A DNA stretch of 64,000 bases from Akkermansiaceae bacterium. Lineage in GTDB: Bacteria; Verrucomicrobiota; Verrucomicrobiia; Verrucomicrobiales; Akkermansiaceae. Position numbers and translations under genes: made by a program. The stretch spans positions 1 to 64,000 of the forward strand of contig CAJJBR010000034.1 in assembly GCA_905182475.1 (NCBI GenBank). Reading direction: 5' to 3'. Positions within the stretch are counted from its first letter, which is position 1; every line of letters begins with the position of its first letter. Positions 1 to 64,000 of the stretch are shown here, piece by piece. The notes beneath the pieces are model-generated. The model had not been told where the DNA came from and made no database searches. It saw only the letters and a list, made by a program, of their open reading frames with translations.

Positions 1-28
1 AGTGCCGAGTGCCGAGTGCCGAGTGCCG
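1..28. repeat. Tandem 7-bp repeat (agtgccg)x4 at the window edge
   Basis: agtgccgagtgccgagtgccgagtgccg read directly. Confidence 0.9.
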
Positions 29-106
29 ACCGAGCCGGATCCGCCCTACCATGATTGAATGGCTTGGTCGATGTTTCTCACACGGTAGGGCTGATCCGGC
101 TCGGTC
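28..106. repeat. Palindromic REP-like element with 23-bp near-perfect inverted arms
   Basis: gaccgagccggatccgccctacc (28-50) versus ggtagggctgatccggctcggtc (84-106); one mismatch. Confidence 0.8.
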
Positions 107-624
107 AGCCCACTTTAAAAATCTAGCAACCCGCCCTACCCACACGGAAGTGAGGTCCCGGGGGAAATGCCGTGGCTTGTCAGATGGCCGCTGAAGCGGC
201 CAGGCCTGTGGGGTGGGTGGGGCTGGTGTCGCCGTTTCCGGGAAACTCTGATCACCGAAAGATCAAAATGCCGTTTCCTGGCCTGTCCTCGTAAAGCCTT
301 TCAGATCAACCTAGCGGCGTCATCCCCCGGAAGGGTTGGCCGGATCCACGCGCGAGCCTCGTTACCTTTCTAGGAGCCTGTCCCCCTGAATTTTCTACAG
401 CACAAAGCCTGGGCCTGAGCCGGAGCAAAGCGGAGATAGCCACAGGCAACGCCTAGGCTCAGACATCCTGACCTCGGTGGAAATTGGGTGACCTCAGTGG
501 GAAGTAATTGAGACACCGACCTGTGCTGGCCAAGGAGTGGCGGTCATTCTGCCGCCAACCGGAGCGCAGCGGAGATAGAGGGAGACGAAAACTGAAGCCG
601 CCCTCAAATAAGAATCTGGAAATC

Positions 625-700
625 GCTGAGGATGTGGCCGGGGTTGCTGGGCAGCAGAATGCAGCCCCTCCTTGGGGCTTCGCCTGCTTGGTGGATTTTG
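625..700. repeat. Short interspersed repeat, copy 1 (second copy near 52078-52150)
   Basis: gctgaggatgtggccggggttgctgggcagc...ccctccttggggct resembles gctggggatgtggcttgggttgctgggcggc...ccctccttgggct. Confidence 0.65.
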
Positions 701-756
701 TTGAATGAACCTCCAGAACGGGATCAATGTTTTTGCTCTCCCGGGCTGAAATACGT

Positions 757-848
757 AACTCCGTTGGAGTTTAAAGTTTCTGCCCACCACTTACAGTTAC
801 ACCCTGGGGCGATGCCCTAGTTGCTAAAACCCGAAACACCTTTGGTGT
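757..848. repeat. Chain of three short hairpins
   Basis: aactccgttggagtt, ctggggcgatgccctag and acacctttggtgt in succession. Confidence 0.6.
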
Positions 849-888
849 AGAAGTCCAAGACTGTTTTTTGCTTAAAATGACGAGGAGC

Positions 889-3588
889 CTACGAGCAAAT
901 AATCAGTCTTAGCGCATCCAGTCGCACTCTTGCCTGGCCTAGGGACTCCAATGTCTCCTTGAGAGTATCCTTGAGATGAGTGACCTCATTCTCGGAAACT
1001 TGTGGGTTTCGCGTGGCTAAGTCTTCGAGGCGAGCGATCTGTGCCGAAATGGTTTCCTTTGCGAGCTCTTTTGCTGCTGTGGTCGGCTTGGCGCTGGCGC
1101 GGGTTGCCACGCCTTTCGCTGCCTCCAGCATTTTCGGGAAGAGATCCCGACGGAAGGCTTCCTGGGAAACGATGCGGCGCGGGTCACCGGGTTGGAGAAG
1201 GGAGGCTGGCGGGGCTTTTGTCTGAGCGGTTCCGTTGTGATCGACGATGACACGTAGCAGTGTGGGCGGCAGGAAGCGGTCTAGGTGGAGGCGGGAGGGG
1301 GCAATGACTTCCACCACGAAGGCGCACTCGAGGAGGACGGATTTTCCTTTTCCGGTGGCGAGGTTTGCAAAGGAGGCGTTGCCGGAATTTCCGTCCAAGA
1401 GCTGGCCTAGAGCATCCCGGAAGACGGGGTGGTCAAAGGTGAGGAACTGGAGATCCTCGCGGGAGAGCGCGGTGAAGCGGTTGAATGTGACCGACAGTCC
1501 CTCGTCGGGGACGTCCGCGAAGGCATCGGACTGGCGTTGGCCGTGTTTGAAAACAAAGGCGTGATCCGAGAGGTCCGAAACATCCAACCCGAGGTGATCG
1601 AAGAGGTGGAGGGTAAACTTTTTGAAACGGGCATCTCCGTCTGCTGTCTCGATTGCTTCTAATAAGGCCTCGGATTGCGATGCCGGTGGGGCGCCGAGCT
1701 CGAGCAGCCTGTCGTGGCCGGTGGCGAGGCTGTGGGTAACTTCCGCCTTGAGTAACTGGGAGCGTTTCAGGAAGTCTTTGAATTTTTTCGATGATGGCAA
1801 GGCATCCGCGAGGTCGTCGAGCTCGGGGAGGAGTGTGGTGGCGAGTGTGGTAGCTCCTTTTAGAGGCTCAGAAAAGACATCGAGTCCTTCGTGAAGCCAG
1901 CGTGCTTGGGTTTCTGATCTACTACCTTTCCCGTAGGGGATGTGGATGTGGATATCTCCGGTCTGGCCGATGCGGTCTAGTCTTCCGATTCGTTGTTCGA
2001 GGACTTCGGGATCGCGCGGGAGGCCGAAGAGAACTAGGTGCCTGGCGAACTGGAAGTTCCGCCCCTCGGAGCCGATTTCCGAGCAGATCAGGATGCGTGC
2101 GCCTTCTGCTTCCGAAAAATACGCAGCGTTGCGGTCGCGCTGTAGCATGGAGAGATCCTCGTGGAAAAGGGAGGTCTCCACATGGATTTCCTCCAATAGC
2201 TTTTCCTGGATGGTGATCGCAGCATCCGGCGAGTTCGTGATGAGGAGGATTTTCTCCGTCTCCGGAAGCTCGCGGACGAGCGCGGCAAGCCATGAATAGG
2301 GGGAGGTGCCTTTTTCCAAAGTATGCAGGATGGGAAGGCGTTTCGGAAAGCCGGTGAGGCGTTCGCGGGTATTTCGGAACAGAATACGGCCGGTCCCGAA
2401 GGAATCAATCAGCTCGGAAACGAGAAGAGCGCGTGCCTTTTCATCTCCCTTGCGTAGTGCTGCTAGGTGTGTGTTGGCACGCGGGGAAGTGAGTGTGAAA
2501 TCAGTGATATTCTTCGGGATTTCTCCGTTGGAGACTGCCTCCACTGCCTCGGCGAGTGGGGTATAGGATTCCGTTTCATCGAGGAAATCGTCGAGATCCG
2601 AATAGCGTGCAGGATCGAGCAGCCGAAGTCTGGCGAAGTGTCCTGCAGGTCCTAGTTGCTGCGGGGTGGCGGTTAGCAGAAGGAGGGAGGGTGTAATCTT
2701 CGCTAGGGACTCGACGATATCGTAGGCAGGGGAAGTCCCTTCCTCAGACCATTCGAGGTGATGCGCCTCATCGACGATAAGCAGGTCGAAGCCCGCTTCG
2801 CGAGCCTGGGCGGCGCGGTCTTTGTTTTCCGAGAGGAAATCCGTGGCGCAGAGGATGAGTTGGGAGTCTGAGAAGGGATTGGTATGTGCGTCCTGCGCTG
2901 TGACCGAGAGGCAGCGCTCGTCATCGAAAATCGAAAATAGCAGGTTGAAGCGGCGCAGTAGTTCTACGAACCACTGGTGGACGAGTGGTTCCGGGACGAG
3001 GATGAGGATGCGAACGGCGCGGCCGGTCAGGTGAAGGCGGTGGAGGATGAGGCAGGCCTCGATGGTTTTTCCCAAGCCTACTTCGTCCGCGAGGAGCACT
3101 CGGGGATGGAGACGGTTGGATACTTCTGCGACGATGGCTAGCTGGTGAGGGATCAGATCGATGCGTGCGCCGGTGAAGCCTCGTGCGGGGGAGCGGCGGA
3201 TGAGGGCGTTCCAGCGGAGGGCGTCGAGGCGTTGGTCGAAGTCGCGGCTTTTGTCGGTCAGTCCTGCAAGTAGGCGTTTATCCGGGCGGATGAAAGAGAG
3301 GGAGTCGAGGAGATCGCTTTCGTGGATTTGCTTGTCCTCACCATGGTAGGTGAGGAGGTGGTTTTCCTCGGTCACCTTTTCCACCGTGAGGTTCATTCCA
3401 TTGTGATCGGAGATTTCATCGCCGGGGCTGAAACGGACACGCACCAAGGGAGCGGAAGATACCGCATAGGTTCTGGTGTCTTCCGCTGCGGGGAAACAAA
3501 TTTCAATCAGTCCGTTCTCTTCTGAAAGGACGTGTCCGAGCCCAAGGGTCGGTTCCGATGTAGTAATATAGCGCTGGCCGGGAATCAT
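889..3588 (-). CDS. rapA: RapA-like SNF2-family RNA polymerase-associated helicase
   Basis: Motifs LLADEVGLGKTIEACLIL, LLIVDEAHHLEW and SEIGSEGRNFQFARHLVLFGLPRDPEVLEQRIGRLDRIGQ, characteristic of RapA. Confidence 0.88.
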   Translation of the reverse strand: MIPGQRYITTSEPTLGLGHVLSEENGLIEICFPAAEDTRTYAVSSAPLVRVRFSPGDEISDHNGMNLTVEKVTEENHLLTYHGEDKQIHESDLLDSLSFIRPDKRLLAGLTDKSRDFDQRLDALRWNALIRRSPARGFTGARIDLIPHQLAIVAEVSNRLHPRVLLADEVGLGKTIEACLILHRLHLTGRAVRILILVPEPLVHQWFVELLRRFNLLFSIFDDERCLSVTAQDAHTNPFSDSQLILCATDFLSENKDRAAQAREAGFDLLIVDEAHHLEWSEEGTSPAYDIVESLAKITPSLLLLTATPQQLGPAGHFARLRLLDPARYSDLDDFLDETESYTPLAEAVEAVSNGEIPKNITDFTLTSPRANTHLAALRKGDEKARALLVSELIDSFGTGRILFRNTRERLTGFPKRLPILHTLEKGTSPYSWLAALVRELPETEKILLITNSPDAAITIQEKLLEEIHVETSLFHEDLSMLQRDRNAAYFSEAEGARILICSEIGSEGRNFQFARHLVLFGLPRDPEVLEQRIGRLDRIGQTGDIHIHIPYGKGSRSETQARWLHEGLDVFSEPLKGATTLATTLLPELDDLADALPSSKKFKDFLKRSQLLKAEVTHSLATGHDRLLELGAPPASQSEALLEAIETADGDARFKKFTLHLFDHLGLDVSDLSDHAFVFKHGQRQSDAFADVPDEGLSVTFNRFTALSREDLQFLTFDHPVFRDALGQLLDGNSGNASFANLATGKGKSVLLECAFVVEVIAPSRLHLDRFLPPTLLRVIVDHNGTAQTKAPPASLLQPGDPRRIVSQEAFRRDLFPKMLEAAKGVATRASAKPTTAAKELAKETISAQIARLEDLATRNPQVSENEVTHLKDTLKETLESLGQARVRLDALRLIICS

Positions 3589-3714
3589 GTGAGGGCGGGG
3601 ACTCTACCCGCACAAAAAGCGATTACAAGCCGAGCCTCTTGGTAGTGGGAAATTTAAGAGGAACCACAAGCATTGGACATTGATTCGTTCCCGGAAATGC
3701 GAAGTATCCCCCGT

Positions 3715-4062
3715 ATGAAAGTTGAAAAGGTAAAATACGTTTTGTGGGCATCGGACTGGCAGCGTTGCTTGAAATTTTACCGCGAGATGTTCGGTGGGGT
3801 GGTGAGTTTTGAAATGGAAGTCTGGAGCGAGATCGTCATCGCCGGGGCGACCATCGGCGTCCACGGCGGCGGAGAGGGGAAACGAACATGGACGGGCCTT
3901 TCCTTCCAGTTAGACGATCTGCGTGAGGGTATTGTGAAACTCAAAGAGTGCGGAGGTGATCTCACCTGCGAGCCCACCGATACCGAAGAAGATCCTCTCC
4001 ACCTCGCCATGTGCATCGATACTGAGGGCAATGAGTTCATGATGACCATGAAGCGGGGGTGA
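3715..4062 (+). CDS. VOC-superfamily (glyoxalase/bleomycin resistance-like) protein
   Basis: MKVEKVKYVLWASDWQRCLKFYREMFGG...EDPLHLAMCIDTEGNEFMM pattern; internal start preferred over 3673. Confidence 0.75.
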   Translation: MKVEKVKYVLWASDWQRCLKFYREMFGGVVSFEMEVWSEIVIAGATIGVHGGGEGKRTWTGLSFQLDDLREGIVKLKECGGDLTCEPTDTEEDPLHLAMCIDTEGNEFMMTMKRG

Positions 4063-4115
4063 AACCTATGAATCACCGTTAGAAAGATGAATTCGTCTGC
4101 CCTGAAGCTCGGTGG

Positions 4116-4568
4116 ATGCGTGTGCGCTGTATTGGCGCTGTCGCTGATTTTTTCGCTTTGCGTGAAAATGGGGACGAGGATTTCGTGGTCTCAGCACGGG
4201 AAACTGTTTTTGGGGCAAAGCCTTTTCCAAGGGATTCCAACCGGCGAAAGGGGCGGGCGGGTAGGACTAAAAACCCGAGGGAGGAGTTCGAGGCCGCGAG
4301 GAAGCGGGGGCTGACGGAAGGCGAGATCCGAAGTATCGCCGTGGAATATCTGGAATCCGGCATAACCATATTGGATACGAGTGACCGTACAGGGAAGAAG
4401 CTCTTTGTAGGGAGGGTGAGGCAGCAGGAATGGTATCTGGAAATACTGGCCGAAGGATTAGGACTGACAACGCTTCAGAGAGAGGACGCGGAAGGGAAGA
4501 TGCGTGAAGGGTTAGAGTTGGATTTCAAGGCCTTTCAGGAAGCGGTGGATAGTGGGATTATCTGGTGA
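4116..4568 (+). CDS. Hypothetical protein; N-terminus may lie in another frame (ORF 4087)
   Basis: ORF of 150 aa; overlapping ORF at 4087 begins with a signal/TM-like segment. Confidence 0.45.
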   Translation: MRVRCIGAVADFFALRENGDEDFVVSARETVFGAKPFPRDSNRRKGRAGRTKNPREEFEAARKRGLTEGEIRSIAVEYLESGITILDTSDRTGKKLFVGRVRQQEWYLEILAEGLGLTTLQREDAEGKMREGLELDFKAFQEAVDSGIIW

Positions 4569-4626
4569 TTCAATTAGGCGTTTTTGACCGCATCATGACG
4601 GTCCTGAAGTCAACCCGGCCGAGCAG

Positions 4627-5046
4627 ATGTTCTCCGCTTCCCTATGGATCGGATCGGAAGAACTCGAGCCATGGGGAATCTGTGAACTCAGTGAAGCTCA
4701 GAAGGATATCTTTCGGTTCAAGGATGAGGACGGCGAATGGGAATGGCTGCCCTGGGGGATGGCGACGAAGGATTTTACGTCAGAGAAACGATATAATGAT
4801 CTAGGAAATTCTCTCGAAGGGCGGACAAGCATTACTTACCCCTCTGGTTTCCTTCTCCCCCTGAGCATGTGGCAGGTAGATCGGATTCGTGCCGCCTGTA
4901 TATCGGGTTGGGATATGGAGACTAGGAGATTGAGCAAAACATTGGTTCTGGATCAGGTGAAGTTCCTTACGGCTCCGCAGTTGAAGACGTTGCTACTTTT
5001 TCGTCCCGATATTGCTGAACACCTTCTGAAAGAGCTGGAGAAGTGA
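4627..5046 (+). CDS. Hypothetical protein
   Basis: Open frame of 139 aa; no family recognised. Confidence 0.45.
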   Translation: MFSASLWIGSEELEPWGICELSEAQKDIFRFKDEDGEWEWLPWGMATKDFTSEKRYNDLGNSLEGRTSITYPSGFLLPLSMWQVDRIRAACISGWDMETRRLSKTLVLDQVKFLTAPQLKTLLLFRPDIAEHLLKELEK

Positions 5047-5165
5047 AGTGTGCTAGGTGACAGTTGCCGCTGGCGGGTGCACTGGTAGGGGGGAAGGGCG
5101 GCGCGCATGGGGGGGGCGACTATAGTGATATCAAGGGGCTTGATTGGCGGGGAGGGACGGGGTAG

Positions 5166-5525
5166 GTGTGTTCCATGGTTTCACCGAATCCGAACGACCC
5201 ACAGCCGCTGAAATATACGATGCTAGGCGAGGATAATTCCACGACCGAGGAGAAGCTCGCGAATTACGCGGGGACGGTGGACTGGACGTATCTTCGCCCG
5301 CACTACCAGAGCGGGGTGCTATATTTCGTGGATACTGTGCTGAAGCTGGCGGAGGTGGGATGTGCTTTCACGGAAAACCACAAGGATCGCGTGGAGGCGT
5401 GGCTGAAGGCGGGGGATATCGTAAAGATCGTGGCGCTGCATGCGGAGCAGTGGGAGAAGGAGGGGGACAAGACGGAGTTCGAGGCGCTGGTGGTCTCGCC
5501 GTTCGTGCTGTGCAGGCCGGTGTGA
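5166..5525 (+). CDS. DUF2288-like protein
   Basis: TTEEKLANYAGTVDWTYLRPHYQSGVLYFVD..L.LAEVGCAFTENHKDRVEAWL..GDI...VVSPFVLCRPV layout. Confidence 0.65.
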   Translation: MCSMVSPNPNDPQPLKYTMLGEDNSTTEEKLANYAGTVDWTYLRPHYQSGVLYFVDTVLKLAEVGCAFTENHKDRVEAWLKAGDIVKIVALHAEQWEKEGDKTEFEALVVSPFVLCRPV

Positions 5526-5550
5526 TAGGGGGAAGTCTGCGGTTCTTCCT

Positions 5551-5698
5551 TGGACTGCTACAGCCTGCTGTTGCTTTCGGTCAGGCAGCCTGCTGCGACC
5601 GGACGGCATTGGCGCGGTGGAAACACGATGAATCCAAGGGTTGCCCCCCCTCGTAGTAGGCTGCATTGGGGAACGCTACAGCAGGCTGTAGCAGTCCA
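5551..5698. repeat. BIME-like palindromic element, copy 1, upstream of the RAYT
   Basis: Perfect 21-bp inverted ends tggactgctacagcctgctgt (5551-5571) / acagcaggctgtagcagtcca (5678-5698). Confidence 0.9.
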
Positions 5699-5772
5699 GG
5701 GAGCTTGCGCTCGACATCCGCTGGCGACTTTTTATATAAGAAGATATGGAAGAGAGTTTGGACTTGTAGCGA

Positions 5773-6336
5773 TTGGCGAAGGGCACCCGAGACTGGCCGC
5801 ATGCGCCGCCGCACAGGCTTGGCCGGGCGGGGGTGTATTTTCTCACAGCCAGAGCGGCGGACGGGTGCCATCTCCTTGCAGAGGATTCCATGAAAGACTG
5901 GTTCCAAGATACGTTTTTCTCCATCGCCGCGGACAGTGACTGGAAGCTAGAGGCATGGGCTGTTCTATCGAATCATTATCATTTTATCGCTCATATTCCG
6001 AAGAGTAAAACCAATGGGGAGGAGGCTGCATCTTTGCGCTCTGCGGTCACGAAGCTTCACAGTTTTACCACGAAGGAGCTGAACCGGAGGGAGGGCATGT
6101 CGGGAAGGACAAGGCTCTGGCAGAACTTTCGGGAAACGCATCTCACCCATCAGGAAAGCTACCTTGCCCGGCTGAACTATGTGCACCAGAACGCCGTTCA
6201 CCATGGGTTGGTTTTAAAAGGATCGGACTGGAAATGGTGCAGTGCTCTGCGCTTTAAGAAAGCTGTCACACCGGCATGGGTGAAGACGGTGGCGAGCTTC
6301 CGGTATGATGAAATAGCTAGGAAAGACGGGGAATGA
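5773..6336 (+). CDS. REP-associated tyrosine transposase (RAYT, IS200-like Y1 family)
   Basis: TTG start; WPHAPPHRLGRAGVYFLTARA, AWAVLSNHYHFIAHI (HxH), YVHQNAVHHGLV motifs; flanked by related palindromic repeats. Confidence 0.9.
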   Translation: MAKGTRDWPHAPPHRLGRAGVYFLTARAADGCHLLAEDSMKDWFQDTFFSIAADSDWKLEAWAVLSNHYHFIAHIPKSKTNGEEAASLRSAVTKLHSFTTKELNRREGMSGRTRLWQNFRETHLTHQESYLARLNYVHQNAVHHGLVLKGSDWKWCSALRFKKAVTPAWVKTVASFRYDEIARKDGE

Positions 6337-6352
6337 AATACTTCCCCCTAGG

Positions 6353-6500
6353 CTTGCTACTGCGGGCTGTAGCTTTGGGGTAAGCAATTCTGCTGCGACC
6401 GGACGGCATTGGTGCGGTGGAAACACGATGAATCCAAGGGTTGTCCCCCTCGCAGCAGCCTGCATTGGGGAAAGCTACAGCAGGCTGTAGCAGTCCAGGG
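6353..6500. repeat. BIME-like palindromic element, copy 2, downstream of the RAYT
   Basis: About 110 bp from tgctgcgaccggacggcattgg to gctgtagcagtccaggg nearly identical to copy 1. Confidence 0.9.
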
Positions 6501-6572
6501 CTTGCGGCGGGTGAGGTGGGCTTTTCGTGTATTCACTTGAGAGGGGCGGTGTGGGTGTTAGACTTCCGGTAA

Positions 6573-7331
6573 ATGTCAGAAGAAAAGAACGTCCGGCTGT
6601 TTTGCTCGGATCTGGATGGGACGCTCCTTGGTGATGATGCCTCGACGGCGGAGTTCGCCAAGGAATGGGGGACGCTTGCGGCGGAAGGAAAAGACCGGCC
6701 GTATCTAGTTTATAATACCGGAAGGTTGGACGGGGATGCGAAGCGGATGATTTCGATTTCTGGAATGCCGGAGCCGAACTTTTACATCACGGGAGTGGGG
6801 ACGATGGTTTTTGATGTTTCCAAAGGTGCCCTGATGGATGGTTACACCCAGGCGCTCAATGAAGGATGGGATCGTGCAGCGGTTAAAGAGCTGATGCTGG
6901 CATTGGAGGGGATAGCGGAGCAACCCCAGGAGCAACAGCACGACTGGAAATGCAGTTGGTTTTGGCATGACCGAAGCAAGGCGGACATTGAAGCCTTGAG
7001 GGGGGCGCTGGCGGCAGAGGGGATTTCCGCCCAAGTGGTTTACTCATCCGCAAGGGATCTGGACATACTTCCCCTGAAGGCGAACAAGGCCAACGCGATC
7101 AACTGGCTGTGCATGCATCTTGGCGTCGGGGCTGATGAAATGGTTGTGGCCGGGGATACGGGCAATGACTCGGCGATGTTCCTGATCGAGGGGGCTAGGG
7201 GGATCGTTCCGAAAAACGCGGAGCCTGAGCTTATAGAGGTTGTGGATGCTGAAAAAGTTTACAAGGGCGACGGATTCGCCGCAGCGGGTGTCATCAAGGG
7301 GCTGAAACATTACGGAGTTTTTAAATCATGA
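6573..7331 (+). CDS. HAD-IIB sucrose-6-phosphate phosphatase-like protein
   Basis: [46 protein letters not shown] overlap with sucrose-phosphate synthase. Confidence 0.82.
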
Positions 7332-9538
7332 GTGCGAACAATAACCAAGCGAAGCCGAGGAAGTTGGACATGCTTCACATTTCCATCCACGGGCTGATCC
7401 GTGGCGAGCATATGGAGCTGGGCAGGGATCCGGATACAGGGGGGCAGTGCCTTTACGTTCTTGAGCTTGTGAAAGCGCTGGCGAAAGACGAAAGGATACG
7501 GAAAGTTTCCCTGCTGACACGGAAGGTGATCGATTCCAAGCTTTCCGATGACTACGCGCAGAAGAGGGAGATCCTCAGCGAGAATTCGGACATCATACGC
7601 ATCGAGGCAGGGCCAAAACGCTACCTGCGGAAGGAAATCGTCTGGAGGTATCTGGACGCGTTCATCGATGGGACGCTGGCGTATCTGCGCAGCGAGAAAC
7701 GCGTGCCGGATGTGATCCACGCACACTATGCGGATGCCGGATATGTCGGCAGGCAGATCGCCGCCGTGCTTGGTTGCCCGTTTATCTTTACCGGGCACTC
7801 GTTGGGTCGGGTGAAACGCCAACGCCTGGTGGAAGGTGGGGTCGAACCCGTGGATATGGAAATACGGTATAATCTCGCGGCACGTATTGAAGCTGAAGAA
7901 CTTAGCTTGGATGCGGCAAGTATAGTTTGCACGAGTACCCAGCAGGAAGTGGACGAGCAATATGCGCTCTATGATCAGCACTCAGAAAACAGGATGCGCG
8001 TGATCCCGCCGGGTGTGGATCTGTCCCGTTTCGATGGACCGGGTGATCCCGCTATGGCGGCCGCGATCGACGCGAAGCTCACGCCATTTTTCGAAAACCC
8101 CTCGAAACCACCGGTGTTCACCATTGCCCGCGCCGACGAGCGGAAGAATCTGCCGGGTCTTGTTCGGGCGTTTTCCGGAAACAAATGGCTGCGGGAAAAC
8201 GCGAATCTGATCGTGATCGGAGGCAACCGTGAGAAGCTTGATAAGCTCCCGCCTCCTGCGCGAAAAGTCTGGATGGAACTGCTGCGGACCATCGACGACG
8301 GAGATCTCTACGGTTCCATCGCGTATCCGAAAACCCACAAGGCGCCCGAGGTGGCGGGACTCTACCGTTGGTGCGCGGAGCGAGGCGGGGTGTTTGTGAA
8401 CCCTGCTTTCACCGAGCCTTTCGGCCTGACTCTGCTGGAGGCGGCTGCGGCCGGTCTACCGTTGGTCGCCACCCAAGACGGCGGCCCCAAGGATATCATC
8501 GCCGACTGCAAGAACGGAACACTGGTCGATCCCTGCAACGATACCGAAATGGGAGATGCCATCGAGGCGATCCTTTCCGATCCCGCGAAGCAGAAGAAAC
8601 TTTCCGAAACCGGACACCGCGAGGTGCGGATCAATTACTCATGGGCGGCGCATGTTTCCAGTTATCTCGAAGAGGTTTTCAAGGTCCTGCCGCCAGTGCC
8701 GGTTGTAAGAAGAAGTAGTAAGCGTGGTGCCCTGGTGGAGCGCGAGCGCTGGGTGGTAATGGATCTTCTGCCGAGGACCGAAAAAGAGCCCGAAGAACTT
8801 GTAGCTAAATGGAGAAATTTGTTCGACGACAGTCAAGTAGGATTTGGTATCGCTACCGGAGTTTCCTTTGAAGAGGCATGGGAGGTAATCGAGCGCTGCG
8901 GGATGCCGGAGCCCGGATTTGTTATTTCCGGGCTCGGTGCGGAGATTCGCTACGGGGAAACCGGTGTTCTGGACGAGCCTTGGAGGAACCAGATTGGAAC
9001 CAGGTGGAACCGGGAGGCGGTTGTTGAAGCCTTTGCTGAGATCGTCTGCCTGTCGCCACAAGAAGAAGTGTTCCAGCACCGGTTTAAAGTTTCTTATCTG
9101 ATGGATTCGAAGCGGGCGATCGGGCGTCTAGCACTGCAACGAATCCTTCGTAAAAAAGGAATTTCCGCGAAAGTGATCGTGACTGCGAAAGCATATGTCG
9201 ATGTGATCCCGATCCGTAGCGGAAAGGATGTGGCGCTGCGTTATCTCCAGAATCGCTGGGGAATCGATTCATCACGTATCTTCTATTTCGGAACCTACGG
9301 AAACGATATCGCCGCAGTGCGAGGAAGGAACATATCCGTCCTCGCCGCTGATGCTGACCGCGTCCTGCGCTCGCTCCACTCGCGCCCAAGGCTCTACCAT
9401 GCGAAAGGGAAAGGTCTTGAAGGTCTCTTTGAGGGGCTAGATCACTTCGAATTTCTGGAAGGCACAAGGCCGCCCAAACCCGACGACAAACCTGCGCAGA
9501 GTGATGAGGACGTGCCGGCCGTCGAGCTGCATCCCTGA
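7328..9538 (+). CDS. Sucrose-phosphate synthase, bidomainal (GT-B glycosyltransferase plus C-terminal HAD/SPP-like domain)
   Basis: [68 protein letters not shown]-terminal [14 protein letters not shown]. Confidence 0.88.
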
Positions 9539-9556
9539 TCCCGAAATCTACCCACG

Positions 9557-9595
9557 AAAAATCCGCAGGAAGGGAGGCTTCCTGCGGATTTTTTT
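9557..9595 (+). terminator. Intrinsic terminator downstream of the sucrose operon
   Basis: aaaaatccgcaggaag-ggagg-cttcctgcggattttttt. Confidence 0.93.
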
Positions 9596-9631
9596 ATTCC
9601 AGGGGCTTCCTGGAGAACCGAACTGTTTCGC

Positions 9632-10462
9632 TTATGGCTGGGCGGGTATGTACAGCTCGGATCCCTGTGCCAGGACAGTGGAGGGGTCGAGTTCCAAGCC
9701 GTTGAGTTCATCAAGGCGTATGGTGGTAGTATTGTGATTCTTTGCAAACTGACCGTAGGTGATTTCCTGTTCGATCTTGATCGGGCTCGTCATCGTCTTA
9801 GGCTTTTCGATCGGTGCTGGATCATTGGAAATCGGGAGTGACGGAGCTGGATCGAACGAAGGGGCGGGCTTCCGGGCTGGCGTGGATACGACCGGATCAG
9901 GTGCCGCTGCACATTCGATGCGGATGTTCTGGCCGATTCGGAGAGCCTTGTGGTTGACGCTCGGGTTGGCTGCGATGAGTGAGTTCAGGGAAACTCCGTA
10001 TTTGCGGGAGATTCCGTAGAATGTATCACCTGAGGTGACTTTGTGAGTGCGGCCGGCGGATGCTCGCGCCTGAGTAGGGGCTGCTGCAGTGGTGCTATTG
10101 CCGGGAACTTTGAGCTTCTGGCCTGGATGAATGATTGCATTCGATTTTAGGCCATTAAGCTTTGCTAGAGCGTTTGAAGAAGTGCCGTTCCTGCGGGCGA
10201 TCCGTTCGATGCTGTCACCGGACTTCACTGTGTAAGTGTTATCTTCAGCTTCGGCGATCGGTTCTAAATTTCGGGCAGCGGTAGTTGCGCGGCTTGGAGG
10301 AGGAGAATCGTTCAGGCGGGAGATTTTAAGCTCAAGCTGTGCGATCTGGAGTTCCTGTTCGGCGCAGAGGGCGCGGAGGCGTTCAGTCTCGGTCGCGGAA
10401 AGGAGTGGACCGGTAGTGGCTAGAATGACCAACAGAGAAGCGAGGCGTGTTTTCATCTTCAT
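9632..10462 (-). CDS. LysM-domain exported protein (two clear LysM motifs)
   Basis: TYTVKSGDSIERIARRNGTSSNALAKLNGL...IHPGQKLKVP and HKVTSGDTFYGISRKYGVSLNSLIAANP...LRIGQNIRI. Confidence 0.9.
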   Translation of the reverse strand: MKMKTRLASLLVILATTGPLLSATETERLRALCAEQELQIAQLELKISRLNDSPPPSRATTAARNLEPIAEAEDNTYTVKSGDSIERIARRNGTSSNALAKLNGLKSNAIIHPGQKLKVPGNSTTAAAPTQARASAGRTHKVTSGDTFYGISRKYGVSLNSLIAANPSVNHKALRIGQNIRIECAAAPDPVVSTPARKPAPSFDPAPSLPISNDPAPIEKPKTMTSPIKIEQEITYGQFAKNHNTTTIRLDELNGLELDPSTVLAQGSELYIPAQP

Positions 10463-10939
10463 GAGTCGGTATTCTGCATAAACTTATTCATCCGGCAATA
10501 AAAATTTAACTTTTCCGTAATAAATTTTTAAAAAGAAGTCGAATCTATTTGTTTTCGTGGGCTTTCGAGTAAATAAAAATAATTTCGAAAATGATTTCCT
10601 CTCCCTGGCACGGATTTTTTATGTAACAAAACGTCAATCCCAGAGGGCTCCATTTACGAGCTTAGCCCAGCAGGGTGCCTACTGAGTGTCGATGCAGTTC
10701 GGTAAATCGGAGACAACCCATCCGGGTGAGCAAACCCCGTTGCCTCCTTCGCTAAAGCTACGATGGACAAGCCCGTCACGCCGCCTGCTGATGGGGGGGG
10801 CGGATTGTGCTTCGCTGCATTGGTGGGAGTGCCCCCCGCAGGAGTTGTGCTGTTTGATCGGGCACAGATGATTCGGAGGGCAGTCGCTCGGCGTTCTGTT
10901 GATGTGCGTGAGATGTGGCCCATCCTCATTCCTGTATCG

Positions 10940-11611
10940 TCAGGCATCGTCGCTGCCGAGTAAGAGGCAGTCGCGGAGGGCGATCCTTTCGGACTCGAAT
11001 TCTTCAGGGCTGATATTCTTAGCAATTCGTCTTGGTGTATCGAAAACGACGGAGACGCGGCTAAAAGGTTTTGGGATTACGAAGCGATCCCAAGTTTTCA
11101 AACGCCACGCGGATGAGTAACGAATGTGGATTGGGATGATGTCAGTGCTGGTGGATTGGGCGATTTTGATTACGCCGGGCTGGACATCGTAGCGGGGGCC
11201 TTTGGGGCCGTCCGGAGTAACGCAAACATCGAAACCTTTAAGCAACGCCTTTTTCATGCCGATGAGGGCGGAGACGGCGCGGCGGGAGGAAGAGCCTCGG
11301 ATTGCGCCTAGGCCGAACATTTTCATGGCGGTGGCGAGTGTGGTGCCGTCCTTGCTGGCACTGGTGAGAACCACGCTAGAACGGGATTTTCCACCGGTGC
11401 GTGGCCAGATGGGAGGCATGGTGAAAATCCGGTTGTGCCAGAGTGCGAAGATCACAGGGTCGGGGTGAATGTCTGGGCAGACGACACCTTTCTGGTAGTT
11501 TACGTCGTAGCGGAGCGTCAGACTCCAGAGTTTCATCAGTCTGCCCGCGAGATAGCCGAGTATGAGAGAGGTGCGTGTCCCTCGGATTTCTGTGGTCTTG
11601 GGAGCTGGCAT
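10940..11611 (-). CDS. DUF374 lysophospholipid acyltransferase-family protein
   Basis: PVIFALWHNRIFTMP, VLTSASKDGTTLA, RGSSSRRAVSALIGMKKALLKG, VCVTPDGPKGPRYDVQPGVIKIAQ. Confidence 0.85.
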   Translation of the reverse strand: MPAPKTTEIRGTRTSLILGYLAGRLMKLWSLTLRYDVNYQKGVVCPDIHPDPVIFALWHNRIFTMPPIWPRTGGKSRSSVVLTSASKDGTTLATAMKMFGLGAIRGSSSRRAVSALIGMKKALLKGFDVCVTPDGPKGPRYDVQPGVIKIAQSTSTDIIPIHIRYSSAWRLKTWDRFVIPKPFSRVSVVFDTPRRIAKNISPEEFESERIALRDCLLLGSDDA

Positions 11612-11612
11612 C

Positions 11613-13112
11613 TTAGAGGAAACCGGAAGGGTGTAGGGTATCGACGAGGTATTGCTGACGAGCCATGAGATCCTGGTAGAGTTCGTGGTTCTCAGGGTTG
11701 GGTTCGCATCTTTCTATGACGTTGCCCGCTACGAGGTAATTACAGATATCCTCGAAGTCGAGGGATTCGCCGCATTGTTTGAAGAAGGCGACTGCTGCCT
11801 GCATGGCTGCACCGACTGCTGCTCCCTGTTTTGAATAGACTGGGACTACGGTCGTTCCCAAGGCGTCGGCGAGAAGCTGGCGCATTACGGGGCTTCCGGA
11901 TCCAGTGCCGAGGAGACGAATTTCTGTGGGATCAAAGCCCATCTCGCGGAGGCGGCTCATTGCGTAGCTCATGCCTAGAACTACACCTTCCGCAGTGGCG
12001 CGGGCGAGGTGCGCGGGGGTGAAATTTCCTGGGGTGATCCCGTGCAGTACGCCGCAGCCTTCGAGGAGGCGGGGGATGGACTCGGGTGCAAAGTAGGGCA
12101 GGAGTAGGAGGCCATCTGCGCCAGGAGAAACACTTGCGACCATGCGCTCGAAATCCGCAGCCGACCATCCGTAGTGACGTTTAAGGACTTCGGGAGCTAG
12201 GGAGGTGTTTGGGCTGCTAGCCATTCCGATCCAGGATCCGCTGGCACTGCAGAGCGGGACGATTTCATCCCGCAGGTCGATTACGGGTTCCGTGCCGACA
12301 CCAACGAGAGTGCCTCGCGATCCCAGTTCGAGAGCTACTGAGCCATTGCCGACGCATCCTGCAGCGAGGGTTGCTAGCTGGGTGGATCCGCTTCCTGCAC
12401 CGACTTGGACTAGCTCGGAAATCCCCCAATTCTTTGCTAAATCGGAGCGCAGGGTTCCACGAGGTTGATCCGAGGCACTGATGGGTGGGAGCAAGTCTCC
12501 GAGTTGGGGATCGATGAAATTGATAATTTCGCCCGACCACTTCCGCTGCCGGATGTCGAAAAGGCCCGTTGTAGAAGCGCTTCCCGGCTCGGTTGCGCAC
12601 TCACCGGTGAGCCAGTAGGCGATAAAATCTTGGACGCTGAGTAGGGTGGATACGCGCTGGTAGTGATAGGGTTCGTGTTGTTTCAGCCAGAGGCACTCGG
12701 CTGCGGCGGAATCAATCCCCGGGGATTGACCTATCAGTTCGAGAAGACCTGGAGAACCGCCGAAGGCCCGTGAAATTTCCTCCTCCTGTTTCCGGGCTGA
12801 TAGGTCGCCTGCGAGTTTGGTGGGGCGGACGATACGGTTTTTCTCATCGAGGACGACGAGTCCCCGTTGTGGCCCTGCGACGCCGATTGCCGCGATCTGT
12901 TTTTTATCGACGTTTGCGTGCGCAAGGCATTCGCGCACGACTTTGTCGGTATTTTCGATCCAGGTTGTGGGGTGTTGTTCGCGGTAGCCGGGAGGGAGCC
13001 CATCGATCCAAGTGTGTGAAACGAAAGCCTCGGAAAGGATTTCCGCGGAATCAAGATCAAGCACGACGGCATGAGTGCCGTTGATTCCGATTTCGATTCC
13101 TATGAATTGCAT
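11613..13112 (-). CDS. FGGY-family carbohydrate kinase, xylulokinase-like
   Basis: IGIEIGINGTHAVVLDLDSAEI, AAIGVAGPQRGLVVLD, LLGTGSGSPVMRQLLADALGTTVVP. Confidence 0.82.
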   Translation of the reverse strand: MQFIGIEIGINGTHAVVLDLDSAEILSEAFVSHTWIDGLPPGYREQHPTTWIENTDKVVRECLAHANVDKKQIAAIGVAGPQRGLVVLDEKNRIVRPTKLAGDLSARKQEEEISRAFGGSPGLLELIGQSPGIDSAAAECLWLKQHEPYHYQRVSTLLSVQDFIAYWLTGECATEPGSASTTGLFDIRQRKWSGEIINFIDPQLGDLLPPISASDQPRGTLRSDLAKNWGISELVQVGAGSGSTQLATLAAGCVGNGSVALELGSRGTLVGVGTEPVIDLRDEIVPLCSASGSWIGMASSPNTSLAPEVLKRHYGWSAADFERMVASVSPGADGLLLLPYFAPESIPRLLEGCGVLHGITPGNFTPAHLARATAEGVVLGMSYAMSRLREMGFDPTEIRLLGTGSGSPVMRQLLADALGTTVVPVYSKQGAAVGAAMQAAVAFFKQCGESLDFEDICNYLVAGNVIERCEPNPENHELYQDLMARQQYLVDTLHPSGFL

Positions 13113-13181
13113 GGACAGGAGTGTTTAACCTTAACGCCCGGGATTACAAGCGTTCTGAGAACAAGAATCGTGCGCACTCAT

Positions 13182-14681
13182 TCAAGGTTCTAGGCCGGTC
13201 GCAGCGAGGAATTTCGCATAAGCGGCAGTCCAGGTTTCAGTGTCCTCGGGCAGGAAGGCTTTGGATTCGAAAGACTCCCTGATCAGCTTGCGCGCTGCGG
13301 GAAATCCGGAGAGTTCGCCGGTGGCGATCATCTGGGTGACGAGGTTGCCGCAAGAGGTAGCCTCGACAGGGCCGGCCTGGACTTCGATGCCCAGGGCGTT
13401 GGCGGTTGCCTGGCAGAGGGCTTCGTTTAGGATTCCGCCGCCGCCTGCATGGAGTTTTGCGTAGTCGCGGTTGGTAAGTTTTTTGATCCGCTCGAACACG
13501 AACTTGTATTTGAGGGCAAGTGAATCGGTGGTGACCCGGAGGATTTCGCCGATGGAGGAGGGGACTTTTTGTCCGGTTCGATCGCAGTAATTTTGGATCT
13601 TTTTCGGCATGTTTCCGGGGCTAGCGAAGACCTCGTCATCGGGATCGATGAAGGCGATGAACTGCTCTGCATCGGCGGCCATGGTAGTCAGTTCGCCGAA
13701 GGAATGGTTGAGTCTGTCGCGCTCCCATTGGCGTTTGCATTCTTGGATGAGCCAGAGACCGGCGATATTTTTGAGGAAACGGACGGAGTTGTCTATGCCC
13801 AGTTCGTTGCAGAAACCGTAAGAAAGCGCGTCGTAGCTGCGGACGGGTTGTTTGATTTCCACACCCATGATTGACCAGGTTCCGGAGGAGAGCCAGAGCG
13901 GCTCTGATTCGGAAAGCGGGATGCCGGCGACGGCGGATGCGGTATCGTGGCAGGGGGCGATAACAAAGGGGATGTCGCAGCGTCCGAGAGCGTTTTTCAG
14001 TTCCGGACGGAGTTCGCCGAGAATTGTGCCAGGCGGGACGATTTTTCCAAAAATCCGTAGCGGGAGGCCGAGAGCAGTAATAACTTGCTGAGACCATTGG
14101 CCGGTCTCCGCATCCAGAAGCTGTGAGGTGGAAGCGATGGTTTTTTCCACCGCCTTTACGCCAGTTAGCCAGTAGGCGAGAATGTCCGGAATGAAAAGCA
14201 GGGTGGTGGCTTGGGATAGCGCCACTCTGTCCTTGGATTTCAGGGCTAGGAGGTGGAGGGCGCTGTTGTAAAAGTTCGTTTTGATTCCAGTGAGACTGAA
14301 GATTTCGTCCTCAGACATGATCCCGTGCATTTTCTCAGCCATGCCCTCAAAGCGCGGATCCCGGTATTGATGGGGAGGGCCGATGAGTTCGCCGGAATTG
14401 TCGAAGAGTCCGAAATCGCAACCCCAGGTATCTATGGCAATCGATGCTACGTTTTCTCCGTGTGTTTCAATCGCCTTCTTCAGGCCAGTAGTAATTTCGT
14501 GGAAAAGGCCGAGGATGTTCCAGTAGAGTCCGGAAGGCAGCTCAATGGTAGGGTTCTCGAAACGATGGATCTCGGTTAGCGTAAGCTTTCCGTTTTCCAT
14601 TACACCGGCGATTACACGACCGCTGCTTGCCCCGAGATCGATGGCAATGCGGACTTTTCCCTGTTTTTTTGTATCTGCCAC
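13182..14681 (-). CDS. rhaB: Rhamnulokinase
   Basis: AIDLGASSGRVIAGVM, IAIDTWGCDFGLFD, YRDPR, HDTASAVAGIP, LSSGTWSIMGVE, LHAGGGGILNEALCQATANALG. Confidence 0.9.
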   Translation of the reverse strand: MADTKKQGKVRIAIDLGASSGRVIAGVMENGKLTLTEIHRFENPTIELPSGLYWNILGLFHEITTGLKKAIETHGENVASIAIDTWGCDFGLFDNSGELIGPPHQYRDPRFEGMAEKMHGIMSEDEIFSLTGIKTNFYNSALHLLALKSKDRVALSQATTLLFIPDILAYWLTGVKAVEKTIASTSQLLDAETGQWSQQVITALGLPLRIFGKIVPPGTILGELRPELKNALGRCDIPFVIAPCHDTASAVAGIPLSESEPLWLSSGTWSIMGVEIKQPVRSYDALSYGFCNELGIDNSVRFLKNIAGLWLIQECKRQWERDRLNHSFGELTTMAADAEQFIAFIDPDDEVFASPGNMPKKIQNYCDRTGQKVPSSIGEILRVTTDSLALKYKFVFERIKKLTNRDYAKLHAGGGGILNEALCQATANALGIEVQAGPVEATSCGNLVTQMIATGELSGFPAARKLIRESFESKAFLPEDTETWTAAYAKFLAATGLEP

Positions 14682-14755
14682 GTGGCCATACTTGTTTCAG
14701 GACCGCAGTGATGCAACGCGGAAAGTTCAGGAAAACCATTCCGCGGGAGGGGCGA

Positions 14756-15001
14756 TCACTCGACGTGCCTGAAATGCTTGTCGGATGTGAGGATGGCGAC
14801 TCTGGCGCGGAGGGCGCTTGCGGCGATGATGATGTCCGTCGTGAGAATCACTTCATCTTTTCTGTCCAAGCTCTATGCAAGTTCGGTTGCTTCGATCCAG
14901 AGGCTTTCGGAAGTGGGGATATGGCCATGGTATCCATGAATCCGGATATCCTGCGGTATGCGGCGGGAAAACGGATGCATCTGAGAACTTCGACCCGCAC
15001 T
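14756..15001 (-). pseudogene. PIN-domain (VapC-like) remnant with frameshift and internal TAG
   Basis: Hand translation: VRVEVLRCIRFPAAYRRISGFMDTMAISPLPK, then another frame ESLWIEATELA*SLDRKDEVILTTDIIIAASALRARVAILTSDKHFRHVE*; TAG at 14873-14875. Confidence 0.75.
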
Positions 15002-15052
15002 ATTTAGGTTTGGCATGCTCGCCCGCGGGTAAAGCAGCTTCGAAAATCTTCT

Positions 15053-15664
15053 TCATTTTTCAATTCCTTCGGCACACGTGATGGGATCCCGCAGTGGTGT
15101 GAGTATCCCTTGATCTAGCTGGTAGATCCAGGAGTGGATTGCCAGTTCCTGGCCGCGTAGCCATGCGTCTTCCACGATGGTTGTGCGGGCTACGTGGCGA
15201 GCTTGGGAAAGAACGTTCAATTCACAAAGTCGGTCGAGTTTCGCCGCGTCTTCTAGCGCAGCGAGTTCGTCCTTGTGCGCACGAGTAAGCGCGCGGATGG
15301 GAGCCAGCCAGTTATCAATGATCCCGTGACGAAAGTTTTCCAGAGCCGCCTGCACTCCGCCGCAACCGTAGTGGCCGCAGACGATCACGTTACTGACTTT
15401 TAAAACATCTACCGCATATTGGAGCGCCGCGAGGACATTGAAATCGGTTTCCTGCACCACGTTCGCCACATTGCGGTGGACAAATACTTCGCCGGGAGGG
15501 AGGCCGGTGATCTGGTTGGCCGGGACGCGGGAGTCCGAGCAGCCGATCCAAAAATATTTTGGAGTCTGCTGTTGGGCGAGACGGGTGAAAAACTCCGGAT
15601 CGGTTTCCCTGACGCGTTCGGCCCAGCGGGCGTTGTTCTCAATGAGCTGGTCGATGCTTTCCAT
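15053..15664 (-). CDS. Beta-class carbonic anhydrase
   Basis: YFWIGCSDSRVPANQITGLPPGEVFVHRNVANVV and VIVCGHYGCGGVQAAL. Confidence 0.95.
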   Translation of the reverse strand: MESIDQLIENNARWAERVRETDPEFFTRLAQQQTPKYFWIGCSDSRVPANQITGLPPGEVFVHRNVANVVQETDFNVLAALQYAVDVLKVSNVIVCGHYGCGGVQAALENFRHGIIDNWLAPIRALTRAHKDELAALEDAAKLDRLCELNVLSQARHVARTTIVEDAWLRGQELAIHSWIYQLDQGILTPLRDPITCAEGIEK

Positions 15665-15719
15665 GGTCGGCCTTCATTGTCGCGAAAAAGAAGACCGGTA
15701 TCCAGCGAAATCACGTTTT

Positions 15720-17228
15720 CTATGGAGCGGGCTTCGAATCGAATTCCGCCTTGGCTGCCTTCCTGCATTCCGAGACGAAGTGGTTGCAGGCTTCCCGGCA
15801 GACGAGAGGGATTGCCTTTTCTGCCGATATGTCTCCTATGATGCCCTCAAAGCGGGATGCCTCACTGTCTTCTAACGGCGTATCGGGATCGATTTTCCAG
15901 AGGATTTTTTTCGCACAGTTGTGGGCTGGACCACAGACTTTTTGGACGAGCTTCTGAGCGCCAGCATCGCTGATCGATCCTGCGTAGCGATACATCCCCG
16001 TCTGGCGGGAAAGTTTATCTCGGAGGTCTTCGATGGGTAACTTACCTTCGTTGTGCAGTAGGAAAAGGGCGGTGCATCCCGGATAAAACTGGTCGAGAGC
16101 GCGTAACAACTCTTCCTCGTTTTGGAGGCTCATGATCCAGCCGCGCTGGAGACTGATCTTCCCTTTCGTGAAGCGGTATTCGCCATCCTTATCGTAGGTT
16201 GAGAGTTCGCGTGCTGAATCAGGACCGTGATTTTGGTCGAGTCCGCCGAAGGCCGGTTGAGTGGCTAGGTCTTCATCATCCATGTGGAAGAGGGCGTAAG
16301 GAAACTCGCACAGCTCTGGGTGGATATCAATCTGGCCAATCCTTCGGACGCCGTCGTGGATAAGCTGCTTCAGTTGGGCAGGGAGTGTTTCCGCTGTGGA
16401 TGCCTGTGGGCTGGTTGGTTGGTATTTCTCATCGAAATCAGAAATCTGATCGAGAATGACATCGGCGAGGAGAGGCTCAGTTCCGATAGCTGAAGTGTAA
16501 AATAAGGTTTTCTCGCGCAGGTGGTATGGGTTTTGTGCGAAGACTTCGGCTTGGCTGGCTGCCGGCCCGATCTCGTCGCGCACTCCCAGCATCACAGGGA
16601 TATCTTGGTAGGAGTGGAGGCCGTCCGAGATAAAGAACGGAACCACCACCACGTTTTTTGTTTCCGACATCTTGTCCCATTCCGCGATGAACGGCTTCTC
16701 TTCCATGTAGGCATCAGTCACAAGTTTATAGCCTGCCCCGGAGGCGGCGATCAGGTCAGCTTGGTCGCGTATCGATTTCGTGGAATTTTGATTCAGCCCA
16801 GTGCCGTGCCCGGTGATGATCAGGGTCGTGTCCTCGGGAGCTGCATCCGGTGCGACGTCCTTTGCTCTGCGTAAAATAATATCCGTCATCGAACGGTGGA
16901 CGCCGACTGGAAGGGTGTAGTGGAGAGTTTTCCCGTCTCGGACTGTGGTTGGTCCGTCGAGTTGAAGCTCACGCGGGATGACATCCTGGGTGAAATACCC
17001 TTCGCTGATGAAATCCGGCAAAATATAAACCTCGGGGGCATCGATCATGAAAAGGGCCTCACGCATCGAGGGTTCCTCTTTCCAGAAACAGACGTGCACC
17101 TCAGCGAAGAGGCCGCGTTTCCGGATTTCAGCCGCGTGGTCGAAGTAGGGAGTGGATGAATCCGGGTTCTCAGTGGAACCGTGGCCGACGATTAGAAGGG
17201 CGGAGTTTGGCTTCGGTGTAAAAGGCAT
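15720..17228 (-). CDS. Tandem CbiX-domain protein with C-terminal cysteine-rich (DR2241-like, probable 4Fe-4S) domain
   Basis: Two CbiX-like halves (LLIVGHGSTENPDS..., LIITGHGTGLNQNS...) and C-terminal GCTALFLL...KVCGPAHNCAKKILW...LVCREACNHFV. Confidence 0.75.
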   Translation of the reverse strand: MPFTPKPNSALLIVGHGSTENPDSSTPYFDHAAEIRKRGLFAEVHVCFWKEEPSMREALFMIDAPEVYILPDFISEGYFTQDVIPRELQLDGPTTVRDGKTLHYTLPVGVHRSMTDIILRRAKDVAPDAAPEDTTLIITGHGTGLNQNSTKSIRDQADLIAASGAGYKLVTDAYMEEKPFIAEWDKMSETKNVVVVPFFISDGLHSYQDIPVMLGVRDEIGPAASQAEVFAQNPYHLREKTLFYTSAIGTEPLLADVILDQISDFDEKYQPTSPQASTAETLPAQLKQLIHDGVRRIGQIDIHPELCEFPYALFHMDDEDLATQPAFGGLDQNHGPDSARELSTYDKDGEYRFTKGKISLQRGWIMSLQNEEELLRALDQFYPGCTALFLLHNEGKLPIEDLRDKLSRQTGMYRYAGSISDAGAQKLVQKVCGPAHNCAKKILWKIDPDTPLEDSEASRFEGIIGDISAEKAIPLVCREACNHFVSECRKAAKAEFDSKPAP

Positions 17229-17659
17229 GTTGGGAAAATGGCGGGCCGGGCGGGGATTGCAAGTGATGGAATCAACTTGCGCCAAAGTAAGGCTTCCTGT
17301 TTGGATCAGGGTCATTCTCGCAGTGGCGATCAATCAAGATGATTGCGGAGGGGAAACTGCTCGGCAGGGTTCTCACCGGCAAGGCCACCGCGAAGAATAA
17401 CAGCAAAAAAAATCAAATCATTCCTGCCGCTAAGGCGACCACAATCGCGGTTACTATCAGCGAATTTGGAATGCTCTGAGATTCAAGTTCCAGCGTGCAT
17501 CTTTAGCCTTGCAAATGGAGTGCGGATCACTAGGTTCGCCCTCCGTTTTTCTTTTGTCTGGCGAGCGGTTGGAGCCCCGGTGCCCGTCAGACGCATCTTT
17601 TCCGGGGCAATTGTCGGAAGAGAAACGTAACAAACTAACCAAACAACTAACCAAACCAT

Positions 17660-19378
17660 ATGAGTACTGCCATCGCAGAACCCACAAACCAAGAGCTGAG
17701 TGACCTGATCGACTCGAAATTCACGGAATTCCGTGAAGGATCCATCGTCAAGGGAACTATCCTCGAAATCCGCCCGCAGATCGTCCTAGTGGACATCGGC
17801 TACAAGTCCGAAGGCGCAATCCCATCCAACGAATTCGAGGATGAGGAAATCGAAGTCGGCGAAGAAATTGAAGTGCTCCTCGAGCGCCTCGAAAATGATG
17901 AAGGCATGGTCGTTCTCTCCAAAGAGAAAGCCGCCTACAAACAGAACTGGGACAAGATCGTCAAGGTCTACCAAGACGGCGGACTCGTTCGCGGCAAGGT
18001 CAAGGCAGTCGTCAAAGGCGGTCTTACCGTCAACGTCGGTGTCGAAGCCTTCCTGCCAGGTTCTCAAGTGGACATCATTCCACCGAAAGATCTTACCGAA
18101 TACGTCGGAAACGTTTACGAATTCAAAATCGTCAAAGTCAACGACGAGCGCAAGAATATCGTTCTCTCCCGCCGCGAAGTCATCGAAGCCGAGCGCTCCG
18201 AGCAACGCCAGGCGTTCCTTCAGACCGTCAAGGCCGGCGACAAAGTTGTCGGCGCGATCAAGAACCTCACCGACTTCGGTGCGTTCGTCGATCTCGAGGG
18301 CATGGACGGACTCCTTCATATCACCGATATGTCATGGGGCCGCATCAACCACCCATCCGAACTGCTTCACATCGGCCAGTCCGTGGATGTTGTCATCCTC
18401 GACGTGGACCGCGAGAAAGAGCGTGTATCGCTTGGCCTCAAGCAAATGTCCGACAACCCATGGGAAGACATCGAGCGCAAGTACCCGATCGGCCAAGAGG
18501 TCAAAGGTCAGGTCACCAAGCTCCTTCCTTACGGCGCGTTCATCGAAATCGAGCGCGGAGTCGAAGGCCTCGTGCACGTTTCCGAGCTCAGCTGGGTCAA
18601 GCGTATCACTCGTCCATCCGACGTTCTCGAACTCGGCCAGGAAATCGTTGCAGTCGTTCTCGGCATCAGTATCGAGGAGCAGAAGATCTCCCTCGGCGTC
18701 CGCCAACTCGAAGGCAACCCATGGGACGAGATCGAGCTCCGCTACCCTGTCGGCGCGACCATCAATGGCCCTGTCCGCAACCTTACCGCCTATGGCGCGT
18801 TCGTGGAGCTGGAAGAAGGCATCGATGGTATGATCCACGTCTCGGACATGTCCTGGACTCGCAAGATCAACCATCCGTCCGAAGTTCTCAAAAAGAACGA
18901 CGAGATCGAGGCTATCGTGCTTGCAATCGACAAGGGCAACCAGCGTGTCTCCCTCGGTATCAAACAAACCGAGAACGACCCATGGTCCGCCATCGACGAC
19001 CGCTTCAAGGTCGGCGATCTGGTCAAAGGTACGGTTGCGAAAATCGCATCCTTCGGTGCGTTTGTCTCCCTCGACGGTGACATCGACGGCCTCATCCACA
19101 TCTCGCAACTCAGCGAGGATCACGTGGAAAAGGTCAAGGACGTCATCAAGGTCGCCGATCCGATCGAAGCCCGCGTCATCAAGGTCGACAAGGTCGAGCG
19201 CCGCATCGGTCTCTCCATCAAGGCAGTCGGTTACTCCGAGGAGCAGCTGAAGAAGGAAAGCGCCAGCTTCGAGTCCCTCCGCCCATCCTCCGAGATGGTC
19301 GGCCTCGAGCAAGCCTTCAACCTTGCTGCTGCGGCTACCGAAGAGTGGAGCCCAGGCGACGAAGGCGACGCCAAGTAA
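17660..19378 (+). CDS. rpsA: 30S ribosomal protein S1
   Basis: Multiple S1 domains, e.g. GQEVKGQVTKLLPYGAFIEIERGVEGLVHVSELSWVKRITRPSDVLELGQEI. Confidence 0.97.
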   Translation: MSTAIAEPTNQELSDLIDSKFTEFREGSIVKGTILEIRPQIVLVDIGYKSEGAIPSNEFEDEEIEVGEEIEVLLERLENDEGMVVLSKEKAAYKQNWDKIVKVYQDGGLVRGKVKAVVKGGLTVNVGVEAFLPGSQVDIIPPKDLTEYVGNVYEFKIVKVNDERKNIVLSRREVIEAERSEQRQAFLQTVKAGDKVVGAIKNLTDFGAFVDLEGMDGLLHITDMSWGRINHPSELLHIGQSVDVVILDVDREKERVSLGLKQMSDNPWEDIERKYPIGQEVKGQVTKLLPYGAFIEIERGVEGLVHVSELSWVKRITRPSDVLELGQEIVAVVLGISIEEQKISLGVRQLEGNPWDEIELRYPVGATINGPVRNLTAYGAFVELEEGIDGMIHVSDMSWTRKINHPSEVLKKNDEIEAIVLAIDKGNQRVSLGIKQTENDPWSAIDDRFKVGDLVKGTVAKIASFGAFVSLDGDIDGLIHISQLSEDHVEKVKDVIKVADPIEARVIKVDKVERRIGLSIKAVGYSEEQLKKESASFESLRPSSEMVGLEQAFNLAAAATEEWSPGDEGDAK

Positions 19379-19420
19379 ATCAAATCCGCGCCGGTTTATT
19401 CCGGTGCGAGACTTTCACTA

Positions 19421-19452
19421 AACCCGGACAGGTTCTCCTGTCCGGGTTTTTT
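19421..19452 (+). terminator. Intrinsic terminator of rpsA
   Basis: aacccggacagg-ttct-cctgtccgggttttttc. Confidence 0.93.
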
Positions 19453-19484
19453 CTTGCCCGCTCGTCTGAGAATATCCTTTCCCT

Positions 19485-20200
19485 ATGTTTCACTTTGGAA
19501 AGACTGATAGGATGAAATTTTCCGCTTTCTTCGGATTATGTTTGACCGGGTTTGCTACGATTCTTTCCGCCGACATCTACCATTCAGTAGAAGTCTCCGA
19601 GTTGAATTTCGGTGAAGAATCTGAATCTGCTCAGAAAGCGATGAAGGCCGCTCCTATGGTTCTTCCGTGACGATGAAGAGATGGTTCGAGAACGTTGTAA
19701 AAGAAGGCGACAAGACCACTTTCGAAGAGAAAACCGAGTGGATCGAAGACGGAGAAGAATCCGACACCTATACGAGTCAATACGTTCTCGACGGCGCGCT
19801 GCTTCTGAAGTCCGGTTCTGGCGATGATGACGCGATCTCGTGTAACGAGCCAGAGCCGGAACTTCCAGCTAAGCTCGTTGCAGGAGCAAACACATCAGGA
19901 CGTTCATCGGGGAGCTCGAGATGGAAGGACGAAGATGGCGAAACGACTGAACAGAAGTTCCGGAGAGGATTTAAAATCCGTGTGATTGGAAAAGAAGATC
20001 TCGAGGTGCCTGCTGGTGAGTTCGAAGGGTGCGCCAAGATCGAAGTCTCTTCGGAGTCTCTGGATGACGGAAGCTTCAGCCATACCAAACATCTGAAATG
20101 GTATCATCCCGGGACGGGACTCGTGAAATCCGAAGCCGTGGAGGGAGGAGAGGATTTCATCGAGCAAGAGAAGGTCACTATGCCAGGAGCAGTTGAGTGA
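19485..20200 (+). CDS. Exported hypothetical protein split over two overlapping frames (19485-19670 and 19667-20200)
   Basis: First ORF has a signal peptide; second carries WFENVVKEGDKTTFEEKTEW...VPAGEFEGCAKIEV...KWYHPGTGLVKSEA; may be one frameshifted gene. Confidence 0.5.
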
Positions 20201-20220
20201 GATCCTCACGGATTTCGATC

Positions 20221-20340
20221 TTTCCAAAGTCGAAGGACGAGATCATCGAAATCAAAGGCAGCGTCTATGATACGGAAGGTAATCCGGCCGAAGATGCCTC
20301 GGTCGATATCTGGTAGGCTAATGCAGCGAGTCGGATGCGT
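20221..20340 (+). pseudogene. Intradiol ring-cleavage dioxygenase-like fragment with internal TAG
   Basis: Hand translation FPKSKDEIIEIKGSVYDTEGNPAEDASVDIW*ANAASRMRE resembles (I)xGxVxDxxGxPVxxAxVxIWQANxxGRxR; TAG at 20314-20316 where Gln is expected. Confidence 0.65.
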
Positions 20341-20370
20341 GAAATTCCGGCAATTATTTCCAGCTATTGA

Positions 20371-20775
20371 TCACTCACTCGGCGACTTGCGTAATGCTTT
20401 CTTATCAGAAAGCTTTCGCTTGTCGGCCACGGAGCGCTGTTTAGAGCGGCGGGAGCGGCGGCGTTTCTGACGTCGGAGCTTTTCTATTGCCTGGATTTTG
20501 ACTGAGGCCTTGCCGTTGGCGATGGCGTCGAACTGGTCGCAGAGCTCGCGGCGGGCGAGGAATCGGTTCATTTCACGGGAGCGCTCGACCTGGCACTTGA
20601 TGGCGATGCCGGTGGGCAGGTGCTTGAGGAAGACGCAGTTTGAGGTCTTGTTGACCTTCTGGCCGCCTGCCCCGGAGCCACGGACGAACTTCTCAAGCAG
20701 ATCTGCAGTATCAATCCCGAGGGAGGCCATCCGCTGTTCGAGGGCGGAGGTTTTTTCCGGTGATGGGAGGTTCAT
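20371..20775 (-). CDS. Peptide chain release factor-like protein (RF-1/GGQ domain, ArfB-like)
   Basis: VRGSGAGGQKVNKTSNCVFLKHLPTGIAIKCQVERSREMNRFLARREL with basic C-terminal tail. Confidence 0.85.
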   Translation of the reverse strand: MNLPSPEKTSALEQRMASLGIDTADLLEKFVRGSGAGGQKVNKTSNCVFLKHLPTGIAIKCQVERSREMNRFLARRELCDQFDAIANGKASVKIQAIEKLRRQKRRRSRRSKQRSVADKRKLSDKKALRKSPSE

Positions 20776-20844
20776 TGGGCTTTTTGTGGAAAAATGTGCT
20801 TTTCAGTTGAGAGATCGGATTGTCCCGCAGAGTATCTGCCCCTG

Positions 20845-23355
20845 ATGAAAAGCTTAGGAATTGGATTATTGGCGACTGGAATGGTGTGGTGCGTTTCTGT
20901 GCAGGCGGAAGTAACCGATATGACCGGGAAGTTCAAGGTCGCCGAGGGTTTCAAGTTGGAAAAGATTTATGATGTGAAGAAGGGTGAGGGTAGTTGGGTT
21001 GGTTTGACCGAGGACGACAAGGGCAGGCTGATCGCAACGGATCAATACGGTGGACTTTACCGGATCACGGTTCCTCCGCTCGCTGGCGGCGAAACGAAGG
21101 TGGAGGCTCTGGATATTCCGGTTGCAGGCGGACACGGGGTGCTTTGGTTCGAAGGTAAGCTCTACATCGTGGTGAACGAAACGACGAAGAAGAACCCGTC
21201 CGAGACCGGGGTCTGGGTGGTTGATGCAAAGGGCGAAGGCTGGGGGACGCCAAAGCTGCTGAAAGGCATCAAGGCCGGCGGAGAGCACGGGGTGCACTCG
21301 CTGGTGGTCTCGCCTGACAAGGAATGGCTTTATTTGGTGAGCGGGAACTACGGGCAACTTACCGATGTTTCCGATTCCTTTCCAGCAAAGGTGTGGCAGG
21401 AGGATCAGTTGATCCCAAAGAACCGCGATGGCAGGGGACACGCTGCGAACGTGAATCCCCCGGCAGGGTGGACCGCCCGCTTCAAACCGGACGGCTCGAA
21501 TTGGCAGCGGGTTTCCATGGGGCAGCGGAATACTTTTGACGCGGCGTTTCACGACAACGGTGAGCTATTTTCCTACGATGCAGACATGGAATGGGATTTC
21601 GGGATGCCATGGTATCGCCCGACACGTATCATCCATGTGGTTCCAGGGACGGAGCAAGGTTGGCGCAACGGTAGCGGAAAATGGCCCTCCTATTACGAGG
21701 ATAGCGTCAAGCCGGTGCTGAACATCGGTCCCGGATCGCCGACAGGTATGCTAGCGGGCCGCGGTTTCAAGGCTCCTGCGAAATACCAGCAGGCACTCTA
21801 TGCGCTCGACTGGACTTTCGCGACGATCTACTCGCTGCACTTCACGCCGGACGGTGCCTCTTTCAAGGTTGAGAAAGGGGAACTTGTGGCCGGTGCCGGA
21901 CTGCCCGTCACAGACGGTGTGATTGGTAAGGACGGATCGATGTATTTCGCGACCGGTGGTCGCCGCGGGGTTTCGCATCTTTGGAGGGTGGTTTACACCG
22001 GCAGCGAATCCACGGCACCGCAGCCTGCGAAAAAGGCGGTTCACGAGGTGCGTGACCAGCTTTCGGAATTCGTCCGCAATCCGAAGGACGTCAATGGTGC
22101 CCTGGTTCTGGAAAATCTCGGTTCGGATGACAGGACGCTGCGCTTCCTCGCAAAGGCCGCACTTGAGCGTTTCCCAAACACCGATTGGGCTCCACGCATT
22201 GCCGAGCAGGAGAACGCCTGGGCACGCATCATTGGCTCGATGGCCATGGTGCGCATCGATGGCAAAAAGCATCGTGATCTCGCCCTGAAAATTCTAATGG
22301 CCACTGATTGGGAAGGCCTTTCCCTACAGCAGAAGCTCAACTGGCTGAGAGCCACTGGCCTGGCATTCATCCGCGGTGGAGAGTCGACGGATGCGAAGCG
22401 TAAGGCGGTGGTTGCGAAGATCGATAAGTCCTATCCGTCGGACGAACGTTCGCTGAATTTCGAACTCGCAAGGATGCTTTGCTACCTTCAGGCACCGGGT
22501 GTTGTTGCCCGGACATTGAAACTCATGGACGAGGCACCCGCCGATAAGCCAGCTCCTTGGCAGAACTTAGTGGAAAGGAATTCGCGCTACGGGAACGACA
22601 TCAACGCGGTGATGAAAAATCATCCTCCCACCACCCAGATCCATTACCTCTACTGCCTGCGTGCGGTCAAGGGGCCGTGGGCTGCGGGTGAAAGGCGCCG
22701 TGCGTTCAACTGGTTCCGTGAAATCGAGAGCCGCAGCGGTGGTGCCAGCTACGCGCCGTCAATCGGAATGATACGACAACAGATCTATGACAACGGAACT
22801 GAGCAGGAAAAAGAACTCTTCGCAGTCGATGCCAAGGCTCCGAAAAAGAAGCCAAAAGTGCTTCCTCCTGTGCAAGGGCCTGGTCGTGCGTGGACGCTTG
22901 AAGAGGTGGTGAAAGTCGCCAACGAAGGTTTGGAAGATCGCGACAAGGCGAAGGGTCAAGCGATGTTCGAGGCTTCGCTTTGTTCGGCCTGCCACAAAGT
23001 CGGTGATTTGGGCGGTGCTCAGGGGCCGGATCTTACGAACCTCGCAGGACGGTTCACTGCCGTAGACCTAGCGCATTCGATTGTCGCGCCTAGCGAAGTG
23101 ATTTCCGACCAATACGAATTCACCGAGATTGTGACCCATGAGGGCAAGACAATCGTCGGGCGTGTTCTCAATGAGCAGGACGAGATTCTCTCGATCGGGA
23201 TCAATCCATTTGATTTCGATCAGCAGATAGAAATCAGCCGAGCCGATATCAAGTCGATCGCGCCATCGAAAGTTTCCCCGATGCCACCGGCGATGATCAA
23301 CCGCCTCAATCCGAATGAGCTGAAAGATCTCTTCGCTTATCTGCTAGGGAAGTAG
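20845..23355 (+). CDS. PVC-type heme-binding (CxxCH) protein with sugar dehydrogenase-like propeller
   Basis: Signal peptide; NPPAGWTARFKPDGSNWQRVSMGQRNTFDAAFHDNGELFSYDADMEWDFGMPWYRPTR; LCSACHKVGDLGGAQGPDL near C-terminus. Confidence 0.87.
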   Translation: MKSLGIGLLATGMVWCVSVQAEVTDMTGKFKVAEGFKLEKIYDVKKGEGSWVGLTEDDKGRLIATDQYGGLYRITVPPLAGGETKVEALDIPVAGGHGVLWFEGKLYIVVNETTKKNPSETGVWVVDAKGEGWGTPKLLKGIKAGGEHGVHSLVVSPDKEWLYLVSGNYGQLTDVSDSFPAKVWQEDQLIPKNRDGRGHAANVNPPAGWTARFKPDGSNWQRVSMGQRNTFDAAFHDNGELFSYDADMEWDFGMPWYRPTRIIHVVPGTEQGWRNGSGKWPSYYEDSVKPVLNIGPGSPTGMLAGRGFKAPAKYQQALYALDWTFATIYSLHFTPDGASFKVEKGELVAGAGLPVTDGVIGKDGSMYFATGGRRGVSHLWRVVYTGSESTAPQPAKKAVHEVRDQLSEFVRNPKDVNGALVLENLGSDDRTLRFLAKAALERFPNTDWAPRIAEQENAWARIIGSMAMVRIDGKKHRDLALKILMATDWEGLSLQQKLNWLRATGLAFIRGGESTDAKRKAVVAKIDKSYPSDERSLNFELARMLCYLQAPGVVARTLKLMDEAPADKPAPWQNLVERNSRYGNDINAVMKNHPPTTQIHYLYCLRAVKGPWAAGERRRAFNWFREIESRSGGASYAPSIGMIRQQIYDNGTEQEKELFAVDAKAPKKKPKVLPPVQGPGRAWTLEEVVKVANEGLEDRDKAKGQAMFEASLCSACHKVGDLGGAQGPDLTNLAGRFTAVDLAHSIVAPSEVISDQYEFTEIVTHEGKTIVGRVLNEQDEILSIGINPFDFDQQIEISRADIKSIAPSKVSPMPPAMINRLNPNELKDLFAYLLGK

Positions 23356-23413
23356 GCGTCACTGCGAATAGATGGCGACTTGCATTGGGGTGGGATTACG
23401 CCAAGATATTTCC

Positions 23414-23983
23414 ATGGACGTACTGTCGAAACCAACGAATATCTCCATTGAGGAATACCTTGAGGGAGAAATCGTAGCCGAAGTTCGCCACGAATATCTC
23501 GGTGGTGCTGTTCATGCGATGGCGGGCGGGACAGTAAACCATTCGGCGATTTCTTTGAACGTCGGGGGTGTCCTGTTCGGAGCGCTTCGAGGGAACAAAT
23601 GTCGTGTATTCAATAGTGACATAAAAGTTCGCTTGGAACTCTCCGACCACACCCGTTTCTACTACCCGGATGTCCAGGTCGTCTGCGATTCCAACTCAGG
23701 CACCTCCCATTATCAGGAGCGTCCCGTCGTAGTCGTGGAGGTCCTCAGCGAGTCCACTCGCCGCACGGATCTTGGGGGAAAACGCGATGCCTACCTGGCC
23801 ATCCCCACTTTGAAGGTCCTCCTCTTCGTCGAATCGGAGGCGGCAACCGCCTTGGTTTTTCGCCGCAAGCCCAGCGGCGGCTTCGCGGAGGAATTCTATT
23901 CAGGTATTGATGCCGTGATAGATCTCCCGGAAATCGAAGCAAGTCTACCTCTCGCGGACGCCTTTGATGGAATCGTCTTCTAG
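23414..23983 (+). CDS. Uma2-family (DUF820) putative endonuclease
   Basis: SIEEYLEGEIVAEVRHEYLGGAVHAMAGGTVNHSAIS, RFYYPDVQVVC, PVVVVEVLSESTRRTDLGGKRDAY. Confidence 0.88.
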   Translation: MDVLSKPTNISIEEYLEGEIVAEVRHEYLGGAVHAMAGGTVNHSAISLNVGGVLFGALRGNKCRVFNSDIKVRLELSDHTRFYYPDVQVVCDSNSGTSHYQERPVVVVEVLSESTRRTDLGGKRDAYLAIPTLKVLLFVESEAATALVFRRKPSGGFAEEFYSGIDAVIDLPEIEASLPLADAFDGIVF

Positions 23984-24092
23984 TAGTTGCTCGCGTCCCG
24001 CAGCAGGCAGTGGCACCTGCGTCCCCGCCAGGCAAGGGAAAATCGAATCCCGGCGAGACTCCGAGATCACGACCTGCCGCGAGACGCGGCAT

Positions 24093-24743
24093 TCACCCCT
24101 TCAGCAAATACCTCGAAGACCATAGGTAGTTCCAACCAGAGATCACCGTCAGCCCTACCGCTAGGCCCAGGCTGATCGGCATGAGCCATGCACCTTCTCC
24201 CCATGGCTTCGTCAGCGTGTGGAAGATAGATAGGAAGCCCGGCACCCGCTCCATGGTCTCAAGGGTCAGCCAGATGAGTCCGGAAATCAGGTAGGTGAGC
24301 TGGAAAGCCGTCTTCCATTTCCCCAGATTGTCCGCTGCGAGGACTTGTCCCGCTTCGATCGCGATCTGACGCAGTCCCGTCACCAGAAACTCCCGCCCGA
24401 TGATCAGTGCCGTGATCCATACCGGGCAGAGATCCTGTGCGGTGAGAAAAACGAAGGCGGAGCAGACCAGAATTTTATCGGCAAGGGGATCTAGCAGTTT
24501 CCCGAGAGGGGTCACTAGGTTCATCTTTCGCGCCAAATAGCCGTCCAGGAAGTCACTCGCCGCCGCCACAATGAACAGTCCGAGCGCCGTGAAATGCCCC
24601 CATGTGCTCTCCCAGGATACGAAAATGATAAAGCCGGCGGTCAGGAACAGGCGGGAGAGGGTGATCGCATTCGGTAGGTTCACAGAGGGAATGTGAGAAA
24701 TTGATCTAGAAAAGGCAACAAGGGGTTGCACCGAATCGCTCAT
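24093..24743 (-). CDS. pgsA: CDP-diacylglycerol-glycerol-3-phosphate 3-phosphatidyltransferase
   Basis: NLPNAITLSRLFLT, SDFLDGYLARKMNLVTPLGKLLDPLADKILV (CDP-alcohol phosphatidyltransferase motif). Confidence 0.9.
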   Translation of the reverse strand: MSDSVQPLVAFSRSISHIPSVNLPNAITLSRLFLTAGFIIFVSWESTWGHFTALGLFIVAAASDFLDGYLARKMNLVTPLGKLLDPLADKILVCSAFVFLTAQDLCPVWITALIIGREFLVTGLRQIAIEAGQVLAADNLGKWKTAFQLTYLISGLIWLTLETMERVPGFLSIFHTLTKPWGEGAWLMPISLGLAVGLTVISGWNYLWSSRYLLKG

Positions 24744-24783
24744 TCTCCTAAATCGGTGTCCCCGGGAACTCCGGACTACTACT

Positions 24784-26202
24784 ATGAGCAACAGTGATTT
24801 TGGATTAATAGGTCTGGCCGTCATGGGTCAGAATCTCGTCTTGAACGTGGAATCCCGCGGATTCCAGGTGTCAGTTTACAACCGCACGACCAGCGCGATG
24901 GAAGCATTCGTGGCAGAGCACCCGGATAAGAAACTCGTCGGCGAGGCAACTCTCGAAGGCTTCGTGAACTCTCTCGCATCCCCGCGCAAGGTCATGATCA
25001 TGGTCAAGGCAGGCGGCCCGGTTGACGCAGTCATCGAGTCCCTCCTTCCGCTCCTCGACAAGGGTGACATCATCATTGACGGCGGAAACTCCCTCTACAC
25101 CGATACCGAACGCCGCGACAAGTGGCTAGGTGATCTCGGCTTCCGTTTCATCGGAGCAGGCGTCTCCGGTGGCGAAGAAGGCGCACGCAAAGGTCCTTCC
25201 ATCATGCCAGGCGGCCCGACATCCACATGGGATGTCATGAAGCCAATCTTCGAAAGCATCTCCGCCAAAGTTGACGGCGAGCCATGCGTCACCCACATCG
25301 GCACAGGCGGCGCGGGTCACTACGTGAAAATGATCCACAACGGCATCGAGTATGGCGATATGCAGCTCATCTGCGAAGCCTACAGCATCTTCAAGAAAGC
25401 TGGATTCACTCCTGCCGAACTCGCGAAAGTCTTCACCGACTGGAACGACGGCGACCTCGAAAGCTACCTCATCCAGATCACCGCGAAAATCTTCGAAGAA
25501 AACGATCCGGAAACCGGCGACGCTCTCGTCGAGAAAATCCTCGATACCGCTGGCCAAAAAGGCACAGGCCGCTGGACTCTGATCAACGCCGTTGAGAACG
25601 CCGTCGTCATCTCCACAATTAACGCAGCTGTCGAAGCCCGCATCCTTTCCTCCATGAAAGACAAGCGTGTGGATGCTTCCAAGATCCTCACCGGACCCGA
25701 TGTTGAGATTTCCCTCGAGAAAGCGGAGCTCATCAAGAAAGTGCATGACGCGCTCTTCGCCTCCAAGATCATCTCCTACGCACAGGGTCTGGACCTCATC
25801 ACCACCATGGGCGAGGAGAAAAACTGGGGTCTCGACCTCGGTAAGATCGCTGCCATCTGGCGTGGCGGCTGCATCATCCGTGCACGTTTCCTGAACGACA
25901 TCACGGATGCCTACCGCACCGATCCTAAGCTCAGCAATCTGATGCTCGCTCCGTTCTTCACCGCGCTCCTCACCGAGTTCCAACAGAACTGGCGTGAAGT
26001 CGTCTCCCTCGCCTCCCTCGCAGGTATCCCTATCCCGGCCTTCAGCGCATCGCTTGGCTACTACGATAGTTACCGTAGCGCGGTTCTTCCTGCGAACCTC
26101 CTCCAAGCACAGCGCGACTTCTTCGGCGCGCACACCTACGAGCGCACCGACAAGCCACGCGGCGAGTTCTTCCACACCGACTGGCCAGAAGTCATCGGAT
26201 AA
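24784..26202 (+). CDS. gnd: 6-phosphogluconate dehydrogenase (decarboxylating)
   Basis: FGLIGLAVMGQNLVLNVESRGF, GVSGGEEGARKGPSIMPGG, HIGTGGAGHYVKMIHNGIEYGDMQLICEAY. Confidence 0.97.
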   Translation: MSNSDFGLIGLAVMGQNLVLNVESRGFQVSVYNRTTSAMEAFVAEHPDKKLVGEATLEGFVNSLASPRKVMIMVKAGGPVDAVIESLLPLLDKGDIIIDGGNSLYTDTERRDKWLGDLGFRFIGAGVSGGEEGARKGPSIMPGGPTSTWDVMKPIFESISAKVDGEPCVTHIGTGGAGHYVKMIHNGIEYGDMQLICEAYSIFKKAGFTPAELAKVFTDWNDGDLESYLIQITAKIFEENDPETGDALVEKILDTAGQKGTGRWTLINAVENAVVISTINAAVEARILSSMKDKRVDASKILTGPDVEISLEKAELIKKVHDALFASKIISYAQGLDLITTMGEEKNWGLDLGKIAAIWRGGCIIRARFLNDITDAYRTDPKLSNLMLAPFFTALLTEFQQNWREVVSLASLAGIPIPAFSASLGYYDSYRSAVLPANLLQAQRDFFGAHTYERTDKPRGEFFHTDWPEVIG

Positions 26203-26221
26203 GGAAACATCCATCAAAAGG

Positions 26222-26253
26222 AAAGCGGCCGGGAGCAATCCCCGCCGCTTTTT
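26222..26253 (+). terminator. Intrinsic terminator of gnd
   Basis: aaagcggccggga-gcaa-tccccgccgctttttc. Confidence 0.88.
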
Positions 26254-26398
26254 CTATGCCGCAGGCTCAGTGTTGGAGTCGCGTTCTCCAGAACGCGACA
26301 GTCACCCACGTTTCTCCGGCGAGTTGCGCTGAACGATCCCTGCCTTCATTCTGCCTGCGGCTTTGACAATTCGTGGGTCGGGAACAGGCTGGGGTTGG

Positions 26399-27397
26399 AT
26401 GGCACTTGAGGTAGAGAAATTGATTATTGAGGTGACGGGGGCGACCCGGTGTTGGGAGGTGGGTGTGTTGCAGCGTTTGTGGAGCGGGTATGGCGCGATC
26501 CGGCGGTATGGACTCGAAGGGACGAACCGGACGCGCGTGATTGTGAAACATGTTTCTCCGCCCACCGCGGCGCAGCATCCGCGCGGGTGGAACACGGATC
26601 GTTCGCATGCGCGCAAGCTGAAATCCTATCAGGTGGAATCGGCTTGGTATCAGGACTTCGCTGGGCGATGTGAGGCTGGGGCGCGGGCGCCGGAGTGTCT
26701 GGCGGTCGCGCGGGAGGGGGACGAGGTCATCATACTCCTCGAAGATCTCGATGCTGCGGGTTTTGACGAGCGACGTGGTGCGGTCAATGCGCCGGAGCTG
26801 AGGGCGTGTCTCGTATGGCTTGCGCAGTTCCATGCGACCTTCCTCGGGAGCGCGGGCGAGGAGCTCTGGGAGTGCGGGACGTATTGGCATCTGGAGACGC
26901 GTCCGGATGAACTTGAGCGACTCGGCACCGAGGATACTGCGCTGTGGAAGGCGGCGGGCGAGATTGACGCAAAGCTCAAGGAGAGCCCTTTTCAAACACT
27001 TGTCCATGGCGATGCGAAGTTGGCTAATTTCTGCTTCTCACCCGATGGGGCGTCGGTCGCGGCGGTGGATTTTCAATACGTGGGCCGAGGCTGCGGGATG
27101 AAGGATGTGGCCTATTTCATCGGGAGCTGCTTTGGAGAGGAGGACTGCGAACGCTTGGCACCGAGCCTACTGGATCTTTATTTTGAAGAGTTGCAGGTGG
27201 CGCTGATGGAGCGTGGGTCGGCAGTCGATACTGATGCGCTCGAAGCGGATTGGCGCGGGCTTTACCCAGTGGCGTGGACGGACTTCCATCGCTTCCTGAA
27301 AGGCTGGAGCCCCGGGCACTGGAAGATTCATAACTACAGCGAACGCCTTTCCAAGGACGTAATCGCACAGATCGAACGAGAACGACCATGCAGCTGA
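26399..27397 (+). CDS. Phosphotransferase-family (ecdysteroid kinase-like) protein
   Basis: [69 protein letters not shown]. Confidence 0.8.
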
Positions 27398-28263
27398 CAT
27401 CCGAAAATTTTCAATCCCTCGCCGATCTGGCCTGTCACGCGGCGACTGAAGCTGGGGCACTTATTGCGAGCTACCGTGACCGCGAGGTGGAGGTGCGGCA
27501 GAAATCCAAATTCGCTGGCGGTGGCCTCGCCTCCCAGGTGGTGACCGAGGTGGATGAGCGGAGCGAGGAGATCATCCTCCACCTGCTCGCGCCGACGCTG
27601 GGGCGCTACGATCTCGCAGTTCTCACGGAAGAGCAGGAAGACGACAGGGAGCGACTGAAGAAGGACTATTTCTGGTGTATCGACCCGCTCGACGGCACGC
27701 TGCCTTTTACCCGTGGCATCCCGGGGTATTCCGTTTCGATCGCCCTGGTCCGCGAGGACGGGCGGGCTGTTATCGGGGTGGTCTTCGATCCAGTGGCTAA
27801 CAAGCTCTACCGCGCGGTGGCGGGAGCTGGGGTCGAGATCGATGGGGTGATCTTCACGCCGACTCTAAGTTCTGGGGGACGACTCAAGTTCTTTTGTGAC
27901 TGCACCTTCGCGATGCATCCCGAGCGCGAGGAACTGATCCACGAAGTGGAAGCGGTGGCTGCGAGGGAAGGATTTCCCGGTGTGGAGGTAATCGAAGGAG
28001 CTGGCGGGGTGCTTAATGCCTGCGGGGTGCTCGAAGAGGGGCCTGCTTGTTATTTAAAAAAGCCGAAACTAAAGGACGGTGGTGGGTCGTTGTGGGACTT
28101 CGCTGCGACGGCGTGTCTGTTCGAGGAGGCGGGGCTCTATGCGCGGGACTTTGATGGGCGGGCGCTTGATTTGAATCGAACTGAATCGACGTTTATGAAT
28201 CATTGTGGGGTGTGCTATGCGTCTACTTCGGAACTTGCTGCTGCTTTGAGGGGAGTTTGCTAG
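27388..28263 (+). CDS. Inositol monophosphatase-family protein
   Basis: [83 protein letters not shown]. Confidence 0.88.
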
Positions 28264-28444
28264 TGCCGAGTGATCAGTGGGTAGACTTTGGTTGTGAGGA
28301 AGAGTTTACCGCAGAGGCGCAGAGGCGCGGAGGTCGCGGAGGTCGCGGAGGGACGCAAAGCTTGGGTTGTGGATGGGGGAGTTTGCTTGTGCCGAGTGAT
28401 CGGTGATCGGTGGGAAGACTTGGGTTGTGCTGTGGGGAGTTTGC
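28253..28444. repeat. Imperfect direct repeats plus G-rich microsatellite overlapping the 3' end of the IMPase-family gene
   Basis: gagtttgctagtgccgagtgatcagtggg and gagtttgcttgtgccgagtgatcggtgatcggtggg; ggggagtttgct three times; gcagaggcgcagaggcgcggaggtcgcggaggtcgcgg. Confidence 0.8.
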
Positions 28445-28483
28445 TGGTTTGAGTTTTTAAGGGGGGTGACATAAGCTCCTGGC

Positions 28484-29086
28484 ATGTGCACGGCTTACCG
28501 GTTCGAGAAGAGTAAGGTGGCGAAGATGCCGCGCGGGGTGTTTAAGGAGGTGGCTGCGAAGCTGGCTTCGGCGGCGGGGAAGCTTTTGAGGCCGACGCTT
28601 TCCGCACCGCTGATCGCGATGGGCGGTTAGTTGAAGGAGATGCGGTGGGGCTTTCGCAGGAACTTTAGCAACGCAGTGGTGAACGCGCGGGAAGACAAGC
28701 TGGAGGGAGGGATGTGGCGGGAGGCGATGGAGAAGCGTCGTTGCCTGATCCCGGTGACCGGCTACTACGAATGGAGCTGCCCGCAAGGAAACAAGCGGAC
28801 GCACTTTTTCCGCCACGCGGGCGGGGACTGGCTATGGATCGCGGGGGTCTGGGAAGAGGATGCGGAGCTGGGTCGGTGCTTCAGCATGATCACGACCAGC
28901 CCGTCCGGGGTGGTGCGCGGTGTGCACGCCAGGATGTCGGCGGTGCTTTCCCCGGAGGAGACCCAGCTTTTCCTGGAGGGGGAGATGAAAATCTTCCGCC
29001 CGGGAGCAGGGATGCTGACGGTGGAGGATGCGGTGAACCCGCTGACGGGGAGGAAGCCGGGGGCGGTGCAGGGGGGGCTGTTTTGA
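28484..29086 (+). pseudogene. SOS response-associated peptidase (SRAP/YedK-like) interrupted by one in-frame TAG
   Basis: MCTAYRFEKS...LLRPTLSAPLIAMGG*LKEMRWGFRRNFSNAVVNARED...VTGYYEWS...GVHARMSAVLSPEE; TAG at 28628-28630, frame otherwise open. Confidence 0.85.
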
Positions 29087-29180
29087 GAATGGAGCTCTGC
29101 CGATTCCCTCCGAGGTGGCAAGAATACACGCCATGCTCAGCAGATTGCAATAGATCTGCCTTTTATAAAAGGACTCCAGT

Positions 29181-30011
29181 TCAATCCTCTACGGGCTCAG
29201 GCGCGATGATGCCCTGCTCGACGAGGAAGTGGTCTGCGGCTCCTACTGTCATCTCGAAATTCCCGTGGTGGACGTTGAAGTTGAAGAAGCTGTGATCGGC
29301 TCCCATGAAGTCGAGTAGCTGCACCTTGTTCCTACGCCATTTCATGCGGCGGCAGAAGGAGGCAACCTCCTCAAAAGGTGTCACGCGGTCGGACTTTCCG
29401 TGGAGGAAGAGCATGGCCGGGAGTTTTCTGCGTAGAAGGTCATTTGGGCTGAGATGCTTCGCGGTTTTTGGATCCGGGAACTTGTCGCCGAGTTGCCCCT
29501 TCGGTCCGGTGTTCACCAGCGCGCTGAATAGAACCATCGCCTTCGGCAGGAAAGGGGGGGCGTATTCCTTTTCCTTCCTCATCACCAAAAGCAGTGCGAG
29601 GTAGGCGCCACCGGATGCGCCGCTGAGAGCGATGTTGGTGGTATCGATACCGAGATTCTTCGCATTCTCATGAAGCCACACGATCGCGTCCTGCGCATCT
29701 TCAAGGGCTTCCATCGGGTTTCCATTTCCGGAAGATCCTGTCCGGTAGCTGAAAGTCACGGCCACCGCACCACGGCTGGCGAAGTGATGGCAGTGGGGGA
29801 CGAACTGGCTGACCATCGAGGTATCCCAGAAGCCACCGTGGAAGAACGCCACCACAGGACGCTCACCTGTTGCGATCCCATCCGGAAAAAATACGTGGGC
29901 GAGGAGATCCACTCCATCGCGGGTCGCGTAAATGTAACTGGAGGCGGATTTCAGGAGTTCCTTGTCACGGGACTCGCCGATGGGGGCGACCTTTTGTAAA
30001 ATGTGGCTCAT
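29181..30011 (-). CDS. Alpha/beta hydrolase (esterase/lipase-like)
   Basis: RPVVAFFHGGFWDTS, ALSGASGGAYLALLL, AMLFLHGKSDRVTPFEE, GADHSFFNF. Confidence 0.85.
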   Translation of the reverse strand: MSHILQKVAPIGESRDKELLKSASSYIYATRDGVDLLAHVFFPDGIATGERPVVAFFHGGFWDTSMVSQFVPHCHHFASRGAVAVTFSYRTGSSGNGNPMEALEDAQDAIVWLHENAKNLGIDTTNIALSGASGGAYLALLLVMRKEKEYAPPFLPKAMVLFSALVNTGPKGQLGDKFPDPKTAKHLSPNDLLRRKLPAMLFLHGKSDRVTPFEEVASFCRRMKWRRNKVQLLDFMGADHSFFNFNVHHGNFEMTVGAADHFLVEQGIIAPEPVED

Positions 30012-30100
30012 GACTGAAAACGCGGCATATCAGACGTATCCATAAAACTGCGTGGATTTGTTTGTTGTGATTATGGGGTGTTTGTCCAATCGTTTCGGTA

Positions 30101-30979
30101 ATGAAAGCGTTTATTTTGGTCTTTGGGCTCATGATACCATCAGTTTGCACCGTTAACGCCGATCTCAGGCAAAATCTTGAGTCCAGCTACAACATCTGGA
30201 GAACCTCTCTTATCAAGAAGGATGCCCGTACATGGCAGCAGATCACAGCACCTCACCGCCAGATGGAAGTGCGCAACCGTATCGTCTCCGAGAAACAACC
30301 ATTTCCCGCAGCTGTTTTCGATCTTCCCGCGCCGCCTCCACCTCTAACAGGTCTGAAATTTTTGGTAGCAAAACAAAATGGCGCGACGGCAAAATCCGCC
30401 TACTTTGGGAAAGTCGATTTCGGCGTTGGGGGAACTCCTACTGATAATCTTCTCGTCCTCACATACGTTAAAGGTGCTCGCGGCTGGTTCTATGACCGCG
30501 CGGACTTCGTTAATCTAACAGCTCTACAGGAAGTCCGTAAGGAGCTGTCCTCCGGCGATCTCTCCTACTTGAACGGCGTCCCCGAGGCGCAGCCCTCCGG
30601 AATTGTTCCGCCGACTCCAATCGCAGCGAACCCCGCGACTACCATCGCCAAGGTTTACGTCTTCTGCCCCGGTCGGGAAGTGCAAGTTCAGATCAACAAG
30701 ATCAGTCGCCATCGCTTCGCCAACGCAAAGGATGCGGACATCGTCATTGGCGGCGCCCGCCTCGGCTCCAATGAAGTTCAATACGCCATCAAGCCCCTCG
30801 AAGGAGGTACAGGCCAGGAGGCGATGACCATACGAGTCTATCTCTTCTCCCAGGTCGAAGGCAGCAAGCCGATCAAAGCCTTTGAATATCAGATCGAGGA
30901 AAAGGAGCCGTTCAAGCCCTTTGGTAGTGGCAGTTTCGCGCTGGATGAGGCTACAGCTGCGAAGCTGAGCGGAAGGTAG
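30101..30979 (+). CDS. Hypothetical exported protein
   Basis: Signal-like N-terminus MKAFILVFGLMIPSVCTVNADLRQNLESSYNIWRTSLIKKD; no family recognised. Confidence 0.65.
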   Translation: MKAFILVFGLMIPSVCTVNADLRQNLESSYNIWRTSLIKKDARTWQQITAPHRQMEVRNRIVSEKQPFPAAVFDLPAPPPPLTGLKFLVAKQNGATAKSAYFGKVDFGVGGTPTDNLLVLTYVKGARGWFYDRADFVNLTALQEVRKELSSGDLSYLNGVPEAQPSGIVPPTPIAANPATTIAKVYVFCPGREVQVQINKISRHRFANAKDADIVIGGARLGSNEVQYAIKPLEGGTGQEAMTIRVYLFSQVEGSKPIKAFEYQIEEKEPFKPFGSGSFALDEATAAKLSGR

Positions 30980-31032
30980 CGAAGGCCAAGGGGCTGCGTT
31001 CTACTGCTCGGTATTCTAGGTCTTTAGAAAAC

Positions 31033-31055
31033 GGAGGGGCGAACGCTGGTTCGCC
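31033..31055. repeat. GGGGCGAAC palindrome family, copy 1
   Basis: cggaggggcgaacgctggttcgcc. Confidence 0.8.
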
Positions 31056-31071
31056 ATCCGAAACATAAGAC

Positions 31072-31101
31072 CGGAGGGGCGAACCAGTGTTCGCCCCTCC
31101 G
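31072..31101. repeat. GGGGCGAAC palindrome family, copy 2 (perfect 13-bp arms)
   Basis: cggaggggcgaac-cagt-gttcgcccctccg. Confidence 0.92.
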
Positions 31102-31121
31102 TTGGTTTCCTCCACTCCTTG

Positions 31122-32495
31122 TTACGCGGAGTAGCGGCTCCTGCCTCCGCCGCCGGAGCCGGAGCGGCGACGTGCGGCTCCGCTGGTACGGCTGCCACCG
31201 CCTTGGCTGGAGGAGTTGCCACCACCGCCTTGGCGACGTCCGCCGCCACCACCACCACCGCCTTGTCTACCACGGCCACCACCGCCGCTGCCTTGTTTGA
31301 TCTTGGGGGGCTTGAAGCCGGAGCGATGTTTTTCAACAAGAGCTTCGCTGTGCCATTGCTGGGCGGTATCGCGTGGGATGGGTTGCTTGATGACTTTTTC
31401 GATATCGCGGAGGAAATCGATTTCGTCCTCTGCGCAGAATGAGACGGCCAGGCCGGCTGCTCCCGCACGTCCGGTGCGGCCGATGCGGTGCACGTATGCT
31501 TCAGGTTCGTTGGGAAGATCGTAGTTCACGACGAGTCCCACGTCTTTCACGTCGACCCCGCGGGCTGCGACGTCCGTTGCGACGAGAACCGGAATTTCAC
31601 CGCGTTTGAATTTGGCGAGCGCACGTTCCCGTTGTGCTTGGGATTTGTTGCCGTGGATTGCCTCGGCCTCGTATCCGGCTTCGGTGAGTGCTTTGGCGAT
31701 CTTGTTGGAGCCGTGTTTGGTGCGGCCGAAGACGATGGTGAGCTTTGCTTCCTTCGCTTGGCTCTGTTTTTCCAAGAGCTCTTGGAGGAGATACATTTTG
31801 TTGCCACGATCCACGAAGCAAAGCTTCTGCTCGATACGCTCGGCGGTGGTAACCTCCGGGGTGATAGTGACGCGTGCGGGATTGTGCAGGATGGTCTGGG
31901 CAAGAGAGACGATGCTCGGCGCGAGGGTGGCGGAGAAGAACAGCGATTGTTTTTTCTTAGGGACAAGGGCGAGGATCTTTTTCACATCGCGCAGGAAACC
32001 CATGTCGAGCATGCGGTCTACCTCGTCGAGCACGAGGAACTCGACTCCTGAGAGATCGACGTAGCCTTGATCGATGAGATCTAGAAGACGACCCGGGCAG
32101 GCGACGAGAACATCGACACCCCTGCGCATTGCGGAGACCTGGGGATTTTGGCCGACGCCACCGTAAATAAGTGTCTGGCTGAAACGGATTTTCTGGCCGT
32201 AGGTGTTGAATGATTTGCCTACCTGGATGGCGAGCTCGCGGGTGGGTGCGAGCACGAGGCAGCGACATTGCTTTGTCCCTATGCGCTTGGGGTTCGTGTG
32301 TAGTTCGTGCAGGACGGGGAGGGCGAAGGAGGCAGTTTTCCCGGTGCCTGTCTGCGCGCAGCCGAGGAGGTCGCGTCCCTCGAGAAGGAGCGGGATTGCC
32401 TGCGCTTGGACAGGCGAGGGGGTGATGTATTCGAGTTCGTTGAGAACTTGTTTCAAGGGCGCGGCAAGAGCCATCGCTTCAAATGTAGCGGTCAT
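31122..32495 (-). CDS. rhlE: DEAD-box RNA helicase with Gly-rich C-terminus (RhlE-like)
   Basis: ITPSPVQAQAIPLLL, GCAQTGTGKTASFALPVL, PTRELAIQV, DEVDRMLDMGF, SATLAPS, HRIGRTGRAG; GGGGRGRQGGGGGGGG tail. Confidence 0.93.
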   Translation of the reverse strand: MTATFEAMALAAPLKQVLNELEYITPSPVQAQAIPLLLEGRDLLGCAQTGTGKTASFALPVLHELHTNPKRIGTKQCRCLVLAPTRELAIQVGKSFNTYGQKIRFSQTLIYGGVGQNPQVSAMRRGVDVLVACPGRLLDLIDQGYVDLSGVEFLVLDEVDRMLDMGFLRDVKKILALVPKKKQSLFFSATLAPSIVSLAQTILHNPARVTITPEVTTAERIEQKLCFVDRGNKMYLLQELLEKQSQAKEAKLTIVFGRTKHGSNKIAKALTEAGYEAEAIHGNKSQAQRERALAKFKRGEIPVLVATDVAARGVDVKDVGLVVNYDLPNEPEAYVHRIGRTGRAGAAGLAVSFCAEDEIDFLRDIEKVIKQPIPRDTAQQWHSEALVEKHRSGFKPPKIKQGSGGGGRGRQGGGGGGGGRRQGGGGNSSSQGGGSRTSGAARRRSGSGGGGRSRYSA

Positions 32496-32705
32496 ATCTT
32501 TATTAGGTGTGCCAGCCTCTACCGTGGATCGGCGGCTGTCGGTGTCGATGAGGGGGTGGTGTGAACCTCTTTCAATCCCTCATCGATGAAGACCGGAAAA
32601 AGCGAAGTCGCTGTGCGACAACTGACGGCGCGAATGGCCGTCTGAGGCAGGGCTATAGTAGGAAACCGGGGAATGGCAAGCCCCGTTATTTAAGTTTTTG
32701 TATTT

Positions 32706-32730
32706 GGAGGGGCGAACGCTGGTTCGCCCC
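32706..32730. repeat. GGGGCGAAC palindrome family, copy 3
   Basis: ggaggggcgaacgctggttcgcccc. Confidence 0.88.
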
Positions 32731-32899
32731 AATCAATGAATCTTTGAGGGCGGCTCATATGGCCATAAATCGAGCCTCCGATAAGAGTAATAACTATCGA
32801 AATTGTCATCCAGAGAATCCACTTTTTTATCTGCGGGGCTGGAGAGAATATTGAAAGATGTAACACAGATCTTGCCTCGCGGACGAGTCCGCCGTTGGT

Positions 32900-35194
32900 C
32901 TATTTGAGGTCGGCGGCGGTGTAAGGACGGCCGGATTGGGAGGCGGTTTCCTTGCGGAGCTTTTTGATGAGATCTGCGGAGACGGCGTCGGCTTTGTTCG
33001 ACCAAGCGTTGCGGGTGTAGGTCATGATGTCCGCGATCTTCTCGTCGGTGAACGTGGGATTCACGTAGAGGGCGGGCATTTCTGCGGGGGTCTCGTATTT
33101 GATGCCGTTGACCATGAGTGGGCCGGTGATGCCGTGGAGGAGGATTTTTACGAAGACCTCTTCCTTGCCTGTGACCCATTCTGATTCGTCAAGTGGTGGT
33201 CCGAGTCCGAGGACGCCTGCGCCATCTGGCGCGTGGCAACCGAAGCAAGCAGCTTCACCGTGGAACAGGGATTTGCCCCGGTTGAAGGAAGCAAGTGCTT
33301 TTCCTTTGAGGTCAGGGCCGGTGGGGCCTTTCATCTGGCCAGCCTTTTGGATCCATCCGGCAAGTTCCTTGTCCTTCAGTTTGTCGCCTAATGCTGCTTT
33401 GAAAGCTGATCCGCGATTCGCGAGGCCGGAGAAGGCGGCGGCTTTCACATACTTGTCCTTGGAATCGTTCACGAGGTCATTGACTTTCGCGAAAGCGGCG
33501 GGGGTGGCGATGGGGCCAAGAGCGCGAGTGAGGTAGATTTTGATCTCGTCGTTGGCTGGTTTATGATCGAGGAGTTGTTTCTCCAATTTGAGGAGCTCCG
33601 GGTGGGTGAGGGAGTTCGCTGCCCAGAGGGCGGAGACGACGACCTTCTTGTCCTTCGCGTTGAGAGCTGTGGCGATGGGTGCGGCGGTCAGGGCTCCCAT
33701 GCCTTCGAGAGTCCAGATGGCGTGGATTTGGCCGAGGGGGTAATCGTTCATCCCGGCGAGTTTTTCCAAAAGAGCTACTGTTGCTCCATCTGCCTCGCGG
33801 GTGCCGAGGACGCGCTGCGCCATATCGCGGTGCCAGCCGTTCGGATGGATGAGGAGTTTTACAAGTTCTTCATTGGAGAGAGTGTCCATGTTCGGGACTT
33901 TCTCGACTTTTCCTTTCTTGTGGGAAATTCGGTAGATGCGGCCATGGCCGGTGCCGGGACCGTCCAGACCTTGGTTGATGTAATACTCACGCAGGTAGGA
34001 GGTGACGTAGGTTTTGTGCTGGATGATGCCATGATACATATCCAGGAGGTAGACGCTGCCGTCGGGAGCATTGTAGATGTTCACAGGGCGGAAGCGCTCG
34101 TCCGTGGATGCTAGCCATTCCTTGTCCTTGTAGGTGTGTGCTCCTTTGAGCTTGGTGCCGGATTCGCTGATATCGATGGCCTTGACGAGGTTGATTGAAG
34201 CCTCCGTGCTGAGACCTTTGCCTACCCAATCGGACGGGAAGTTTGACCCACGGTAGACGGTGATACCTGCGGCACCGGTGCAGGAGAGAAGTTTGTAGGT
34301 TTTCGGATCGAGTGTGTTGGAACCGTAGCCGTTGGACTTTTGGATGTATGCTCGGTTGAGGCCGGGGGTGACTCGGATGGGGAAGGGTACGTTGGAGCCG
34401 AGTCTCTCTGTGCTGGTGACTTTGATCTTCACCCCAGGGTTCCCCTCGAGGAGGTTTGGGGCGATAAATTCCCCCATAAGGAAAGTGGAGTTGTTGTTGT
34501 GGTAGATGCGTCCGTAGTTATCGAAAGCTACGCCCCATTGTCCACGGAAAGGAGTAGCCTCTACGATCCACTTGTCGCCATCACGTTTGATGCGCTGGCT
34601 TGATTTTGCATTGTAGAGCCAGTTATCAAGACCGCGGACAAGGCCGTTCGGGCGGTGCTCGACGTTGCCGCCTTGGATGTAACTTGAAACCGCAACGGTA
34701 GGTTTGCCGACGGGCTTGAGGCCATCTCGTTTGATGAATTGGAGGGAATCCTGATCGGCAAAGAGGATGCCATCCGGATAGACTGCGATGGCTCGTGGAA
34801 GGAGGACTTTTTCGAGGAAGACGGTGCGTTTATCCGCTTTTCCGTCCTTGTCGGTATCTTCGAGGACGATGATACGTCCGAAGGGCTTGTCTTCGTCTTT
34901 GCCATCGATATCGAGCATGTAGCCGATCATTTCACAGACCCAGAGACGTCCTGCTGGATCGTAGTCAAGAGCGACGGGCTTCTCGACCATGGGCTCGGTA
35001 GCGAAAGGGAGCATGGAAAAGCCCTCTGCGACCTCAAAAGATTTCATAGCATCCTCCGGCGAGAGCACGGGGGCTGGCGGAACGAGGTTGGCTGGGACAA
35101 CAGCTTCCATGTTGTCGTGACCCTTGCGATTGCCTTGCTGGGCGAGCAGGGGCGTAGATAGGAGCAGGAGTGTGGCTAGGGCTTTGTGGAGCAT
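32900..35194 (-). CDS. PVC-type heme-binding (CxxCH) protein with membrane-bound dehydrogenase-like domain
   Basis: FEVAEGFSMLPFATEPMVEKPVALDYDPAGRLWVCEMIGY; EAACFGCHAPDGAGVLGLGPPL near C-terminus. Confidence 0.9.
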   Translation of the reverse strand: MLHKALATLLLLSTPLLAQQGNRKGHDNMEAVVPANLVPPAPVLSPEDAMKSFEVAEGFSMLPFATEPMVEKPVALDYDPAGRLWVCEMIGYMLDIDGKDEDKPFGRIIVLEDTDKDGKADKRTVFLEKVLLPRAIAVYPDGILFADQDSLQFIKRDGLKPVGKPTVAVSSYIQGGNVEHRPNGLVRGLDNWLYNAKSSQRIKRDGDKWIVEATPFRGQWGVAFDNYGRIYHNNNSTFLMGEFIAPNLLEGNPGVKIKVTSTERLGSNVPFPIRVTPGLNRAYIQKSNGYGSNTLDPKTYKLLSCTGAAGITVYRGSNFPSDWVGKGLSTEASINLVKAIDISESGTKLKGAHTYKDKEWLASTDERFRPVNIYNAPDGSVYLLDMYHGIIQHKTYVTSYLREYYINQGLDGPGTGHGRIYRISHKKGKVEKVPNMDTLSNEELVKLLIHPNGWHRDMAQRVLGTREADGATVALLEKLAGMNDYPLGQIHAIWTLEGMGALTAAPIATALNAKDKKVVVSALWAANSLTHPELLKLEKQLLDHKPANDEIKIYLTRALGPIATPAAFAKVNDLVNDSKDKYVKAAAFSGLANRGSAFKAALGDKLKDKELAGWIQKAGQMKGPTGPDLKGKALASFNRGKSLFHGEAACFGCHAPDGAGVLGLGPPLDESEWVTGKEEVFVKILLHGITGPLMVNGIKYETPAEMPALYVNPTFTDEKIADIMTYTRNAWSNKADAVSADLIKKLRKETASQSGRPYTAADLK

Positions 35195-35344
35195 GGTAGT
35201 TTTGATCTTCGGCGAAGATGGATGCATTTTACGCTGTGGTCGAACGGTTTTTTACACAGAAATTTCTGAGGGTACCGCTGAAATTCCCAATTCTAACATC
35301 CACGCCACATCCACGTCACCTCTAGGGTTCTGGCTGGGTAGGAC

Positions 35345-36232
35345 CTATCTTTCGATATTGGCAATTTTGTCGAGAAGGCCGTTTACGAAACGACGGGAAT
35401 CGGTGGTGCCGAAACGTTTTGCAAGTTCAAGAGCCTCGTTGATGGCTGCCTTGCGGGGAATGTCCGTGTGCAGGAGTTCGTATGTTGCGAGGCGAAGGAT
35501 GGCCCGATCGACGGGATCGATACGCTCCGGGACATAATTTTCCAAAATCGAACCGATCGAAGCATCAAGAGATTCCTTGTTTGCGAGTACGGAATCAACC
35601 AGGTCATCCGTACTTTTGCGTAGCTCGACGATATCGGATTTGGAGCGGCGGAGTTTGGTGAGGTCTGCCTGCTCGGGAAACTTTTCTGGCTCCTCGACCA
35701 TACGGATCCGGTCGGAGATACGTTGGAGGCGGCGGATGGAGGCGGAGACGGCTTCGAGTTGAGCGGTGAGAGACGGGTGGTCGGCAGAAACTTTCAGAAA
35801 CTGGTCGCGATGGAAGGCGAGGTCTCGGTCGGTTTTGAAAAGGATTTCGAGAGCTGCTTCCATGGACGAGGCGACATCCGAGTCATCGCCATTCTTTGGA
35901 ATGCGGCCGAGTTTCGAAAAGGCGACGTTCCATGACGATTCAAGGGCAAGTAGCCGATTAAGTAGAGTGGAGAGATTTTCTGCCTGTGGAAAGGCAGCGA
36001 GGTGCGCGAGCGCTGGGGTGGAGCGCTCGACGAATTCCGTGATACGCGCATCCCGACCGTGAGCCAAGTGGTGGACGGCGCGGAAGGTTGCGGTCTGAAG
36101 GTTCCTTCTATCGGTTTCTGTGAGAAATTCCCAGAAAGGTTCACGTAGATCGGAAGGATCAGCTCCGCCTTCGAGGTCGGAGCAGTAGAGGAACTGTATG
36201 GCGGCTTCCCTGATTTGCCTGCGGCTTGGCAT
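35345..36232 (-). CDS. nusB: Transcription antitermination protein NusB
   Basis: SRRQIREAAIQFLYCSDL and PVDRAILRLATYELLHTDIPRKAAINEALELAKRFGTTDSRRFVNGLLDKIA. Confidence 0.9.
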   Translation of the reverse strand: MPSRRQIREAAIQFLYCSDLEGGADPSDLREPFWEFLTETDRRNLQTATFRAVHHLAHGRDARITEFVERSTPALAHLAAFPQAENLSTLLNRLLALESSWNVAFSKLGRIPKNGDDSDVASSMEAALEILFKTDRDLAFHRDQFLKVSADHPSLTAQLEAVSASIRRLQRISDRIRMVEEPEKFPEQADLTKLRRSKSDIVELRKSTDDLVDSVLANKESLDASIGSILENYVPERIDPVDRAILRLATYELLHTDIPRKAAINEALELAKRFGTTDSRRFVNGLLDKIANIER

Positions 36233-36234
36233 AA

Positions 36235-36747
36235 TTATTTATTTCTAACTGATTTTCTGTCATCTCTCGGCATGGTCTTCTCGATCTCTGAAAAGACATC
36301 GACCATACCACCGGCGGCGCGCGCGGCTTCGCGGCCACGGTTCATTGATGCCCCGATGCAGCGTGAGTATGCCTGTTTCTCGTTATCGACGAGGAGAACT
36401 TCGTGAATGACAGGGGTAAGTGCTTTGATTGCCAGATCCTGGAGGGCGTTGGTGACGGATCCTGCGACGAGATCGGCATGACCGGTATCGCCTCGGATGA
36501 TTAGTCCGAGGGCGATCACGCAGTTGGTTTCCTCGCGCTCGAGAACGGATGCCACGGCGACGGGAATCTCGAATGCTCCGGGCACCCGGATGAGGTCGAT
36601 TCGAGCCATGGGAATGAGTTCACTGAGTTCGTCGATGGCGTTCTCGACGAGGGAATCGGTGAATTTCTCGTTATATTTGGACGCGACAATACAGATCCTG
36701 ACCTTCTGGCCGATGATCCGTGGCTTTGGCTGCAACGCGGTTGACAT
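36235..36747 (-). CDS. ribH: 6,7-dimethyl-8-ribityllumazine synthase
   Basis: ICIVASKYNEKFTDSLVENA, VPGAFEIPVAVASVL, ALGLIIRGDTGHADLVAGSVTNALQDLAI. Confidence 0.95.
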   Translation of the reverse strand: MSTALQPKPRIIGQKVRICIVASKYNEKFTDSLVENAIDELSELIPMARIDLIRVPGAFEIPVAVASVLEREETNCVIALGLIIRGDTGHADLVAGSVTNALQDLAIKALTPVIHEVLLVDNEKQAYSRCIGASMNRGREAARAAGGMVDVFSEIEKTMPRDDRKSVRNK

Positions 36748-36904
36748 GTAGTGGCTATGGATGCAGCTGGAAAAAATGTCAACTGATGGGCGGAAAAGTT
36801 TGATGGCGGGGTTTGGGCTTTACGGAAGGATAGGGGCTTGTAAACAAAGTGCGTGCGCGGCGAATGAATGTCGTGCGAAAATACCAAACGAACACCTGAT
36901 CCCA

Positions 36905-37327
36905 ATGGACATTCAAATTGCAACCCTTTGCGACTTCGCAGCCGATTACAACGGCAAGCTGGTCATCTCCGGAACTTTCGACACCCTCGCCGCCCGCGCT
37001 TTGCCTGTCGTGCACCCGTCTTGCGCACTCGCGCTTCGTTTCTGCTTCACGCAGGAAGACAAGGGCAAACACAAGCTTTCCATCAACATCATCAACGAGG
37101 ATGGCGAATCGCTCGATCCGAACAATATGCCTATCGAACCTGAGTTCGATGTGGAATTGCCGAACGACGTTCCGTTCCTGACGCGGAACATTGTCATGAA
37201 TCTCCAGGGACTGCGCTTCCCTCAAGACGGCATCTACTCCATCGATATTGGCTGCGACGGCGAATTGCTGGTGCGCCTGCCACTGCGCGTGGTCAAGGTG
37301 AACCAGGACGGCAGCAAAATGGCCTGA
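36905..37327 (+). CDS. DUF6941-like hypothetical protein
   Basis: MDIQIATLCDFAADYNGKLVISGTFDTLAARALPVVHPSCALALRF; start chosen at the internal Met. Confidence 0.6.
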   Translation: MDIQIATLCDFAADYNGKLVISGTFDTLAARALPVVHPSCALALRFCFTQEDKGKHKLSINIINEDGESLDPNNMPIEPEFDVELPNDVPFLTRNIVMNLQGLRFPQDGIYSIDIGCDGELLVRLPLRVVKVNQDGSKMA

Positions 37328-37385
37328 TTTCCCCGCGATTTTTTTTGAATGATGGTTTGCGAAAGGGCGTGATTGGCGTTTCATC

Positions 37386-38189
37386 ATGGGCATGGAAAGG
37401 CAGTATTCATGCGTGATGGTAACAGGGGCGTCTTCTGGTCTCGGTGAAGAGTTTGCGAAGCAATTGGCGGGGAGAACAACTCGGATGGTTCTCGTGGCTC
37501 GGAGGGTGGAGAGAATGGATAGAATCGCTGAGGGAATCCGGACGGCACATCAAGGAATCGAGGTGATGGTGCTGGCTGCGGATCTTGCGGATTCTGCAGC
37601 AAGGGAGGCGCTGAAGGAAAAGACGGAAGGTGCCGGTTTCCATCCCGATCTTCTGATTAACAATGCGGGGCTGGGGGATTACGGGGAATTTGTCACTGCG
37701 GAATGGAATACGCTAGAGGCGATGCTGAAAGTAAATATCGAGGCGCTGACTCATCTCAGCCATCTATTCGCCCCCGGAATGGCGAAAAGGGGCAGGGGGG
37801 CGATTCTCAATGTGTCCTCGTTGGCCAGCACTCTGCCGATACCCGACTTTGCGGTATACGCTGCCACGAAGGCCTACGTGAGCAGTTTCTCAGAAGCGCT
37901 CCGTATCGAACTCGCGGAGAGCGGTGTGGACGTCATGCATTTGTGCCCAGGACCTGTAAAGACCGAGTTCGGTGAAGTATCGAGGCGTAAAGGCGATTCC
38001 GAGGGGATGCCTGCACATGCACTTTTCTATGTGCCGAAAGAGCAGGTTGTTGGAGAGGCGATTGCTGGGCTGAATAGCGGAAAGTCGAGGGTTTTCCCAG
38101 GCCTGAAAATTGCTGCCGCAGGATTGTTGATCGGAGCTATTCCTCTTGTCGCACTGCGGTTGGTTCTTGGGTTTCGGCCAAGGCGCTAG
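37386..38189 (+). CDS. SDR-family short-chain dehydrogenase
   Basis: VMVTGASSGLGEEFAKQLAGR, LLINNAGLGDYGEF, ILNVSSLAS, YAATKAYVSSFSEALRIEL. Confidence 0.93.
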   Translation: MGMERQYSCVMVTGASSGLGEEFAKQLAGRTTRMVLVARRVERMDRIAEGIRTAHQGIEVMVLAADLADSAAREALKEKTEGAGFHPDLLINNAGLGDYGEFVTAEWNTLEAMLKVNIEALTHLSHLFAPGMAKRGRGAILNVSSLASTLPIPDFAVYAATKAYVSSFSEALRIELAESGVDVMHLCPGPVKTEFGEVSRRKGDSEGMPAHALFYVPKEQVVGEAIAGLNSGKSRVFPGLKIAAAGLLIGAIPLVALRLVLGFRPRR

Positions 38190-38466
38190 TGCCCAGAAAA
38201 CCTTAATCTAACGGATGGGGATTTTTAAGGTCTTGAGAAAAAGGCTTCCGATAGTCGCGGAGGGTCAGAAAGCTCGGTGCTTTTTCCCAATAGCTGCGTT
38301 GCGCGTCGAGTCGTGAATCTCGATTGCCTGCGCTCCTCTCCGGCCAAGCGGCGTGTGCCCTCCTCCTCCGGAGGGCATGAATGGTAGCTCTGACTCGCTT
38401 CTTGCGCCTTGCTCTTGGAAAAAATCGCCTTCGCCCATCCGTAGATTAAGGTTTTCAGAACACTAG
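38186..38466. mobile_element. MITE-like non-coding element, about 281 bp, with ~33-bp imperfect terminal inverted repeats
   Basis: ctagtgcccagaaaaccttaatctaacggatggg at left; reverse complement of right end is ctagtgttctgaaaaccttaatctacggatggg. Confidence 0.8.
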
Positions 38467-38522
38467 GTGGATGGGGAATAGCTTAAGCTTTCCAATTTTA
38501 TCAATCCGGCTATATTCCCCTC

Positions 38523-39209
38523 GTGCGCAGATATTCTATCTTTTTCGTAGCCTGTTTGTTGGCTCTTTCTGTGGTGCAATGCTCCCCGATAGGAGGTTCG
38601 AGGGGTCGGGAACGCGATGATGGAACAAAGGTTTCCACATCGAAGATGATGAGGGAAGTTCGGCTTAAGGTCGATCTGGTTCCCAAAGGAACCCACGGGC
38701 GGAAAGTCGTCCGCCCTATGAGGCCGCGTTACATCACGATCCACAGCACGCAGAATTATACGTCTGGCGCGGAAAGGCATTCGCTTGCGCTGAAGCGGGG
38801 AGCGTTGCGTTCTTCTAAGCGCCGTGGAGGGAACCGGATCGGTTATCTAATCTGGCATTTTACGGTGGATGAAAAGAAGGCCATCCAACACATGCCTACC
38901 TCGGAGCAAGGTGAGCATGCGGACTTTGGTGGCCCCGGAAACCTCTACTCGATCGGGATCGAAATGTGCGAGGAGCGGGGATCTAACATCGGGGCAACAG
39001 TGGAGCGCACTGCAAAGCTCACTGCGGTGCTCATGAAGCACAAAGGCATCCCGTTGAAGAATGTTGTTCCGCATTACCGTTGGCCGCGCCGTGGCAAGAC
39101 GCCTGCGAACAAAAACTGCCCGCATTTTCTCTTGGATAATGGCAAGCCAGGGCGGAAGTGGAGGGCGTTCCAGAGGAAAATTAACTACTACTATAAGCGG
39201 TTGGAGTGA
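38523..39209 (+). CDS. N-acetylmuramoyl-L-alanine amidase (amidase_2-like), probable lipoprotein
   Basis: Signal with VVQCS lipobox; RYITIHSTQNY, GYLIWHFTVDEKKAIQHMP, SIGIEMCEE, VVPHYRWPRRGKTPANKNCPHFLL. Confidence 0.85.
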   Translation: MRRYSIFFVACLLALSVVQCSPIGGSRGRERDDGTKVSTSKMMREVRLKVDLVPKGTHGRKVVRPMRPRYITIHSTQNYTSGAERHSLALKRGALRSSKRRGGNRIGYLIWHFTVDEKKAIQHMPTSEQGEHADFGGPGNLYSIGIEMCEERGSNIGATVERTAKLTAVLMKHKGIPLKNVVPHYRWPRRGKTPANKNCPHFLLDNGKPGRKWRAFQRKINYYYKRLE

Positions 39210-39601
39210 GCACTGGTGAAGGCGACAACGGGAATCATGGAAGCCCGGGAAATGATCTGACGGTGCTTGAACCGGGTGTGAACTACGTTTGCCAGCGCTG
39301 CACAGCATGTTGTAAGTGGCCGGGTGACGTGAGAATCGATGACAAGGATGTTACCACGATCTCAGAGTTTCTAGATATGGGGCAGGAAGAATTTCTTTCC
39401 CGATACACCCGGCTGAGAACGAACCGGACTGGGCTTTCACTCATCGAAAAAGATAACCATGAGTGTATCATGTTAGAAGGCAACGGGTGCCGGATTCACA
39501 AAGTGAAACCTTCTCAATGTGCGGGATTCCCAAATAAATGGAATTTTCCCGGCTGGCGAGAGGTGTGTGAAGCCATTCCTGTGCCAGTCGATGTTTCTTG
39601 A
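39206..39601 (+). CDS. YkgJ-family cysteine cluster protein
   Basis: YVCQRCTACCKWPGDVRI and GNGCRIHKVKPSQCAGFPNKWNFPGW. Confidence 0.88.
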   Translation: MSTGEGDNGNHGSPGNDLTVLEPGVNYVCQRCTACCKWPGDVRIDDKDVTTISEFLDMGQEEFLSRYTRLRTNRTGLSLIEKDNHECIMLEGNGCRIHKVKPSQCAGFPNKWNFPGWREVCEAIPVPVDVS

Positions 39602-39755
39602 AGCCGAAGAGAAATGTTCTTGATTGTGCGAAAAAAAACTTGGCTTTCCTGCTAGATAAATATCGCCATTGCGCAGCTGATGTGAGAAGAGTGCAGTGTT
39701 GTGTAGGTATATTGTTTTTAAGTAAAGCGACCCTAATAAACACTACCCTAGCCCC

Positions 39756-41294
39756 ATGGCAAAAAAACTAAAGTCAAGCAACCCGCGAATCCTCATCGTC
39801 ACTCCTGAGATCACCTATTTGCCGGCCGGTATGGGGAATATGGCTCAGAGGATGTCTGCGAAAGCAGGTGGTCTGGCAGATGTTTCCGCATCCTTGGTCT
39901 CGGCGCTTTTCAATCTCGGTGCAGACGTCCACGTGGCGATGCCGAACTACCGAAAACTGTTCCAAGGTGATGTCTTTAATCTTCACGAAAAGGAACTGAA
40001 GAAATATCACGAAGTGCTTCCCGAGGATCACATCCATCTCGCGGAAGACAGGATATTCTATTATCGGGATCGCGTGTATAGCAACCACTCCGATGAAGCG
40101 ATGCGGATTGCGATGGTGTTTCAGCGCGAGGTGATCAACCACATTGTTCCCAAGGCTCGCCCCGATCTGATCCACTGCAACGACTGGATGACAGCTCTCA
40201 TTCCTGCCATGGCGAAACGTCGCGGTATTAAGAGTCTTTTCACCGTCCACAATATCCACACCCGCCAGGTAAGCTTGGCGCAAGCAGAGGAAACTGGAAT
40301 CGATGCGGCGGAGTTCTGGATGAACCTGTTTTTCTCGGGAAATCCCGTTGGTTACGATCACGCCCGTTCGAACGTGCCAGTGGATTTACTGACGTCCGGT
40401 ATCTTTGCTTGCCACTTTATCAATACGGTTAGTCCCCGGTTCCTTTGGGAAATCGTTGAAGGCTGGCATCCAGTCGTTCCATGGTCTATCCGAGAGGAAA
40501 TTCGCAACAAATACCATGCTGGCTGTGCATCCGGCATCCTAAATGCACCTGATGCCTCGTATGATCCAAAAAGCGACGACTCGCTCGAGCGGACTTTCAC
40601 TCACAAGGATTTCTGGGATGCGAAGATCACGAATAAGGAGGCTTTCCAGCGGGAAATGGGTCTTGAGGTAAACGGGAAAGCCCCGCTCTTCTTCTGGCCG
40701 TCGCGTTTGGATCCGGTTCAGAAAGGCCCACAACTCGTCACCGATATCCTGGTGAAAACGATCACGGATTACTGGGAATGGGGCATGCAGATCGCAGTAG
40801 TCGCAAACGGGCCGCACGAAGTCCATTTCAGAAGCATCATTGCAGAATTCGGCCTCGGAGATAGGGTTGCCATCGTCGATTTCGACGAGCGCATGTCCCG
40901 TCTCGGCTACGGTGCCTCCGATTTCATGATCATGCCGTCTTTCTTCGAGCCCTGCGGCCTTCCGCAAATGACTGCGCCTCTCTACGGATCCCTTCCGGTC
41001 GTTCACGGCACTGGTGGACTCTACGATACGGTTCGTCCGTTGGATGTGGAGGTTTCCACAGGAAACGGTTTCCGTTTCGACGACTACGATGCAAACGGCC
41101 TCCGCTGGGCGATTGACCGTGCTTTAGAGTTTTACGCTCTCCCTCGCGAGGTCAAGGAGCCACAGATCCGCCGCGTGATGAAGGAGAGTAAAAAGGAATT
41201 CAGCCACGAGGAAGTCGCCCGGAAGTACATCGAGATCTACGAGGAAATGTTGGCAAGGCCACTCGTGGAAACCTGGCGGGTGAGGATACCGTAG
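39756..41294 (+). CDS. glgA: Glycogen/starch synthase (GT5)
   Basis: AKAGGLADVSASLVSAL, LIHCNDWMTALIPAM, FMIMPSFFEPCGLPQMTAPLYGSLPVVHGTGGLYDTV. Confidence 0.92.
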   Translation: MAKKLKSSNPRILIVTPEITYLPAGMGNMAQRMSAKAGGLADVSASLVSALFNLGADVHVAMPNYRKLFQGDVFNLHEKELKKYHEVLPEDHIHLAEDRIFYYRDRVYSNHSDEAMRIAMVFQREVINHIVPKARPDLIHCNDWMTALIPAMAKRRGIKSLFTVHNIHTRQVSLAQAEETGIDAAEFWMNLFFSGNPVGYDHARSNVPVDLLTSGIFACHFINTVSPRFLWEIVEGWHPVVPWSIREEIRNKYHAGCASGILNAPDASYDPKSDDSLERTFTHKDFWDAKITNKEAFQREMGLEVNGKAPLFFWPSRLDPVQKGPQLVTDILVKTITDYWEWGMQIAVVANGPHEVHFRSIIAEFGLGDRVAIVDFDERMSRLGYGASDFMIMPSFFEPCGLPQMTAPLYGSLPVVHGTGGLYDTVRPLDVEVSTGNGFRFDDYDANGLRWAIDRALEFYALPREVKEPQIRRVMKESKKEFSHEEVARKYIEIYEEMLARPLVETWRVRIP

Positions 41295-41345
41295 GCTGCT
41301 TGAAGGCGCCGGATTACTCGTTCCTTCCTGGATCATAGCGAGCAG

Positions 41346-41570
41346 ATGGCAAAATCCGTCGTTCAGCAGCTGAAAGACTGTCCTAATTGTGGGCATCCAA
41401 CCCTCCATCTTCGCAACACGAAGGAAATGAGCTGGATTGTGCATTTGGTCTTATTCTTCATTACGGCGGGTTTCTGGCTCATTGTCTGGATCCCGCTGAC
41501 AATCTGGCACCTACTAACAAAGCCCATAGCCGGGAAGTGGGTGTGTTCTATCTGCGGCGAGAAAGGGTAG
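41346..41570 (+). CDS. Small membrane protein with split CxxC pairs around a hydrophobic hairpin
   Basis: CPNCGHPTLHLRNTKEMSWIVHLVLFFITAGFWLIVWIPLTIWHLLTKPIAGKWVCSICGEKG. Confidence 0.65.
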   Translation: MAKSVVQQLKDCPNCGHPTLHLRNTKEMSWIVHLVLFFITAGFWLIVWIPLTIWHLLTKPIAGKWVCSICGEKG

Positions 41571-41691
41571 GGATTTTCTAACCGTTGCCGATAGAAGTTG
41601 ACTACCGCCGTAGGGTTTTCTACGAGCAAAGTAATTACTTAAGAAAGGTTAATCTTTTTATGGGTTCCAGAACCAAAAAACAATCCAGCTC

Positions 41692-42510
41692 ATGAAACTC
41701 TTCGACGTATTCTTGATCTTTGCCTCGTTGTTCTCGGTCGCTGCCATTTGCCCCGCGCAGGTATCCCTGGTCGCCCACTGGAAGTTTGACGAAGCCAGCG
41801 GCGCGACCGCATCCGACTTTATCGGCAGCTTTGACGGAACACTGACTGGCAGTGCCTCGTTTGTCGGCGGAGAGATTTCGGGAAACGCTGTAAGCCTGAC
41901 CAGTTCCGTGGACTCCATCGTCAACATGGGGAGTTCTGTACCGGGCTTCACGACCGGCGATTTCAGCATCGTTTCCTGGATCAAGACCAAGGCCACCGGC
42001 GGCGATGCTATCTACGCCGGAAAGCACCTTTCCACGGTCAGCAGTGGATATTTTCTAGGAGTTAATACCATTGGCGGTACTGGTGGCGGCGCGAACAAAG
42101 CGGTGTTTTATCCCAGCGGCTCCGGAAGCAATATTCCGTTTTTAACCACCACGGTGAATGATGGCGAGTGGCACCAGGTCGTTGGTGTTTACACGGCGGG
42201 TGGAAACGCACAGATCTATGTCGATGGCGGACTAGCGGAAGACACCGAGACGAGTCCTGCGATGGCAGGTAATTCCGTGGCCTTCCTCATCGGCGGAATT
42301 ACGGTCGGTTCCACCCCGACCAACCTTTACGAGGGCCTGGTGGATGATGTGCAGCTTTACTCAAGTGCCTTAAACCAATCGAATGTCGCCTATCTTTTTG
42401 TAAATCCTGGACAAACGGTTCCTGAACCGCGGTCTGCCGTCCTTTCCTTGCTTGGTCTTGCTGTTTTTGCCAGGCGGAGAAGGTATACTGGCGCGCATTG
42501 GGTTTTGTGA
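41692..42510 (+). CDS. LamG-like (concanavalin fold) exported protein with PEP-CTERM sorting signal
   Basis: LVAHWKFDEASGATASDFIGSFDGTLTG, WHQVVGVYTAGGNAQIYVDGGL, VDDVQLYSSALNQSNV; C-terminus VPEPRSAVLSLLGLAVFARRRR. Confidence 0.88.
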   Translation: MKLFDVFLIFASLFSVAAICPAQVSLVAHWKFDEASGATASDFIGSFDGTLTGSASFVGGEISGNAVSLTSSVDSIVNMGSSVPGFTTGDFSIVSWIKTKATGGDAIYAGKHLSTVSSGYFLGVNTIGGTGGGANKAVFYPSGSGSNIPFLTTTVNDGEWHQVVGVYTAGGNAQIYVDGGLAEDTETSPAMAGNSVAFLIGGITVGSTPTNLYEGLVDDVQLYSSALNQSNVAYLFVNPGQTVPEPRSAVLSLLGLAVFARRRRYTGAHWVL

Positions 42511-42752
42511 TTTGGCGCTTCCGGAAACTGCGGAATTTCAGCTTTGAATTTTAGGTCTTCCTCGCTGTAGGCGAGATGCAACAACAGCATGGGGGTGTAG
42601 CCCCATGAGCTTCCCAAACCAAGCCCATGCGTGTTGAATGCACGCGGGAAATGCGCAAGCATCCACCGTGCCTACAGCACGGGCATTGCCTGGAACATGG
42701 TTCATGGGGCTCAAGCCCCATGCTGTTGTTGCGCCCTGCCTACAGCAGATTT
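42505..42752. repeat. ~247-bp interspersed palindromic element, copy A
   Basis: Nearly the same sequence as 60802-61048; inner inverted ends ctgtaggcgagatgcaacaacagcatgggg / ccccatgctgttgttgcgccctgcctacag. Confidence 0.93.
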
Positions 42753-42756
42753 CATC

Positions 42757-42931
42757 GGAAAAATACGAATGAGGACTTCCGATTTTGCCGGGTGCTTGTG
42801 ATCAATCGCGTTGTCTGCGATTGCGCCCGCACGGATATCCAGCCGGAGGTCTCCTCCTATTGTTCTTTGTCAGAACCGTGGCAGTGGAAGCACTTATCGG
42901 AAAGGGTAAGTTCCGAAAGGGTCGGAATTTC
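42757..42931 (-). pseudogene. Planctomycete-type cytochrome (PSCyt1/DUF1549-associated) N-terminal fragment, frameshifted
   Basis: Hand translation EIPTLSELTLSDKCFHCHGSDKEQ, then another frame GGDLRLDIRAGAIADNAIDHKHPAKSEVLIRIF. Confidence 0.72.
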
Positions 42932-43017
42932 GCATGGCTGGGCTACAATAATGGCTTTTAGACACACCTACGGATGTCATCTGGTATTGGTAGATGAGGT
43001 TGCTGTCTGTTTTTTCG

Positions 43018-43138
43018 TAATGCTTCTTGGTGGTTACGGAGTCATTGGCGCGGACGAACATCCGAATATCGTGAAAATTCTCTGTGACGACCTCGGGAGG
43101 TGTGATCTTGCCTGCTACGGGAATGTAAGAGCTGAGCA
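43018..43138 (+). pseudogene. Sulfatase N-terminal fragment
   Basis: MLLGGYGVIGADEHPNIVKILCDDLGRCDLACYGN resembles RPNIVxILADDLGxGDLGCYGN of sulfatases. Confidence 0.68.
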
Positions 43139-43294
43139 GCAAAGAACCAGAGATGCTTACCATCACATGCCTGCGAGAATGCACAAGTGGCGCGCGAAGT
43201 GATTTTCACAGATCCTGCGGAGGAAACCGTGAGATTCGGCTAGCCAGTGGAAAATTGCGGAGCTTAGGATGTGGGCGTAATTTTCAACACGACC

Positions 43295-44284
43295 ATGAAA
43301 GCACCAATCACCGTTTCCATCACAGGGGCAGCAGGCCAAATCGGCTATGCCATTCTCTTCCGCATCGCATCCGGTTTCGTCTTCGGCGAAGACCAACGAG
43401 TCAACCTCCGCCTGATTGAAATCGAGCCGGGTCTCCCCGCGCTGAAAGGTGTGGTAATGGAGCTTGATGACTGCGCGTTTCCTCTCCTGCAGGAAGTGGT
43501 CGCTACCACCGATCTCGACGAAGGCTTCAAAGATGCCAACTGGGCGCTTCTCATCGGCTCCGTGCCGCGCAAAGCGGGAATGGAACGTGCCGATCTCCTC
43601 GGCATCAACGGTAAGATTTTCACTGGCCAGGGACAGGCAATCGCCCGCTCCGCCGCGGAGGACGTCCGCGTTCTCGTTGTCGGAAACCCTTGCAACACCA
43701 ACGCACTCATCGCGATGAACAATGCGGAAGGTGTATCGAACGACCGTTTCTTCGCAATGACTCGGCTCGATGAAAATCGTGCGAAAAGCCAACTCGCAGA
43801 CAAGGCTGGCGTGCACAACTCTGACATCACCAACCTCTGCATCTGGGGCAACCACTCCGCAACCCAGTATCCCGATTTCACCAACGCGAAGATCAAGGGG
43901 CAGCCACTTACCGAAGTCATCACCGACCGTGAGTGGCTCGAAGGAGAATTCATCAAAACTGTCCAGCAACGCGGTGCCGCGATCATCGCTGCACGCGGCG
44001 CGTCCTCCGCCGCCTCCGCCGCAAATGCCGCTATGGACACCGTGAAGAGTCTCGTTAATCCAACTCCAGAAGGCGACTGGCATTCCGTCGCGATCTGTTC
44101 GGACGGCTCATACGGTATCGAAAAAGGCATCATGGCCTCCATGCCCATACGCACCAAAGCGGACGGATCATGGGAAGTCGTTCAGGGAGTCCCTGTCAGC
44201 GAATTCTCCCAAGGCAAGATCGATGCTACCATCGGCGAGCTCTTGGAAGAAAAAGAAGCGGTCAAAGATCTGATCCCGGGCTGA
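43295..44284 (+). CDS. mdh: Malate dehydrogenase
   Basis: [97 protein letters not shown]. Confidence 0.96.
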
Positions 44285-44315
44285 GCTGCTAGGGAGCCGG
44301 ATAGAAATGGAAAAT

Positions 44316-44343
44316 CCTATGGGTCTGCTTTCGCAGCCATAGG
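44316..44343 (+). terminator. Hairpin in the mdh / K+ channel convergent gap, possible terminator
   Basis: cctatggGTctgctttcgcagccatagg followed by cacttttc; T-tract weak. Confidence 0.5.
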
Positions 44344-44358
44344 CACTTTTCTGGCCTG

Positions 44359-45015
44359 CTACCGGCGGGGCTTATTTTTTCTCAAAGGTTCGTGATTTCT
44401 CGAGATCAGGGATGAGATGAAAATCGCGAGGTAGAGGACTCCGCTGAGAGCGGTCAGTATTGTGAAAATTTTCGCAGGCTGGGTGGCGGGGACGATGTCG
44501 CCGTAGCCGAGAGTCGTGAGTGTCACGAAGCTGAAGTAGAGAAGATCGGTTGGGTTGGGTGGCTTGCCGGTGATCTGGTTCAGGAAGGCGTTCGGCTGGA
44601 GGTCGGTGATGGCGATGGAAATTAACAGTGCGAATAGTCCGAGTAGGATGTAGCCGGAGATTCCTGCGAAAATCCGATCCGTTGGGAGCACCCCGTCCTT
44701 GAAGAAGCTGTGTCGGAAAATCTCACGCGCGAGAAAAAAGAAGCCGGCGATGTGGCAACTGAGCTGAATCAACCTCAGCAACAAGTGTTCGGGAAGGAGC
44801 TCCGCTACGATGGCAATTACGGCTAGTAAGAGATAGGTGTGCAGCAAGTGCTTGTTACCTGCCAGAACGCAGGCGCAGATCGCGAAGAAGCCTGGGTAGA
44901 CGAACCCGAGCCAGAAGGTTCCCAGAGTATCCCAGTTGAGGGACGACAGGATTAAGGCTAACTCTGCCGCGAGGAGGATCTTCGCTTTGTTTTCAATCTT
45001 GAGAAATATTCTCAT
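44359..45015 (-). CDS. Potassium channel-like protein (pore loop TLGYGD)
   Basis: LLYFSFVTLTTLGYGDIVPATQPAKIFTILTALSGVLYLAIFIS; several TM segments; overlaps RND gene by 23 bp. Confidence 0.85.
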   Translation of the reverse strand: MRIFLKIENKAKILLAAELALILSSLNWDTLGTFWLGFVYPGFFAICACVLAGNKHLLHTYLLLAVIAIVAELLPEHLLLRLIQLSCHIAGFFFLAREIFRHSFFKDGVLPTDRIFAGISGYILLGLFALLISIAITDLQPNAFLNQITGKPPNPTDLLYFSFVTLTTLGYGDIVPATQPAKIFTILTALSGVLYLAIFISSLISRNHEPLRKNKPRR

Positions 45016-48000
45016 CGGTTATCTCGGGATCTTCATCCTCTGCGGAAGGTTCCTCCGCAAGTGATTTATCGTTTTTGTCGCGGAAGAACAAGCTCATCAA
45101 GGTCGGGCAGAGCACTAGTGTGAGGATGGTGCCAAAACCAAGGCCGAACATCATCGCATTTGCCATTGAGCTCCACATGCCTCCTCCGGAAATAGCTAGA
45201 GGAACGAGTCCTATGATCGTGGTTACCGTGGTCAGGACGATGGGGCGGAGACGTGATAATGCAGCTGCGATGATGGCTTCGTCGACGGATTTGGTTTCGT
45301 CTTTCCACTGCAGGTTGATCTCATCGATCATGAGGATGGCGTTGTTTACGATGATGCCGAGTAGGGCGATCATACCGAGCATGGTCATGAAACCAAAGGA
45401 CGAGCCGGTGACGAGTAGTCCGGGGACAACCCCGACGATCATAGGCGGAATGGTCAAAAGGATGACAAGGAAACGGCGAACGCTGTTGAACTGACTGATC
45501 AGCACGAGGGACAGGAGGCAAAATGCGATGGGCATCGCGGACGCCATGTTCTTCTGCGATTCTGCACTTTCCTCCTTCTCTCCGCCGATTTCCAGATGAT
45601 AACCAGGGAGCATACTTGCGGAGATGGAATCAAGCTTCGGGATCAGGTCCACCAGAGCTTCGCTGGCGAAGCGGCCGGTAACCTGGGCGCCGATGGTCAT
45701 GGTGCGAAGCGTGTTTTCTCGGAGGATGGAACCTGGCTCGATGACGGTGCGAATGTCAGCGATCTGACCGAGTGGAACCGAAACTCCGTCCGCTCCGTAG
45801 ATCGGCATATCTCGGATGCGCTCCGGATGTTTCCGGAAATCTTCATAGCTGCGGACGACGATTGGGATGGTGTCCTCACCCTCGCGATACATGGAGGAAG
45901 TTAAGCCGCTATACTGAGTGGAGAGGGCATCAGCGATGGTGCCGGTGCTGAATCCAAGCCGGCTGGCTTTCACTGCATCGGGAACCACGGCGATCTGTTT
46001 CACCCATACGCCCCAATCGTCCTTGATGTCGTGGAGTCCTGCGACGTCGTTCATCGCGGCCTCAATTTTATCGCGGTTTTCGTAGAGGGTTTCCATGTCA
46101 TCGCCATAGATGCGTATCTGAATTGGCGCGCCGACAGGCGGACCTGACTCCAGGGACTTCGCGGAAAATCGAACTTGTGGGTAGTGCTTGGCTGCGTGTT
46201 CGCTCACGGATTTCTTGATCCGATCGATATCGGTAGGATCACCGGATTTCGTAAGGATATTAAAAAAGGCGTAGTTCGCGTTTGCGGGCTCCGGGGAAAG
46301 GGAGAGATACCAGCGTGGACCGCCGTTACCAATCCACACTGAGATATTGCGAAGCTCATCCCCGTGATTCTTGAGCATCCAAGTTTCCAGTCTCAGTGCG
46401 GCTTTCTCCGTCTCGAGAATATCAGTGCCAAGCGGGAGTTCGAAGTCCGCGATGAACTGCCCGCGTTCGTTTGGCGGGAAGAAGATCGTGGGGATGAGTT
46501 TGAAGCCCATGCCTGCCAGGATTGTCAAAGCGAGAACGATGGCGGGAACCACCAGCTTGGTCTTCAGGCACCAACGCAGAAGCGCCTCGTATGGTGAATA
46601 GAGCTTCTGGAAAAGGCACCCGACGAACGTCTCCTTTTTCAGAGGCTTGAGGAAGTAGTAGCAAAAAATTGGGATGATGGTGATGGAGAGCAGCCACGAA
46701 CAGAGCAGTGTCATCGAGACGACTGCGAAGAGGCTGAAGGTAAATTCGCTCGCGGTTCCGGGTGCCAGGGCGACCGTTGAAAAGGCTGCGATGGTAGTCG
46801 CGCTGGAGGCAAGGAGAGGAATCGTCAGGCTAGCGACCGCCTCGGTGCAGGCAGTGTAGCGGTCATCGCCATTGCTGAGGCGGACGAGGATTTGCTCGCT
46901 GACGACGACGGCATTATCGACCAAGAGCCCCAGAGCGATGATGAGGGCTGCGATAGACATCATTTCCAACTGCACGCCCATCGCAGGCATGAAGGAGAAG
47001 CAGAAAAGGATGGCGGAAGGAACAAGCACGCCGACCACAAGAGAAAGCCGTAAGCCTGCGAAAAGTAGCATCACCAGCACCACGAAAAAGAACGCCTGCC
47101 CGAGATTTACTAGAAAACTACTGATTGACGCGCTGACATATTCTGGCTGGAAGAAGATGCTTTCTACCTCCACGCCTATGGGGAAAGTTTGCACAGTTTT
47201 GACAATCTCCGCGTTGATGAGGTCACCGATATCCGTGACAACACCGCCTTTGACCATGGACACAGCCATGGTGATGACCCGCTCGCCATCGACGTGTGCG
47301 AGGCTGGTATCGGGATCCTTGTAGCCGCGTGTGACGGTAGCGAAGTCCTCTAGCTTCACTGTTGTTTCGCCGTCGATTGTTCCGAAACGCAACGCCTTGA
47401 TCTCATCCAGGCTGCCGAATTCGCCCTTAGTGGTGATCGTGACGCGATCCTTGCTAATAAGGACGTTTCCGCTTGAAGCGATCGTATTCTGTGCGGCGAT
47501 CTGTGCGGATATTCCACTAGGTGTGAAACCGTAGGAGGCGAGCTCGCTACTGGAGAACTCGATGAAAATATTCTCTTCGCGAACGCCGTGAAATTGCACC
47601 CTGGCCACTCCTTCGATGGCTAGCAGATTATCTTCGAGAATCTCACCGTAGTCGAGTAGCTCCTTGTTGGTGTAGCCGTTCCCCACGATCGCATAGATGT
47701 AGGGAAAAATATCAGCGAAATCCTCATCATGGACCGAGGGGGTCTTGGCTCCATCCGGCAGCTTGGTTTTGGTAACCTTGTTGCGCATTCTTTGCCAGAT
47801 GGGCCGTAGATCGTAGTAGTTGTCTTTGAGCTCCACTGACAAAATGGAGAGCCCGTTTTTGGAAGTGGATTTGATCTCTTTGACCTCGGCCATTTGCCTG
47901 AGGCTTTTCTCGAGAGGTTCGGAAACCTCCTGTTCCACTTGGATAGGTGTGCGCCCTGGATAGGAGGTGATAACCTGTGCGTTCCTGATGGTGAATTCCG

Positions 48001-48112
48001 GATATTCCAGGCGGCCGATCGTGAGGAACGTCTGGAAACCAACCAGTAACAGTAGGGTATACAGGATCAGGCTGGTGCGGTTGTTCCGCAGGGTGATCTT
48101 TGCGAGGTTCAT
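44993..48112 (-). CDS. RND-family efflux permease (AcrB-like)
   Basis: VITSYPGRTPIQVEQEVSEPLEKSLRQMAEVKEIKSTS, IIALGLLVDNAVVVSEQILVR, MLGMIALLGIIVNNAILMIDEIN, RLRPIVLTTVTTIIGLVPLAI. Confidence 0.95.
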   Translation of the reverse strand: MNLAKITLRNNRTSLILYTLLLLVGFQTFLTIGRLEYPEFTIRNAQVITSYPGRTPIQVEQEVSEPLEKSLRQMAEVKEIKSTSKNGLSILSVELKDNYYDLRPIWQRMRNKVTKTKLPDGAKTPSVHDEDFADIFPYIYAIVGNGYTNKELLDYGEILEDNLLAIEGVARVQFHGVREENIFIEFSSSELASYGFTPSGISAQIAAQNTIASSGNVLISKDRVTITTKGEFGSLDEIKALRFGTIDGETTVKLEDFATVTRGYKDPDTSLAHVDGERVITMAVSMVKGGVVTDIGDLINAEIVKTVQTFPIGVEVESIFFQPEYVSASISSFLVNLGQAFFFVVLVMLLFAGLRLSLVVGVLVPSAILFCFSFMPAMGVQLEMMSIAALIIALGLLVDNAVVVSEQILVRLSNGDDRYTACTEAVASLTIPLLASSATTIAAFSTVALAPGTASEFTFSLFAVVSMTLLCSWLLSITIIPIFCYYFLKPLKKETFVGCLFQKLYSPYEALLRWCLKTKLVVPAIVLALTILAGMGFKLIPTIFFPPNERGQFIADFELPLGTDILETEKAALRLETWMLKNHGDELRNISVWIGNGGPRWYLSLSPEPANANYAFFNILTKSGDPTDIDRIKKSVSEHAAKHYPQVRFSAKSLESGPPVGAPIQIRIYGDDMETLYENRDKIEAAMNDVAGLHDIKDDWGVWVKQIAVVPDAVKASRLGFSTGTIADALSTQYSGLTSSMYREGEDTIPIVVRSYEDFRKHPERIRDMPIYGADGVSVPLGQIADIRTVIEPGSILRENTLRTMTIGAQVTGRFASEALVDLIPKLDSISASMLPGYHLEIGGEKEESAESQKNMASAMPIAFCLLSLVLISQFNSVRRFLVILLTIPPMIVGVVPGLLVTGSSFGFMTMLGMIALLGIIVNNAILMIDEINLQWKDETKSVDEAIIAAALSRLRPIVLTTVTTIIGLVPLAISGGGMWSSMANAMMFGLGFGTILTLVLCPTLMSLFFRDKNDKSLAEEPSAEDEDPEITDENISQD

Positions 48113-49152
48113 GCGGCTGGGCTTAGAGTGACGACCATTCCTTCGGTGATCAGGTTGACCCCGCGGGTGACGACTTTCTCCCCGGGTTTGAGTCCACTGA
48201 GGATATCGATCTCTCCATTCTCACGGATGTTCCCGATAGTGACGTTGCGCTTGGTTACGGTAGTGATGCTACCTTCCTTCACGATCCAGACATAGTTTTC
48301 CCCGTCCGCCCCGCCGCTTACGGCCGCGGCATCGATACGGATGGTTTCTGCTTCCTTGTCTTGGAATTTTAGCTCTGCCTCGGCGTTCATCCCCCCGAGA
48401 AAGCCTTCGGTCGTTTCTTCTAGTAGGAGGGAAATATCGTAGGTGCCGTTGCTGGTGACCTGTGGGTAGATGCGCTCGACCGTGGCCGAAAGCCCGTCTT
48501 CAGTGAGGCTGTTGACGAAGACTTTTCCTTTCATCCCGAGTTTGACTTTTCCGATGAGGTCTGCAGGAACCCCGACATGGGCTTTCATAGCGCCATTTCC
48601 GCGTATGCTCATGACTTCGGTTCCGGCGGAGACGACGTTCTGCTCGTCCACCTTGACGGATTCGATCACGCCATCGTAGGGCATGAGCAGTGTGCCGTCT
48701 TTGACGCTTTTCCTGGCGACTTCGGCGGATGCCGTAGCGATGCTTTGGGCGGCAATGGCGTTGTCTAGGTCTGCCTTGCTGGCGTTTTCTGTTTCGTAGA
48801 GCTGCTGGATTCTTTTAAGCTCTTCGACTGCCTGGACTTCTCCAGCCTCGGCGCGGCGGAGTTCGGATTCGAGATTCGCAACATCGAGGCGGGCGAGCAT
48901 TTCGCCTTTTACATAGCTACGGCCTTCCTTGGCGATGATCTGTGTGATACGCCCGGAGACTTCGAATCCTAGGCTGGTGGAGTCTGCTGACTTGAGGACT
49001 CCAGTGAAGGTGCGGGTGTCTTGACCGGAGGGTTCTAAGACGGTCTGGACGATGACGGGTCTGACTTTTGCGGCGACGACAGGATCGTCTTTACCGCAGC
49101 CCACCATGACGAATGGAGCGATCAGAATGAGGGTTAGGAAATGGATATTCAT
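48109..49152 (-). CDS. RND efflux periplasmic adaptor (membrane fusion protein), probable lipoprotein
   Basis: Signal with FVMVGC lipobox; SLGFEVSGRITQIIAKEGRSYVKGEMLARLD; PYDGVIESVKVDEQNVVSAGTEVMSI. Confidence 0.9.
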   Translation of the reverse strand: MNIHFLTLILIAPFVMVGCGKDDPVVAAKVRPVIVQTVLEPSGQDTRTFTGVLKSADSTSLGFEVSGRITQIIAKEGRSYVKGEMLARLDVANLESELRRAEAGEVQAVEELKRIQQLYETENASKADLDNAIAAQSIATASAEVARKSVKDGTLLMPYDGVIESVKVDEQNVVSAGTEVMSIRGNGAMKAHVGVPADLIGKVKLGMKGKVFVNSLTEDGLSATVERIYPQVTSNGTYDISLLLEETTEGFLGGMNAEAELKFQDKEAETIRIDAAAVSGGADGENYVWIVKEGSITTVTKRNVTIGNIRENGEIDILSGLKPGEKVVTRGVNLITEGMVVTLSPAA

Positions 49153-51536
49153 TGCTGTTCCTTGGTGATGTGTTCGATGTGGAGTGATCCGGTTTGGAGA
49201 TAGCTGCGCAGCATACGTGTCCAGGCTGCTTTTTCCTCGGGAGTGCTGGAAAATTCAAACCAAGCCATGGAGCGCTGGATCCCGATGGTGTCTGAGAGGA
49301 AGGCGTATTTCGCAGAAGCGGCGCTGCGGCGGCGGTTGATCAGATCGGTCTGCGCATCGAGGAGATCGAGGATGGAGGTGGCTCCGCGAGTGTATTTTTC
49401 CTGGACGGACTCGTAATATTTCTCAGAGGCGTTCTGGGCGTCGCGGGTAAGGCGAACGGCGGGATGACTGGCGGCGGATTGGTAGGCGTTGGTCAGGGCG
49501 CTTTGCTCGATGAGGTAGATGGCGTTGTCGCGCTGGGCTTCGAGTTGGCGAATTACTGCGGCTATTCGTTGCTGCTCAGTTCTGCGGAGGCCACCTTCGC
49601 TGAGCGGTATTCTGAAACCGATACCGACAGTCCATTCGCTCTGTCCATCGTAGTTCTGGGAGGTCTCTGTGATGAAACGATTGAAGCTGGCTGTAAGAGA
49701 TACCTCTGGGTGGAAGTTTCTGCGTCCGCGTTCCTTGAAAAGGATTCCCTGGCTGGCGAGACTCTTGTCGAAGGCGGAAATTTCTGGGGCGCGCCAGAGG
49801 GACATTTCCTTGATGAATCCGATGTATTTTTCGAACATGTCTAAGTTGTTAATGAGAGGACGTAGCTCTTCATCCATGAAGTAGACGTCCTTCTCGCCAA
49901 GCCCGATATCCTTGAGTCTGTAGTTTGTGCCCGCGCGTATACCTAGGGCTACATTGAGGGCGAAACGGGCGTTTTTCCGGGTTGCGTCCCTCTGGATGAG
50001 ATTGGATTTCGCATCGGCGTAGGAAGAGAGCCAGCGGAAAATTTCGGAGGGCTCGGCGGCGCCGATATCCCGGCGTGTCTTGGCTAGGTTGAGATTCTGC
50101 CCAGCGAGAGAGAGGTTTTCCTTTTCAATTTCGTAGAGCGCATCAGCGAGGAGGCAATCGAGGTAGGCGTTGCCCGTTTCTTGCATGCTGTCGAGGTGAA
50201 CGGATTCCAAATCGAAGGTGGAGGCGGCTTCGTCCTGAGCCTTTGCGCGGATCTGGCTGGTGAGCCTGTCGCTGTAAAGAAGCTGAGAGACTTCGGCACC
50301 GATCAGGAGAGAGTCGGTATTAGCCTCCGTTGCGCGGTTAATTCGGTCGGCCACACCGCTTTTCCTAGCGGATCCTGTGATGGAGAGCTGGGGAAAGCGT
50401 TGAGTTTTGAGGTTCTTTGCCTCCCAATATGTCGCGGAGAGGCGTGCTTTTGCGAGACGGATGCTGGCGTTGTTCTCAGCAGACAATTTCATGGCCTGAT
50501 CTATGGATAGGGAGGCATCGAATTGTTGGATGGTTTCTAAATCGATTAGCTCGGCAGAGAGAAGGGTTTCGTAATCGGGAGACCAGCCTATGACTTCCGC
50601 CGTCTTCATGTTGATCCTGAGGGTGTCGTTACTACGGAGGACGACGGGGAGGAGGGTGGTCGAAATGCCAGAGAATATCTGGTGGAGGTTGGTTGCACAG
50701 CGGCGGTGAAGGGCAAGGCTACTATCGGGCGAAAGGCTGGCGAGTGCGCCTGCTTTCACGTCTACTTCGCCAAGCATGGACATGGAGATAACTCCGCGCT
50801 GATTGAGGCCGGAGAGGAGTTTTCCCCGTTCTCCGAGCTTGTAGCCGTTTATGATCGAGATATAAACCGCTTTCGCAGAGGAGGGCAGATTCGCGAGCGC
50901 ACCTGAGGCGGTTGTGGTGGCCGGGATGACTACGATGTCGATTCCAAGTTGTTTCTCCACTGCCGGGATACGCTCGGAGAACTCCTCTGCTAGGCGCTCG
51001 ATAGCGAGACTGTCAATGATGGCATATAGCTTCTTCTTTCCGGAAATGCGGGAGAGCTCGGCAAGATCCGACTGGACGCGCCTTGCTTCGAGGACAAATG
51101 TAAAATTTGGAATCGTTGAAGTGCCGTTTTCAGAAATGGATTCGTTGTTGAGTTTGGAGAACTCGACTGCTCCGGCAACAACGGGTTTCGTGCGGAGGGC
51201 TGCGGGAAGATTCTCTGCAATATAGGATGAAACGACGCCAGCGGTATAGACGACGTCGATCGCGGGATCTTTGATTGCCTGCAGGAGCTTTACGCGAATG
51301 GCATCGCCGTCACCCAGCGCGTTGAAGCGGTCGACGGTTTCGAAACGGTAGCGATCCGAGGCCAGGATTTTGAGTTCTTCTTCGATACCGACGATCAGGG
51401 AATCGAAATGGGCGGAATCAGAATCACGGACGATCGCTATGCGTTTGATTTCCTGGGCGCGTAGGTTTAGGAAACTAAAACAGAGAGCAGCCAATAATAT
51501 CCACGCGATTCGTCTGTCTGGTTTGATAGTGATCAT
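49149..51536 (-). CDS. Fusion: N-terminal ABC substrate-binding-like periplasmic domain plus C-terminal TolC-family outer membrane efflux domain
   Basis: N-term IKRIAIVRDSDSAHFDSLIVGIEEELKIL...VVYTAGVVSSYIAENLPAALRTKPVVAG...KAVYISIINGY; C-term SIDQAMKLSAENNASIRLAKARLSATYWEAKNLKTQRFPQLSITGSA...YTRGATSILDLLDAQTDLINRRRS. Confidence 0.82.
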   Translation of the reverse strand: MITIKPDRRIAWILLAALCFSFLNLRAQEIKRIAIVRDSDSAHFDSLIVGIEEELKILASDRYRFETVDRFNALGDGDAIRVKLLQAIKDPAIDVVYTAGVVSSYIAENLPAALRTKPVVAGAVEFSKLNNESISENGTSTIPNFTFVLEARRVQSDLAELSRISGKKKLYAIIDSLAIERLAEEFSERIPAVEKQLGIDIVVIPATTTASGALANLPSSAKAVYISIINGYKLGERGKLLSGLNQRGVISMSMLGEVDVKAGALASLSPDSSLALHRRCATNLHQIFSGISTTLLPVVLRSNDTLRINMKTAEVIGWSPDYETLLSAELIDLETIQQFDASLSIDQAMKLSAENNASIRLAKARLSATYWEAKNLKTQRFPQLSITGSARKSGVADRINRATEANTDSLLIGAEVSQLLYSDRLTSQIRAKAQDEAASTFDLESVHLDSMQETGNAYLDCLLADALYEIEKENLSLAGQNLNLAKTRRDIGAAEPSEIFRWLSSYADAKSNLIQRDATRKNARFALNVALGIRAGTNYRLKDIGLGEKDVYFMDEELRPLINNLDMFEKYIGFIKEMSLWRAPEISAFDKSLASQGILFKERGRRNFHPEVSLTASFNRFITETSQNYDGQSEWTVGIGFRIPLSEGGLRRTEQQRIAAVIRQLEAQRDNAIYLIEQSALTNAYQSAASHPAVRLTRDAQNASEKYYESVQEKYTRGATSILDLLDAQTDLINRRRSAASAKYAFLSDTIGIQRSMAWFEFSSTPEEKAAWTRMLRSYLQTGSLHIEHITKEQQ

Positions 51537-51689
51537 GGGTCTACGGGTGGGTAATAATATCGGCCTGCCGATGGCTGGGTTGTTAGCAGGCTTTCCGCCA
51601 AGAAATCGTCAGTCAAAACGAATCAAGCCAAAATGCCCGTAGCATGCCAAGGATCTTCGGCTGTAAATCTATCCCGTTTCTAGTTTTTT

Positions 51690-51980
51690 CATGTACTCAA
51701 AGGAGTGCTGGGGTCGGAGCATCATCTGATTGCGAAGGTGAGGTTAGCTGATCTGTTTTTCGTGTGGAAACAACGAACCAACCAGGCGGTGTTCAACCGG
51801 ATCGGGATGAAGCATGTTGACTTCGTGGTGTGCGATGCGAGTCACGGCACAGCAAAGGCGAAGGAATATGATGCTTTTGTGGATCAGGTTTTCGCCGCGG
51901 CGTAACTACCGTTGCTGCGAGTTCAAGCGGCGCGAGGGTATGTGCCGGGGGAGATCGCGGAGGTGGTGCGGGGGCGCGAT
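51690..51980 (+). pseudogene. DUF2726-like remnant with internal TAA and apparent internal deletion
   Basis: HVLKGVLGSEHHLIAKVRLADLFFVWKQRTNQAVFNRIGMKHVDFVVCDASHGTAKAKEYDAFVDQVFAAA*LPLLRVQAARGYVPGEIAEVVRGRD; TAA at 51903-51905. Confidence 0.72.
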
Positions 51981-52077
51981 GGCAGGGGAAGTTATGCCAC
52001 GGTGCGGCTATGAGGCGTGTGCTTCGCGGATTCACGGTTTTTCGCTAACTCTAAGGGTCGTTCATTTTCAAGGGCAG

Positions 52078-52150
52078 GCTGGGGATGTGGCTTGGGTTGC
52101 TGGGCGGCCATAGGGCACGGCCCTCCTTGGGCTCAGCCTCTGATGAATTG
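52078..52150. repeat. Short interspersed repeat, copy 2 (see 625-700)
   Basis: gctggggatgtggcttgggttgctgggcggccatagggcacggccctccttgggctcagcc. Confidence 0.65.
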
Positions 52151-52291
52151 CGCTGATAACGCCTTCAACTGCGAACCCTGATCGGCATGCTTTGCAAGCC
52201 AATTGAAGTGGTAAGCTTATACTGTCGGCTAATTGGTTAGACGGGGTGGAAAGCGGTTGCAGGAATCGTCCTGGGTGTTTTAGGATGAAGC

Positions 52292-53320
52292 GTGCCTGAT
52301 GCGGAAGAGAACCCCTTTGTTGCGAAAATGACTGCGGACGGAGAGTTCCTTCGCTCCGCTTTCCAGGCCATGCTAAAAGCGAGGATACTGGAAAATAAGC
52401 TCTCCAGCCTATACAAGGCCGGGAAAATCGTCGGTGGCGTGTATCTGGGAAGGGGACAGGAAGCGATCAGTGCCTCCCTGGGAACATCCCTTATTCAGGG
52501 CAAGGATTGCTTTGCCCCGTTGATACGGGATCAGGCGGGACGGACTGCTTTTGGCGAACCGTTGATCGACTGCACGCGGACATACCTCGGTTCGGTCGAA
52601 GGGCCGATGAAGGGGCGCGACGGAAATATTCACCGCGGTCGCCCTGAAATGGGAATGCCCGCCATGATTTCCCATCTCGGAGCGCAAGTGCCTCTGATCG
52701 CTGGAATGCTATTTGCGAAACGACTTAAAGGGACGCTGGCTGGATGTGTCGGTGCGACTTCTGTCGGTGATGGTGCTACTTCCACGGGAGCTTTTCACGA
52801 AGGACTAAACCTTGCTGCGGTTGAAAAACTGCCAATGGTCGTGGTGGTCGCGAACAACCAGTTCGCTTACTCAACTCCGAACAGCCGCCAATTCGCATGC
52901 GCGGATCTGGTCGAGCGCGCGAAGGGCTACGGTATTGGTGGTTTTTCCGTAGATGGAACCGATTTTATGGCATGCGCTTCTGTCGTCGGCGAGGCGGTGC
53001 GGCTTGCCCGTGAAGGCGGTGGCCCGCAAATGATCGTGGCGCATTTGCTCAGGCTGGGGGGACACGGTGAGCACGATGATGGCTCCTACGTTCCGGAAGC
53101 AGCACGCAGCGGTCACTACGGGCGCGACTGTATCGAGGTCGCCATGCGCCAGCTTGTCGAAAACGGATTTGCCACTGCTGATGAAATCCTCGCTTGGCAG
53201 GATGAGACCGCCGAAGATGTCCAGAAGGCAGTCGCACAGGCGCAACAAGAGCCATCGCCCGATCCGTATCGGGAAAATTGGACGGCGCTTTCAACCGAAT
53301 TTCCAATATCAACAACGTGA
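52292..53320 (+). CDS. pdhA: Pyruvate dehydrogenase E1 component, alpha subunit
   Basis: GGVYLGRGQEAISASLGTSL, MGMPAMISHLGAQVPLIAGMLFAKRL, VGDGATSTGAFHEGLNLAAVEKLPMVVVVANNQFAYSTP. Confidence 0.92.
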   Translation: MPDAEENPFVAKMTADGEFLRSAFQAMLKARILENKLSSLYKAGKIVGGVYLGRGQEAISASLGTSLIQGKDCFAPLIRDQAGRTAFGEPLIDCTRTYLGSVEGPMKGRDGNIHRGRPEMGMPAMISHLGAQVPLIAGMLFAKRLKGTLAGCVGATSVGDGATSTGAFHEGLNLAAVEKLPMVVVVANNQFAYSTPNSRQFACADLVERAKGYGIGGFSVDGTDFMACASVVGEAVRLAREGGGPQMIVAHLLRLGGHGEHDDGSYVPEAARSGHYGRDCIEVAMRQLVENGFATADEILAWQDETAEDVQKAVAQAQQEPSPDPYRENWTALSTEFPISTT

Positions 53321-54282
53321 GTGTAACCTATATCGATGCGATCCGTGAGGCTCAGGAGACGTTGCTCCGTGAGGATGAAAGGGTGTTTCTCTACGGCCAG
53401 GATATCTCGAGCTTTGGCGGTGCGTTCAAGGCGACCAAAGGGCTTGCGGAAGCTTTTCCCAATCGTGTATTCGACTGCCCTATTTCCGAGGATGCGATGA
53501 TCGGTCTGGCGGTTGGTTCTGCCATCGAGGGAATGCGGCCGATTATCGAGATGCAGTTCGCTGACTTTTCCTCCATCGCTTTCAACCAGATCGTAAACCA
53601 GGCGGCGACGCATTTTTACCGCACTGGCATGCCGATCCCGATTACCGTGCGTCTTCCTTCCGGTGGCACTCCAGGATCCGGCCCTTTCCACAGTCAGAGC
53701 ATGGAGGGGATCTACGCCCAGTATCCGGGCTTGGTTGTCGTGACTCCTGCGACGGTCTCCGACGCCTACCACATGCTCATCGATTCGGTGAAACTCGATG
53801 ATCCGGTTCTCTACTGCGAGCACAAGTTCCTCTACCGCTGGCTCAAGTCGAAAAAAATCAACGGTGACTATCTCCCAATCGGGCAAGCAAGGATCGCTAG
53901 GCCGGGGAAACACGCAACTGTCGTAACCTATAGTGCGATGGTGCACGAGGCGGTGCGCGCAGCAGACCGTTTGCAGGCGGATGGCTACGAGATCGAAGTC
54001 GTGGATCTTCGTTCAGTGAAACCTCTGGATCTTGATACCGTCCTTGCCTCTGTGGCACGGACCGGAAGATTGCTCGCACTCGGTGAGGCTTTTCCATGGG
54101 GCGGTGTGACGGCTGAGGTCGTTGCGAAAGTCACCGAGGAAGGTTTCCACTTGCTGGATGCTCCTCCGCAGCGACTCAACGCGCGGGATACTCCCGTCCC
54201 TTACCACCCCAAGCTCTGGGCTGCGCATCGACCTACTCCAGAATCGATTTGTGAAGCTTTGAGAAAACTACTATCCTTTTAG
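53317..54282 (+). CDS. pdhB: Pyruvate dehydrogenase E1 component, beta subunit
   Basis: GTG start overlapping the pdhA stop; VTYIDAIREAQETLLREDERVFLYGQDISSFGGAFKATKGL, VDLRSVKPLDLDTVLASVARTGRLLALGEA. Confidence 0.93.
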   Translation: MSVTYIDAIREAQETLLREDERVFLYGQDISSFGGAFKATKGLAEAFPNRVFDCPISEDAMIGLAVGSAIEGMRPIIEMQFADFSSIAFNQIVNQAATHFYRTGMPIPITVRLPSGGTPGSGPFHSQSMEGIYAQYPGLVVVTPATVSDAYHMLIDSVKLDDPVLYCEHKFLYRWLKSKKINGDYLPIGQARIARPGKHATVVTYSAMVHEAVRAADRLQADGYEIEVVDLRSVKPLDLDTVLASVARTGRLLALGEAFPWGGVTAEVVAKVTEEGFHLLDAPPQRLNARDTPVPYHPKLWAAHRPTPESICEALRKLLSF

Positions 54283-54304
54283 TAACTAAGAAGTAACCAA
54301 GACC

Positions 54305-55537
54305 ATGCCTATCGTTCCAATTTTGATGCCACAGCTCGGAGAATCCATCGCCGAGGCAACGGTCATCCGCCTTGATATCGCGCTCGGGGATTCCGTGAAA
54401 ACGGATCAGGAAATCATCGAGGTGGAAACCAACAAGGCGGTGATGGGCGTTACGACTCTGTGCGACGGTGTCGTTTCGGAAATCAGGGCGGTGGAAGGGG
54501 TTTCCTATTCCGTGGGATCGCTGCTGGGTTTTCTGGAGGTGACCGAGGAGGAGGTTACCAGGACAGGTGTCGATACGACTGAGTCCCTTGAGGCGAAAAA
54601 GGATCCCCAGCCAGATCAGAAGAATGACGAGGAAGAGAATCTCCACTTCGCCCTCGACGGCGATTCCTATGAAGAGGATCCGAGTATCATTCCGAGCGTG
54701 AAAGGCCTGCCAGTGCCTACCGGCGTGATGGGTGCCCATTACATTTCCCCGAGAATGCGTGCACGCATGAACGACATGGGACTGCGTGAGGCAGATATTT
54801 CAGCCATCGTCGGAACAGGTGCAGGCGGACGTGTCACCGTCGAAGACCTTGAGCGGTTCCTCGACTATCTTGACGAGTGGCCAAGCGTCGCGGCATCACC
54901 GATGCGCATGGCGGTAGCCGATGCGATGCGACGGAGCTGGACTAGACCTCTCGCGACGGTCGGCCTGCCCGTTTTACTTGACCGAGCACTCGATCACCGC
55001 CGCTCCCAAAATCCGAAGCCCGGCCTGACCCTTTACCTTCTCCGCGCTCTCGCCCTCGCCCTCGCCGAGCAACCGATGACAGCAGGTTATCTGATCGGTG
55101 AAAAAGTGGTTCATCCCCGCTCCTTCGACATCGGTGTCGCGGTGCAGGTAGAGGATGGAGTGGTGGTTCCGACAGTTCGGAAAGTGGATCAAAAATCGTT
55201 GAGTGAGCTTGTCGCTGATTACGACGATCTTGTTGATCGCGCGCGTCGCCGTAGGCTTACCGAGGAGGATTCCAGCGGAGGGATCGCCACCGTTACCAAT
55301 TTCGGAACGTTCGGGCTTACCACCGGAACACCCATCCCACTGCCAAATGAAACCCTTATCCTCGGGATAGGGGCAGGAAAAAAGAAGCCGGTCTGGAGCG
55401 ATCAAGTGGAGGCTTTCCTCCCCGCCACAGAAGCCCAACTGCTACTGACTTTCGACCATCGCGTGGTCGATGGCGGTGGTGCAGGGGTTCTGTTAAAACG
55501 TGTTGCAGCACTCCTTCAGCAGCCCGAGAGTCTATAA
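54305..55537 (+). CDS. Dihydrolipoamide acyltransferase (E2), single lipoyl domain
   Basis: PQLGESIAEATVIRLDIALGDSVKTDQEIIEVETNKAVM lipoyl motif; peripheral-subunit binding YISPRMRARMNDMGL; LLLTFDHRVVDGGGAGVLLKRV. Confidence 0.92.
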   Translation: MPIVPILMPQLGESIAEATVIRLDIALGDSVKTDQEIIEVETNKAVMGVTTLCDGVVSEIRAVEGVSYSVGSLLGFLEVTEEEVTRTGVDTTESLEAKKDPQPDQKNDEEENLHFALDGDSYEEDPSIIPSVKGLPVPTGVMGAHYISPRMRARMNDMGLREADISAIVGTGAGGRVTVEDLERFLDYLDEWPSVAASPMRMAVADAMRRSWTRPLATVGLPVLLDRALDHRRSQNPKPGLTLYLLRALALALAEQPMTAGYLIGEKVVHPRSFDIGVAVQVEDGVVVPTVRKVDQKSLSELVADYDDLVDRARRRRLTEEDSSGGIATVTNFGTFGLTTGTPIPLPNETLILGIGAGKKKPVWSDQVEAFLPATEAQLLLTFDHRVVDGGGAGVLLKRVAALLQQPESL

Positions 55538-55549
55538 CGACTTGTTATT

Positions 55550-56191
55550 GTGGACGCTGATACAGATAAACCCGATAAGGTGGATATCCCGAAAAAGGCG
55601 ATCTACCGCCTTTCGATCTACCACCGTTGTTTGCAGAAGCTGAAGGCTACGGATCAGGAGACGGTCAGTTCTACCACGCTTGCCAAAGCTGCTGGAGTCA
55701 CCCCCTCCCAACTGCGGAGGGATCTGGGCTATTTCGGCCAGTTCGGCACCCGCGGCCTAGGATATCCAGTGGACAATCTTATCACGACGATACGCGAGGC
55801 ATTGGGACGCGAGCAACTGCAACCTGTAGTTCTCGTTGGCGCGGGGAATCTCGGCTCTGCGCTCCTTCGTTACCAGGGTTTCCAGAAAGGCGGCTTTGAT
55901 GTCATTGCTGCCTTCGATGCGAGACCCGAAGAGGCGCGCGCCAAGGAACTCGAAATACCGGTGCATGATGTTTCCATGATGGCAAAATTCATTTTCGAGA
56001 ACGAAGTAAAACTGGCCATACTCTGCGTGCCCGTCGGATTTGCTCAGGAGGTTGCGAATTGCCTGGTCGCTTATGGTATCCAAGGGATTCTGAACTTTTC
56101 AACGATCATGCTGGAGGTGCCTTCCGACGTGACCGTGAACAACGTGGATCTGGCTATGGAGCTGGAGCATCTCGGATATTTCATCAGATGA
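55550..56191 (+). CDS. rex: Redox-sensing transcriptional repressor Rex
   Basis: IPKKAIYRLSIYHRCL, TTLAKAAGVTPSQLRRDLGYFGQFGTRGLGY, PVVLVGAGNLGSALLRYQGFQKGGFDVIAAFD. Confidence 0.95.
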   Translation: MDADTDKPDKVDIPKKAIYRLSIYHRCLQKLKATDQETVSSTTLAKAAGVTPSQLRRDLGYFGQFGTRGLGYPVDNLITTIREALGREQLQPVVLVGAGNLGSALLRYQGFQKGGFDVIAAFDARPEEARAKELEIPVHDVSMMAKFIFENEVKLAILCVPVGFAQEVANCLVAYGIQGILNFSTIMLEVPSDVTVNNVDLAMELEHLGYFIR

Positions 56192-56790
56192 TTCCCGAAA
56201 AGGAATATCTCCCTAAGAAGGAAGGTGGTGTGCGCGTTGCTGAAGGTAGCAGAGATGAAATGTCCGTAATACCGATGCAACCGCAGGAATTCGAGGAGTT
56301 CATCGAGCAAGCGGTGAACGACCACGAATCTGCCCTGACTGGCTATGCAAGAACCTACCTACATGACTTGGAACGATCGCGCGATGTCGTGCAGGATACA
56401 TTCATCCGCCTGTGCAAGCAGGATCCGGAGAAGGTGCGTAAATATCTTAAGACATGGCTGTTTACTGTCTGCCGGAACCGTTGTCTCGATGTCATCCGGA
56501 AGGACAAGCGAGTCGAGCCTCTCGACGAAATTCGTTGGCAAAAAGTCGCTGGGACGGAATCGGCTCCAGATGAACAGGCTGAATATGACGAGGCCGTTGC
56601 CGACGTCATGCGTTTCATGGACAGGCTTTCAAAAAACCAGAAGGAGGTCATTTTGTTGAAATTCCAACAAGGGATGAGCTACGGGGAGATCAGCGATGTC
56701 ACGGGGCTTACGTCCGGAAATATCGGTTTCCTAATCCACACGGGATTGAAGCGGTTACGGGAAATGATGCCGGGAAAAGTGAAAATTTGA
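56188..56790 (+). CDS. ECF-type RNA polymerase sigma factor
   Basis: ATGA overlap with rex; RSRDVVQDTFIRLCKQ, WLFTVCRNRCLDVIRKDKR, RLSKNQKEVILLKFQQGMSYGEISDVTGLTSGNIGFLIHTGLKRLRE. Confidence 0.93.
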   Translation: MIPEKEYLPKKEGGVRVAEGSRDEMSVIPMQPQEFEEFIEQAVNDHESALTGYARTYLHDLERSRDVVQDTFIRLCKQDPEKVRKYLKTWLFTVCRNRCLDVIRKDKRVEPLDEIRWQKVAGTESAPDEQAEYDEAVADVMRFMDRLSKNQKEVILLKFQQGMSYGEISDVTGLTSGNIGFLIHTGLKRLREMMPGKVKI

Positions 56791-56791
56791 T

Positions 56792-57922
56792 ATGAAACTT
56801 CATCAGGAAGATCCAAGACTGACCGCATATTTGCTGGGTGAACTTTCGCCGAAGGAAGCCGAGGCGGTCGAGAGCGCGACAGCGACCGATGAAGCTTTGC
56901 GTGCCGTTCTTGGGGGCACGAGTCGTATGTGTACGGATCTGAAGGCGTTGCTGGATAGTGACGACGGAGACCACCTCCTTCCAAAGCATCGCGAGAACAT
57001 CCGCAAGGCATCGAAAGTTGCGGCGCGCCAAGGGAAAATTGAACTGCTCAAGTCGCATCGCCAGGCTCGTAAAGTTTGGCAAATCCCGTTGGCAGCAGCA
57101 GCAGTCATCGGTGGTGGTGTTTTTCTGCTGACCTTAATTTCATCTCCGAAACGAGGTGGCACCAAGCCGGTGGCAACGAAAACGAATACCCCGAATTCCG
57201 ATAATACTGGAATCGAGGCCGTACCTAGTGATGGCAACGTGATGCGACTTCCACTAGACGCTGGTAAACGTAGCCTTTCCCTTATTACCAATGCTGTGCG
57301 CATCGATGACAGAATGCCCACACAGCAAGATGTGAGGATCGAGGAACTCCTTAATGCGTTCCCATTGAAAGCCAAGGGTACCGCTGCACTATGGAAGGGA
57401 TGTTCTCTCGCCGCTGAGATCCTACCGTGCCCGTGGCGCCCGTCTGGAAACCTCATTTTCGTATCCCTCCAAGGTGCCAAGGATGAGGATAGGAAACTTT
57501 CCATCGAACTCCAAACTGACGGGAATTCAATATCCAATCATAGACTCTTAGGTTACTCGATCGGGGCGGGTAATATGAACGTTGCTCCTGCTGTAACGAC
57601 GATTCCTGCAGGAGAATCGGTCGTGCTCGTAATCGAAGCAGTAGCGAATGGAAAGGGACTGGGCACGCTTACATGGACTATTGATGGCGCCGGTGCTCCA
57701 CCTGTGGAGCTCGTTTTTTATCCCGAGAAAGAGCCTTCAGATGACGCAAGCTTCGCCACGCTGATCTGCGGATTTGGTCTTTGGCTTAGAGGGGAGGGGA
57801 AACCTACGATCGATGATCTGCTAGTGCTTGCGCTAGCACGCGAGGCAGCTGCGGAAAATCTCGTGGCCGACCGCTACGATTTTATCACTCTCGTCGACCA
57901 GGCAGTGAAGCTTTCCGAGTAG
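56792..57922 (+). CDS. Membrane-anchored YfbK-like protein lacking the central VWA domain; putative anti-sigma-like N-terminus
   Basis: N-term DPRLTAYLLGELSPKEAEAVESA; one TM segment; VRIEELLNAFPLK, EILPCPWRPSGNLIFVSLQGAK, HRLLGYSIGAGNM, ASFATLICGFGLWLRGEGKPTIDDLLVLAL...RYDFITLVDQA. Confidence 0.7.
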   Translation: MKLHQEDPRLTAYLLGELSPKEAEAVESATATDEALRAVLGGTSRMCTDLKALLDSDDGDHLLPKHRENIRKASKVAARQGKIELLKSHRQARKVWQIPLAAAAVIGGGVFLLTLISSPKRGGTKPVATKTNTPNSDNTGIEAVPSDGNVMRLPLDAGKRSLSLITNAVRIDDRMPTQQDVRIEELLNAFPLKAKGTAALWKGCSLAAEILPCPWRPSGNLIFVSLQGAKDEDRKLSIELQTDGNSISNHRLLGYSIGAGNMNVAPAVTTIPAGESVVLVIEAVANGKGLGTLTWTIDGAGAPPVELVFYPEKEPSDDASFATLICGFGLWLRGEGKPTIDDLLVLALAREAAAENLVADRYDFITLVDQAVKLSE

Positions 57923-57925
57923 TAG

Positions 57926-58678
57926 TTACGGAACCCGATTTACTTTGATCTTATCCTTAGTGAAGCGGACTACGACCTGGTAGCCCCTGCCCAATCTCGA
58001 CGTTCCAAGCATCACTGTGCCGCCGTGTTCCAGATCCCAGAGATGGCTGGCCAACATTTGTCCGTCTTCAAGGACGTTGGCATTGGGGATGCCCGTTTTT
58101 TGCTTCGGATTGCCATGCAGGGAGATAATCAATGGGATACATTCTTCCCAGCATGGCTTGAGGATTCCCACATATTCTCCGGACGTTTTGTTTTCCGTTT
58201 GCAAAGTGACTTCATGGAGAAGGCCTGCTTGGCTCCAATCGAAAAACAGGAAGCAGTAAAGTCCGCCAATCGAAACCTTAGTCCGATAAATCCCGTTCAG
58301 ACCCGTGCGGCCTAGGAAAACCCCAGGCACTCCACTTTCCACAACCTTGCTGGCCTTTAGCTTTTTACTCACGGTCTCGCGGCTGTCTCCGAATTTCAAT
58401 GTATCGAACATCGCATCCGCATCTGGCATTACCTCGCCACCGTTTCCTATCGGATGCTTGAGGTTCAGCCAGCGACGGTCGTTTTCATGAAGCTTCTCTA
58501 GATTGAAGGTGAGTTTTTTCCCGTCTTCGCGGATCAGTGTAACGTTGTTTTCCTCGCGGCTTACGAGTTCGGCTTTAAAATGCTTAGTTCCATCCGCATT
58601 TGTCCATGTTCGGGTTTCACCGGCACCAAGAAAGGTGGAAAGGGAGAGGAGCAGTGATAGAGTGCAGATCTTGTGCAT
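57926..58678 (-). CDS. Exported SHD1-domain protein
   Basis: Signal peptide; TRTWTNADGTKHFKAELVSREENNVTLIREDGKKLTFNLEKLHENDRRWL matches the SHD1 pattern. Confidence 0.75.
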   Translation of the reverse strand: MHKICTLSLLLSLSTFLGAGETRTWTNADGTKHFKAELVSREENNVTLIREDGKKLTFNLEKLHENDRRWLNLKHPIGNGGEVMPDADAMFDTLKFGDSRETVSKKLKASKVVESGVPGVFLGRTGLNGIYRTKVSIGGLYCFLFFDWSQAGLLHEVTLQTENKTSGEYVGILKPCWEECIPLIISLHGNPKQKTGIPNANVLEDGQMLASHLWDLEHGGTVMLGTSRLGRGYQVVVRFTKDKIKVNRVP

Positions 58679-58835
58679 GGAATTCCGGGTGAAGATTGGG
58701 TCTGGAAGGTGGAAAAGTCGCTCCTAGCTACTGATTCGATTAAAAGAGGCAGGCTCTTTCAGTTATCCCGCTTTGCCTTGAAACTTATCGCTTCATACGC
58801 TAACAAATAGAGCAAGCGAAGTCTGATTATCAAAA

Positions 58836-59726
58836 ATGCCAGATTATTTCCAACGATTCACGGCTATTTCCGTCATAAGCGCTTTGTCCTTTTGCGGTTA
58901 TGTGAATGGTCAATCCCAGCGGGAAGGAGCTCCCAGGGTGGTGATCCCAACAGGTAGTCGTCGAGTGAGGCAGGTTGCCCCGTCCTCACGAATTCTCTAT
59001 CAGTGGAAAACCCACATCACTGCCACCATCTTTTGGTGCGGGGAACAACCCACCGAACGGAACCCTACACCGAACTGCAAGTCTTCATGGGATACGGAAT
59101 GGGCGATCAACTTCGGAGGCTATGACGATCCGAATCCAGCCAAACGCATTGCCAACCACACTACTGGTGATTTCCGTCCCAAAGGATTTATCCCGAAGCT
59201 GAACCCGTTTTACATCGCTCTCCCATACAACGATGTGAAGGTGTGGGGAGCTCACAAACCCGAAGCTCCGAGGGTGATTCCGTGGTTCAGTCGTATGCGT
59301 CCGGAGCCGGGTATGACGGTCTTGAAAGGCCGGTGGATCCAGATTTATTACGAAAAGCGCAGCTGCTATGCACAGTGGGAAGATTGCGGCCCATGGGTGA
59401 CTAACGACTGGGAGTATGTCTTTGGAAATAAACGTCCGAAAGCTACCCAGAACGGATCTGCAGGAATCGACCTTTCTCCTTCTATCCGGGATTATCTGGG
59501 TGTGAGTTCGGGAAAAAAAGTTCATTGGCGCTTTGTCGAAGAAAGCCAGGTTCCCTACGGCCCCTGGAAGAAATACGGCACCAGCCAACCGGCTCCCATT
59601 GCGTCCGGCGGCAGACCTGCTCCAGTGAAGGACGGGGAAAGCATCGAAGCACAGAGGAAGTATCTAGAGTATCTCCGAAAACTCCGCGACGATCAGTTTT
59701 CGAAAAAGCCGCTTAGCGAGCTTTGA
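58836..59726 (+). CDS. Hypothetical exported protein, possibly double-psi beta-barrel-like
   Basis: Signal peptide; KRSCYAQWEDCGPW...SAGIDLSPSIRDYLGVSSGKKVHWRFV; fold assignment is a guess. Confidence 0.6.
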   Translation: MPDYFQRFTAISVISALSFCGYVNGQSQREGAPRVVIPTGSRRVRQVAPSSRILYQWKTHITATIFWCGEQPTERNPTPNCKSSWDTEWAINFGGYDDPNPAKRIANHTTGDFRPKGFIPKLNPFYIALPYNDVKVWGAHKPEAPRVIPWFSRMRPEPGMTVLKGRWIQIYYEKRSCYAQWEDCGPWVTNDWEYVFGNKRPKATQNGSAGIDLSPSIRDYLGVSSGKKVHWRFVEESQVPYGPWKKYGTSQPAPIASGGRPAPVKDGESIEAQRKYLEYLRKLRDDQFSKKPLSEL

Positions 59727-59789
59727 CTGAGTTTTCTAGGTGACTGATTCCTGCTCGACTTTTCAAGTTCTTGGGGGAGTCTCTTTCTG

Positions 59790-60749
59790 ATGACAATGAA
59801 AATGAAACTCACAGTGGCCGCATGTGCCATCATCTCCGGCTCTTTTTTTGCACACGCCGGAGGCGAAGGGTGGTCGCACGATTTTGCTGCTTCCTCGAAA
59901 AAGGCAGCCTCCGAAAAGAAAGATATGCTGGTGGATTTCACCGGGTCCGACTGGTGCGGCTGGTGTATCAAGCTCAACAAGGAGGTTTTCTCGCACGATG
60001 AATTTAAAGATGGAGTCAAAGACGGCTATGTGCTCGTGGAGGTGGATTACCCCAAGGACAAGTCCAAGCTTTCAAAAGAAACCATCGCCCAGAATGAGGG
60101 ACTGAAAGGGAAGTATTCGGTTCGAGGCTATCCGACTATCCTGCTAATGGATGGCGAAGGGAAACCGTTTGCCAAAACAGGATATCGCCCTGGTGGACCT
60201 AGCGAGTATGTGACGCATCTCAAGGAGTTATCGGAAGTCAGAGCCGGGCGTGACAAAGCGTTCGCAGAAGCTGCAGAGGCGAAAGGTGTGGAGAAAGCGA
60301 AGCTTTTGGTTGGTGCTCTAAAAGCCATGTCACTGGATGATACCCTTCTGGCATCTTTCTATTCGGATAAGATCGATGAGATCAAAGCCGCCGATCCCGG
60401 TGATGAAAGTGGTTTCGTGAAGGGTATTGAGCAGAAGAAAAAGTATGCGAAGTTCCAGGATGGCCTCAATTCCCTGGCATCTGGTGGGAAATTCAAGGAA
60501 GCACTGGAGCTGGTAGAAACGACCGTTTCTTCCGGAGATTACGAAGGTGAGATGCTTCAGCAGGTCGTCATGATCAAGGGTATGGTTCACGCGCAACTTG
60601 AGGAGATGGACAAAGCTATGGAGGCACTCGATAAAGCGATTGCCATCGCTCCCGAAAGCCAGGCAAGCGCCCGGATCGCGAGTATCAAGGAACAAATCGC
60701 CAAGAAAATGGCGGAGGCAGAGAAGAAGGAAGATCGCTCTGGCGAATAG
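59790..60749 (+). CDS. Exported thioredoxin-family protein (WCGWC)
   Basis: MLVDFTGSDWCGWCIKLNKEVFSHDEFKDG...YSVRGYPTILLMDGEGKPFAKTGYRPG. Confidence 0.9.
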   Translation: MTMKMKLTVAACAIISGSFFAHAGGEGWSHDFAASSKKAASEKKDMLVDFTGSDWCGWCIKLNKEVFSHDEFKDGVKDGYVLVEVDYPKDKSKLSKETIAQNEGLKGKYSVRGYPTILLMDGEGKPFAKTGYRPGGPSEYVTHLKELSEVRAGRDKAFAEAAEAKGVEKAKLLVGALKAMSLDDTLLASFYSDKIDEIKAADPGDESGFVKGIEQKKKYAKFQDGLNSLASGGKFKEALELVETTVSSGDYEGEMLQQVVMIKGMVHAQLEEMDKAMEALDKAIAIAPESQASARIASIKEQIAKKMAEAEKKEDRSGE

Positions 60750-60801
60750 AGTGGAGCCTGCACTTCTGGCGATTTTCCAATCCTCCGCAAAGGGGTTGGA
60801 T

Positions 60802-61048
60802 TTGTGATTTGTCGCTTCCGGAAAGGACGGAATTTCAGCTTTGAATTTTAGGTCTTCCTCGCTGTAGGCGAGATGCAACAACAGCATGGGGCTCTAGCCC
60901 CATGAACTACCCAAACCAAGCCCATGCGTGCTGAATGCACTCGGGAAATGCGCAACCATCCACCGTGCCTACAGCACGGGCATTGCCTGGAACATGGTTC
61001 ATGGGGCTCAAGCCCCATGCTGTTGTTGCACCCTGCCTACAGCAGATT
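60802..61048. repeat. ~247-bp interspersed palindromic element, copy B
   Basis: Nearly the same sequence as 42505-42752. Confidence 0.93.
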
Positions 61049-61055
61049 TTTCTTG

Positions 61056-61154
61056 GGAAGGGAACCGCGATTTAGAAATCGCGACTGCAACGGCTGCGGA
61101 GTTTCAGGGTGATTCGCCGGGCAGGTCGCGATTTCTAAATCGCGGTTCCCTTCC
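61056..61154. repeat. 99-bp element with perfect 29-bp inverted terminal arms, each arm internally palindromic
   Basis: ggaagggaaccgcgatttagaaatcgcga (61056-61084) / tcgcgatttctaaatcgcggttcccttcc (61126-61154). Confidence 0.95.
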
Positions 61155-61199
61155 ACTTGATGCGTCGACATTTCACAATTCTCTATGCGCGGCAGTATC

Positions 61200-61219
61200 G
61201 CCGTGGGTTTCAACCCACG
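61200..61219. repeat. Short perfect hairpin
   Basis: ccgtgggtt-tc-aacccacgg. Confidence 0.75.
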
Positions 61220-61318
61220 GACATCGATTCCGGTCTGGCTCACGATGCGTAGTGACCCGCCAACCCTACCGGGAAACGGCGGGACGCCGGTTCCACGGTC
61301 TGTCGCGAGATGCGGTAG

Positions 61319-64000
61319 CTACAGGTTGTCTTTGCTGTTGCCTCTTTTCTTGGAGACTTTCTTGGCCGCTTTTTTCGCGGCTTTGGCTCTTTCCTTCTCC
61401 TTTTCTTCGGCTGCTTCATCGTCATCCATGGTGTGGGTGAGGATGAACTGGAGGTCGTCCATACCGAGGTTGGAAGCGAAGCCTTCGTCTCCGAGGACGT
61501 TGGTGACGAGCTGGGTCTTCTGATGCTGGAGGACACGGATCTTCTCCTCCACCGTTTCCCTTGTGAGCAGGCGGTAGGCGATGACTTTGTTCTTCTGGCC
61601 GATGCGGTGCGTCCGGTCGATCGCCTGGTTTTCTACGGCGGGGTTCCACCATGGATCGTAGAGGATGACGTAGGAGGCGGAGGTGAGGTTGAGGCCGGCA
61701 CCACCCGCTTTCAGCGAGAGCATGAAGACGGAAGGATCTTTGGTCGTCTGGAATCGCTCGATCTCGCCTTTACGGTCCTTGGTTTGGCCGGTGAGGTAAT
61801 GGAACGGACGTGCTTCGAGTTCGAGGCGTGCCTTGATGAGGTCGAGCATGGAAACGAACTGCGAGAAGACCAAAACCTTGTGGTTCTCCTCGTGGAGTTG
61901 ATCCAAAAGGTAGAAGAGGGATTCCATTTTCGCGGATTCCTCTTTGAGGTATTTCGGATCGATGAGGCCGGGGTGGCAGCAGATCTGGCGGAGGCGCATG
62001 AGGCCTTGCAAGATTGCGAATGAATTCTTTTTGACCGCTTCATCGGAGTCGAGTCCGAGTAGGGCTTTCTGGATTCGTTTGAGTTCGTTTTTGTAGAGCT
62101 CAAGCTGCACTCCTTCCATTTTCGAATAGACCTCTTCCTCTGTCCGTGGCGGGAGATCCTGGGCAACCTGGAGTTTCGTCCGACGGAGCAGGAATGGGCG
62201 TAGGCGAGAGGCGAGGCGATTCTGGGAAAGGGGATCCTTCCGCTTGTCGAAGCGCTTCTTGAAGTAGGCACGGTTGCCTAGCACACCGGGCATGGCGAAG
62301 GCCATGAGCGACCACATGTCGAGCAGGCGGTTCTCGATAGGAGTACCTGTTAGGACAAGGCGGTTTTGAGAATCCAGCTCACGAGCGCACTTGGCAGCCT
62401 TCGAGTCAGGGTTCTTGATTTGCTGGCCTTCGTCGAGGATGGTGGTGAGCCATTTGATTTCGGCAAGTTCCTCGCCGCAGACGCGGAGCTGGGCATAGTT
62501 CAGAACGAGCATGTCGATGTTGTTCTGAATGTGCGAGACATCGATATCGTCGCGGTTCTTGAGAATCTTGACTCTGAGTTCCGGAGTGAATTTCTCCGCT
62601 TCGGAATACCAGACATCGAGAACGGATTTCGGGCAGACGATGAGCGCAGGTTTGTGTGGTCCTCCACTGTCTTTTTGGCGTTTGAAGAGCCAAAGGAGAT
62701 AAGTCAGGGACTGGATGGTTTTTCCTAGTCCCATGTCGTCCGCTAGGATACCACCGAAGTTGTTTTCCGAGAGGTATGCGAGGAAATGGTAGCCATCGAT
62801 CTGGTATGGACGAAGGGTGGCGTTGAGGCCATCCGGAAGCGGAGGTGTGACTTCGAGTTTGATGTCGTTCGCGCGATTTTTGATGCGCTCCCATGCCTTC
62901 GGATCGAAGACCTCTGCGGCCTTTGGATCGGCAAGCTGGAGGGCGTGCATGCGGTGGGTCTCGCCGGATAGATCGAATGGATCAAGCCCGAGGCGGGTGA
63001 CTGCTTCGCGCTGATCCGCATCGAGTTTGATTTCCAAACGCATCCACGACCCATCATCCATACGGACGTAGCCACCGCGTGCGGCAACGAGTTGGCGGAT
63101 CTGGGATTTGGAGAGATTGACTCCTTGCACATCGATGACAATGCGGAGATCGAACCAGTCGATGTCCTGTCCGACGACTTCGAAACGCACGGCGGCAGTG
63201 ACAGGGTCATCGAGGATGGATTTCAGGCGAAGGTCGATATCTAACTCGATTTCAGGAGGCATGGAACGCACCCATTCGGCGAATTTTTCAGGGAACTGTT
63301 TCGTGATCCGGGATTTGAATGCTTCAAGTTTCTCGTCGTAAGCGAGGGACATTTCGTCGAGGATGGGAGGAACCGGATAGAGCGGCTCGCGGGCGAAACG
63401 GAGGAGTTGTTTGCCTTTGACCGGCTGCTGATCGACGAGTTCCCAGCCTTCCTTGGTGAGGCGCTCGGTGCGGCGGCCTTTTGTTTCGATAGCGGTGACG
63501 TCGATGACAAGGTGCTCGGTTTCTGCTGCGGTGAGTCCAGCTACGAGTTTGATCTCCAGCTTCGGCTTCAGCTCCAGATCGACGACTCGTTTCTTGAGTG
63601 ACTCCGGAAGGCTGGCTCCGATTTTGCGGAGGAATTCTACGCCTTCAAGCGAGTCGATGACCTTCCTCGGAATGTGGTAGCGAGGCATGACCTCCGTGTT
63701 CTCAAGCCAGCGTGGCGGACCTGGGAAAACGGTTTCGTCGGACTGGTAGAGCTCCTTGCGACCGGGAAGCAGGCGGACGGAGTGGGAAACGTTTTCACCT
63801 GTGCCGGTGATGAGTTGAATTGCGAAGGAGTTCGGATCGTAAGCTTCGTCTTCGCAAGTCCAGGAAAGGGCTTCTTCGCAAACTTTGAACGGGCGGTCGT
63901 CGAGGTTAACGAGGTAGCCTTCGAGTGCAGGCTGCTGGAACACACGGTTCATAAAACGGCAGGATTCCTCTTGATCGAAGTCGAGTGTGGTATCGCCGTG
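61319..64000 (-). CDS. SNF2-family DEAD/DEAH helicase, 5' end beyond the window
   Basis: GGILADDMGLGKTIQSLTYLLWL, LDEGQQIKNPDSKAAKCARELDSQNRLVLTGTPIENRLLDMWSLMAFAMPG, LKAGGAGLNLTSASYVILYDPWWNPAVENQAIDRTHRIGQ; frame stays open past Met 63952 to the edge. Confidence 0.95.
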   Translation of the reverse strand, partial: HGDTTLDFDQEESCRFMNRVFQQPALEGYLVNLDDRPFKVCEEALSWTCEDEAYDPNSFAIQLITGTGENVSHSVRLLPGRKELYQSDETVFPGPPRWLENTEVMPRYHIPRKVIDSLEGVEFLRKIGASLPESLKKRVVDLELKPKLEIKLVAGLTAAETEHLVIDVTAIETKGRRTERLTKEGWELVDQQPVKGKQLLRFAREPLYPVPPILDEMSLAYDEKLEAFKSRITKQFPEKFAEWVRSMPPEIELDIDLRLKSILDDPVTAAVRFEVVGQDIDWFDLRIVIDVQGVNLSKSQIRQLVAARGGYVRMDDGSWMRLEIKLDADQREAVTRLGLDPFDLSGETHRMHALQLADPKAAEVFDPKAWERIKNRANDIKLEVTPPLPDGLNATLRPYQIDGYHFLAYLSENNFGGILADDMGLGKTIQSLTYLLWLFKRQKDSGGPHKPALIVCPKSVLDVWYSEAEKFTPELRVKILKNRDDIDVSHIQNNIDMLVLNYAQLRVCGEELAEIKWLTTILDEGQQIKNPDSKAAKCARELDSQNRLVLTGTPIENRLLDMWSLMAFAMPGVLGNRAYFKKRFDKRKDPLSQNRLASRLRPFLLRRTKLQVAQDLPPRTEEEVYSKMEGVQLELYKNELKRIQKALLGLDSDEAVKKNSFAILQGLMRLRQICCHPGLIDPKYLKEESAKMESLFYLLDQLHEENHKVLVFSQFVSMLDLIKARLELEARPFHYLTGQTKDRKGEIERFQTTKDPSVFMLSLKAGGAGLNLTSASYVILYDPWWNPAVENQAIDRTHRIGQKNKVIAYRLLTRETVEEKIRVLQHQKTQLVTNVLGDEGFASNLGMDDLQFILTHTMDDDEAAEEKEKERAKAAKKAAKKVSKKRGNSKDNL

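Follow-up and report, generated by a model that had tools for sequence, protein, structure and literature searches.

Results

The fused gene and its operon

The window, the 64,000-nucleotide stretch of Akkermansiaceae DNA analysed here, contains on its minus strand an RND operon whose first gene encodes an outer-membrane factor (OMF) of 795 aa fused to an additional N-terminal domain. The ORF, at 49149–51536, is a single intact frame extending from ATG to stop, with no internal stops. It is followed on the same strand by genes for a periplasmic adaptor (membrane fusion protein) of 347 aa at 48109–49152 (NCBIfam RND_mfp, 200 bits, above cut-off; Pfam HlyD_3) and an RND permease of 1039 aa at 44993–48112 (Pfam ACR_tran, E=2.7e-164), with 4-bp overlaps between the OMF and adaptor genes and between the adaptor and RND genes. 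OMF, adaptor and RND permease, the gene set that defines tripartite RND efflux, are present in one operon, in line with a preliminary description which placed the fused gene at the head of an RND operon. The fourth operon gene, at 44359–45015 on the minus strand, encodes a 2TM potassium-channel-like protein (Pfam Ion_trans_2, E=7e-16); absent from the preliminary description, this gene, which has a TTLGYGD filter, also takes fourth place in the operons of L005, L019, L020 and L021, the four loci most closely related to that of the window. No ABC importer genes adjoining the fused gene were detected in the Pfam-scanned gene list of the window.

The encoded protein begins with a Sec signal peptide, read from the sequence by eye (residues 1–28, MITIKPDRRIAWILLAALCFSFLNLRAQ; 51453–51536, minus strand), from which a lipobox Cys is absent. 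This is followed by an ABC_sub_bind-like (class I periplasmic-binding) N-domain of ∼310 aa at about residues 29–334 (50535–51452, minus strand), a short linker of ∼10 residues at about 335–345 (50502–50534, minus strand), visible as the gap between the N-domain and OEP profiles, and a TolC-family outer-membrane channel of the fused-OMF clade at residues 346–795 (49152–50501, minus strand). Pfam OEP (PF02321) covers residues 346 onward as two stretches with E=6.1e-40, both repeats being present and the channel complete, in agreement with the earlier assignment of the remainder of the protein to the TolC family. With the N-domain envelope reaching residue 337 and OEP homology beginning at 340–346, the tether is very short. 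An AF2 monomer model of the full protein, for which the input consisted of two sequences only, had a pLDDT of 37.3.

Identity of the N-domain

When considered alone, the window N-domain has no Pfam match at E<=10 and, in single-sequence searches, neither an NCBIfam match nor a credible PDB match, so that its by-eye assignment to an ABC-type substrate-binding fold is not confirmable from the window protein itself. Relatives provided the confirmation. The N-domain of a homologue in Sulfuricurvum matches Pfam ABC_sub_bind (PF04392) with E=1.5e-10, above the curated cut-off, and also NCBIfam TrpX (6e-5), and three other fused N-domains match PF04392 weakly when the domains are scanned separately. 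When the fused N-domains were compared by hhalign with a profile of ten stand-alone ABC_sub_bind proteins, the match extended over ∼320 columns with probabilities of 99.6–99.7%, values which hold without the Sulfuricurvum and Cetobacterium sequences; a rerun with default settings gave 99.0%, and column-shuffled and OEP controls gave 0.0–0.1%. A 12-sequence N-domain profile detected PDB entries 3lkv (E=5.3e-5) and 3lft (E=1.4e-3) over ∼225 residues, these structures being phenylalanine- and tryptophan-binding members of ABC_sub_bind, respectively (PMC6816091). An AF2 model of the N-domain, built from the window protein and one relative, was weak (pLDDT 46.6), and the top Foldseek matches of this model, 3lft, 6hnj and 3lkv (best E=2.4e-3, TM 0.26), are consistent with the assignment but do not constitute proof. 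Neither this model nor that of the full protein was good enough to show a cleft or the placement of the domain.

The profile comparisons assign the N-domain, over its whole length, to ABC_sub_bind (PF04392), a class I family. The profile search of both halves proposed in the preliminary description thus succeeded outright for the OEP half, and for the N-terminal half failed with the window protein alone but succeeded with its relatives. The matches to ABC_sub_bind also dispose of the reservation that the N-terminal ∼330 aa might show no periplasmic-binding fold. The ABC_sub_bind fold is usually found in nutrient-catching proteins. The window domain resembles stand-alone members (TrpX/SP1069, 3lft; VC_1101, 3lkv; CD0873, 6hni/6hnj) in fold family and in its whole-length profile match, but whereas these are periplasmic proteins or lipoproteins serving an ABC importer, that of the window is fused to a channel.

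Distribution of the fusion and its neighbouring pumps

None of the 36 other genomes of the same genus or the 22 of the same order that were sampled contains the N-domain, indicating that its distribution is patchy. It was detected in 12 of 384 genomes in a class sample, and its profile matches 24 of 388 genomes in a phylum sample, the weak matches (E>1e-15) being other proteins. High-scoring matches correspond to open frames of ∼790–890 aa, with one of 620 aa cut by a contig end. Fused loci inspected in the phylum Verrucomicrobiota encode 17 full-length and two contig-truncated proteins, and the same junction is present in one open frame at 19 loci other than the window, several of them in finished, one-contig genomes. 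A relative with 55% identity is present in an independent Verrucomicrobiales MAG (L005). Outside Verrucomicrobiota, the fusion is carried by plasmids of Sulfuricurvum (Campylobacterota) and, with weaker N-domain homology, Cetobacterium (Fusobacteriota); no relatives were found in the viral contigs searched. The covalent joining of a binding fold to a TolC protein in an RND operon, as originally described, is therefore not peculiar to the window: the fusion recurs in homologous operons, at 19 or more Verrucomicrobiota loci and in two plasmid lineages, and the genome survey that had been suggested found it beside pump genes at the inspected loci. In one genome (G176; L029:8147-8933, minus strand), a decayed operon remnant was observed in which the first half of the N-domain runs directly into the terminal part of an RND gene.

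Every related locus examined adjoins an inner-membrane pump, either RND or, in one case, an ABC exporter. The window shares the order OMF-adaptor-RND with L005, L019–L021, L028, L058–L064 and both Cetobacterium loci; L022–L025 and L027 have adaptor-RND-OMF, the adaptor of L022 and L023 being a ∼400-aa ORF assigned by position rather than by score. Neighbours in L026 are arranged divergently. The exception in pump type is Sulfuricurvum kujiense plasmid pSULKU01, on which SULKU_RS13415 has the same two-domain architecture as the window protein over 99% of its length at 23% identity. Unlike the RND operon of the window, that of SULKU_RS13415 is ordered OMF-adaptor-RbbA-type ABC exporter, encoding a HlyD adaptor, the RbbA-type exporter and an ABC permease. 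At this locus (L018:6971-14227) the fused duct is accompanied by no RND gene and the pump family has been switched. The RND setting initially reported thus applies to the window and most loci, but the fusion is not RND-specific. As the gene contexts span RND pumps and an ABC exporter, the domain is tied to the duct and not to one pump type.

The two Cetobacterium somerae proteins (726 and 723 aa, plasmid-encoded) have a channel that falls in the fused branch and an operon order like that of the window. Their N-domains are shorter (∼260 aa), one matching the profile at 6.8e-5 and the other not at all, with an hhalign probability of 22%, so that on sequence their membership in the ABC_sub_bind family is weakly supported. 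SULKU_RS13415 is annotated as an 'ABC transporter substrate binding protein' and the Cetobacterium proteins as 'TolC family protein'. With annotation split between two names in two phyla, surveys of either family miss the architecture.

Evolution of the fused channels

In a maximum likelihood tree of the channel domain, the 20 fused proteins, which represent three phyla, group on one branch apart from 31 unfused TolC-family proteins with support of 100/100, a split with which an earlier channel tree agrees. This topology agrees with the fusion having arisen once, long ago, as judged against an unfused set drawn almost entirely from the window's own class, Klebsiella TolC being the only member from another phylum. 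The window protein is like TolC and OprM (PF02321) in possessing a full OEP with two repeats and in being encoded in one pump operon together with an adaptor and an RND permease, and differs from them in its ∼310-aa N-terminal binding-type domain and in its position on a branch separate from unfused TolCs. Mean pairwise identity is 28% for the N-domain and 31% for the channel, and the pairwise identities of the two domains are correlated (r=0.90), a value reached in none of 2000 Mantel permutations. The N-domain is therefore under as much constraint as the channel and has moved together with it.

Conserved residues of the fused N-domain

A merged alignment of 20 fused N-domains and ten stand-alone ABC_sub_bind members revealed that structural residues P118, V260, G263, G290 and A328 are common to both sets. 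In contrast, the set conserved in stand-alone members (TP, VxxVxDPV, TG, N, TDN and Tyr) is mostly replaced across the 20 fused proteins, in which TP 101–102, DPV 126–128, TG 146–147, N 176, D 230 and the invariant Tyr 273 are not conserved. The fused proteins have a conserved set of their own, D38-G39, E54, D94, G100, N144, D157, G256, R278-R279, A281-L282-N283 and N309, of which R278, N283 and N144 are invariant and D38, G39, G100 and G256 nearly so, and which includes new RDG and RRxALN motifs, the latter in a helix. Several of these fused-specific residues are located in loops that align with the binder motifs of stand-alone members.

In CD0873 and VC_1101 a pocket Tyr shapes the preference for aromatic side chains, a position occupied by Gln in the tryptophan binder (PMC6816091); we infer that this Tyr is equivalent to that at column 273. 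The fused N-domains differ from the aromatic binders in lacking the family's invariant Tyr and in their changed conserved residues. A working aromatic-amino-acid binder was rejected as a candidate on these grounds and, as the residues conserved in stand-alone members mostly differ, the alignment makes binding of the classical aromatic amino acid ligands unlikely. Ligand binding may even have been lost, as most of these residues are not kept. A cleft that functions for another ligand is also possible, since several fused-specific residues lie in the binder-motif loops.

Discussion

The fused duct is a real, old variant of the TolC family, thinly scattered over three phyla, rather than a novel type of system. 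Sequence shows the fusion itself, the family of the added domain, its single-branch ancestry, co-divergence and pump linkage. The trimeric placement considered below is drawn from homology to TolC and OprM, and ligand binding and the gating effect are likewise inferences.

In OMFs, helix H1 lies in the equatorial domain, from which the N-terminus of OprM originates, and no other region is as OMF-specific as the equatorial belt, which is linked with the choice of partner (PMC8277102). The N-terminal end of OprM carries a lipid anchor, and a review of OMFs describes no binding-type domain at this location (PMC8277102). By homology with TolC and OprM, the N-domain would be positioned at the equatorial belt on the outer face of the duct. 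The window protein is the exit duct of a tripartite pump whose adaptor and RND permease are encoded alongside it; in the trimer, three copies of the N-domain would ring this duct on the outside, close to the adaptor and the peptidoglycan. A putative ligand could close the two-lobed domain and thereby make the duct more or less ready for opening or for engaging its adaptor. This location favours a role in sensing, gating or docking and renders feeding of the lumen or of the RND entrance unlikely.

The reading we tentatively prefer is that the N-domain is a periplasmic sensing or gating module, to which we assign a probability of roughly 0.4, with ligand binding and an effect on gating as predicted properties. 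Use of the fold elsewhere in the phylum lends credibility to a sensory role. Tandem ABC_sub_bind proteins of 654–1341 aa with two to four copies of the domain are encoded at L065:5913-10264, L066:7168-9165, L068:5144-10775, L069:1-3978 and L070:3179-8571, one of them in a genome of the window's genus. Neighbouring genes, scanned for L065, L068 and L070, encode a hybrid histidine kinase in the first case, a SpoIIE phosphatase together with a STAS protein in the second and a STAS protein in the third; judged from these genes, the tandem fold probably serves as sensory input in this phylum. The adjacency of these tandems to signalling genes makes sensory use of the fused N-domain credible. That the domain occurs beside an ABC exporter in Sulfuricurvum, and elsewhere beside two RND types, speaks against a ligand specific to one pump. 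A more specific proposal, a ligand-gated exit duct in which the domain detects a metabolite or toxicant in the periplasm and so has direct control over opening or assembly of the channel, is rather unlikely.

Somewhat less probable than a sensing or gating module, yet its closest competitor, is a structural or docking module in which binding has been lost and the domain functions as a rigid spacer or as a surface securing the cognate adaptor, adjacent OMF protomers or peptidoglycan. Replacement of the canonical binding motifs with retention of structural Gly and Pro (P118, G263, G290), the appearance of the invariant RRxALN helix motif and the co-divergence with the channel are all as expected of such a module, as are its location at the belt associated with partner choice and its retention alongside very different inner-membrane pumps. 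However, D38-G39, G100, N144 and G256, situated in the binder-motif loops, resemble a retained cleft, and a complete two-lobed fold would be a costly spacer.

Capture of cargo, in which the domain would bind pump substrate in the periplasm and pass it to the adaptor or RND entrance, raising its local concentration, is improbable. The SBP-family fold and the position of the gene in a pump operon are compatible with such a function, but the tether originates in the outer equatorial region, outside the sealed lumen (PMC8277102) and, by our estimate of the distance, well above the RND porter entrances; moreover, the same domain accompanies an ABC exporter and two kinds of RND pump, whose substrates differ. 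Cargo delivery into the duct, as suggested originally, is for the same reason geometrically awkward, the N-terminal joint lying outside the duct. An assembly chimera or a chance ORF joining two unrelated genes, with which absence from the 36 same-genus genomes and the patchy 12/384 occurrence might agree, is rejected by recurrence of the fusion in a single frame with the same junction across independent loci, finished genomes and an independent MAG, and by the channel tree and N-domain/channel co-divergence.

No description of a fusion between a binding domain and TolC was found in the open-licence full text searched, and the fused-duct architecture appears to be undescribed. The exit ducts of tripartite pumps are usually regarded as passive, with adaptor and pump causing the tube to open. 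A duct with a binding-type domain, maintained in an old conserved lineage, would provide a natural test of whether OMFs sense or select, and, if a ligand-gated duct proved true, tripartite pumps would gain an input from the outer-membrane side.

Follow-up and report, generated by a model that had tools for sequence, protein, structure and literature searches.

A putative membrane anti-sigma factor of the Akkermansiaceae with a YfbK-type domain that lacks the VWA insert

The 64,000-nucleotide stretch of Akkermansiaceae DNA analysed here (the window) encodes a 376-residue protein that is probably a membrane anti-sigma factor, with a periplasmic part formed by a YfbK/ArnB-type split beta-sandwich and three-helix bundle that has lost its inserted VWA domain without a break in the frame. 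We assign this reading a probability of roughly 70%. The VWA-less gene begins one nucleotide past the stop codon of an ECF sigma factor gene and is intact and conserved, not broken. Computation shows that its product is homologous over its full length to anti-sigma/transmembrane/YfbK proteins that carry a VWA between two strands of the sandwich, and that absence of the VWA arose more than once; the VWA is a dispensable insert. An anti-sigma role is likely, judging from the N-terminal domain, the linkage to the sigma gene and the joint loss of domain and sigma gene in congeners. The sandwich and bundle probably have a sigma-independent envelope function as well, as several congeners have kept the sandwich after losing the sigma gene.

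Domain composition and predicted fold

The window protein matches both YfbK families in the order found in YfbK, vWF_A/YfbK_N (PF12450) at residues 155–221 (E 5.5e-5) and YfbK_C (PF12034) at residues 313–373 (E 0.0055), with both hmmscan scores under the Pfam gathering scores, that of PF12450 slightly so. The N-terminus gives a weak zf-HC2 match in Pfam (residues 9–28, E 0.002) and a match to the NCBIfam 'anti-sigma factor' model NF052375 (residues 10–114, E 7.8e-8), which scores far under its curated cut-off of 100 bits. Since these single-protein scores are modest, the ortholog family was tested as a set of 27 congeneric orthologs that includes the window protein (set A1). PF12450 matches all 27 (best E 8.7e-9), as does NF052375 (best E 2.3e-13), while PF12034 and zf-HC2 match 26 and 21, respectively. 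No VWA model matches any of the 27 and the window protein contains no DxSxS (MIDAS) motif, which rules out a hidden VWA. DxSxS strings present in L088 and L072 were taken as chance occurrences, neither protein being matched by any VWA model. The zinc motif HxxxCxxC (Hx3Cx2C) is absent from the window protein and from the 38 relatives checked. The membrane helix is predicted to be oriented N-in from the basic residues that precede it. The positions of these features and of the upstream genes are listed in Table 1.

Table 1. Features of the sigma-linked locus, in window coordinates
Feature	Position	Strand	Evidence
Pyruvate dehydrogenase E1 alpha-like gene, first of cluster	52292..53320	+	TIGR03181 E 3.5e-56
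Pyruvate dehydrogenase E1 beta-like gene	53278..54282	+	NF008854 E 1.2e-81
2-oxo-acid dehydrogenase E2 (dihydrolipoyl acyltransferase) gene	54305..55537	+	NF008814 E 5e-50
Redox-sensing repressor Rex gene	55550..56191	+	NF003995 E 5.3e-70, above cut-off
ECF sigma factor gene, 176 aa (inferred ATG start at 56260)	56260..56790	+	Pfam, TIGR02937
VWA-less anti-sigma/YfbK-type membrane protein (putative), 376 aa	56792..57922	+	Pfam, NCBIfam, profile alignment
Zinc-less anti-sigma domain, residues 1–80	56792..57031	+	NF052375, AlphaFold helices, homology to N-terminus of VWA-bearing relatives
Single transmembrane helix, residues 95–116	57074..57139	+	Judged from sequence VWQIPLAAAAVIGGGVFLLTLI
YfbK_N part of beta-sandwich, residues 150–230	57239..57481	+	PF12450; pLDDT 89–98
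Short turn at the VWA insertion place of relatives, residues 228–233	57473..57490	+	HHalign gap, model strands
YfbK_C part of beta-sandwich, residues 234–308	57491..57715	+	HHalign, model
C-terminal three-helix bundle (end of YfbK_C), residues 317–375	57740..57916	+	PF12034 313–373, model helices

Alignment of the A1 profile with that of 26 VWA-bearing YfbK proteins runs end to end, from residue 1 to the C-terminus (HHalign E 6.9e-27, 395 columns), with a single long gap at about residues 230–233 that spans the whole VWA (~190 residues). The N-terminal domain is included, MKLHQEDPRLTAYLLGELSPKEAEAVE pairing with a similar stretch in the relatives. These results bear out what the preliminary description had read from the window: YfbK-type blocks on either side of a VWA that is missing, with its MIDAS motif, from an intact frame; an N-terminus resembling a zinc-less anti-sigma domain; and a neighbouring ECF sigma gene. 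The YfbK similarity that it proposed to check by profile alignment is present, and no VWA core is recognised within the 376 residues.

The AlphaFold model of the window protein, made with 18 relatives, has N-terminal helices at residues 8–14, 20–32, 34–55 and 64–80, followed by a low-confidence helix (88–116) over the predicted membrane segment. Beyond it lie strands 150–153, 197–201, 204–212, 219–227, 234–242, 247–252, 269–271, 276–285, 289–297 and 305–308 and helices 161–171, 183–187, 317–333, 342–352 and 359–375, together a closed, complete beta-sandwich and a three-helix bundle. Block pLDDT is 83–98 from residue 151 onward, except at 251–270 (74, 66), most of the sandwich and bundle reaching 87–98, and the six-residue turn joining strands 219–227 and 234–242 is modelled at pLDDT ~95. 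L175, a VWA-bearing, sigma-linked protein from an Opitutus MAG, arranges its elements in this same order and holds its VWA (~295–472) between strands 272–284 and 476–487, which map by HHalign to window strands 219–227 and 234–242; the equivalence of the two folds rests on this sequence mapping and element order rather than on superposed models. The parts that the preliminary description called flanking domains are better regarded as one split domain that holds the VWA as an insert. Since the VWA and MIDAS feature is missing, we call the window protein a VWA-less derivative or sister of the YfbK family, not a standard member.

Among solved structures, the best match of L175 is ArnB (8s05, E 8.6e-17). 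A sequence search of solved structures with the VWA-less L101 found nothing, and the only match of the ortholog profile was a weak one to 3hug_B (E 0.71), a mycobacterial sigma/anti-sigma complex, to which no weight was given. A fold search with the window model returned adaptin-ear beta-sandwiches at E 3e-4; these were read as generic sandwich similarity.

Distribution of VWA-less and VWA-bearing forms

The VWA-less protein is matched in 48 of 60 congeneric genomes, where the reading frame was read and checked for a VWA in fetched loci and the remaining genomes were judged from match spacing; one match (G052) is cut by a contig end. Carriers include genomes assembled as one contig (G004, G049), and the records of named relatives are Akkermansiaceae/Verrucomicrobiaceae MAGs. 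At the congeneric locus L070:4849-5983 (minus strand), the anti-sigma part and the sandwich occupy two overlapping frames, as a frameshift or a split gene. Outside the congeneric clade, L095, L100, L101, L121, L137, L155 and L161 are VWA-less with far stronger YfbK scores, L099 is VWA-less with a weaker score than these, and L096, L097 and L098 each match just one YfbK domain, not both. Beyond the congeners, VWA-less forms are known from other Verrucomicrobiota and from one Phycisphaerae locus (L137), which stands alone so far, a search of 25 related genomes at a strict E of 1e-60 having yielded no further example. VWA-bearing forms span many phyla.

An ECF gene lies upstream in nine of the eleven non-congeneric VWA-less loci, the other two starting at a contig end, and in 30 of the 75 fetched VWA-bearing relatives with upstream sequence, mostly from Verrucomicrobiota and Planctomycetota; all these loci form one similarity-led sample with some near-duplicates, and the counts are not rates. 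VWA-less and VWA-bearing relatives beside ECF genes are both present; the preliminary description had suggested a search for such paralogs. The sigma link does not depend on loss of the VWA, for VWA-bearing relatives also carry the same anti-sigma domain and the ECF neighbour. A second, much longer family of sigma-linked YfbK-VWA proteins (~900–1500 residues; L102, L103, L104, L106, L107, L111) is found in the same genus and order as the window, and its YfbK_C match is short (~60 residues).

In trees computed from the sandwich and bundle after removal of the VWA region, parsimony counts five changes of VWA state in a quick tree (103 rows) and four in a careful tree (68 rows). Starred branches force at least three changes, and none of 200 bootstrap trees contains a single VWA-less clade. 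Starred support also places two VWA-less rows inside VWA-bearing clades, L155 next to Opitutaceae rows and L121 next to L105. L155 retains HPVFLPDVSGSMDAPTRLPL, the start (first strand) of the VWA with the MIDAS motif DVSGSM, and passes from this stub directly to TIAKDVKVQVEFNP in the second sandwich half. The direction in L155 and L121 is loss, because of their nesting and of the stub kept in L155. The L155 frame (L155:3-1031, plus strand), at the start of a contig from a groundwater MAG, carries the stub DVSGSMDAPTRLPL and then the second sandwich half. The body of this VWA appears to be gone while its start remains, although the frame lies at a contig end; L155 and L137 are each represented by a single MAG. 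A very long stem beside the midpoint root carries the genus clade, whose placement in the tree is unsure; the change there was probably loss of the VWA, with gain in the relatives as a less likely alternative.

The sigma neighbour and its loss in congeners

The protein encoded immediately upstream matches Sigma70_r2 (E 3e-13) and Sigma70_r4_2 (E 8e-11) in Pfam and TIGR02937 (E 2e-25). Its ortholog precedes the VWA-less gene in most congeners, and the order E1 alpha, E1 beta, E2, rex, ECF sigma, VWA-less gene is kept in most congeners with the VWA-less gene. The cluster of pyruvate dehydrogenase E1/E2, rex and ECF sigma genes at 52292–56790 is conserved, and its gene content suggests a possible link of the ECF sigma factor to redox or carbon flux. 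Elsewhere in the window, positions 61319–63952 (minus strand) encode an SNF2-type helicase, with pilus_reg_Snf2 and SCO1167-type models as top NCBIfam matches, well under their cut-offs.

Several congeners have lost the sigma gene, most of them together with the anti-sigma domain. In L079, L080, L083, L126 and L128 the domain is undetectable and the locus has no sigma gene; the L080 reading frame starts at the membrane helix directly past the stop codon of E2, which leaves L080 without rex, sigma gene or anti-sigma domain. L069 has rex and neither sigma gene nor anti-sigma domain, L090 is without the sigma gene and the first half of the domain, and L093 is without the sigma gene and keeps the domain. 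In one genome assembled as a single contig (L108:4285-5835, plus strand), one continuous reading frame joins a degenerate ECF sigma region 2 to the anti-sigma domain tail, the membrane helix and the VWA-less sandwich, in this order; the product may be a membrane-tethered fragment of sigma, or else a relic. Whole-genome searches of the sigma-less congeners recovered no ortholog of the window sigma factor (best E 2e-13 to 8e-26, or none at 1e-12), as compared with E 9e-68 to 6e-92 in three sigma-bearing control genomes. The sigma-less genomes are mostly drafts, and the locus deletions were read in continuous sequence in L069, L080, L090, L093 and L108.

Purifying selection on the VWA-less sandwich after sigma loss is seen in the largest clade without the sigma gene, that of five genomes (L079, L080, L083, L126, L128), where dN/dS over the sandwich and bundle is 0.18–0.26. 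Sigma-bearing pairs give 0.14–0.52. Of the other sigma-less congeners, the computation covered L069, in which dS was saturated, and L093, whose one pair gives 0.41.

Interpretation and relation to known systems

A working model may be proposed for the pair. The N-terminal domain would hold the adjacent ECF sigma factor at the inner membrane, and the periplasmic sandwich and bundle would bind a partner or ligand in the envelope. Such binding could alter the stability of the anti-sigma domain and free the sigma factor, perhaps through regulated proteolysis by analogy with RseA/RsiW systems. In proteins that carry it, the VWA would add a metal-dependent (MIDAS) binding module and would not itself be the core sensor. 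Opinion is evenly balanced on a broader scenario, in which the VWA is an optional plug-in that was excised cleanly several times, and the sandwich and bundle form an independent envelope module that outlasts loss of sigma gene and anti-sigma domain, one lineage ending as the sigma2-TM-sandwich fusion of L108.

The preliminary description had suggested that the YfbK-type parts act in sigma control without the VWA, and this is borne out in part. The anti-sigma-like domain, the ECF neighbour in most orthologs and its presence in all nine other VWA-less loci with upstream sequence speak for it; the sandwich kept in congeners that lost the sigma factor, with dN/dS of ~0.2 in the one measurable clade, does not. 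The same observations leave room for a tentative alternative, in which the sandwich and bundle are chiefly a structural or binding module of the envelope, the anti-sigma domain is secondary and dispensable, and sigma control is not the main role. It accounts for congeners that lack the sigma gene both at the locus and genome-wide, mostly lack the anti-sigma domain and still keep the sandwich, which in the largest clade of this kind is under purifying selection. Against it, most orthologs retain both sigma gene and anti-sigma domain, and sigma linkage is repeated in both Verrucomicrobiota and Planctomycetota, a pattern that speaks for a genuine connection.

Other explanations concern the VWA itself. 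It is unlikely that the VWA-less form is ancestral and that the VWA was inserted later into YfbK proteins: midpoint rooting on the long branch of the genus clade does not fix the direction there, but L155 and L121 lie inside VWA-bearing clades with starred branches, L155 with its stub, and VWA-bearing forms extend across many phyla. It is very unlikely that a VWA is supplied in trans by another protein docking on the sandwich. The genome does contain 13 VWA_2 matches elsewhere, 10 of them above cut-off; however, none lies on the window's contig, the conserved neighbouring genes include no recognisable VWA gene, and PF12450 has its sole match in this genome in the window gene, so that none of the VWA_2 proteins is a YfbK protein. 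Decay of the gene, through recent deletion of the VWA, or misassembly is extremely improbable. Single examples such as L155, at a contig end, could be assembly artefacts, but for the window protein this explanation is ruled out by the ortholog set (48 of 60 congeners, one-contig genomes among them), the kept gene order and purifying selection.

In the literature searched, no description was found of the function of YfbK proteins, which are widespread, of VWA-type anti-sigma factors, or of ECF/anti-sigma pairs with a YfbK-type periplasmic part in Verrucomicrobiota and Planctomycetota; the finding points to such pairs in both phyla. Evolution has in effect dissected the protein by removing the VWA and, in separate events, the sigma gene with the anti-sigma domain; this shows the split sandwich with its helical bundle to be the conserved core, and the MIDAS domain to be dispensable. 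The VWA-free domain is small (~230 residues) and suited to structural and ligand studies.

E. coli YfbK is a lipoprotein of unknown function. Like YfbK-type proteins of this kind (PF12450, VWA, PF12034), the window protein has the two YfbK domains in the same order, and both profile and predicted fold indicate a sandwich and a bundle of helices of the same type; it differs in having no VWA and no MIDAS motif and in possessing an anti-sigma domain, a transmembrane helix and an upstream ECF gene. Closer in build are the ECF-linked anti-sigma/TM/YfbK-VWA proteins of Verrucomicrobiota and Planctomycetota, for example L110, L117, L150 (Chthoniobacter), L175 (Opitutus) and L181 (Singulisphaera), which have a related N-terminal domain, the sandwich, the bundle and the upstream ECF gene. 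Unlike the window protein, they carry a VWA inserted in the sandwich, and some contain TPRs or long linkers.

Class I anti-sigma factors (zf-HC2/RskA/RseA-like) likewise combine an N-terminal helical domain, one transmembrane helix and an ECF neighbour, and the window protein shows their testable features except for the optional zinc motif. Zinc-less members are a known type, ~44% of class I anti-sigma factors being without the Hx3Cx2C motif (PMC7406223). The window protein is distinguished by its YfbK-type periplasmic sandwich, and its sigma binding is predicted. In ArnB, a sandwich split by a vWA is followed by a helical domain, and E. coli YfbK is predicted to have the same build (PMC12852372). 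L175 has this split sandwich with a vWA, as in the ArnB / Sec23-24 core motif, whereas in the window protein, which is bacterial, membrane-bound and sigma-linked, sandwich and helices are present and the vWA insert is not.
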